A stretch of 34,952 bases of DNA from Truepera sp. bin119. GTDB lineage: Bacteria; Deinococcota; Deinococci; Deinococcales; Trueperaceae. The translations under genes and the position numbers were made by a program. Positions 1 through 34,952 of the stretch are shown piece after piece. The notes under the pieces are model-generated. The model was not told the DNA's origin, made no database searches, and worked only from the letters and a program-made list of their open reading frames with translations. Location of the stretch: NCBI GenBank assembly GCA_002239005.1, contig MPNL01000034.1, forward strand, positions 1 to 34,952. The letters are read 5' to 3'. The number at the start of each line of letters is the position of its first letter. The stretch's first letter is position 1.

Positions 1-182
<182 letters not shown>

Positions 183-206
183 TAATCAGATCGTTCGAGT
201 CCGCAA

Positions 207-281
<75 letters not shown>

Positions 282-342
282 CTGAAGCGGCTCGAACCCA
301 CCCTGCAGGGGGACCCCCGGATGTTTGGAGGGTCACAAGTGG

Positions 343-418
<76 letters not shown>

Positions 419-450
419 ATGTGCCGAAGACACTGTTGATGCCTTCCTCA

Positions 451-536
451 TGGTGGGCAGGGCTGGATTCGAACCAGCGTAGGCATAAGCCAACGGATTT
501 ACAGTCCGTCCCCTTTAACCACTCGGGCACCTACCC
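451..536 (-). tRNA. tyrU: tRNA-Tyr (anticodon GTA)
   Basis: This is a class II tRNA of 86 nt with a long variable arm. On the minus strand GGGTAGG pairs with CCTGCCC in the acceptor stem. The anticodon loop holds CTGTAAA (anticodon GTA), the T arm GGTTCGAATCC, and the gene ends with an encoded ACCA. It lies between tRNA-Thr(TGT) and tRNA-Gly, as in the tufB operon. Confidence 0.97.
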
Positions 537-605
537 GTGCCGTTCTCTACCGGGACGCCGTGCTCAGGGCCCTATGCGCACGCCGTGTTGCGCTCAACCG
601 GCCTG

Positions 606-681
<76 letters not shown>

Positions 682-695
682 GTCGCCCCATACAG

Positions 696-750
696 GTGCT
701 CACATTACATGGCAAGTGCTCACATTGTAAGCCCCGGATCTCACGTCCGG
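696..750 (-). repeat. Two direct repeats and a hairpin in the leader of the tRNA-tuf transcript
   Basis: The 11-mer gtgctcacatt (plus-strand reading) occurs at 696-706 and again at 716-726, exactly 20 bp apart, with partial similarity continuing between the copies. A small hairpin (734-738 with 746-750, stem CCGGA/TCCGG) lies beside it. Both fall between the predicted promoter and the first tRNA, so they would be in the 5' leader RNA or under the polymerase. No function is established. Confidence 0.6.
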
Positions 751-756
751 CTTGAT

Positions 757-786
757 AGCCTAGCATGCCCCCTTGAGGAGTGTCAA
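757..786 (-). promoter_or_regulatory. Promoter of the tRNA-tuf operon
   Basis: On the minus strand a perfect -35 TTGACA (781-786) is followed after 18 bp by the -10-like TAGGCT (757-762). It points towards tRNA-Thr(TGT), about 75 nt downstream. A strong consensus -35 is what one expects for a stable-RNA operon. Confidence 0.75.
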
Positions 787-886
787 CCGATCAGCCTCCT
801 TGCGGGAACCGTGTCCCTGACCAGCTTTCCATAATCTCTAGGGGGCTACGGGGACGACCCGACTGGAGGCCTCTGTGAGCGGGTGC

Positions 887-896
887 TACACTGGTG
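887..896 (+). promoter_or_regulatory. Putative -10 region of the tat operon
   Basis: TACACT (887-892) followed by GGTG makes the 10-mer TACACTGGTG, which recurs exactly at 4126-4135 in front of another start codon. It lies 62 nt upstream of the tatA ribosome site. No good -35 is visible, so the assignment rests on the repeat of the motif and the divergent position opposite the tRNA promoter. Confidence 0.4.
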
Positions 897-958
897 CGTG
901 TGGTCTAACACGATACCACGCGTCATCTCGTCATCTGACACGCGACGGAGGTTGTTAT

Positions 959-1186
959 ATGCGCATTGGGCCGTTGGGAATCTGGGAACTCCTCATCATC
1001 CTGGTGGTGGTACTGCTTATCTTTGGCCCCCGCCGACTTCCTGATATGGCGAAGGGCATCGGCCAGTCGGTTCGTGAGTTTCGCAAAGGTGTCCGCGACA
1101 TCCGCGACGATATCAATGCCAAGGATACGCCTAAGAAGACCGAAGAGGTAAGCCAGAGCGAGGCAGCTACTGAGAGCAAAAGCTAG
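959..1186 (+). CDS. tatA: Sec-independent protein translocase TatA
   Basis: A 75-residue TatA/E subunit of the twin-arginine translocase, which forms the pore-like assembly for folded, often cofactor-containing proteins. The N-terminus is a single membrane helix (about residues 5-21) followed by the family hinge FGPRRLPDMAKGIGQSV. Then comes an amphipathic helix (to about residue 45) and a charged tail rich in Lys, Glu and Ser. The ATG at 959 is chosen because GGAGG ends 7 nt upstream and the protein then starts with MRIGPLGIWELLIIL as in homologues; an upstream in-frame extension has no family match. tatC follows 53 nt downstream in the same direction. Confidence 0.95.
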   Translation: MRIGPLGIWELLIILVVVLLIFGPRRLPDMAKGIGQSVREFRKGVRDIRDDINAKDTPKKTEEVSQSEAATESKS

Positions 1187-1239
1187 CCTCCTCCCGCGTT
1201 CGACTCCACTGTCGAAACGGATGGAGGACTGCTCCCGCC

Positions 1240-1950
1240 TTGACCATTATCGAACACCTCGAGGAGTTGCGCAATCGGCTCTTCATCGCATTGGGTGCTT
1301 GGATAGTTGCTTCGGGAATTGCGTTTGCCTTTCGGGGCCGACTCCTAGATTGGCTCAAGCAGCCCCTGCCCGGTCCGGAGGGTGTGGAGGTGATCTCCAC
1401 AAGGCTGCTCGAGCCCTTCCTTGTGAGCGTGCAGACGGCGGCGTTCGCCGGTCTCCTGCTAGCCTCACCGATTATCCTTGTGCAGGTGTGGGGATTCATC
1501 TCTCCAGGGCTCTACCCCGAAGAGCGCCGCTGGGCCGTACCGTTCGTCCTGTTCTTGGTAATTGCGTTCGCCGGGGGCACTCTGTTCGCTCGCTACCTGG
1601 TACTTCCGTTGGCGCTGCCGATCCTCCTCGGCTTCCTCGGCACCACCGTGACCACCTTCTTGTCCATAGGCGACTTCATCTCCAAGATGCTTCTGTATAT
1701 GATGGTGTTTGGCCTACTGTTCGAGATGCCTGTTCTGGGGTTTCTGCTTGCCCGGATCGGCTTGCTTCGTGCCCACCTTCTTATTCGTTACCGACGTCAC
1801 TCCATTGTGGTGGGGGTCATTCTTGCAGCGCTAATCACCCCTACCGGTGACCCCGTGAACTTCCTCTTGGTAGCTGGTCCCTTGGTTGTACTTTACGAGG
1901 CGACTATCCTCGTGGTACGTGTTTCTCAGAGAAGGGTCAATCATGAATGA
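1240..1950 (+). CDS. tatC: Sec-independent protein translocase TatC
   Basis: Six-helix membrane receptor of the Tat pathway, 236 residues. It starts with the family motif IIEHLEELRNRL, which binds the twin-arginine signal. The first-periplasmic-loop region FLVSVQTAAFAGLLLASPIILVQVWGFISPGL with LYPEERR follows, and the usual conserved FGLLFEMPV and ITPTGDPVN segments are present. The start is TTG at 1240, with GGAGG 12 nt upstream; no ATG gives the HLEELR terminus. The stop overlaps the start of the next gene by 8 nt (ATGAATGA). With tatA this gives a minimal TatAC translocase; no tatB is seen here. Confidence 0.95.
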   Translation: MTIIEHLEELRNRLFIALGAWIVASGIAFAFRGRLLDWLKQPLPGPEGVEVISTRLLEPFLVSVQTAAFAGLLLASPIILVQVWGFISPGLYPEERRWAVPFVLFLVIAFAGGTLFARYLVLPLALPILLGFLGTTVTTFLSIGDFISKMLLYMMVFGLLFEMPVLGFLLARIGLLRAHLLIRYRRHSIVVGVILAALITPTGDPVNFLLVAGPLVVLYEATILVVRVSQRRVNHE

Positions 1951-3043
1951 GAAAATCGAGAGCTTACGCACCCGCATAGATGACCTTAACTTGCGCCTCC
2001 TCGATCTCCTCTCGCAACGGGCTGAGATTGCAGAGGCCATCGGCGAACTGCAGAGCCAGCAGGGCCTCAGTCACTACGATCCGGTGCGCGAACAGAGGAT
2101 GCTTGAGGCACTTACCGAGTCCAATCGAGGCCCCTTCACCGATGCCACCGTGAAGAGTCTATTCAAACAGATCTTTCAGGCTAGCATGCAACTTGAGGAT
2201 GACCAGGACAAGAAGAGGTATCTTGCCTCTCGGACTGCGCGCGGCGAGGACACGGTGGTATACGTTGATGATATTCCCATCGGTAGCGACCACTCGCCGG
2301 TCCTGATCGCAGGGCCGTGTGCGATCGAGTCGCGCGAACAGGTCCTGATCACGGCCGAGAAGGTGGCTTCGCAGGGGGTGCGATTGTTCCGTGGTGGCGC
2401 TTTCAAACCCCGCACCGATCCTTACAGCTTCCAGGGGCTTGGTGAGAAAGGACTCAGGCTTGCCCGCGAGGCCTGCGACAGCTATGATCTGAAGTTTGTC
2501 ACGGAAGTCATGGACGCCAGGGATCTTCCTCTGGTCCTGGAATATGCCGACATCCTGCAAATCGGTGCCCGCAATATGCAGAACTTCACTCTCCTCAAGG
2601 CGGTCGGCACAACTCAGAAGCCTGTGCTCTTCAAGAGGGGGCTGTCGGCCACCATCGAGGAGTGGCTTCGGGCAGCCGAATACCTGCTCGATGCTGGAAA
2701 CACCGACGTGATCCTCTGCGAGCGGGGCATCCGCACTTTTGAGCGCTACACCCGCAACACCCTCGACATCTCAGCTGTGGCGCTGGCAAAGCTTGAGACC
2801 CACCTCCCTGTCCTGGTCGACGTCACACATTCCGGTGGCCGTCGCGACCTGCTGGTTCCACTGACGAAATCCGCTCTGGCGGTAGGAGCGGACGGGATTA
2901 TGATTGAGGTACATCCCAACCCGGCAGTGGCGCTCTCGGACAACAAGCAGCAGATCGACTTCGAAACCTTCGAGCACTACCTTGAGGAGACCGGTTATCA
3001 CAAGAAGCTCAGTCAGAAACGGCACGAGGTGTACGGTTTCTAG
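1943..3043 (+). CDS. aroF: Bifunctional chorismate mutase / DAHP synthase (type I-beta)
   Basis: A 366-residue enzyme for the entry step of the shikimate pathway. It condenses phosphoenolpyruvate and erythrose 4-phosphate to DAHP. Residues 1-90 form an AroQ-type chorismate mutase helix domain (MNEKIESLRTRIDDLNLRLL). Residues about 118-366 form the DAHP synthase barrel, with AGPCAIES at 123-130, FRGGAFKPRT near 149-158, ARNMQNF, FKRG, DVTHSGGRR and EVHPNPAVALSD. Fusion of an N-terminal mutase to a type I-beta synthase is known from Bacillus and Deinococcus-Thermus, where the mutase domain acts as a feedback sensor for chorismate or prephenate. The ATG at 1943 overlaps the tatC end, implying translational coupling although the two functions are unrelated. 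Confidence 0.95.
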   Translation: MNEKIESLRTRIDDLNLRLLDLLSQRAEIAEAIGELQSQQGLSHYDPVREQRMLEALTESNRGPFTDATVKSLFKQIFQASMQLEDDQDKKRYLASRTARGEDTVVYVDDIPIGSDHSPVLIAGPCAIESREQVLITAEKVASQGVRLFRGGAFKPRTDPYSFQGLGEKGLRLAREACDSYDLKFVTEVMDARDLPLVLEYADILQIGARNMQNFTLLKAVGTTQKPVLFKRGLSATIEEWLRAAEYLLDAGNTDVILCERGIRTFERYTRNTLDISAVALAKLETHLPVLVDVTHSGGRRDLLVPLTKSALAVGADGIMIEVHPNPAVALSDNKQQIDFETFEHYLEETGYHKKLSQKRHEVYGF

Positions 3044-3114
3044 TGCGGGGCTCGGGAGCGGTGGCGATGCAGACCCTAGCGAAGGTATTGGGTCGACCCG
3101 GCTGAAGGCTGGCT

Positions 3115-4095
3115 GTGGACGACCTCCTGAAGCTCCTCTCTAGTGCGGTCGATTTCGCACCTAGCTACCGGCCAGACCTCTGCCTCGCGGTGAAGCAGTC
3201 GGTTGCAGCCTGTAGTGTGTGCCGCGATGTCTGCCCCCACGACGCGATCATCATCCGGCGCCAAGTCGAGATCGACAGGGTCGACTGTACCGGTTGTGGT
3301 CTGTGTGTGCGGGGGTGTCCCTCGTACGCCCTCGATGCTCACGTCCAGGTCCAGCCCACGCCGGAGCTGCGCTGCGGACAGGTCGATGGGGACGCCACCT
3401 CGGTTCACTGCCTTGCCCGACTCGGTGCCAGCGACATGCTTCGGCTGGCTGGCGAGAACCTCCGAGTGACCCTGGCACGAGGGGACTGCTCGGATTGCCC
3501 GATAGGCACGGAGGATACCGTCACCGCGATAGAGCAGGAGGTCGGGGAGGCCCTTGCACTGGCACGGGCCCGCGACCGGGATCTTGAGATCGAACTCCAC
3601 CGGATGGAGAGTCTCGACCGGTCGCTTCACCAGAAGAAGCTGAGTCGCCGTGACCTCTTCCGTAGGGGCTGGCGAGGTCTTCAGGACGCAGCGGCCGAAG
3701 CGCTGGTGTCCCTCGACCTGGGGAACGAAGAGGACGAGCTCCCGACCGAATTGAGCCGCCGCTTCCGCATCCTCAAGGGGGGAGACTTTGAGGCATGGTC
3801 GTCGGTCCCGTGGGTACTGCCCCGCGTCACCGACGGCTGCATCATGTGTCCGGTGTGCACCCAGGTATGCCCCACTGGGGCCTTTAGTAGAGAGTTCGAA
3901 CCAGAGGACAGAGAGGGCACCGTCCTTATACTTGAGCCGGAGAGATGCATGGGCTGCGAGGCGTGTGTGCATGCCTGCCCAGTCAAGGTGATCGAACTCG
4001 ACGATGCGGTTACTTGGGGAGAGCTCTCCGGCGGAGCCATGGAGGCCTGTTACAAACCCCCCGACCCCGGCACGACCGAAACTGTGTCCCGCTGA
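3115..4095 (+). CDS. Polyferredoxin with two 2[4Fe-4S]-type modules
   Basis: A 326-residue iron-sulfur protein, probably a cytoplasmic electron carrier or an oxidoreductase partner. The N-terminal module has C33-x2-C36-x3-C40-P and C58-x2-C61-x2-C64-x3-C68-P. The C-terminal module has C242-x2-C245-x2-C248-x3-C252-P and C278-x2-C281-x2-C284-x3-C288-P. The first N-terminal motif lacks one cysteine of the usual spacing; C23 could substitute. Between the modules is SRRDLF (177-182), resembling the internal twin-arginine stretch of NapF-type ferredoxins. The start is GTG at 3115 with GAAGG upstream; an in-frame TGA just before excludes a longer protein. The redox partner is unknown; tatAC lies immediately upstream. 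Confidence 0.85.
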   Translation: MDDLLKLLSSAVDFAPSYRPDLCLAVKQSVAACSVCRDVCPHDAIIIRRQVEIDRVDCTGCGLCVRGCPSYALDAHVQVQPTPELRCGQVDGDATSVHCLARLGASDMLRLAGENLRVTLARGDCSDCPIGTEDTVTAIEQEVGEALALARARDRDLEIELHRMESLDRSLHQKKLSRRDLFRRGWRGLQDAAAEALVSLDLGNEEDELPTELSRRFRILKGGDFEAWSSVPWVLPRVTDGCIMCPVCTQVCPTGAFSREFEPEDREGTVLILEPERCMGCEACVHACPVKVIELDDAVTWGELSGGAMEACYKPPDPGTTETVSR

Positions 4096-4125
4096 AGGGA
4101 GTGGCGATCACAACCGCTTCCGACA

Positions 4126-4139
4126 TACACTGGTGTATG
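4126..4139 (+). promoter_or_regulatory. Putative leaderless promoter (-10 TACACT, ATG six nt later)
   Basis: TACACT (4126-4131) is followed by GGTGT and then the ATG at 4137, leaving no room for a ribosome site. This spacing is the hallmark of leaderless messages described for Deinococcus, with a -10 TANNNT 6-8 nt before the start. The same 10-mer TACACTGGTG occurs upstream of tatA. No clear -35 is seen. Confidence 0.5.
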
Positions 4140-4379
4140 ACGGTCGACGATTGGGTCTTTGACGCCGTTGAGGCGCACCACAGGGCAGGGGCCACCCTGC
4201 AGGAGGTGCAACGTTATATCGACGAGCACCACTACGAAGAGCTTGCGGTCGATACCATCGAGGCCTCGCTGAACAAACAGGTTGGCAAGGGCCGCCTCTC
4301 CCAGGATGGGACGCGGTGGCGCGTCGCCTGTCGCACTAGTAAGGAAGAGGCGCTAAGACAGCTCTTCGGTGAGGACTGA
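4137..4379 (+). CDS. Small winged-helix-like protein (80 aa)
   Basis: An acidic to neutral 80-residue protein of unknown role. The stretch from about residue 18 (TLQEVQRYIDEHHYEEL, then TIEASLNKQVGKGRL, then a turn and wing SQDGTRWRV) has the helix-helix-recognition helix-wing pattern of a winged-helix or linker-histone-like fold. The C-terminal tail is SKEEALRQLFGED. The ATG at 4137 is chosen because it lies right behind a -10-like TACACT; an in-frame GTG at 4101 would follow the previous gene more closely but has poor ribosome-site spacing. DNA binding is an inference from the pattern; no ligand or target can be named. Confidence 0.7.
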   Translation: MTVDDWVFDAVEAHHRAGATLQEVQRYIDEHHYEELAVDTIEASLNKQVGKGRLSQDGTRWRVACRTSKEEALRQLFGED

Positions 4380-4418
4380 GCCTGCGGGTGCGCACACGGC
4401 GACCCGGCCGGGTTGGCG

Positions 4419-4436
4419 CATACTGGTGAGTGGAGG
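4419..4436 (+). promoter_or_regulatory. Putative -10 and ribosome site of the glutaryl-CoA dehydrogenase gene
   Basis: CATACTGGTG (4419-4428) resembles the TACACTGGTG motif found before tatA and the 80-aa gene. It is followed by GGAG (4432-4436), five nt before the ATG at 4442. The promoter part is tentative. Confidence 0.35.
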
Positions 4437-4441
4437 ATCTC

Positions 4442-5638
4442 ATGGCTACGATTACGACCCCCTCGGCCCCCAGCCGAATCACATTGCAGGATTTCTACGA
4501 TCTCGAACCCCTGTATACCTCTGAGGAACGGCTCATTCGTGATAGCGTCCGCGAATTTGTAAGGGGTGAACTGCTCCCCTACGTGGGGGACTGGTGGCAG
4601 CAGGGTGAGTTTCCGACCTCTCTGCCACGCAAGTTCGGCGAGTTGGGGGTTCTCGGGATGACCCTCCCCGAACGCTTCGGTGGAGCGGGGGCTTCGCACC
4701 TAGCCTACGGGCTTGCCAGTCGTGAGTTCGAATACGCCGACAGTGGCATGCGCTCGTTCGTGAGTGTCCAGTCGAGCCTGGTGATGTGGCCGATCTACAC
4801 CTATGGCAGCGAGGCGCTCAAGGCTCGCTGGCTGCCCCCTCTGGCGGCAGGCGAGGCGGTCGGTTGCTTCGGCCTTACGGAACCCGACGCAGGCAGTGAT
4901 CCGGGGAGCATGCGGACCCGGGTCCGCAAGGTTGGAAACCGCTACGTCATCAACGGTGTCAAACGCTGGATCACCAACGGGTCGAGCGCGGATGTCGCTA
5001 TCGTCTGGGCGCGAGAGGAGGGGAGTGGTCGGATTCTCGGATTCACCGTCGACACCTCCAGCGAGGGTTTTTCGGCAATCGACATCAAGACCAAGGCTTC
5101 GATGCGGGCCTCGGTGACCTCGGAGCTGTACCTGGACGATGTCGAAGTCTCTGAGCAGGACCGCCTTGAGGTGGTCGGCCTGAGGGGCCCCCTTTCCTGT
5201 CTCACCCAGGCCCGCTTTGGCATCGCCTTCGGTGCCCTCGGAGCAGGCTTTGCCTGCTTCGATGAGGCGGTCCGCTACGTCGAGGATCGGCCGGTGTTCG
5301 GGGTGCCGCTCGCGAGCAAACAGCTGGTGCAGGACAGACTCGCCTCCATGCTCGCCGGGCTCACTAAGGGGAGTCTCCTCGCCTTCCACCTCTCCCGGCT
5401 CAAGGGTGAGGGCAAGGACACCCCGGCCCGCGTTTCGCTGGCCAAGCGAGACAATACTCGCACGGCGCTCGGGGCGGCGCGTGCCGCCCGTGACCTCCTC
5501 GGCGGCAACGGTATCACCACCGAATACGTCTCGATCCGCCACATGCTCAACCTCGAAACGGTCTCCACCTACGAGGGAACCGACACCGTTCATACTCTGG
5601 TGCTTGGCCGTGAGATCACGGGACATAATGCCTTTTAG
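4442..5638 (+). CDS. gcdH: Glutaryl-CoA dehydrogenase (acyl-CoA dehydrogenase family)
   Basis: FAD enzyme of 398 residues that oxidises and decarboxylates glutaryl-CoA to crotonyl-CoA in lysine and tryptophan catabolism. The match to this subfamily is close over the whole length. It shows MRSFVSVQSSLVM (substrate-binding Arg region), GCFGLTEPDAGSDPGSM (FAD loop), RARFGI-type helix TQARFGIAFGALGAG, RDLLGGNGI and TYEGTDTVHTLVLGREITG, which contains the catalytic Glu of the YEGT motif. The ATG at 4442 has a GGAG site. The gene is alone, with no electron-transfer flavoprotein gene beside it, and a gene-poor stretch follows. A related short-chain acyl-CoA dehydrogenase is the only real alternative. 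Confidence 0.92.
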   Translation: MATITTPSAPSRITLQDFYDLEPLYTSEERLIRDSVREFVRGELLPYVGDWWQQGEFPTSLPRKFGELGVLGMTLPERFGGAGASHLAYGLASREFEYADSGMRSFVSVQSSLVMWPIYTYGSEALKARWLPPLAAGEAVGCFGLTEPDAGSDPGSMRTRVRKVGNRYVINGVKRWITNGSSADVAIVWAREEGSGRILGFTVDTSSEGFSAIDIKTKASMRASVTSELYLDDVEVSEQDRLEVVGLRGPLSCLTQARFGIAFGALGAGFACFDEAVRYVEDRPVFGVPLASKQLVQDRLASMLAGLTKGSLLAFHLSRLKGEGKDTPARVSLAKRDNTRTALGAARAARDLLGGNGITTEYVSIRHMLNLETVSTYEGTDTVHTLVLGREITGHNAF

Positions 5639-5991
5639 TACACCCACGCCTCACGTCGACGATTTTCCGTCCGATGGGAGTTGTAGGGTACCTTTCGCCT
5701 TGCGGATCATCTTCATGGCCATCACTGCCCACGGACATGGCTGACCCACCTCGCTGGCCTCACCAAATCTCGGCTCCACAGTGTAGGAGCGCATCTTGAG
5801 TTCCGATGTCGAGGTGGGTCATGCTAGCAGCGCCCGAGTCGTGAGATCGGCCCTAGCTGTGCAAAGGATCGCTGTAGGCGGTCTTGAAGGGTGAGGCGCG
5901 CCAGAGTCAGAGTGAGTTCCTGCAGAATTCTGTTTGACCGCCTCGGCCTTAGTAGTCCTAGCATCCTTGGGGTTTCGCTTAGTCACCTTCC
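5639..5991 (+). other. Gene-free convergent intergenic region with two long-range inverted repeats
   Basis: This lies between the ends of gcdH (plus) and the thiamine pyrophosphokinase gene (minus); no credible gene is seen. A 12-bp perfect inverted repeat (5742-5753 with 5810-5821) encloses 56 nt that contain a smaller CTCC...GGAG stem. A second, 8-bp repeat (5876-5883 with 5936-5943) follows. Neither is followed by a T-run, so they are not ordinary terminators. They could be a small structured RNA or the relic of a short mobile repeat. Confidence 0.55.
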
Positions 5992-6618
5992 TTACCTTTC
6001 TACGATCGTGGAGAGCAGTCCGGTTGTGAGTCGGATTTCCACCCCGGTCTCGGTCACGTTCGATACCCCCTGGCCGACACCGAACGGCAGCGTGAAGCTT
6101 GAAAGAGGGTAGCGGGCCCCGGAGACGCTAACCCGTGCCTCGTTCGACAGGCTTAGTAGACTAAACACGGTGCCAGGAGGGGCGTCGAGCACGAGCGTCT
6201 CCTCCCCAGACAGGAAGTGAATGTCGGCCACCGAGGTGTGGGCTGTAGTCGGTACCTCGTCTCTGTGAAGCCTTGCGGCGATCAGGAGTCCGGCTAGCGA
6301 CTGATCGCACCGTCTGCCGACGAGCCCCATCAGCCGGAGCCGGGTTGCTCCCTGCCACAGGGCCGCTTCGGCAGCGAGTTCCAGGTCGAGTTGACCCTTA
6401 TCGGCAGGATGCTCCATCCGCAGCACGTCCGGGAATCGTTCGAGATCGGCTGCTGAGACCGAGTCGAAGTCTCCGACGATCAGGTCAGGGGTGACCCCGA
6501 GTCCGGGGGCATGTGCTAGCCCCGAGTCGGCGGCCACGATCAGCCCGGCCTCGCGGGCGAGTCGCCGGAGCCGTGAATCGGGGGAGAGTTCCCCCCCCGC
6601 CAAAACCAGTGCGATCAC
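5992..6618 (-). CDS. Thiamine pyrophosphokinase (thiamine diphosphokinase)
   Basis: A 208-residue protein that transfers pyrophosphate from ATP to thiamine, giving the cofactor TPP. Family features are AADSGLAHA (about residues 29-37), the metal-binding GDFDSV (49-54), DKGQLDLELA near 75-84 (homologues usually have KDxTDxxLA; the last Asp is kept) and GLVGRRCDQSLAGLL (usual GGRxDHxLAN). The C-terminal half carries the beta-rich thiamine-binding domain, with FSLLSLS near 151-157. Motifs are somewhat degenerate, so activity is likely but not certain. The start overlaps the stop of the ABC ATPase gene upstream by 4 nt, which ties it to thiamine import. Confidence 0.85.
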   Translation of the reverse strand: MIALVLAGGELSPDSRLRRLAREAGLIVAADSGLAHAPGLGVTPDLIVGDFDSVSAADLERFPDVLRMEHPADKGQLDLELAAEAALWQGATRLRLMGLVGRRCDQSLAGLLIAARLHRDEVPTTAHTSVADIHFLSGEETLVLDAPPGTVFSLLSLSNEARVSVSGARYPLSSFTLPFGVGQGVSNVTETGVEIRLTTGLLSTIVER

Positions 6619-7607
6619 GGCGGGTCCAACGGCACCCAGGCGTCGTTAGGAACGTAGAGTGTCAGGGTCGCACCTGGAGCGAGGTCGGCGGGGACCTCGC
6701 GGGCGAACCCCTTCCAGTGGATCGTCAGGCCCCAGGAGGGTACTCGGAGTTCCAGTTGCCGAAGGCTACCCCAGCCTTCGCAGCGGATCACCTCTGCTGG
6801 CAGGTTCCCCTCCAGGGAGATGAGGTCGCTACGCAGCATCGCCGGCCCCTCCATAGCGAGGCCAGGTGCCCGCGCCAGTGCAGCTGCACTGAAGAGGTTG
6901 CGGCATCCGAGGAAGCGGGCTACCCAGGTGTTCTTCGGTGATGAGAGGAGGTTGTCGGGATCCGCGACCTGTTCGAGCCGGCCCTCTCGCATCACGGCGA
7001 CCCGCTGACCCATGGTCACGGCCTCGGACTGGTCGTGTGTGACGTAGATTGCCTGTCTTTCGAGTGCGGAGAGGATCCCCTTCAGTTCGAACTTGAGGGT
7101 CTCGCGCAGCGTCTGATCGAGGTTCGAGAGGGGCTCGTCGAGAAGTAGCACCTCCGGTTTGGGAGCGAGGGCCCGGGCTAGTGCGACACGCTGCTGCTGT
7201 CCGCCAGAGAGTTCCTGGACCCGCCTTCTCTCGAAGCCGGCGAGGCCCACTAGGTCGAGTAGCTCGGCCACCCGCCGCCGCTGCTCCTCCCGGGGCCACC
7301 CTAGTTCCACTAGGCCGAAGGCCACATTCCTGCCCACGTTGAGGTGGGGGAAGAGCGCATAGTCCTGAAATACCATGCCGATGTTGCGTCGCTGCGGTGG
7401 CAGGCCAGTGAGATCGCGCCCATCCATCCGGACGCAGCCGCGGTCGGCTGGCTCGAGACCTGCGATGAGCCGAAGCAGCGTGCTTTTACCGCAACCCGAA
7501 GGGCCGAGCAGTGCCAGGGTTTCCGCCGGCCCGAGTTCGATGCTCACCCCGTCCACGGCCCGGGTGTCACCGTACCGCTTCGTCAAGTTCTCAATTTGCA
7601 GAGTCAT
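6615..7607 (-). CDS. ABC transporter ATPase, thiamine or iron(III) type
   Basis: A 330-residue ATPase of the PotA/FbpC/ThiQ group that powers an importer at the inner membrane. It has Walker A GPSGCGKST, a Q-loop in MVFQDYALFPHL, signature LSGGQQQR, Walker B LLLDEPLSNLD and switch HDQ. About 100 C-terminal residues form a TOBE-like regulatory domain, so it is longer than classic ThiQ (about 230) and nearer FbpC in length. The ATG at 7607 gives MTLQIENLTKRYG; a GTG 57 nt upstream would add an untypical Pro-rich extension. TATGAT lies 12 nt before this ATG and may be a -10. Overlap with thiamine pyrophosphokinase favours thiamine as substrate. Confidence 0.85.
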   Translation of the reverse strand: MTLQIENLTKRYGDTRAVDGVSIELGPAETLALLGPSGCGKSTLLRLIAGLEPADRGCVRMDGRDLTGLPPQRRNIGMVFQDYALFPHLNVGRNVAFGLVELGWPREEQRRRVAELLDLVGLAGFERRRVQELSGGQQQRVALARALAPKPEVLLLDEPLSNLDQTLRETLKFELKGILSALERQAIYVTHDQSEAVTMGQRVAVMREGRLEQVADPDNLLSSPKNTWVARFLGCRNLFSAAALARAPGLAMEGPAMLRSDLISLEGNLPAEVIRCEGWGSLRQLELRVPSWGLTIHWKGFAREVPADLAPGATLTLYVPNDAWVPLDPP

Positions 7608-8385
7608 AGCGGTGGAGCCATCATACCGCTGCGGGCGCAAGGGTGGCGAAAGCGTTTGTGTCACGGGACTGAGTTGGGGGTGCCCAATCCGTTGGCTTGG
7701 AGATACCCTAGGGACTAGGGGTGTGACAAATATCGAGTGATAGGTTTCTACTTCGGGGGTTCGGCGGGGTACGGAAGTGAGGAATCACTAGCTCCCGAGG
7801 CTCGGGGGTTAGCCGAGGTCGATCTGTACTGGAGAGTGGGCGTCACAAGGGGAGGTGGGGGCATCGTCGGCTCTGGGGCTCTGGTGGAACTGGTCTGCCC
7901 TGGGTGGGATGTTTGAGCGACGACACTCCCGGGCACAAGATCGACACGCCTCTCTTGACGCTACTGCTGGTGTGAGCTACCTGCTCCTGCCCAGGTGAGG
8001 TGTCGGGAAGACTACACCGGTGGAGGAAGACCACGACACTGAGAGAACAGCTGACAGCTCCCGATGGACCCCTAGGGCGGGTATTGGAACCATGGCTGCT
8101 TCTGCCATACGGGATATCCAGGAGATGCGGGTTCGTTGGCCGCCCCTACGAGAGGCCCGCCAGCATCCCCGTCCTCGACATTCCTGAGGGCTTCCTTGCT
8201 TACGGAACAGCTGACCCGTTGACGGACGTGACCGCGCAGATGCACCTCATTCAGTTAAGTGGAGGCCCGAATATATACTGAGCGGGAGCCTAGACTTACC
8301 CGGGTTGCCTAGTTTCCCTACTCGTGTCTGGAGCACCTCCAGCCGTTCTGGTACGTGATCCTGTTGGAGTTGCAGGGTGATTGTT
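7608..8385 (-). other. 778-nt gap inside the thiamine-type transporter cluster without a recognisable gene
   Basis: It lies between the permease stop and the ATPase start. Neither strand holds a protein I recognise. A plus-strand open frame of 93 codons (8000-8281, GTG start) has no family features. A compact inverted repeat, CCCTAG-GGA-CTAGGG (7706-7720), sits 99 nt upstream of the ATPase start, and AT-rich TATATACT lies at 8272-8279. No TPP riboswitch core was found on either strand. It may be the relic of a lost binding-protein gene or a control region. Confidence 0.5.
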
Positions 8386-9969
8386 TCAGATCTCGCTACG
8401 TCCGAAGCGCTCGAGCATCATTAGCACAATACCGGTCAGGACCATTAGCACGAGAGCCAGAGTCAGCCCGGCGGCGTAGCTAGTGGCTCCAGGTCGACTG
8501 AGTCGATCGAAGATGGCGACCGGAAGCGTGGCGAACTCGGGCCTCGTCAGCACCAGGCTGGCGCCGAACTCGCCCAGCGATACCGCGAACGCGAAGCTCG
8601 CCGCAGTCACTAGGGAGGGGGTGAGCAGGGGGAGTTCGACGCGCCTCAACAGGGCGATCGGATTCGATCCGAGAGTCCTAGCGGCATGGATCAGGTTGGG
8701 GGGGAGTGCCCGCAGGGCGGGCAGGACACTTCGGGCTACGAAGGGGAACCCGATCAGTGCGTGGGCGACGGGGATGCCCCAGAAGCTCGTGGCGAGCGCT
8801 GGGAAGGCCAGCAGGTAGCCAAAGCCGAGGGTCACGGCACTGGTGCCCAGAGGGAGCAGGCTCAGGCTGTCGAGCCAGCGCCACCTGGCCCGGACCACCG
8901 CGTACGCGAATGCGAAACCCACGAATAGTGCCAGGCCTGCGCTCAGGGTGGCGAAGCGGAGCGAGTTGATCAGTCCCAACCAGGGTCCCGCGAATCCGAT
9001 CGTCCGCTGGCCCTCAAATAGTGCTCGGAAGCCTACCAGGCTCGGCCCACCAGTCCCCGGTGGACGGAAGGCCTGAACGGTCAGGGCTAGTAGCGGTGAG
9101 AGCACCAAGACTAGGGCCACAGCCAGGGCAGCGGCCAGCCACCATCCCGCACCCCCTGAAGGTCGTGGGAGGCGGGCCGGTCGGGCTGTGAGCGGGACCG
9201 CGAGTCGGGCCTGAACGACGGTGTAGAGCCAGCCGACCAGGCCCACTACGGCGAGTTGAAAGAGTGCCAGGGCGGCGGCCGAGTCGAGATTGAGGAGTTG
9301 GGCGGTTTGCCGATAGATTTCGACCTCGAGGGTCGCGAGGTGCGGTGCCGGGGCCAGGATAAGGATCACACCAAAACTGGTGAAGGTGAGGATGAAGACT
9401 AGCGCCGCCGCCGCTAGGAGGGCGGGGGCGGCCAATGGCAGCGTGACCCGGAGCAGGATCCGCCGAGGCTCAGCACCTAAGAGGGCTGCGGCTTCACTGA
9501 GGCGAGGGGCGACGGCCTCCAGGTGGCTCCCCAAGATGCGGACCACGAGAGCGAAGTTGTAGAACAGGTGGGCGAGCAGGATCACCAGCAGCGTGTCTCT
9601 CAGGTCGAGGCCGAATAGTCCTCGGGGGCCTACCAGGGCCAGGAACCCACTTCCCGCTACGATCGTCGGTAACACGAAGGGCACCGTAAAGGCGCTGCGC
9701 CAGAGGCGCTTTCCAGGGAAGTCGAAACGGGCAAACAGCAGCGCTGCCGGGAGGCTCAGTGCGACCGTGATGAGGGTCGACAGCAGTGCCTGCCCGGTGC
9801 TGAACAGGGCCCGGCCCCGCAGGAACGGGTCGGACACTACGGCTGCGATGCCAACTCCCCACCCTCCCCGGTCGAGGATGACGGCGAGCGGATAGAGCAG
9901 AAATGCCGCGAGGAACAAGATCGCCACCGACCCGAGCCAGGGAGCTGCGGCAGATCGGGGGTGATGCAT
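8386..9969 (-). CDS. ABC transporter permease, fused two-domain type (thiamine or iron(III))
   Basis: An inner-membrane permease of 527 residues made of two homologous halves with about twelve membrane helices in total, as in ThiP and FbpB. Each half carries an ATPase-coupling EAA loop, for example AAALLGAEPRRILLRVTLPLAAPALLAA near residue 165-190 and AARTLGSNPIALLRRVELPLLTPSL near 430-455. The ATG at 9969 follows TACACT by 7 nt with no ribosome site, suggesting a leaderless transcript; a GTG two codons earlier is possible. The ATPase and thiamine pyrophosphokinase are downstream on the same strand. No binding-protein gene is found next to it, which is unusual for either transporter type. Confidence 0.85.
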   Translation of the reverse strand: MHHPRSAAAPWLGSVAILFLAAFLLYPLAVILDRGGWGVGIAAVVSDPFLRGRALFSTGQALLSTLITVALSLPAALLFARFDFPGKRLWRSAFTVPFVLPTIVAGSGFLALVGPRGLFGLDLRDTLLVILLAHLFYNFALVVRILGSHLEAVAPRLSEAAALLGAEPRRILLRVTLPLAAPALLAAAALVFILTFTSFGVILILAPAPHLATLEVEIYRQTAQLLNLDSAAALALFQLAVVGLVGWLYTVVQARLAVPLTARPARLPRPSGGAGWWLAAALAVALVLVLSPLLALTVQAFRPPGTGGPSLVGFRALFEGQRTIGFAGPWLGLINSLRFATLSAGLALFVGFAFAYAVVRARWRWLDSLSLLPLGTSAVTLGFGYLLAFPALATSFWGIPVAHALIGFPFVARSVLPALRALPPNLIHAARTLGSNPIALLRRVELPLLTPSLVTAASFAFAVSLGEFGASLVLTRPEFATLPVAIFDRLSRPGATSYAAGLTLALVLMVLTGIVLMMLERFGRSEI

Positions 9970-9982
9970 TCCCACTAGTGTA
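9970..9982 (-). promoter_or_regulatory. Putative leaderless promoter of the permease gene
   Basis: On the minus strand TACACT (9977-9982) followed by AGTGGGA precedes the ATG at 9969 by 7 nt. The motif is a near copy of TACACTGGTG at 887 and 4126. No convincing -35 is visible. Confidence 0.45.
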
Positions 9983-10031
9983 CGCCTCCGGGTGAGGCCC
10001 TCCTGCCTGGCCCCCTACCCCCTGCTCAGGG

Positions 10032-10047
10032 TATATAAGGGGCTATG
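10032..10047 (+). promoter_or_regulatory. Putative leaderless promoter of fdhD
   Basis: TATATAAG (10032-10039) stands 5-7 nt before the ATG at 10045 and there is no ribosome site between them. The region also separates the divergent permease and fdhD genes. Confidence 0.45.
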
Positions 10048-10920
10048 CTCTCTTCAGCCTCCTCCAAACGAACCTCTCGTACCACCGTGATCAGGGTCCG
10101 GCGCGGCGCGGCGCGCCGGGAGCGCGATCAGCTTGTCTCCGAAGAGCCGCTGCAGGTCCGTGTCTCCGCCGGGGGTGAGAGTGGGACGGTGGCGGTGACC
10201 ATGCGTACCCCCGGTCACGATTTCGAGCTGGCGGCGGGCTTCCTCTTCTCTGAGGGCGTTGTCAGCTCCTGCCTGGAGATCGCCCGCATCAGCTACTGTC
10301 ACCGGGTGCCACTCGAGGAGCGCCACAACGTCGTCACAGCCGACCTAAAAGTTTCCACGTTGCCACCCCTGGAGGGTCTCGAGCGGCAGGGGGTTGTGAG
10401 TAGCGCCTGCGGGGTGTGTGGCCGGCGCTCGATTCGTGATCTCGAGGTGCGCGGTGTCGCCCCCGTTTGCTCGGATGCGGAGGTGGGGGAGGGGGTGCTG
10501 CTCGAGCTACCGCACAGCCTGCGGCGGGCGCAGGGACTATTCCGGCGCACGGGTGGCCTCCACGCCGCAGGGCTATTTACCCTCGAGGGGGAGTTGATCG
10601 CCGTTCGCGAGGATGTCGGGCGACACAACGCCCTCGATAAGCTCCTCGGCTGGGCCCTGCTGCAGGGGCGGATGCCCCTTGAGGACCACCTCTTGGTGCT
10701 GAGCGGCCGCGTAAGCTACGAGTTGATGATGAAGGCTGCCGTCGGGAGGGTGCCCGTCGTGGCCGCCGTCTCAGCGCCCAGCAGCCTGGCGGTCGCCCTC
10801 GCTCACAGATTCGGCATTACTCTGGCGGGGTTCGTGCGGGACGACGGTTTCAACCTCTACGCTCACCCTGGGCGGGTGCGACTGTGGGGATCGGGTTCCA
10901 TCAGTGAGGTGGAGGCGTGA
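10045..10920 (+). CDS. fdhD: Formate dehydrogenase accessory sulfurtransferase FdhD
   Basis: A cytoplasmic sulfur carrier of 291 residues that sulfurates the molybdenum cofactor before it enters formate-dehydrogenase-type enzymes. The hallmark is the persulfide-forming pair in SSACGVCGRRS (about residues 118-128). Other family blocks are TPGHDFELAAGFLFSEGV, FRRTGGLHAAGLF, REDVGRHNALDKLLGWAL, LSGRVSYELMMKA and SAPSSLAVALA. The ATG at 10045 directly follows a TATA-like element. The gene overlaps the following oxidoreductase by 4 nt (GTGA), showing that the pair is co-translated and that the oxidoreductase is its likely client. Confidence 0.95.
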   Translation: MLSSASSKRTSRTTVIRVRRGAARRERDQLVSEEPLQVRVSAGGESGTVAVTMRTPGHDFELAAGFLFSEGVVSSCLEIARISYCHRVPLEERHNVVTADLKVSTLPPLEGLERQGVVSSACGVCGRRSIRDLEVRGVAPVCSDAEVGEGVLLELPHSLRRAQGLFRRTGGLHAAGLFTLEGELIAVREDVGRHNALDKLLGWALLQGRMPLEDHLLVLSGRVSYELMMKAAVGRVPVVAAVSAPSSLAVALAHRFGITLAGFVRDDGFNLYAHPGRVRLWGSGSISEVEA

Positions 10921-13235
10921 ACAGTCGCCGGGGACTTGCCGCCCAGCCCCCTCTCGAGGGGGCCTCACCGAGGCTCTCTCCTCCGAAGCGCCTAGCGGCG
11001 GGGGTGCCGGCGGTCCTGTCTACGGCTAGGCACATGCTCGCCGAGATGGCTCCGCTACGCGGCCTGTCGGCGCTGGCGAGACTCAATCAGGAGGAGGGAT
11101 TCGATTGCCAGGGGTGTGCCTGGCCCGATCCGGCCGGGAAGAGGTCGCCAGCTGAGTTCTGTGAAAATGGTGCCAAGGCGGTGGCAGAGGAAGCCACTAT
11201 GCGGCGGTTGACCAGAGCGTTCTTCACCGGTCATACGGTCCAGGAGTTGAGCCTCCAGTCGGACCACTGGCTCGGCAAGCAGGGCAGGTTGACAGAGCCT
11301 ATGATCCTGCGTGAGGGCCGAGACCGGTACGAGCCGATCACGTGGGACGAGGCCTTTGCGCAGATCGGGCGCGAACTGCACCGGCTCGACGACCCGAACC
11401 GGGCCGTGTTCTATACCTCCGGCCGGACCAGCAACGAGGCGGCTTTCCTCTACCAACTGTTCGTGCGCCTCTACGGCACCAACAATCTCCCCGACTGCTC
11501 TAACATGTGCCACGAATCCAGCGGAGTCGCCCTCGGCGAGGCGATCGGGGTGGACAAGGGTACGGTGCTCCTTGACGACTTCGATCGGGCCGAGGTCATC
11601 CTGGTTCTCGGTCAGAACCCCGGTACCAACCACCCACGTATGCTCACCAGCCTCGAGCGCGCCAAACGGGCCGGTTGCACCATCGTGAGCATCAACCCTC
11701 TGCCGGAGGCGGGCATGGCCCGGTTCAAAAACCCGCAGGACTTCTTCCAGCCGGTCCGGGGGGTGAAGACCCTCCTCGGCGAGGGAACCCCGCTAGCGGA
11801 CCTTCACCTTCCCGTCCGTATCGGTGGTGATGTGGCGCTCCTAAAGGGGGTCATGAAGGAGTTGCTGGTGCTCGAGCGGGCCGCCCCTGGCAGCGCAGTC
11901 GACTCCGCCTTCATCGAGGAGTTCACCGACGGGTACAAGGCCTTTGTTGAGGGGCTCGACCGGGAGGAATGGGACCGGATCGTCAGGGAGAGCGGCGTGT
12001 CTCGGGTGGAGATCCGCCGCGTCGCCAAACTTATCGCCCGCAGTGAGCACATCATCTGCTGCTGGGCTATGGGGCTTACGCAGCACCGCGAGGCGGTGGC
12101 GACAATCCAGGAGATCGTCAACCTGCTACTGATGCGTGGCGCTATCGGCAAGCCGGGTGCCGGAGTCTGCCCAGTACGTGGGCACAGCAATGTGCAAGGC
12201 GACCGTACCATGGGTATCTCGGAGCGACCTAGTGGAGAGTTCCTCGACCGCCTCGGTGCCGCCGTGGGCTTCGAACCGCCACGCCGTCACGGCCTCGACA
12301 CCGTCAGGTCCATTGAGGCTATGTCCGAGGGGCGAGTAGATGTGTTCTTCGCTCTGGGAGGTAACTTCCTCTCCGCTACGCCCGATACCGAGTTCACTGC
12401 GGAGGCTCTCAAGCGCTGCCGGCTTACGGTCCAGGTCTCCACCAAACTCAACCGCTCCCACCTCATCACCGGGGCCGAGGCCCTGATCTTGCCCTGCTTA
12501 GGCCGTAGCGAGCGAGATCTCCAGGTCGGGGGGTTGCAGTTCGTCACGGTTGAGAACTCGTTCGGGGTCGTGCACCGCTCGAGTGGCCACCTCCCCCCAG
12601 CTTCCGAACAGTTGAGAAGCGAACCTGCCATCGTGGCCGGGCTCGCTAGGGCGGTCCTCGGGTCGGGGGGGCCGGTCGACTGGGACCGCTTGGTGGCCGA
12701 TTATGATCGAATCCGCGACCTTATTGCCGAGGTGGTTCCCGGTACTGAGGACTACAATCTGCGGGTCCGGAGTCCGGGAGGTTTCGTCCTCCCGAACGCC
12801 GCTCGGGAACGCCGCTTCGAGACCGAGACCGGACGCGCCCGCTTCACCGTCCATCAGTTGCCGCACCTCGACCCCGGGCCTGGCCGCTACCTGATGATGA
12901 CGATCCGGAGCCACGATCAGTACAACACCACCGTCTACGGGCTTGTCGACCGCTACCGCGGGATTCATGGTGGACGCCGAGTGGTGCTGATGAATCCGAC
13001 CGATGTCGCCCTCGCGGGCCTGAAGCAGGGAGAGGCGGTCGACCTAAAGAGCCATTTTCGGGACGAGGTCAGGACCGCTCATCGCTTTTTCGTTGTGCCC
13101 TATCCGATCCCACGGGGTTGCGTAGCCACCTACTTCCCCGAAGCAAACGTCCTGGTACCGATCGGCAGTGTCGCGAAGAGGAGCAACACTCCCACCTCGA
13201 AGTCGATCCCCGTGGCGGTCGCACCGGCAGCTTGA
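10917..13235 (+). CDS. FdhF/YdeP-family molybdopterin oxidoreductase
   Basis: A 772-residue molybdopterin (bis-MGD) enzyme of the DMSO reductase superfamily, YdeP branch. The N-terminus has the subfamily signature GFDCQGCAWPDP followed by EFCENGAKAVAEE. The motif SNMCHESSGVALGEAIG carries the likely Mo-ligating Cys, and GQNPGTNHPRM, GAIGKPGAGVCPVRGHSNVQGDRTMGI and the C-terminal MTIRSHDQYNTTVYG are typical. There is no twin-arginine signal, so it is cytoplasmic despite the nearby tat genes. Members have been called putative formate dehydrogenases and linked to acid resistance in E. coli; the true substrate here is unknown. The GTG start overlaps fdhD. The stop codon lies inside the -35 box of the next promoter. 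Confidence 0.92.
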   Translation: MNSRRGLAAQPPLEGASPRLSPPKRLAAGVPAVLSTARHMLAEMAPLRGLSALARLNQEEGFDCQGCAWPDPAGKRSPAEFCENGAKAVAEEATMRRLTRAFFTGHTVQELSLQSDHWLGKQGRLTEPMILREGRDRYEPITWDEAFAQIGRELHRLDDPNRAVFYTSGRTSNEAAFLYQLFVRLYGTNNLPDCSNMCHESSGVALGEAIGVDKGTVLLDDFDRAEVILVLGQNPGTNHPRMLTSLERAKRAGCTIVSINPLPEAGMARFKNPQDFFQPVRGVKTLLGEGTPLADLHLPVRIGGDVALLKGVMKELLVLERAAPGSAVDSAFIEEFTDGYKAFVEGLDREEWDRIVRESGVSRVEIRRVAKLIARSEHIICCWAMGLTQHREAVATIQEIVNLLLMRGAIGKPGAGVCPVRGHSNVQGDRTMGISERPSGEFLDRLGAAVGFEPPRRHGLDTVRSIEAMSEGRVDVFFALGGNFLSATPDTEFTAEALKRCRLTVQVSTKLNRSHLITGAEALILPCLGRSERDLQVGGLQFVTVENSFGVVHRSSGHLPPASEQLRSEPAIVAGLARAVLGSGGPVDWDRLVADYDRIRDLIAEVVPGTEDYNLRVRSPGGFVLPNAARERRFETETGRARFTVHQLPHLDPGPGRYLMMTIRSHDQYNTTVYGLVDRYRGIHGGRRVVLMNPTDVALAGLKQGEAVDLKSHFRDEVRTAHRFFVVPYPIPRGCVATYFPEANVLVPIGSVAKRSNTPTSKSIPVAVAPAA

Positions 13236-13260
13236 CAACCGTGAGACATTCCTTTAAGGT
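13232..13260 (+). promoter_or_regulatory. Consensus promoter overlapping the fdhF-like stop codon
   Basis: A perfect TTGACA (13232-13237) is separated by exactly 17 bp from TAAGGT (13255-13260). The -35 box contains the TGA that ends the preceding gene. Transcription would start near 13267, about 208 nt before the ABC exporter start codon and 100 nt before an intrinsic terminator. Confidence 0.8.
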
Positions 13261-13365
13261 CGGGTTCGGAATGACTGGATTTGACCACTACCACCGGCTC
13301 GCACCGATTGATGATGGTGCCAGAGGGGGGTCTGCCTGCTTGTAGTCTGACGACATAGATTACCT

Positions 13366-13399
13366 GACCGTGGGTGTCCCCAAACCCCACGGTCTTTTT
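13366..13399 (+). terminator. Intrinsic terminator in the leader of the ABC exporter operon
   Basis: A perfect 9-bp stem, GACCGTGGG (13366-13374) with CCCACGGTC (13386-13394), closes an 11-nt loop and is followed directly by five T. It could end the fdhD-fdhF transcript. It also lies downstream of the promoter at 13232-13260 and so would act as an attenuator, or end a transcript of about 130 nt. A second GACCGTGGG copy (13418-13426) could pair with the same 3' arm in read-through RNA. Confidence 0.85.
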
Positions 13400-13474
13400 C
13401 ATGCCCCCAAGTGCTTGGACCGTGGGACCGAAGTTGCGGAGCCCCGCCGCCAAAGCTTCCGAAACGAGGGCAGC

Positions 13475-15277
13475 ATGAACGAGAGGGCGACAACTGAAGA
13501 GAGTGCGAGGCCGACGCCGTTCAAGCAGTTCGGGATCCTGCTCGAACATTATCTCAGGCCGCAGGCCGGCAAGGCCACTATCATGGCCGCTCTGCTGTTG
13601 ACGAGCATTGGCCTGCAGCTGCTGATCCCGCAGATCTTGCGCCGCTTCATCGACACTGCTGGCGCGGGGGTGGGAGCGCAGCAACTCGTTCACTTGGCCC
13701 TTGGGTTCCTGGTCGTGGCACTCCTGAACCAACTCTTCGGGGCGGCAGCGACCTACCTTGGCGCCGATGTCGGCTGGACTGCGACCAATCTGCTCCGGCT
13801 CGATCTGGCACGCCACTGCGTGGGGCTCGACATGAGCTTCCACAATGCCCGGACCTCCGGCGAGATGATCGAGCGCATCGACGGCGACGTCACCGCGCTG
13901 AGCAACTTCTTCTCGCAGTTCTCGGTGCGCGTCTTCGGTGCGGCCCTGCTCCTCGCCGGGACCCTCGCCCTGCTCTGGCGCGAGGACCCCCGTATCGGCC
14001 TGGGCCTCACCCTTTTCGCTCTGCTGGAACTGGTGGTGCTGTCCCGTACCCGGAACGTAGCCGTCCCCGCTACCCGCCTTGAGCGGGAGACTAGCGCCGG
14101 GTTGTTCGGCTTCATCGAGGAGCGGCTCTCGGGCATTGAGGACCTCCGCGCGAACGGCGGTGGTGCGCACGCTATGCACCGCTTCGCTGCCAAGATGCGG
14201 GAGTATTTCTTCGGTACCCGCCGGGCCTGGATGATGCGTTCGGTGATCTGGTTATCGAGCTACGGACTGTTTGTCCTCGGCATGATCCTCACCCTGGGAG
14301 CGTCGATCACGCTGGTTCGTTCCGGGACGATCACCTTGGGTACGGCCTACCTGGTGTTCCAGTACATGCTCATGCTGCAGGCTCCCATCGAGCAGATCAC
14401 CCAGCAGATGCAGGAGTTGCAGAGGGCGGCTGCGGGGATCGGGCGCATCCAGGACCTGTTCGCGGCCTCCAGTAGCCTGACTTCTGGCGCGGGCGCACCG
14501 TTGCCGGCCGGTCCGCTCTCGGTCGAATTCGTCGAGGTCGGCTTTGCCTACGACCACCGCCCGGTGCTCGAGGATGTCGATCTCCGCCTCGAACCGGGCA
14601 GGGTACTTGGCCTCCTAGGCCGAACCGGCAGCGGCAAGACCACCCTCACCCGGTTGCTGTTCCGCTTCTATGAACCCACCAAGGGGTCTGTGCGTCTCGG
14701 CGGGACCGACCTGCGCGAGGTCGATCTCCCAGTGCTGCGCAGCAGGATAGGCCTGGTCACCCAGGAGGTGCAGCTGTTCCGGGCATCCGTCCGCGATAAC
14801 CTTACTTTCTTCGACCCCGACACCCCGGATCAGCGGCTCCTGAATGTCCTCGACGAGCTCGGCCTCGGAACCTGGTACGAGGGTCTCCCAGACGGTCTCA
14901 ACACGCTGGTGAGCGCCGGTGGGGGCAACCTCTCCGCAGGCGAGGCCCAGTTGCTTGCCCTCGCCCGGGTTTTCCTCAAGGACCCAGGCTTGGTGATCCT
15001 CGACGAACCCTCCTCCCGTCTCGACCCGGCGACCGAGCTTCGGCTCGAGCGGGCGTTGAATCGGCTGCTTCGTGGCCGCACCGCTATCATCGTCGCCCAT
15101 CGCCTCGAGACCGTGGAGCGTGCTGACGACGTGCTGGTGATGGGCGGCGGCCGCGTACTCGAGCACGGCGCACGCGAACGGCTCGCCGCCGATCCCACCT
15201 CTCATTATGCCAGCCTGCTCTGCTCTGGCGAGGATCTCGACATCGGAGATGAGCTTCGCGAGAAGGAGACGGCATGA
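13475..15277 (+). CDS. ABC exporter half-transporter, subunit 1 (catalytic Glu present, degenerate signature)
   Basis: A 600-residue inner-membrane exporter half: a six-helix transmembrane domain (about residues 20-325) followed by an ATPase domain. Walker A GRTGSGKTTL is near 383-392 and Walker B ILDEP has the catalytic Glu at 511. The switch His is 542 in VAHRLE. The signature is LSAGEAQ (486-492) instead of LSGGQ. The MNERATTEES start at 13475 has a weak GAGGG site. It overlaps subunit 2 by 4 nt (ATGA), so the two form a heterodimer. Substrate unknown; lipid, peptide or drug export are all possible for this family. An attenuator-like leader precedes it. Confidence 0.9.
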   Translation: MNERATTEESARPTPFKQFGILLEHYLRPQAGKATIMAALLLTSIGLQLLIPQILRRFIDTAGAGVGAQQLVHLALGFLVVALLNQLFGAAATYLGADVGWTATNLLRLDLARHCVGLDMSFHNARTSGEMIERIDGDVTALSNFFSQFSVRVFGAALLLAGTLALLWREDPRIGLGLTLFALLELVVLSRTRNVAVPATRLERETSAGLFGFIEERLSGIEDLRANGGGAHAMHRFAAKMREYFFGTRRAWMMRSVIWLSSYGLFVLGMILTLGASITLVRSGTITLGTAYLVFQYMLMLQAPIEQITQQMQELQRAAAGIGRIQDLFAASSSLTSGAGAPLPAGPLSVEFVEVGFAYDHRPVLEDVDLRLEPGRVLGLLGRTGSGKTTLTRLLFRFYEPTKGSVRLGGTDLREVDLPVLRSRIGLVTQEVQLFRASVRDNLTFFDPDTPDQRLLNVLDELGLGTWYEGLPDGLNTLVSAGGGNLSAGEAQLLALARVFLKDPGLVILDEPSSRLDPATELRLERALNRLLRGRTAIIVAHRLETVERADDVLVMGGGRVLEHGARERLAADPTSHYASLLCSGEDLDIGDELREKETA

Positions 15278-17091
15278 CCGCACGAATGCTCTCGCCCGAC
15301 CCGCTCTGGCTGGTACTCAGGATCATCCGCCACCGGCGTGGGCTCTTCCTGCTTAACGTTCTGCTCTGGGCCTTTGTCCACGCCCTCCCCCTCCTCTTCG
15401 GCCTCATCGTCAAGGGCGTGTTCGACGCACTCTCGGGCACCTCGGCGGGCACCTCGGCGGGCACCTCGGCGGGCACCGACGCGTGGACCTTCCTGGCGCT
15501 CGCAGTGGCGGTCGACCTCACCCGTCTGGGGGTCTTGCTGGGTGGCGAATACGCTTGGAGCACCTACTGGCTCGAGATGGTCTTGGTGATGCGCCGGAAC
15601 CTGCTCCGCCACCTCCTTACCGCGCCCGGATCGCGCCGCCTCCCCGACTCGCCAGGGGAGGCTATCAGTCGCTTCCGTGACGATGTCGATGAGGTGGCCA
15701 GCTACGTTGAGGACTGGGTCGACATCTGGGGCCTGCTCATCTTCGCCTTGGTGGCGCTGGCCGTGATGTTCTCAATCGATCCGCTGATGACGGCCTTGGT
15801 CCTCGTTCCGTTGTGGCTCACGCTGCTCCTGACCAGCCTCCTCCGCCCACACATCCGGAGGGTGCGGCGGCGGATGCGCGAGACGACCGGCCGGGTGACC
15901 GACTTCTTGGGAGAGCTATTCGCTAGCGTCCAAGCGGTGAAGGCCGCCGGCCGCGAGTCGAGCGTGCTGAGCCACTTCGAAGGGCTCAACGCTGCAAGGA
16001 GGAGAGCCGCGCTGCGCGACAGCCTCCTCACCGAGCTGTTCAGGTCGGTCACCGACAACATGGTGAGCGTCGCCACCGGGCTGATCCTGCTGGTGTTCGC
16101 CGTCAACTTGGCCGACGGGGCGTTTGGCGTCGGCGACTTTGCCCTGTTCGTAGCCTACCTGCCGCGGCTTACGAACACCATGTCGTTCATCGGCAACATG
16201 ATGGTGAATCACAGGCGTACCGGAGTCTCCTTCGAGCGGCTGCGGACGCTAAGCGTTGACGCCTCCGCCGAGACGATCGTGCGGCCCGGTGACCTAGGCC
16301 TGCGGGGCGCCCCGGCGGCATTCGAGGACATCCTCCCGACTGCGGATCCCCTCCGGGAACTCACCGTGCGCGGGCTGTGCTACCGACAGCCCGACGGCGA
16401 CGCTGGCATCGCGGATATCGACCTGACCCTGAAGCGGGGCAGCTTCACCGTGGTTACCGGGAGGGTGGGTTCCGGCAAGAGCACCCTTCTGCGGGTCATG
16501 CTCGGCCTGCTACCCCGGCACGAGGGTGAGATCCGCTGGAACGGCCGACTCGTCGCCGACCCCGCCTCCTTTCTGATTCCCCCCCGGAGTGCCTATGCCG
16601 CGCAGGTGCCCCGCCTGTTCAGCGACTCCCTGCGTGAGAACGTGGTGATGGGTCGCGTCACCCCGAAGCTCGCGGTCGACCGGGCAGTCGACCTGGCTGT
16701 CTTAAGACCCGATCTCGAGCGCCTCGAACGCGGCCTCGACACCCCGGTGGGGACCCGCGGCGTCAAGCTCTCCGGCGGGCAGGTCCAGCGGGCCTCGGCC
16801 GCCAGAATGTTTATGCGCGGCGCCGATCTGTTGATCTTCGACGACCTCTCCAGCGCCCTCGACGTGGAGACCGAAGCGCGCCTCTGGGAGGGCTTGTTCG
16901 CCGAGGGTGAGGTCACTTGTCTGGTGGTGTCAAACAGGCGTGCCGCCCTCAAGCGGGCCGACCAGATCGTGATCCTTAGAGGTGGCCGCGTGGAGGCCGA
17001 GGGCACCCTCGAAGAGCTACTGTTGCGCTCGGCTGAGATGCGGTACTTATGGAAAGGTGGGGGAGGGGCGTTGGGGTCAGAGTGGTCGTGA
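15274..17091 (+). CDS. ABC exporter half-transporter, subunit 2 (non-catalytic Walker B and switch)
   Basis: A 605-residue partner of the preceding gene with the same layout of a transmembrane domain and ATPase domain. Walker A is GRVGSGKST (about 396-404) and the signature is an intact LSGGQ (499-503). The Walker B region reads IFDDLS with Asp524 where the catalytic Glu should be, and the switch position has Asn554 (VSNRRA) instead of His. Together with the degenerate signature of subunit 1 this makes exactly one consensus and one degenerate ATP site, as in known asymmetric heterodimeric exporters. Near residues 54-68, after the first helix, is a GTSA tandem repeat. The downstream phosphotransferase-like gene overlaps its stop. 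Confidence 0.9.
   Translation: MTARMLSPDPLWLVLRIIRHRRGLFLLNVLLWAFVHALPLLFGLIVKGVFDALSGTSAGTSAGTSAGTDAWTFLALAVAVDLTRLGVLLGGEYAWSTYWLEMVLVMRRNLLRHLLTAPGSRRLPDSPGEAISRFRDDVDEVASYVEDWVDIWGLLIFALVALAVMFSIDPLMTALVLVPLWLTLLLTSLLRPHIRRVRRRMRETTGRVTDFLGELFASVQAVKAAGRESSVLSHFEGLNAARRRAALRDSLLTELFRSVTDNMVSVATGLILLVFAVNLADGAFGVGDFALFVAYLPRLTNTMSFIGNMMVNHRRTGVSFERLRTLSVDASAETIVRPGDLGLRGAPAAFEDILPTADPLRELTVRGLCYRQPDGDAGIADIDLTLKRGSFTVVTGRVGSGKSTLLRVMLGLLPRHEGEIRWNGRLVADPASFLIPPRSAYAAQVPRLFSDSLRENVVMGRVTPKLAVDRAVDLAVLRPDLERLERGLDTPVGTRGVKLSGGQVQRASAARMFMRGADLLIFDDLSSALDVETEARLWEGLFAEGEVTCLVVSNRRAALKRADQIVILRGGRVEAEGTLEELLLRSAEMRYLWKGGGGALGSEWS
15435..15476 (+). repeat. 12-bp in-frame tandem repeat (3.5 copies) in exporter subunit 2
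   Basis: The unit gggcacctcggc is repeated without change at 15435-15446, 15447-15458 and 15459-15470, then half a unit more. It encodes Gly-Thr-Ser-Ala repeats in the loop between the first two membrane helices. Unit length is a multiple of three, so copy-number change by slippage would lengthen or shorten the loop without a frameshift. Confidence 0.9.
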
Positions 17092-18420
17092 CAGACCGGT
17101 CACACTGGGCCAGTCTGGCCCTGCTGCATCCCGAACGGCCCGCCCTGCTCGTGGTCACCGAGGGCGGGGTCGGCACGCTGCCGAAATTTCCCTTCGAGGA
17201 GCCTTTTTTTAGCGATGTCAGAGAGGGCCCAGAACGCATCAGGGAGGCGTTCGGTGTCGACGGCGTCGCACTCCGACCGCTATGGAACCGGGTGGGAGAG
17301 GATGTCCGGCGCATCGACTCCCTCAGCCTCTACGAGTTGACAGAGGTGCCCCAAGGGGAGGATCTGGTCTGGATCGAGGCGTCCGATCTGTCATCGATCG
17401 AACTTCCGCAGGGGATTCCGGCTGGTCGCTGGCGAGACCTCCTTAGGCAGAGCCTCCGTGAGGACGCCGATCCGAGGCTCATCCCGGTGCATCGGCCCCC
17501 ATGGTCGCGCCGCGGGTGGGCGCCTCGGATGCAGGCCTGGGTGGGTGGTACCCTCAAGGTCCTGGATAGACCGCCTCTTGGCCCGCTCGAGCAGGTGAGG
17601 GTATGGGGTGTCAGTACCTTATGGCGCTGCAGGACAGCGGCGGGGCTGGCGTACTTCAAGGCGGTACCGCCGCTTTATTGGCGCCGAGGGCGCTATCACC
17701 TCGACGCTTGAGCGCCTTTTCCCAGGCCGGGTGCCGACGGTGCTCGCCTTCGACGCCGGACGGGGCTGGTTGCTCCTCGACGAGTTCCGTGGCAGGAGCA
17801 TTCCGAAGGGAGACCCAGCCTGGCTCGAGGTGGTGCGGAGTTACGCCGCTATGCAGATCGAGTGCGCCCCGCTCGCTAGCAGGCTCCGGGCTACCGGGTT
17901 CGCCGATCGGCGCCTGGAGGTCTTCCGGGCCCAGATCGCTCGCCTCTTCCGAGAGTCGGGGACGGTGCTCGCTCGGGAGGAACGGGGCCGCCTCACAAAG
18001 CTCGAGGCCAGGATCCTGGCCTCACTCGATGAGCTGTACGGATTCGGCCTTCCCGAGACCCTCGTCCACGGCGACTTGCACTTCGGGAATGTGGTGAAGA
18101 CGGATGACGGGCCACTATTCTTCGACTGGACCGATGCAGCTGTAGCCCACCCCTTCCTGGACCTGTTCACGCTGCTGGACTTCGACCTCGATTCCGACTT
18201 GGCGGGTGCGGTCCGGCCGAGTTACCTGGAGCCTTGGCTGACCTCCTGGGATGCGCACGATCTCGACCGGGCCTTCGACATTGCCATAGATCTGTCCCTG
18301 GTGTACTCGGCGATCAGCTACCAGTTGATTGTGGAGGCGCAGGAGCCTGCCGACCGCTGGCAACTGGGGGGATTTGTCGAATGGGCCCTGAGGGAGTTGC
18401 TAAGGCGAACAGGCCTGTGA
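17088..18420 (+). pseudogene. Aminoglycoside-phosphotransferase-like (APH) family gene with a frameshift near 17674
   Basis: Two reading frames together form one protein of about 440 residues. The first (GTG at 17088, overlapping the exporter stop as GTGA) gives an N-terminal domain ending ...TLWRCRTAAGLAYFKAVPPL. The second, from about 17677, continues IGAEGAITSTLERLFPGRVPTVLAFD and carries the kinase-like motifs LVHGDLHFGNVV and FFDWTDAAVAHPF, with the catalytic HGD and the metal-binding Asp. One extra T in the run at 17674-17676 explains the break. It may be a true mutation, a sequence error, or a +1 slip at CTT-T. The substrate is unknown; family members phosphorylate small molecules, and pairing with an exporter would fit resistance or self-protection, but that is inference. 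Confidence 0.8.
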
Positions 18421-18675
18421 AGATCCGTGCCGAGGGGGGCGTCCCGCCATCAGCGCTTGTGAGGCTTGTGAAGCGGCAGGTGGTGGTGCAGCCGGACCGG
18501 CTGTCGCCCTTAGCTGCTTGCAGCATTTCGCCTCTAGGTTCGGGTTCGGGGTATCAATGTGGGCGATCGTCTCTTCGCAAGGACCTTGGATAGGGAACAG
18601 TGGTTTGTCCGCCTGCCATTTGCACAGCGCTGGCGTGGGCTGAGATCGTCTTGTAGCGCTCTGTACTGGCACACC
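18421..18675 (+). other. Gene-free stretch before the metal-box promoter
   Basis: No credible gene is seen on either strand. A compact palindrome, CAGCCGG-A-CCGGCTG (18489-18503), is the only notable structure. No terminator with a T-run follows the APH-like gene. Confidence 0.5.
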
Positions 18676-18709
18676 TTGAAATGTGACGACCCATAGTTTA
18701 GCATTAGGC
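18676..18709 (+). promoter_or_regulatory. Promoter of the MauG-PhnDCE-type operon, leaderless
   Basis: TTGAAA (18676-18681), a spacer of exactly 17 bp, and TAGCAT (18699-18704) form a near-consensus promoter. The ATG of a 44-codon ORF begins 5 nt after the -10, so the message would start at or just before the start codon. The -10 is covered by the palindromic operator at 18693-18722. Confidence 0.75.
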
Positions 18710-18722
18710 ATGCCTAAACTAT
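18693..18722 (+). promoter_or_regulatory. DtxR/IdeR/MntR-type operator palindrome
   Basis: TTAGGCATGCCTAA (18704-18717) is a perfect 14-bp palindrome with the TTAGG...CCTAA arms known for metal-dependent DtxR-family repressors. It sits inside an outer 9-bp inverted repeat, ATAGTTTAG (18693-18701) with CTAAACTAT (18714-18722). It overlaps the -10 and the start codon, the expected place for repression. A regulator gene is not present in the window, so identity of the binding protein is inferred from the motif. Confidence 0.65.
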
Positions 18723-18844
18723 CTTTTGGGCTGAGCGATTTCATAGGTGGCTATCTCAAGGTCAACTGGATCTTGGACCGATCCGACCACGTCTTGATCG
18801 ACGGACTGACCGCCGACCTCAAGGTCCCGTTCGCGATAGATTAG
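18710..18844 (+). CDS. Leaderless 44-aa microprotein, unrecognised
   Basis: The ATG at 18710 opens a frame of 44 codons, beginning MPKLSFGLSDFIGGYLKVNW and ending ...TADLKVPFAID. I do not recognise it. The start lies 5 nt behind a near-consensus -10 and inside the metal-type palindrome. The stop (18842-18844) is 3 nt before the GTG of the MauG-like gene. That tight spacing suggests translational coupling, since the downstream gene has only a weak AGAAGG sequence of its own. It has mixed hydrophobic and charged residues, no Cys and only one His, and no clear signal peptide. It could be a true small protein or a leader peptide that meters expression. Confidence 0.55.
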   Translation: MPKLSFGLSDFIGGYLKVNWILDRSDHVLIDGLTADLKVPFAID

Positions 18845-18847
18845 AAG

Positions 18848-20800
18848 GTGATCCTGCTCCGCCTTGCCCGTCTGCATCTAGTCAGGTTGCCTGCCCGGCA
18901 GCTATCGGCCGCTGTCTTAGTCTTCACTCTGCTCCTAGCGACGGTCATCGGGGTCTTCGCTCACATCGTTAGGGAAGCTCCCTGGCATCCCGCTGCCGCC
19001 GCCTACCGGCGGGCCCTGTTCTTCCTCGACCTCACACCTGTCGACTGGCAGGCTGTTGCTCGGGAGTACGAGGTGGAGATCGAGGAAGCGGGCTATAGCG
19101 GGAGGAGCGTCCTCAGCCTGCTAGAGGAGGTGGGCAGCCCTCATGTCGAGGGGATTCGTAAGGCGATCGCCGACCGAGACAGCCAGGGCCTCTACGAGGC
19201 CTCGACGCGGGCTATGTCCTATCTCATGCGCTACACCCTGCTGGTGGCGCAGGGCGAGCTCGGTACGCCGGGGAGTGCCTTGAACGATGTCCTCACTGCC
19301 CAGAGCCTCTACCGGGCCTTCGAGCAGGATTACCTGGAGACACTCGCCCCCGAGGAGCACCGGCGACTGGGGCGCGACTGGCTCACACTTGCCAACAGCG
19401 TCGGCAGCGCCGGGCTGGCGGGAGCCGGTGCCGTAGCTGCCGACAGCGAGGCGTTCCTGGCAGCCCGGGCTCGCATAGAGAATTATTTGCTCGAGAACTA
19501 TGAACCCGGCACCTTCAGCCAGCGAGAGCGGTTCGCCCCGGTTCCTGAGACCCTGGTGCTGGCGGGTGGCATTGCTGCCTACCCGGTGGTGCTGCCCCCG
19601 GGGAGTGATCTCAACGATCAGGACCCGCTCCCGCTCCTGCGCCTTAATGTCGAGGCCAAGGGCCACGACGAGGCCGACCTGCCGCTGGTCGTCTACGGCG
19701 ACATGCTGTTTGACTCTCCTAAGATCTTCGGAGATCCCGCCCGGACGCTGGGGATCACCTGTTCGACCTGCCACAATCGCAGCGACATCAATCGCAGAGC
19801 CTTCATACCTGGAGTCAGCCACCAGCCCGGCGCCTTCGACGTGGACGGCTCGTTCTTCAACAACTTCTTCAACGATCGGCGCAGTGACTCGCTCGACATT
19901 CCCAGCCTGCGCGGGTTGCGCTTCACCGGCCCCTACGGGCGCGACGGTCGCTTTGCCAGCCTCCGCGACTTCGTTCGCAACGTCATCGTCAACGAGTTTG
20001 CCGGTCCCGAGCCGACGCCGTTTATGCTCGACGCGCTGGTGGCCTACCTGTTGGAATTCGACTTCCTACCTAACTCGCTCCTAAACCCCGACGGCACGCT
20101 GACCGACTTGGCGTCGGTCGCGGCGCGCCGCGGGGAGCTCATCTTCAACACCCCCTTCGCCGGCCTCAACGGGAACTCGTGCGCGTCGTGCCACCTTCCG
20201 GACGCCGCGTTCAAGGACGGGCAGATTCACGACATCGGTACCGGCCGCGCAGGAAGCTATACCGGGGAACCGGGCACCGAGATCGAGTACGACCGATTCT
20301 TTGAGACCCCCACTCTGCTGAATAGCGCCTTCACCTTCCCCTACATGCACGACGGGTCGCTAGCGACGCTGGACGAGGTCGCGTCCTGGTTTAACGACAC
20401 TCACCAACTAGGGCTTGACGGTGCGCAACTAGCGGATCTAACCGCCTACCTCGAGGCAGTTGGCGGTGCTGACGAACCCTACGAAGTCTTCGACCGGAAG
20501 AACACCCCCTTCAGACTCGCCTGGGCTGAGCTGACCACCTTCGCAACGGCTCTCGACACCATGTTGATCCCCCGCCGGGACAGCTTCCATGCCACCCTCC
20601 TGATCGACACGGTGGCAGCGGACTTCCGTGCCGACGCCAGCGGTCTGGCCGACCTGAGCCAAGCGCCGATGGTGTACGAGGTGGCGGATGCCCTCGGCGA
20701 GGTGAAGGGCGCTATCCTGCGCGACGACTGGGCCGCTGCGGCCCGGCTCTACCGGAGCTATAAGGACCTGGTGGGACGCTACGGACCGCAACTCCGATGA
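18848..20800 (+). CDS. Membrane-anchored di-haem cytochrome c peroxidase / MauG-family protein
   Basis: A 650-residue protein of the bacterial di-haem peroxidase (CCP/MauG) superfamily, exported and anchored by one N-terminal helix (about residues 18-39). A helical region of about 230 residues without recognised domain comes first, then the catalytic part with two haem-binding motifs, C305-x-x-C308-H309 and C445-x-x-C448-H449. FETPTLLNSAFTFPYMHDGSLATLDEV is a family block. A helical tail of about 100 residues follows. Family members reduce peroxide or oxidise a protein partner; MauG and MbnH modify Trp residues of theirs. The GTG at 18848 is 3 nt after the microprotein stop. The PhnD-like gene follows, and the metal-type operator upstream should control both. 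Confidence 0.88.
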   Translation: MILLRLARLHLVRLPARQLSAAVLVFTLLLATVIGVFAHIVREAPWHPAAAAYRRALFFLDLTPVDWQAVAREYEVEIEEAGYSGRSVLSLLEEVGSPHVEGIRKAIADRDSQGLYEASTRAMSYLMRYTLLVAQGELGTPGSALNDVLTAQSLYRAFEQDYLETLAPEEHRRLGRDWLTLANSVGSAGLAGAGAVAADSEAFLAARARIENYLLENYEPGTFSQRERFAPVPETLVLAGGIAAYPVVLPPGSDLNDQDPLPLLRLNVEAKGHDEADLPLVVYGDMLFDSPKIFGDPARTLGITCSTCHNRSDINRRAFIPGVSHQPGAFDVDGSFFNNFFNDRRSDSLDIPSLRGLRFTGPYGRDGRFASLRDFVRNVIVNEFAGPEPTPFMLDALVAYLLEFDFLPNSLLNPDGTLTDLASVAARRGELIFNTPFAGLNGNSCASCHLPDAAFKDGQIHDIGTGRAGSYTGEPGTEIEYDRFFETPTLLNSAFTFPYMHDGSLATLDEVASWFNDTHQLGLDGAQLADLTAYLEAVGGADEPYEVFDRKNTPFRLAWAELTTFATALDTMLIPRRDSFHATLLIDTVAADFRADASGLADLSQAPMVYEVADALGEVKGAILRDDWAAAARLYRSYKDLVGRYGPQLR

Positions 20801-20820
20801 GGTATCGAGAGGACACCATC

Positions 20821-21675
20821 ATGAAGCACCTGCGCACCCTCCTGCTCGCGCTGCTGGGGACCGTCCTGGGGGGGGTCCTGGCACAGCCTACTCTCACACT
20901 CGCCTTCATCCCGCAGGAGAACCCTGAGAAGCTCCTTGGGAGCATCCAGCAGATCACCGGCTACCTTGAGGCGGAACTCGGCATGCCCGTTCGCGGCTTC
21001 GTTTCCCAGGACCACGCTGCCGCCGTCGAGGCGATGCGCAATGGGGAGGCTGACATCTCCTTTATGGGCGGGCTCCCCTACGTCCTGGCCCACGACCAGA
21101 TCGGAGCCCAGGTCATCCTCGGCGAGGTCTATCGCGGTAGTCCCTTCTACCGAGGTCGCATCTTCGTTCGCAAGGATAGTGGTATCACCGGCCTCGAGCA
21201 GCTGCAAGACAGGAGCATCGCCTTCGCAGACCCGCTCTCCGAATCTGGTTATTTGTACCCGCTCGACACCTTCGCGCAAGCCGGCCTTGTCGATCCTGAG
21301 GGTGACCCCACCAGCTTCTTCAGCGACGTTTTCTTTGCTGGGGGGTATCAGCAGGCCATTCAGGCGATGGTCAACGGTTTCGTCGATGCGGCGGGTGTGA
21401 GCCAGTTTGCCGAATTGCTGCTCACCCCCGAACAGCTGGAGCAGGTTACCTGGATTGCGGAGTCCGGCCTGATTCCCTCGCATAGCGTCATCGCCCGCAA
21501 GGATCTCGATCCAGATCTGCTCGAGCGGTTCACACAGGCCATGATGCAGTTGAATGATCCCGAGTATCGGTACCTGCTGCAATATGTCTATAGCCCTGAC
21601 GGCTACGTCCGGGTGGACGACGCAACCTACGATCCCGTCCGGGAGATCGCCCGGAAGTATGGCTATCTCAAATGA
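20821..21675 (+). CDS. PhnD-family periplasmic binding protein of an ABC importer
   Basis: A 284-residue exported binding protein of the phosphate/phosphite/phosphonate (PhnD) family. A cleavable signal peptide MKHLRTLLLALLGTVLGGVLA is followed by TLTLAFIPQENPEKLL, the classic start of the mature domain. GEADISFMGGLPYVLAHDQ, GRIFVRKDSGI, SIAFADPLSESGYLYPLDTF and the GYQQAIQAMVNGFVDAAGV block are typical. An ATG 24 nt earlier overlaps the previous stop, but the one at 20821 has GAGAGG at good distance and gives a clean signal peptide. Many PhnD-like proteins bind ligands other than phosphonate. No phosphonate-degrading genes are near, so the ligand is open. Confidence 0.88.
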   Translation: MKHLRTLLLALLGTVLGGVLAQPTLTLAFIPQENPEKLLGSIQQITGYLEAELGMPVRGFVSQDHAAAVEAMRNGEADISFMGGLPYVLAHDQIGAQVILGEVYRGSPFYRGRIFVRKDSGITGLEQLQDRSIAFADPLSESGYLYPLDTFAQAGLVDPEGDPTSFFSDVFFAGGYQQAIQAMVNGFVDAAGVSQFAELLLTPEQLEQVTWIAESGLIPSHSVIARKDLDPDLLERFTQAMMQLNDPEYRYLLQYVYSPDGYVRVDDATYDPVREIARKYGYLK

Positions 21676-22502
21676 CGCTGACCGGCGTGGCGCAGAGGTC
21701 CCATCCCCGGGTGCCGGTTGATGTAGAGGTCACGGCTGCAGCCCCACGCACCGGGCCTCAGCCGTCTGTAGTGGTGACGCTGAAGGGGCTGACTGCCGGC
21801 TACGTCCGTAGTAGCTTCAGCCTCCAGCTTCCCGCGCTCCGGATCGTCCGGGGGGAACGCGTCGCCCTTGTCGGCCCTAGTGGCTCCGGTAAGACGACCC
21901 TACTCCGGGTCGTCAACGGACGCGTCTCCATCGAGCAAGGAGAGCTGGAACTGTTCGGCTGTCCGGTCACGGCCGCAACCCTTCGCGGTCGATCATTGCG
22001 GCGGCGTATCGGTTTTATCTTTCAGACGTTTCAGCTAGTAGGGCGGGCTACGGTCTTCGAGAATATCCTGTGGGGCCGCCTTAGCTGGCGGTCGACCCTC
22101 CCAAGCCTCTTCTCCTCCTTCAGCCGCGAGGACCGGTTGCAGACCGAAGAGGTGATACGCGAGGTCGGTCTGGAGGCGCAGGCGCTGCAGCGCGTGAGCG
22201 ACCTCTCCGGGGGGCAGCAACAGCGGGTGGGGATCGCCCGGGCACTGGTCCAGGAACCCGACTTGATCCTCGCTGACGAGCCCGTTAGCAATCTCGATCC
22301 CGAGACCGCCAACGAGATCATGCGGCTTCTTGAGCGAGCCTGCAACAGTCGGCACGTCACCCTGATGATGAGCCTTCACCAACCCGACTTGGCCCGCCGT
22401 CACGCCGGCCGCATCATCACGCTGGAAGGGGGTCGGCTCGTCGACGACCAGCCGAACCCCGAGGCGCTCGTCCCCAGGACCGGGGACACCCTTCACAGGT
22501 AG
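21672..22502 (+). CDS. PhnC-type ABC importer ATPase
   Basis: An ATPase of 276 residues with an unusual 35-residue N-terminal extension before the fold. Walker A is GPSGSGKTT, the Q-loop [22 protein letters not shown] matches PhnC, the signature is [15 protein letters not shown], Walker [14 protein letters not shown] and the switch SLHQPDLA. The start overlaps the stop of the PhnD-like gene by 4 nt (ATGA). It supplies energy to the PhnE-type permease that follows. Confidence 0.9.
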
Positions 22503-22535
22503 CCGAGCCTGAGGTGCTCATAGCCACTGAGAATC

Positions 22536-23330
22536 ATGAAATCTAGCCTGGCACAGCGGTTGAAGGCCCACCACAGGCAGCGGCGGGTTCAGACCGCGGT
22601 GTTCCTCGTCCTGTTCGCGGTGCTGTTCCTGCTGGCGTTGCCGGGTGCCGAGTTGGACTTCAGCAAGTTCGCTGACAGCCTGCCGCGGATGGCCGACTTC
22701 CTAGGCCGGATGGCCCCGCCGGACATGAGCGTGATGACGACCGTCCTCACCTCGACCCTTGAGACCTTGCAGATCGCTTTCGTAGGGACGTTCCTCAGCG
22801 TGGTGCTGTCATTCCCATTAGCGCTCATGGCCGCTACCAACTTGGCCCCCGCTTGGCTCTCCCAACCCACCCGCTGGCTGCTGGGGGCGATTCGGGCGGT
22901 ACCCCTGATCCTACTGGCGCTGTTCTTCGTCAGCACCGTTGGCCTGGGCCCCTTCCCCGGGGTACTGGCGATCACGGTGCACTCGGTAGGGATGCTCGGG
23001 AAGTTCTACGCTGAAGCCTTCGAGAACGCCGACCCTGGGGTGCTGGAGGCGCTCGACAGCGCCGGGGCGACATTGCTTCAACGGCTTCGGTTCGGCATCT
23101 TCACACAGGTCGCCCCCGATCTGGTCCGCGATACCCTGTTCCGCCTCGAGCTGAACTTCCGCGAGTCGCTCATCCTGGGGCTGGTAGGGGCTGGCGGGAT
23201 CGGCTTCTACATCCAGTTGTACATTCGGGCCTTCCAATACGAACGAGTCGCCACCCTCACCATCACACTGCTGGTCATCGTCATCATCGTCGAACTGACC
23301 AGTACGCGTTTACGGCAGATGTTGCGGTAA
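22536..23330 (+). CDS. PhnE-type ABC importer permease
   Basis: An inner-membrane permease of 264 residues with about six helices and the PhnE-type coupling loop. ALDSAGATLLQRLRFGIFTQVAPDLVRDTLFRLELNFRESLILGLVGAGGIGFYI is the conserved stretch. FADSLPRMADFLGRMAPPDMSV before the second helix is also family-like. It begins 33 nt after the ATPase stop and completes a minimal D-C-E importer with one permease gene, which presumably acts as a homodimer. The operon seems to end here; no T-run hairpin was found after it. Confidence 0.9.
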   Translation: MKSSLAQRLKAHHRQRRVQTAVFLVLFAVLFLLALPGAELDFSKFADSLPRMADFLGRMAPPDMSVMTTVLTSTLETLQIAFVGTFLSVVLSFPLALMAATNLAPAWLSQPTRWLLGAIRAVPLILLALFFVSTVGLGPFPGVLAITVHSVGMLGKFYAEAFENADPGVLEALDSAGATLLQRLRFGIFTQVAPDLVRDTLFRLELNFRESLILGLVGAGGIGFYIQLYIRAFQYERVATLTITLLVIVIIVELTSTRLRQMLR

Positions 23331-23460
23331 TTTCGAGGGGGAGTCGTTGCTCACCTCGCTAAGACCTCCTGAGTGCAGCAGAGTGGCTGCTATGGTCTCG
23401 AGGTTCCCACCTCTGGAGTAATCGAGTGCAGAGCGGGCTTTCGGGTGTCCCAATTCGTGC

Positions 23461-23466
23461 TAGGAT
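23461..23466 (+). promoter_or_regulatory. Possible -10 element upstream of the PhyH-family gene
   Basis: TAGGAT stands in the 230-nt gap after the permease gene, 95 nt before the ATG at 23561. The hexamer 17 bp upstream is poor, so this is weak evidence. Confidence 0.25.
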
Positions 23467-23560
23467 GCCCGGCCAAGGATCCGGTGCTTCCCCCTGATTC
23501 GGTCCGGGCGTGACCTGATACCGAAGCATGTGTTGAGAGATGTGGGAAGGTGGGATAGTG

Positions 23561-24555
23561 ATGGACTTGCAGCCGTTTCGTGTCTCAAATGATGCCCTTG
23601 GCGATCCGGTAGAGTTGCGCCAGCGCTTCGCCGATGAAGGGTACCTGTTCCTGCGTAAGTTCTTTGACCGGGACAAACTGTGGCGACTGCGCCTCGAGAT
23701 TCTCGAAGTGATTGAGGCGGGCGGTTGGATCGAGCCACCAGACTTGCGGATGGACGTGTGGACCCAGCCAAGGCGTGTACCGAAGGTGAGCAGGCGTACA
23801 CCGACGTGTACTCCCACGTCCAGAAGCTGCGCTCGATGCACGCTTCCGGACACTGGCCTGAGGTAGTCGATATCGTAGGAGACATCATCGACGGCCCGGT
23901 GATGCCGCACCCGATGAAGATCACGCGGCTCTGGTTTCCCCAGTACACCATCCATACCACGCCGTTCCATCAGGACTTCGTTCAGTTTCAGAGCAACTTG
24001 GAGGTGGTCACGGTGTGGACCCCGCTGGGAGACTGTCCCCTCGAGCTCGGTCCACTCGCGGTGGTCGAAGGTTCGCACCGGGCGGGGGAGGTGATCGACC
24101 ACCACTTCTCTCTCGGTGCCGGTGGCAAAAAAGTGGAGCGGCCCGAGGAGTACGGTACACCCCGTTGCAGCGACTTCGAAGTTGGCGACACCCTCATCTT
24201 CGGCTGCCTGATGGTGCATGGCGTGCTACCCAACCTCACTGTGGATCGGCTGCGCGTGTCGCTGGATAACCGTTACCAGCGCCAGGGACTGCCGGTATCC
24301 GAGCACGTGCTTAATCCCCACGTTTCGGATCTCAGTTGGGAGATGGTCTACGAGGATTGGCCCGACCCCGATGAATTGAAGTACTACTGGAACCGGATCG
24401 GGTTCGACGTGGTCAAACATGACACCAGATTTGACGAGCGGGCGTTTGAAGAGGTGTTGCAGTTGGCGAGTGAAGACGACGAACACGCCATTTTGAGCCT
24501 GAAACGGTTGGTTGCAAACCGTTCGGGCACCGAAGCGGTTGAGAGGGCGCGGTAA
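23561..24555 (+). pseudogene. Phytanoyl-CoA dioxygenase (PhyH) family gene, frameshifted near 23755
   Basis: An Fe(II)/2-oxoglutarate oxygenase of about 330 residues, broken into two frames. The first starts at ATG 23561 (GGAAGG site 10 nt upstream) and reads through DEGYLFLRKFFDRDKLWRLR to GGWIEPPDLRMD. The second resumes with DPAKACTEGEQAYTDVYSHVQ and runs to the end. The iron site looks complete: His-x-Asp in TPFHQDFVQF and the distal His in HGVLPNLT with Arg in RLRVSLDNRYQ. A net loss of one base near 23753-23760 explains the break. It may be a young pseudogene or a sequence error. The substrate is unknown. Confidence 0.85.
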
Positions 24556-24884
24556 AAACTGGTTGAGATCGGCGAGGCGTCCGCTAGCGACTGATCGGCG
24601 GGATCTAGCTCCGGCCTGACACTCTCTGGATCTGCGCCGACCGGCAGCGGTTTGCTATTTGCACCCGAATCGCCCCAGTTTCCTGTAGTGCCTTCCATGA
24701 CACGCCCAAAAAGACTGCACCAGCTACGAGGGTTGTTCGGAAAGCTGCATCTGGCCAGCAGCTATGGTGGTATCGAACCGGGCGCAGATAACAACTACCG
24801 CAGAGCCGGGGGAGAACACCGGCCTGGTCGCGGATCAGGTGAGTCTTGAGGGTAGAGACTAGAGCACTACCCTAGTCCGTCTAT
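24556..24884 (+). other. Convergent gene-free region
   Basis: No gene is recognised between the PhyH-family gene (plus) and the creatininase-family gene (minus). A small inverted repeat, GGGTAG (24850-24855) with CTACCC (24867-24872), is present without a T-run. Confidence 0.5.
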
Positions 24885-25634
24885 CTACGTCCTATCCTCT
24901 GCTTCGGCCCGCTCGAGCCACTCCCCCACCAACTGCTTCAGCTTCCCCTTTACTTGCTCCACGATCTCTCTCCCTCGCTCGATGCTGATCTCATCCACCT
25001 TTCCGTGGTAGCCAGCAAAGCCTTCTGGCGCCTGCCCGCGACCGACGATCTGGGCCGCCTGGCGCCACCAGGGGAGTTCGTAGCGGATGTTTTCGGCCCG
25101 GCTCGGGTCGATGCCGGCCTGTTCAAAAGCTGCCGTAGCGGAGATTTCGAGGGGGCCACCGTGGCCGTGGCCGCCGTGCTCAGAGAAGCCTTCTGGGGGG
25201 ACATCCACCAGCTTCCACCAGTTGACCATCAACAGGCTGACGTCAGGTTCCCGTAGGGAGAGTCGTTCGGTGGCGAGGCGGAGGGTATACTGGTTTTCGC
25301 TATGCCCGTTCACCACCAGGATGCGTCTCGCACCGTTGCGAGCGGTGGCAGTGAGCACCTCAGTCAGGTACTCGAGGAACACACCGGCTGCCACGGAGAA
25401 GGTGCCCCGGTACCTGGAGGTGATTCGAGGGGCAAAGGTGTAGGTGATCGGCGGTAGGGCGAGCGCCCCGAAGTCGCTCGCGACCTGCTCGGCGAAGCCC
25501 ACAGCGAGGGTGGTGTCGGTCCCGAGCGGGGCGTGGGGTCCGTGATACTCGACGCTGCCCAGAGGGAGTACCACGAAGGGGCTCTCGGTTAGCCGGTCGG
25601 TCTCTGCGCCGCCGAGGTGGAGCAGGTTGTGCAT
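24885..25634 (-). CDS. Creatininase-family amidohydrolase 1
   Basis: A 249-residue hydrolase of the creatininase (creatinine amidohydrolase/MftE) family, binuclear metal enzymes that open cyclic amides or cleave peptides. The family start PLGSVEYHGPHAPLGTD (Glu, His and Asp metal ligands) is at about 25-41, VVNGHSENQ near 108-116 and the Glu ligand in HGGHGHGGPLEIS near 160-172. It is the last gene of a minus-strand operon, 17 nt behind the second permease, with a GGAGA site. A second member of the same family lies at the other end of the cluster, and both probably work on the compound imported by the ABC system. Confidence 0.88.
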   Translation of the reverse strand: MHNLLHLGGAETDRLTESPFVVLPLGSVEYHGPHAPLGTDTTLAVGFAEQVASDFGALALPPITYTFAPRITSRYRGTFSVAAGVFLEYLTEVLTATARNGARRILVVNGHSENQYTLRLATERLSLREPDVSLLMVNWWKLVDVPPEGFSEHGGHGHGGPLEISATAAFEQAGIDPSRAENIRYELPWWRQAAQIVGRGQAPEGFAGYHGKVDEISIERGREIVEQVKGKLKQLVGEWLERAEAEDRT

Positions 25635-25651
25635 CGGAACGGGCTCTCCTT

Positions 25652-26527
25652 TCAGCCTTTGGTCCCAGTGAGCACCACGCCCTCGATGATCTGCTTCTGG
25701 AAGATGAAGAATACGATCAGCACCGGGATGATGGCCATGGCGTTGGTGGCCATGATCAGGTTCCAGGCGGTGCCGGCCTCGCCGGAGAAGAGCGCTACCC
25801 CGACGGGAACGGTGCGCATCTCAGCCGATTTGGAGATGATGAGCGGCCACAGGAAGGCGTTCCAGTTGCCGATGAAAGCGAAGATGCCTAAGGCTGCGAG
25901 GGCGGGTCGCACGAGGGGCAAGCCAATATACCAGAATAGCCCAAACTCGTTCATGCCGTCGACGCGAGCCGCGTCGAACAGGTCGCGTGGCAGCGTCTCG
26001 AAGAACTGGCGCATCAGGAACACCCCGAAGGCCGGGATCAGCCCAGGGAACGCAATTCCCCAGTAGGTGTTGATCCAGCCGAATTCCGACGACATCACGA
26101 ACCAGGGGATCACCAGCATCTCGGTGGGTATCATCAGGGTCGAGAGGATCAGCACGAACACGATATTGCGACCGGGAAAGCGCAGCCGGGTCAGGGTGTA
26201 GCCCACCAGCGAGCAGAAGAAGAGCACCGAGGTGGTGGTGGCGACCGCCACGATAAGGCTATTAAGGAACCAGCGTGGGAAGTCGGTATCAAACAGGACC
26301 TCGCGGAAGTTTTCCAGGGTCCAGGTCTTGGGCCAGAAGTTGAAGCCGAAGATCTCGCGAGCGTCCTTGAAGGCGCTCAGTACCATCCACAGGATAGGGA
26401 ACATCATGATGACGATGCCGGCTCCGAGGAGCAGGTAGGCCACGATCACCAGCGGCTGGGTACGAAAGCGGCGGGGACGGTTCCAGGCGGCCCCCACCTC
26501 GGTGCGGGTCTGGGTGGTGACGGTCAT
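25652..26527 (-). CDS. Sugar-type (CUT1) ABC permease, MalG-like
   Basis: An inner-membrane permease of 291 residues and about six helices. The coupling loop DAARVDGMNEFGLFWYIGLPLVRPALAALGIFAFIGNWNAFLWP is the signature of MalG-like carbohydrate permeases. The start codon shares one base with the stop of the preceding permease (TGATG). No ATPase gene is found in the cluster, so a shared MsmK/UgpC-type ATPase elsewhere is likely, as known for many CUT1 systems. Confidence 0.92.
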   Translation of the reverse strand: MTVTTQTRTEVGAAWNRPRRFRTQPLVIVAYLLLGAGIVIMMFPILWMVLSAFKDAREIFGFNFWPKTWTLENFREVLFDTDFPRWFLNSLIVAVATTTSVLFFCSLVGYTLTRLRFPGRNIVFVLILSTLMIPTEMLVIPWFVMSSEFGWINTYWGIAFPGLIPAFGVFLMRQFFETLPRDLFDAARVDGMNEFGLFWYIGLPLVRPALAALGIFAFIGNWNAFLWPLIISKSAEMRTVPVGVALFSGEAGTAWNLIMATNAMAIIPVLIVFFIFQKQIIEGVVLTGTKG

Positions 26528-27492
26528 CAGTATTCCAGCCTCCGCGAGAAGAAGCGCAGTTGGATCAGGGTGATGACCAGGATGATCACGAATAGCAGCA
26601 CCGTCACGGCGGCCGCGTAGCCGAAGCGGAAGCTGAAGAAGGCCTCCTGGTACATGTACAGTGCGATGGTCAGGGTGCTACTAACGGGACCACCCTGGTC
26701 GGTGAAGTTGATGTTGACGACCTGGTCGAACAGCTGCAGCGCGTAGATGGTGGAGATGATCACCAGGAAGGCGATCACCGGGCGCAGGAGCGGCAGGGTG
26801 ATGTGGCGGAAGAGCGCCCAGCCGCCGGCCCCGTCGATCTTGGCCGCCTCGTAGAACATGCTGGGGATGCCCTGCAGGCCGGCGAGGAAGATGATGACCT
26901 GGAAGCCGAGTTGCTGCCAGATAACCACTACCGCTACCGACACGAGCGCCTGGTCGGGGCTGGACAGGAAGGGCTGGGGGTCGATGGTGAGCCAGGTAAT
27001 GCCCCGCTCCTCCCAGAAGATGCTCCACTCGATCAGCATGTTGTTGAAAACGCCGAAGTTGACCGAGTACATCCAGCCCCACACCCACGCCACGGCCACG
27101 GCCGGGGTGACGTAGGGCGCAAAGTAGATGGCACGAAAGAGCCCACGCAACACGGTGACGGCGTTCAGTAGCTGCGCGATGACGAGTCCCAGTATCAGCT
27201 GGACCGGAACGATGATGAGGGTATAGAGCAGCGTGTTAAGGAGTGCACGGTGAAGCTTGGAGTCGGTGAGCAGGTCACGGTAGTAGCCGAGCCCCTGGAA
27301 CTCCCTCTGGGCGGGATCCACGTGCCAGCTGAATAGCGACAGCCAGAGCGACTGGATGGCGGGATAGATGCGCAGCACCAGGTAGAAGGCGAGAGGGATG
27401 AGCAGGAAGGCGTAGGCCCACAGGGCTTCGCGGGAGGCCAACGTCAGCCGCAGACGTCGCCTCGGACGTGGCTGTTCGAGTCTAGGCTGCAT
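26527..27492 (-). CDS. Sugar-type (CUT1) ABC permease, MalF-like
   Basis: A permease of 321 residues with about six helices. A basic N-terminus (PRLEQPRPRRRLR) is followed by REALWAYAFLLIPLAFYLVLRIYPAIQSLWLSLF. The coupling loop is FYEAAKIDGAGGWALFRHITLPLLRPVIAFLVI. The ribosome site is strong (GGAGGGAGG, about 7 nt before the ATG). It follows the binding-protein gene after an 82-nt gap that holds a stable hairpin. Confidence 0.92.
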   Translation of the reverse strand: MQPRLEQPRPRRRLRLTLASREALWAYAFLLIPLAFYLVLRIYPAIQSLWLSLFSWHVDPAQREFQGLGYYRDLLTDSKLHRALLNTLLYTLIIVPVQLILGLVIAQLLNAVTVLRGLFRAIYFAPYVTPAVAVAWVWGWMYSVNFGVFNNMLIEWSIFWEERGITWLTIDPQPFLSSPDQALVSVAVVVIWQQLGFQVIIFLAGLQGIPSMFYEAAKIDGAGGWALFRHITLPLLRPVIAFLVIISTIYALQLFDQVVNINFTDQGGPVSSTLTIALYMYQEAFFSFRFGYAAAVTVLLFVIILVITLIQLRFFSRRLEY

Positions 27493-27515
27493 GCCTTACC
27501 TCCCTCCTTGCGGGT

Positions 27516-27548
27516 CCGGGGTGGTGGGCTCAGGACCCACCACCCCGG
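27516..27548 (-). promoter_or_regulatory. Intercistronic 13-bp hairpin between binding-protein and permease genes
   Basis: A perfect 13-bp GC-rich stem (27516-27528 with 27536-27548) closes a 7-nt loop. No T-run follows on the minus strand. In binding-protein operons such as malE-malF, hairpins at this place protect the upstream message and lower permease expression; the same role is inferred here. Confidence 0.8.
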
Positions 27549-27574
27549 AGAGTGTCGTCGGATGGAACGGCCGA

Positions 27575-28822
27575 CTACTGGCTGAAGGAGTCCAGGATGG
27601 CCTGGTCTTCGGCCGCCGCTTGCATCCAGGAGGCCTCGACATCGCCGCTGTCGAGGAGGACCCGGTTGTAGGCATCTACGATCACGTTGCGCTGAGCCGA
27701 CTCGTCCAAAAAGGGTGTGGCGGTAGCGTAGGCGAGTGAACTGATAAAGGGCCCGAAGATCGGATCGGCCGCAAGTTCGGGGTCGGAGATCAGGGCCTGC
27801 CGGGCAGGCAGTTCACCGACTACTTCGAGCCACAGCTGCATCGCCTCGGGCCGCGTAACGAACTCGAGGAACTTGGCCGAGGCCTCAAGCTTGGCGGGAT
27901 CGTCGAAGGCGTTGGGAGTCAGGGCGTTCATCCAGAACGACCCGAAGTTAGCCCTGACGCCGTTATCGAAGACCGGGACCTCGGTGACGCCCCAGTTGAA
28001 CTCGGCCTCGTTGCGGGTGGAGCCGATAGCGAACGAGCCGTCGAAGATCATGGAGATGTTCTCGAGGACCCGGAAGCCTTCGCGGTAGCCGGAGCCGCCA
28101 GGCACGAAGTTGAGGACTCCGATCTCGTGCTCGGCGATCAGGTCGGTGTAGAAGCGGAAAGCGTCAAGGCCAGCCTCGTTGTTGTAGAGCACCTCGGTCA
28201 GGTCGTCGCTGTAAGGCTGAGTGCCCATCTGCCGGGTGAGAACCTCGCGGATCAGGTGGTGGTCCTGGCCACCGGGACCGAAGCCGATCCGTTCGAAGCG
28301 GGGCCCGCGCTTGACGGTCAGCGCGCTTGCGATCTCGATGAACTCATCCCAGGTCTCGGGCGGGCCATCGAAGCCGGCATCCTGAATCTGATCGAGGTTG
28401 TAGAAGAGTGCCAGGCTGCGGACGGCGGTCGGCAGGCCGTAGAACTGGCCGTTCAGCTTGGCAGCCTGCGCCATCGGCACGAACTCGGCATCGAGCGTGG
28501 CCTCGTCGAAGTACTCCTCGGGCAGCGGCATCACGTAGCCGGAGCGCTCCCAGGTGGGCAGCCAGCCGTAGAACAGCTGGACCACGTCGGCGCCGGTGCC
28601 GGCGGGCAGCGAGGCGGCCACCTGCTGCGGGTAGGCGTCGTACGGGAAGGTCTCCATCCGCACGGTGATGTCGGGATTCTCGGCCTCGAACTGCTCGATG
28701 AGTTGGTCCATGGCATCGACCCGCGCGGCGAACTCGTACTGCCAGTAGACGATTTCGACCTGAGCGAGAGCTAGGCCTCCAAGAAATATCCCGGCGATGA
28801 GGATCGCAACGAATCGTTTCAC
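27575..28822 (-). CDS. Extracellular solute-binding protein, sugar-type ABC importer
   Basis: A 415-residue exported binding protein of the family 1 (MalE/UgpB-like) group. The signal peptide MKRFVAILIAGIFLGGLALA is followed by EIVYWQYEFAARVDAMDQLIEQFEAENPDITV, the usual start. GTGADVVQLFYGWLPTW and AMQLWLEVVGELPARQALI are further family blocks. The start is GTG, overlapping the stop of the lyase gene by 4 nt (GTGA). The ligand cannot be deduced from sequence alone; the neighbouring lyase and hydrolases suggest an amino- or amide-containing compound rather than a plain sugar. Confidence 0.92.
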   Translation of the reverse strand: MKRFVAILIAGIFLGGLALAQVEIVYWQYEFAARVDAMDQLIEQFEAENPDITVRMETFPYDAYPQQVAASLPAGTGADVVQLFYGWLPTWERSGYVMPLPEEYFDEATLDAEFVPMAQAAKLNGQFYGLPTAVRSLALFYNLDQIQDAGFDGPPETWDEFIEIASALTVKRGPRFERIGFGPGGQDHHLIREVLTRQMGTQPYSDDLTEVLYNNEAGLDAFRFYTDLIAEHEIGVLNFVPGGSGYREGFRVLENISMIFDGSFAIGSTRNEAEFNWGVTEVPVFDNGVRANFGSFWMNALTPNAFDDPAKLEASAKFLEFVTRPEAMQLWLEVVGELPARQALISDPELAADPIFGPFISSLAYATATPFLDESAQRNVIVDAYNRVLLDSGDVEASWMQAAAEDQAILDSFSQ

Positions 28823-30279
28823 TCTATCTCCCTTCCGGACGCGGCCAGTCTGGCACGTGCCTCGTGCAACGTGGTTTGGATCTCAGCCAGTCTATCAAGG
28901 GTTCGTTCACGATGGTGCGTCATGCGCTCCAGTTGAGAGCGCATGGCCTCGGGCGCGGGGCCGCCGAAGCCACTGCGACGGGTTACGAATATCCACGGGT
29001 CAAGGGCGTCTCGCAGCACCCTGGCCTCGATCTCGGGGCCGCCGAGGGCGACTAGGTCGTCGCTGGTGGCCTCCTGGAGTTCGCGGTTCTCCTCGCATAG
29101 CTTGAGGACGAGCGCCCCGGCGAGCGCGTGTGCTTCCTGGAAGCTCATCCCGAGGCGGCGGGTCAGCACGTCGGCTAGTTCGGTGGCGATGGTGTCGGTG
29201 CAGCGGGCTAGCTCGGCGAGTCTGCGCCGGTCGAATCGTCCCTCCTGCAGCGCTACTGCTAGGAGTGCCAGCGCCCCGTCGATCTGGATGAAGATGCTGA
29301 CGAGCGCCCCCTGGATGTCGGGGCCGAAGTCGTTGAGGTCGGTGTAGGGGATGTTGTGGTTGGAATAGAGTACCATCTGCGAGCTGCCCAGGGTGCGTGA
29401 CAGCCGGGTCCGGGCGTGCTCGAGCGCGACCGGATTGCGCTTCTGCGGCATGATCGACGAACCCTGCACCAGCGTGTCAGGGAGTTGGAAGCTGCCGTCG
29501 GAGGCCCAGGTGAGGAGGTCGCAGACGAAGCGCGACAGGTTCAGGGCCACGCTCTGCAGGCAGCCCATGAACTCCACCTGCCAGTCGGCCGAGGCGACCG
29601 CATCATAGGTGTTCGGGACGGGCGCATCGAAGCCGAGGAGGCGGGCCGTAAGGTGGCGGTCGAGTTGGTGGCTGCTGCCGGCCAGCGCTGCAGCCCCCTG
29701 CGGACAGGTGTTGAGCCGGGCATAGCTTTCGAGCAGCCGGTCCGTGTCGCGCGCCAGCGCGTTGTCGATGGCGCCCAGATAGTGCGCTACCGTGGTGGGC
29801 TGGCCCGGCTGGTGATGGGTCTGGGCGATGAGGATCGTTTCGAGGTGTGCCCGTGCCTGCTCCTGGAGCGCCTCCCGGAGCTGGCACAGGCGTACGAGGA
29901 TGGAGAGCAGGAGTTCCCGCGAGCGCATCTTGTACACGGTCATGTCGAGGTCGTTGCGGGACAGGCCCAGCCGAAGGAAGCTCACCGGTTCCCTGCCGAG
30001 TTCAGCTTCGAGGCGGTCGTTGAAGGCGAAGTAGAGGTCGGGCACGTCCGGCTGGTACTCCGGCAGGGGCTCGGCGCGCAGGGTCGAGATCGCCGTCAGC
30101 AGGTCGTCGATATCAGCCCCTTGCGCCTTCACTACGGGATCGTCCAGCTCTCGGACTGTCAGCACGTGCGCGGTCATGGCATCAAGAAAGTGCTTCCACA
30201 GGTGTAGCCTGGCAAAGCGGAAGTCGGGGTACAGGACGGTGTCCCGGTAGACTTGGTGGAAGCGCCCCCCGTCGCTCAT
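28819..30279 (-). CDS. Argininosuccinate lyase / fumarase superfamily lyase
   Basis: A 486-residue all-helical lyase of the ASL/aspartase/fumarase superfamily, which cleaves C-N or C-O bonds with release of fumarate. The catalytic loop GSSIMPQKRNPVALEHARTRL is intact, and THHQPGQPTTVAHYL corresponds to the conserved THxQ region. The usual N-terminal WGGRF of argininosuccinate lyase is absent, and the gene sits in a transport and catabolic operon, not with arginine genes. A degradative role on an N-substituted aspartate-like or aminopolycarboxylate compound (as for EDDS lyase in this superfamily) is more likely than arginine synthesis. The start overlaps the amidohydrolase gene by 4 nt. Confidence 0.85.
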   Translation of the reverse strand: MSDGGRFHQVYRDTVLYPDFRFARLHLWKHFLDAMTAHVLTVRELDDPVVKAQGADIDDLLTAISTLRAEPLPEYQPDVPDLYFAFNDRLEAELGREPVSFLRLGLSRNDLDMTVYKMRSRELLLSILVRLCQLREALQEQARAHLETILIAQTHHQPGQPTTVAHYLGAIDNALARDTDRLLESYARLNTCPQGAAALAGSSHQLDRHLTARLLGFDAPVPNTYDAVASADWQVEFMGCLQSVALNLSRFVCDLLTWASDGSFQLPDTLVQGSSIMPQKRNPVALEHARTRLSRTLGSSQMVLYSNHNIPYTDLNDFGPDIQGALVSIFIQIDGALALLAVALQEGRFDRRRLAELARCTDTIATELADVLTRRLGMSFQEAHALAGALVLKLCEENRELQEATSDDLVALGGPEIEARVLRDALDPWIFVTRRSGFGGPAPEAMRSQLERMTHHRERTLDRLAEIQTTLHEARARLAASGREIE

Positions 30280-31202
30280 TCGACCTCGAGTCCGAGGAGC
30301 CGGGCAGCGTTGCCGCCGAAGATAGCGCCGATGTCCTCCTCAGGGAGGTTGAGTTGGTAGCAGATGCGGAGTTGATCCTGGAGGTAGCGTAGTACGAAGC
30401 CTCGCGGGAAGTAGCTCGAGTCCGATCCGAAGAGTATCCGCTCCGAACCGATGGTCTCGTACGCCTTAGCGAATAGGTCCTTGAGCGTAAGGTTGTAGGG
30501 CATCCACTGCACCCACTGGTTTGACCCGGAGCTGTCGACGTAGATGTTTGGCAGGCTCCAGCAGAGCGCTAGCAGGTCCTGCCAGTAGCCCGCTCCGAAG
30601 TGGGGGATCACGAATGGGATCTCCGGGAAGTCGCAGGCCACCTCGTAGAGTGTCAGGGGACTCATCCGCGGGTGGTGGACGATGCCGCCCCCGCGTCCCA
30701 AGAAGCCGAAGTGGATTAGCACCGGCAGTTTCCGCTCGGCGCAGAACTCCCACACCGGCCTAAGCTGCGGATCCTCAAAGGGGTAGTCGGTGCGGGGTGC
30801 GAGCAGCTTGTAGCCCACGAGTCCTAGCTCATCCACCGCCCGCTTCAGTTCGACCTCAGCGCCCGGCTCGAGCTTGTGGTGGGCCAGTCCAGCGAATCTG
30901 TCGGGATAACGGGCGACTAGGCTTGAGAGCAGGTCGTTGTTCCGACCGGTAACGAATACGATACGCCGGAGCCGATGACGCTCGATTTCGGCGGCCCAGC
31001 GAGCCGCGTAGGCGTCGACCTCCTCGTCGGTTCTCGCCATCGGCTCTGGGGGTAAGGTAGCGTGCTCCTTGCGCATTCTCTCCCCTCGGTCACGGGCGTA
31101 GTTTGCAAGAAGCGGGTGGGGCTCGCGGTCGCTCGGATTTGAGTTGAAGGTGACTGGGAAGTGGGCGTGGAAATCGATGACGTTCAGTTCGTGATGGTTC
31201 AT
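30276..31202 (-). CDS. Metal-dependent amidohydrolase (amidohydrolase-2 / TIM-barrel family)
   Basis: A 308-residue TIM-barrel hydrolase or decarboxylase of the amidohydrolase-2 family. The N-terminal strand carries the metal site HxH in IDFHAHFPV (about residues 9-17). VGYKLLAP near 129-136 and LIHFGFLG and VIPHFGAGYW hold further His. The final Asp ligand is in RILFGSDSSYFPRGF near 254-268. The ATG at 31202 has AAGGA upstream. It opens the overlapping block amidohydrolase, lyase, binding protein. The reaction (hydrolysis of a lactone or amide, or decarboxylation) is not decided by sequence. Confidence 0.87.
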   Translation of the reverse strand: MNHHELNVIDFHAHFPVTFNSNPSDREPHPLLANYARDRGERMRKEHATLPPEPMARTDEEVDAYAARWAAEIERHRLRRIVFVTGRNNDLLSSLVARYPDRFAGLAHHKLEPGAEVELKRAVDELGLVGYKLLAPRTDYPFEDPQLRPVWEFCAERKLPVLIHFGFLGRGGGIVHHPRMSPLTLYEVACDFPEIPFVIPHFGAGYWQDLLALCWSLPNIYVDSSGSNQWVQWMPYNLTLKDLFAKAYETIGSERILFGSDSSYFPRGFVLRYLQDQLRICYQLNLPEEDIGAIFGGNAARLLGLEVE

Positions 31203-31464
31203 GGTGCAATCCTTGGGGCTAGTTCAGGGTAACCCGTATGTTCTGTGACAGTATTGACCCGGCAGTTGGCGACCCCAAATGGTGCGGTGGCCCTGCTAGG
31301 GTTTGGGAAACGCCATTCAAAATCTAAACAGGAGGAGTGCACGGCTACTGAAGAAAGTAGCACAAAGGAAGCCGGGCCTGCTACAGCTTGCTGGCGAACT
31401 GTCCAACTACTGTGCGATTCCGCGCCTGGCAAAGGGAGTGAGGGTGCCCTGGAGTCGTGTAGCC
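31203..31464 (-). other. Gap before the amidohydrolase operon, possible promoter
   Basis: A 262-nt stretch without a gene. On the minus strand a weak pair, TTGGGG and AATACT with 17 bp between them (about 31250-31280), lies upstream of the amidohydrolase start. No terminator is evident after the cyclophilin-like gene. Confidence 0.3.
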
Positions 31465-31857
31465 TTAGCTGTCGATGAATTCGATCCTCACCGCGACGCC
31501 GTGGGCGCTCGACTTCAGTGGCTCGACGGCGTCGAGAATACGGCCGATTGGGATACCGGGGCTGGCCATCATGGGTTGTGGCCCGGTCGATGCAGGGGTC
31601 GGTCCGAAGAAGATACAGAAGGCGTTCCCAGGCGGCCAGTAACCGAGTTCGCCCGGATCGAACTCCGCCCGCGCGTCGGGCTCGGCGGGTCGGTGGATCG
31701 CGATCGGGAAGTAGATCTCGTCGCCCCAGCGGTTGCCAGACGCTTCGATCGGAAGCGCCTCCAGGATGGCTCGAGCAGTGGGCGTATCGTTCAGCTCGGC
31801 CCAGTAGGTGTCCTCGCCGACGATGATTCGGATAGTGGAGGATCGTTCTTGAGGCAT
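31465..31857 (-). CDS. Cyclophilin-like fold protein (TM1367/DUF369-type)
   Basis: A 130-residue single-domain protein. The pattern TIRIIVGEDTYWAELNDTPTARAILEALP, then GDEIYFPI, then GELGYWPPGNAFCIFFGPTPAS, then PIGRI matches the cyclophilin-like family typified by TM1367, whose molecular function is not established. The open frame extends about 50 codons further upstream, but those residues do not resemble the family, so the ATG at 31857 is preferred (31872 is the alternative). No clear ribosome site is seen. It lies between the second creatininase gene and the amidohydrolase on the same strand, in a catabolic setting. Confidence 0.75.
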   Translation of the reverse strand: MPQERSSTIRIIVGEDTYWAELNDTPTARAILEALPIEASGNRWGDEIYFPIAIHRPAEPDARAEFDPGELGYWPPGNAFCIFFGPTPASTGPQPMMASPGIPIGRILDAVEPLKSSAHGVAVRIEFIDS

Positions 31858-32046
31858 GGAATCGAGCCACATTGTTGCAGTCGGCAGCGCAGGAGGGCAA
31901 GAGTGAGACTTGTCCGAGCTAATTGCGGGCGGCTCTCTGTAGAGGTGTCTTCGAGCCCGCTGCGGAGTTTCTCGACTATCGGCTCTGGCGTGGACACTTG
32001 CTGCCATGCTTGGCGAGCACTCTAGTGGTGGCCGGGGTTGTCATCG

Positions 32047-32859
32047 TTAGTATTTTGGAAGAGAATCGGTGTTGTCTCCGGTGGGGGATAGGGCGATGAC
32101 CTCGTCCATGAAGGCGACGAAGTTCTTAATGGCGCTCCCGATCAGCGCCTCCCCGTACTCGAGCGAGGCGTTCCTGGCGTCGCCAAGTGCGCCGTTGGCA
32201 GTATAGCGCTCGAATCGGTAGGGGACGCTGATCCCGAGCTTCTTGATCGTGCCGCGCAACTCCTGCGCCAGTTCCGTTATCTCCCCGGCTGCGAGTGCGT
32301 CGGTCTTGACGATCTCCGGTGCGAGGACCATCGCCGCTGAGGTCTCCATTTCGCAGGCGTGGCCGAGGACCCCGCCGATGCCGAACCTCTCGTTAATCCC
32401 CTCGTCAGCGAAGTCGAGGTAGATCCCGGCCCCGACGAAGGCGGGCTCGAGCTCCTCGTTGATCCGCACGACCGCGTCGCCTAGCGGGGCGACATTGCCT
32501 CCGTGGCCGTTGACAAACATGAAGCGCTCAAATCCATGTTGCTGCAGCGAGGTGACGACCTCCACAAGGGTCTGGATGAAGGTGTCCGAGCTTAAGGTGA
32601 TCGTGCCGGGGAAGTTCATGTGGTGGTAGGAGACGCCCCACGGCAGCGACGGTGCCACCATGAGTTTAGGCCCCGCCAGGGCGCTGGCCCGCTCACAGAA
32701 CCGGGTCGCGCCGATGATGTCCATTCGCAGGGCCAGGTTGGGCCCATGCTGCTCGTTCGATCCGACTGGGATGAGGACGACCTCAACCCGGTCGCGGACC
32801 TCGGCGAACTCGGGCCAGGAGAGGTCGGCTAGGATCAGCGGCTTGTTGTCTTCAGGCAT
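32047..32859 (-). CDS. Creatininase-family amidohydrolase 2
   Basis: A 270-residue creatininase-family protein, only distantly similar to the one at 24885. The usual ligand motif SxExHGPHLPLxTD reads here GSNEQHGPNLALRMDII: Glu, His and Asp are kept but the second His is Asn. The other motifs are PWGVSYHHMNFPGTITL, FVNGHGGN and GHACEMETSAAMVLAPE, with the expected Glu. The change may alter metal binding or substrate. The ATG at 32859 keeps its GGGAG site, but an IS element ends 20 bp upstream, so its natural promoter is cut off. Confidence 0.87.
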   Translation of the reverse strand: MPEDNKPLILADLSWPEFAEVRDRVEVVLIPVGSNEQHGPNLALRMDIIGATRFCERASALAGPKLMVAPSLPWGVSYHHMNFPGTITLSSDTFIQTLVEVVTSLQQHGFERFMFVNGHGGNVAPLGDAVVRINEELEPAFVGAGIYLDFADEGINERFGIGGVLGHACEMETSAAMVLAPEIVKTDALAAGEITELAQELRGTIKKLGISVPYRFERYTANGALGDARNASLEYGEALIGSAIKNFVAFMDEVIALSPTGDNTDSLPKY

Positions 32860-32876
32860 GGGGGTCTCCCTATCTC

Positions 32877-33810
32877 TTAGAAACTATCTCAAAATCCAAC
32901 TCACAAGGGCATTGAACAGTTTTAAGATGACCCGATAGCTCCTTCACCTAGGACCGAGGGGAACGATATGAGGAGACAAGAGAGGTTGGCGACCATCTGG
33001 GAAGTGCCGGACGAGCTTTGGGAACGCATCGAGCCTATCATCCTGGAGCAAGACCCGCCCAAAACCAGGGGCCGCAAGCGCGCCGACCCTCGACAGCTGC
33101 TTAACGGCATCATCTTCCGCTTGCGCAGCGGCTGCCAGTGGAACCGATTACCGAAAGAGCTTGGCGACGACAGCACCATACATCGTACCTTTCAACGCTG
33201 GGTGGCGTTGGGAGTCTTGCGTCGGATCTGGGGGGTCCTGGTACAGGAGTGCGAAGCGTTGGGTGGTGTGGATTGGCACTGGCAGGCGGTAGACGGTACC
33301 ACGGGCAAGGCCCGTTTGGGGGGGACCTGATCGGGCCCAACCCGACCGATCTGGGCAAGGCTGGCGTCAAGCGGAGTCTGCTTGTGGATGGCGCGGGCGG
33401 CCCCTTGAGTATCGTGGTTGCCGGAGCCAACGTCCACGATGCCAAGCTGTTGGCAGCGACCCTAGCGGCGATTGTGGTCGAACGACCACAGCCGAGCAAG
33501 GAGAACCCCCAACAGCTGTGCTTGGATAAAGGATATGACAATCCGTCCGGCCGTAGGGCTGCGGCCGGACAGGGTTGCCAAACCCACATCCGACGCAGCG
33601 GTGAGGAAAAGCTGGACGCCTCTGGTGAGAAGCACTATCCACCACGCCGTTGGCTGGTAGAACGGACGCCAGCTTGGCTTTCGAAGTGTCGTGCAATTCT
33701 GGTTCGCTACGACAAGAAGGCATCGAACTACCTCGGCATGCTACAGCTCGCATGTGCGCTCCTGTGGTTCCGTCGGCAGTGGCGCGTAGCTGTTTTGAGA
33801 TAGTTTCTTA
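32877..33810 (+). mobile_element. IS5-family insertion sequence (IS427-like group), complete
   Basis: The element spans 32880-33807 (928 bp). It has perfect 15-bp terminal inverted repeats, GAAACTATCTCAAAA (32880-32894) and its complement (33793-33807), flanked by a 3-bp target duplication TTA (32877-32879 and 33808-33810). Size, ends, TNA-type target and the two-frame transposase fit the IS427 group of IS5. Intact ends and duplication indicate a recent, single insertion. Confidence 0.93.
32968..33803 (+). CDS. IS5-family DDE transposase made by -1 frameshift
   Basis: The first frame (ATG 32968, stop 33328-33330) gives a DUF4096-like N-terminal domain, DELWERIEPIIL to FQRWVALGVLRRIW, plus the first catalytic Asp in WQAVDGTT. 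The second frame continues from the poly-G run with DLIGPNPTDLGKAGVKRSLLVDG. It carries the second Asp in LCLDKGYD and the Glu in RRWLVERTPAW, and ends inside the right inverted repeat. Seven G at 33318-33324, read TTG GGG GGG in the first frame, form a classic G-GGG-GGG slip site for -1 frameshifting. The fused product would be about 278 residues. Confidence 0.9.
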
Positions 33811-34085
33811 ATGCTGGGCTTGCGTTCATGAGCTGCGTGGAGGTGGGTGATGCCCGCAGTCTATCTTGAACCAAGGGCCGAGTGCCGGATATTCGGGATG
33901 ATGCTGGTCTGGCATTGCTCACGGACTAGGTTGCGCCGCGCAGTACCAAGAAAGTCTGGCTTAAGCGCACCAGGACCCTGGCGCAAGCGAAGGGGAGGGG
34001 ATGAGCCTGAGCAAGGCAACTTCACTGCTCAGACGACCTGGCAGGGCCGTTGCCAGAGCACGGGCTCTCAGGTACGGTTCCTGAA
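33811..34085 (+). other. Gap between IS and PhyH-family gene with four tandem small stem-loops
   Basis: No gene is recognised. Close to the start of the following gene are four stems in a row: TGAGC/GCTCA (34008-34012 with 34027-34031), CTGGCA/TGCCAG (34038-34043 with 34051-34056), GAGC/GCTC (34056-34059 with 34064-34067) and TCAGG/CCTGA (34068-34072 with 34080-34084). The last ends 2 nt before the ATG at 34086. They may be a structured leader RNA or a relic of a mobile element; neither is proven. Confidence 0.45.
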
Positions 34086-34692
34086 ATGGGTGCGGCGACC
34101 GAGTGTGGCGCAGAGCTGAATCGGCAGTTCGTTCGGGGCGGCTACTGCCACGTCCCCGCCGCGGTGTCGGCAGACCTGATCGAGCGTGTGCGGGCGTTTG
34201 TGGACGCCGCAGCTGATGGTGTTTCCGACGAAGGGAAGGAACGGACCCGCTTCCAGGGTTCGATGATCGACTCAGACAGCGTGAAAGAGATGCTGCCGCT
34301 GATCGTGTTGCCGGCCGCGCTCGACCTGCTGGCCAGCATGGGCTACCCGGGAGCGAAGTCATCCTCCGGGTTCATCATCGGCAAGCCTCCAGAGGTAGCT
34401 CCGCCACTGTTCTGGCACCAGGACGGCATGCTTAGGGACAACCCGAGCAGCTATACCGGCGAGCCGGTGCAGGTGTTCCTGATGTACTACCTGATCGACA
34501 CTGATCGGGAGAAAGGCTGCTTGCGCGTGATCCTCGCCTCGCTGGCGGCATCGGCTCCACGGCCTGCCACCCGCCCACGGTAAGGCGGTCGCCGCCGTCG
34601 GTGAGGGCCATCCGACACTGCAGCCGGACCCCGACGAAGTGGACGTGCCAGTCCGTGCGGGCGACCTGGTAATTGCGCATCTATCCCCTTAA
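34086..34692 (+). pseudogene. Second PhyH-family oxygenase gene, frameshifted and truncated
   Basis: The start reads MGAATECGAELNRQFVRGGY and reaches the iron-binding His-x-Asp in PLFWHQDGMLRDN and then YYLIDTDREKGCLRVI. Near 34532 the frame breaks. Homology continues in another frame with RWRHRLHGLPPAHGKAVAAV and PDEVDVPVRAGDLVIAH up to about 34680. There it stops abruptly before the distal His and Arg that any active member needs (stop 34690-34692). So two lesions are present: a frameshift and loss of the C-terminus. The sequence to the right is richer in A and T than the gene and may belong to an inserted element. Confidence 0.82.
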
Positions 34693-34812
34693 GACAAGTA
34701 AGAACTTTTCGGCTCCGCTCCCCAAAGCTTAGAAAGTAGATCATATCCCAGGAAGGAGGAAACAAGCAGACAGGAGAAAAAGAACGGAATAAGTAGATAC
34801 CGGCTTGACTAG

Positions 34813-34952
34813 TTAGCCCCCAACTAGCGCCCGCATAAACGACCCGAACGGGTCTACATCGCTACGGTGGTTGTACTTCCACGATGCCTCGGCGATGTAG
34901 CGGGGTGACCCGAAGAGTCCGTCCTTGAACAGCTTGGGGTAGTGGTGGTGCT
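34813..34952 (-). CDS. C-terminal end of an unrecognised protein (runs off the right edge)
   Basis: On the minus strand 45 codons end in a TAA at 34813-34815. The visible part reads HHHYPKLFKDGLFGSPRYI, then AEASWKYNHRSDVDPFGSF and MRALVGG. I do not recognise the family. The combination of a W-K-Y-N-x-R stretch near the C-terminus and its position beside a truncated gene would suit a transposase of a second insertion sequence, but this is only a guess. About 120 nt of gene-free, A-rich DNA separates it from the truncated PhyH gene. Confidence 0.5.
   Translation of the reverse strand, partial: HHHYPKLFKDGLFGSPRYIAEASWKYNHRSDVDPFGSFMRALVGG

Follow-up and report, generated by a model that had tools for sequence, protein, structure and literature searches.

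What does a di-haem enzyme do in an operon whose other genes look like a phosphonate transporter? The question is raised by a 34,952-nucleotide stretch of Truepera sp. bin119 (contig MPNL01000034.1; here called the window), in which a tight four-gene operon spans positions 18848-23330 on the plus strand. Open reading frames together with Pfam and NCBIfam searches identify a predicted exported di-haem MauG/CCP protein (18848-20800, 650 aa), a PhnD-type binding protein (20797-21675, 292 aa), a PhnC-type ATPase (21672-22502, 276 aa) and a PhnE-type permease (22536-23330, 264 aa), assigned in that order to the Pfam families CCP_MauG, Phosphonate-bd, ABC_tran and BPD_transp_1. Overlaps of 4 bp (ATGA) join genes 1 and 2 and genes 2 and 3. 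A sequence-only reading of the window had already drawn this operon, and all four frames, their strand and their families agree with it. Database labels would render the set as "cytochrome peroxidase plus phosphonate transporter". Judged from the comparisons below, the four genes most likely encode a system, equipped with a redox enzyme of its own, that imports manganese or a similar metal. A literature search of partial coverage returned no earlier description of such a system and no papers that connect MntR to PhnD or MauG within such an operon.

The operon recurs as a unit beyond the window. A sister genome (G002) has the identical gene order, with 67% identity in the di-haem gene; the operon is present in 2 of the 111 genomes searched within the window's phylum and in many Alphaproteobacteria, frequently on plasmids. 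Because the operon and its promoter box (below) both recur in the sister genome and in Alphaproteobacteria, their combination is more than chance. Matches covering at least 80% of the di-haem gene occur in 43 plasmid records at 50–56% identity. PhnD at 60–66% identity occurs in 42 plasmid records, every one of them among those 43, and in the 43rd, which has no such PhnD, the di-haem match lies at the record edge. The next PhnD drops to 35% identity. By sequence, this co-occurrence and this gap therefore mark window-type PhnD as a discrete subfamily found together with the di-haem enzyme. The sequence-only reading had made its case depend on the two genes being conserved neighbours, as they are in the sister genome and in Alphaproteobacteria.

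This pairing bears on whether the di-haem protein and the importer work together. Bosea (L031) carries all four genes, and in a Methylobacterium MAG (L030) the di-haem gene lies close to the end of a contig. Within the Bosea order, a full-length di-haem copy occurs in 7 of 397 genomes; five of the six copies fetched belong to a whole operon, and one (L171) lacks PhnDCE. Were the di-haem protein a mere peroxide remover, induced by manganese shortage and co-transcribed with an unrelated importer, its CCP_MauG family match would be accounted for, and manganese shortage and oxidative stress are indeed linked. We consider this unlikely. Strict pairing with one PhnD subfamily (L171 being the one orphan), overlapping genes and a large private N-terminal domain suggest a shared task instead. 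The orphan full-length gene (L171:5371-8694) adjoins a gene whose product looks, by eye, like a TAXI-type solute-binding protein.

The window's copy may have arrived by transfer. In a midpoint-rooted tree with some weak forks, the window's pair falls among alphaproteobacterial copies, which suggests that the operon was transferred into the window's lineage. No relatives were found in viral contigs. A 46-residue PhnD remnant (52% identity) on NZ_CP102411.1 (87787-87924; Ruegeria sp. YS9) is possibly a decayed operon copy. Two plasmids of near-equal length with identical scores are filed under Dysgonomonadaceae (CP070278.1) and Martelella lutilitoris (NZ_CP066788.1); the former label may be wrong. 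Eight plasmid copies (L110, L146, L148-L153) lie within metal islands, surrounded by SCO, PCu(A)C, DsbA/B, ZIP, CDF, P-type ATPase, lnt and lspA genes.

A conserved operator of metal type lies at the operon promoter. The sigma-70-like promoter, TTGAAA-17-TAGCAT (18676-18704, plus strand), is a consensus match only, in a layout shared by 13 other loci. Directly behind it, the palindrome core TTAGGCATGCCTAA (18704-18717) forms part of an MntR/DtxR-type operator, TAGTTTAGCA-TTAGGCATGCCTAA-ACTA (18694-18721, assigned to neither strand). The box TTAGNCNNNNCTAA occurs exactly once per locus in 14 of 14 loci and nowhere else in the 234 kb searched, a descriptive count and not an independent test because the pattern was selected after some of the sites had been viewed. 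In all 14 loci it sits just behind the -35/-10 hexamers of the di-haem/PhnDCE operon. The metal-type control element of the sequence-only reading thus takes shape as an MntR/DtxR-type operator common to 14 loci. No known RNA was found at the promoter, the sole RNA matches being tRNAs far upstream; four consecutive tRNA genes occupy positions 210-681 on the minus strand.

Together with the neighbouring genes, the operator points to manganese more specifically than the sequence-only reading had it. Twelve loci (the 10 plasmid loci examined and the genomes L168 and L170) carry mntR divergently from the operon, so that the two marks of an MntR regulon, a conserved operator and an MntR gene, appear as a box in 14 of 14 loci and an adjacent divergent mntR in 12 of 14. 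The Roseovarius MntR scores above its NCBIfam equivalog cut-off (196.8 versus 153). Neither the window operon nor the sister operon directly adjoins an mntR; a single DtxR/MntR gene is present in the window genome, on a different contig, and the sister genome has one about 4 kb from the operon. Other loci without mntR carry different boxes in place of the MntR type: TTGCRAATNNNNYGCAA in L030, L031 and L169, and TTGCAATTGACA-N5-TTGCAA in L166 and L167. We infer that both are Mur/Fur boxes, and TTGCRAATNNNNYGCAA also stands upstream of mntH in L030. Beside the di-haem locus, both Bosea and the Methylobacterium MAG carry mntH together with a gene of the Fur family, the Bosea mntH exceeding the cut-off of the Mn(2+) NRAMP model (641.6 versus 430). 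No Nramp was found in the window genome or in most family genomes checked, which makes its absence uninformative, and the window genome encodes further metal-binding proteins of the ZnuA family.

By alignment, the binding pocket of PhnD is not that of a phosphonate binder. Te_PtxB contacts phosphite through Y55, Y100, S130-T131-S132 and H160, with Y208 as a cap (Bisson et al., PMC5700983); the equivalents in the window protein are H73, Y118, S148-E149-S150, Y184 and H229. His73 (codon at 21013-21015, plus strand) thus replaces Tyr55, Glu149 within SESG (21241-21243, plus strand) replaces Thr131 of the STS motif, His229 (21481-21483, plus strand) replaces the cap Tyr208, and Tyr184 takes the position of H160, while Tyr118 and both serines, Ser148 and Ser150, are retained. 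The swap Y55H, T131E, H160Y, Y208H is invariant in 19 of 19 PhnDs and absent from all 10 controls (nine plasmid PhnDs and Te_PtxB). Met90, which maps near the pocket, is likewise invariant in the 19, as are H73, E149, Y184 and H229, and recurs in one of the 10 controls. The three new ligand candidates, His73, Glu149 and His229, are placed by their correspondence to contact or cap positions in PtxB, the window protein's own structure model being poor (mean pLDDT 54, and 40 for the di-haem protein).

These replacements argue for a cation, because a carboxylate stands where Thr binds the oxyanion and two histidines are new. Of the substrates that the sequence-only reading had offered for redox-linked import, metal or metal complex gains from both operator and pocket, and its departure from phosphonate is upheld by the four-residue swap; oxyanion is not supported, the oxyanion contacts being lost and a carboxylate gained. 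That the operon is simply a phosphonate, phosphite or phosphate importer whose di-haem neighbour is accidental is very improbable in our judgement. The PhnD, PhnC and PhnE family labels speak for it, as does PhnE, which exceeds its NCBIfam phosphonate equivalog cut-off (277 versus 216.7); PhnD (164.6 versus 261.1) and PhnC (229 versus 266.1) fall under theirs. Set against it are the invariantly replaced pocket residues, manganese-type regulation, and the absence of the C-P lyase gene PhnJ from three of the four genomes checked (the window genome, the sister genome and G1063).

We therefore turn to which cation is bound. From sequence evidence it is likely that the substrate is a metal, and somewhat less so that the metal is manganese, a choice resting on regulation and not on the pocket, whose two tyrosines would be compatible with Fe(III) or Mn(III) as well. 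The operon might instead import a different transition metal, be it copper, iron or zinc, that the MntR-like protein senses or cross-reacts with. The SCO, PCu(A)C, ZIP and P-type ATPase genes of the plasmid islands would fit this, as would Met90 and the Fur-family neighbour in Bosea and the Methylobacterium MAG, whose best scores are against Fur-type models; yet the box is conserved with mntR in 12 loci, mntH is adjacent in two, and the 19 aligned PhnDs share no invariant Cys. Although such a substrate seems improbable overall, copper is possible because plasmid copies sit amid copper and zinc genes and the invariant Met90 nears the pocket. Iron and zinc are possible too, with manganese our best guess.

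The di-haem protein belongs to a family that does not fix its role. Its haem motifs, CSTCH (residues 305-309; 19760-19774, plus strand) and CASCH (residues 445-449; 20180-20194, plus strand), are invariant in 15 homologues, and its CCP_MauG (PF03150) match clears the gathering cut-off (44.5 versus 25.6 bits). NCBIfam models register a weak resemblance to MbnH, MauG and hydrazine synthase gamma, far below the cut-offs for MbnH (TIGR04039, 56 versus 363 bits) and MauG (TIGR03791, 45 versus 444). As far as sequence goes, its likeness to both protein-modifying (MauG/MbnH) and peroxide-reducing (CCP) enzymes is compatible with more than one function. The protein appears to be exported: alphaproteobacterial homologues start, by eye, with ordinary Sec signal peptides, and the window's N-terminus allows the same interpretation (VIGVFA|HIV), which leaves the membrane anchor proposed in the sequence-only reading unsupported. 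That reading's large unassigned N-terminal domain stands. Residues 40-235 (18965-19552, plus strand) are helical and of no known family by Pfam and profile comparison, and in none of the 15 homologues did the N-terminal 200 or so residues match a Pfam family convincingly.

Could the di-haem protein mature its neighbour? As a maturase it would oxidise PhnD Tyr or His, not Trp, into a metal site, and PhnDCE would then import the metal. Strict di-haem/PhnD pairing with a 4-bp gene overlap, weak similarity to MbnH and MauG, and several invariant Tyr and His among the 19 PhnDs are consistent with this. In MauG and MbnH, however, which set the precedent, Trp is what becomes modified, and no Trp is invariant in the 19 aligned PhnDs; the scores far under both cut-offs weigh the same way. 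A maturase role thus seems doubtful, and the Trp-directed modification of PhnD suggested earlier by analogy with MbnH/MbnP is unlikely because no Trp is invariant.

We weakly favour metal redox for the di-haem protein because its shorter haem-core relatives pair with EfeO-like genes. These relatives (about 450-470 aa, without the N-terminal domain; L147:7168-9326, L143:6925-9336, L144:7453-9701 and L145:7508-9825, from Bradyrhizobium sp. 186 and two other genomes) lie directly behind an EfeO/imelysin-type gene and form a second di-haem/metal-protein pair. The same neighbourhood raised the idea of an imelysin (M75)/EfeO origin for the N-terminal domain, which was rejected (hhalign probability at most 0.4, no Pfam match).

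The operon would then work as a metal-starvation importer descended from phosphonate/phosphite transporters of the PhnDCE type. While manganese suffices, MntR carrying the metal would occupy the palindrome that follows the -10 hexamer and block transcription; scarcity would release the block and switch the operon on. The PhnD-like protein would hold the metal in the former phosphite cleft through His73, Glu149 and His229, with Tyr118 and Tyr184 close by, and PhnC and PhnE would carry it inward. The exported di-haem protein may act beside the binding protein by altering the metal's oxidation state or chelation, a role modelled on the haem peroxidase EfeB beside EfeO/EfeU. Leaving that step aside, sequence evidence makes an MntR-regulated ABC importer of manganese, or of a manganese complex, probable; PhnE above its phosphonate cut-off and plasmid copies amid copper and zinc genes count against it, as do the lack of an mntR right next to the window and sister operons and the ZnuA-family metal-binding proteins encoded elsewhere in the window genome. 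A redox step on the metal is tentative and argued by analogy. Equally tentative is redox-coupled manganese acquisition as a whole, in which the di-haem enzyme might convert manganese outside the cell, for instance Mn(III) complexes into Mn(II) or the other way round, and pass the ion to the rebuilt PhnD-type site.

Known systems each share part of this design. PhnDCE, PtxB and HtxB, importers of phosphonate, phosphite and hypophosphite, have the gene set, the protein families, Tyr118 and Ser148/Ser150 in common with it; here Tyr55, Thr131, His160 and the cap Tyr208 give way to His, Glu, Tyr and His, and a di-haem partner and metal-type operator are added. MauG and MbnH (with MbnP) are likewise exported, carry two c-type haems and are encoded beside their partners, but the window protein has a private N-domain of about 200 residues and its partner, in which no Trp is invariant, is part of an ABC importer. 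EfeUOB iron uptake also places a periplasmic haem enzyme, a DyP peroxidase, beside a metal-binding protein and importer; here an ABC importer replaces EfeU, a di-haem enzyme replaces the peroxidase, and the N-domain has no sequence link to imelysin/EfeO. MntABC/SitABCD-type importers and MntH share with the window system MntR- or Fur/Mur-type regulation and, as its predicted role, manganese import, whereas the ABC types use ZnuA-family (cluster A-I) binding proteins in place of a PhnD type. AioX and ArrX, which belong to an arsenic context, show the PhnD-type fold near non-phosphonate ligands (PDB matches), but are distantly similar and lie outside any MntR operon.

To our knowledge, no metal importer of the phosphonate-transporter class and none with a dedicated di-haem partner has been described before, so that such a redox-coupled system, which marine bacteria would carry on plasmids, would be the first of both kinds. 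If the manganese reading is correct, manganese ABC importers would gain a second structural class, and possibly a redox step, in the manganese uptake of roseobacters, Roseibium, Martelella and Bosea. Many records call these genes a phosphonate transporter, an annotation that may mislead phosphorus-cycle surveys. Elsewhere in the window, a phytanoyl-CoA dioxygenase-like gene (23540-24555) is apparently split into two frames of 108 and 276 aa, with the PhyH match confined to the second.
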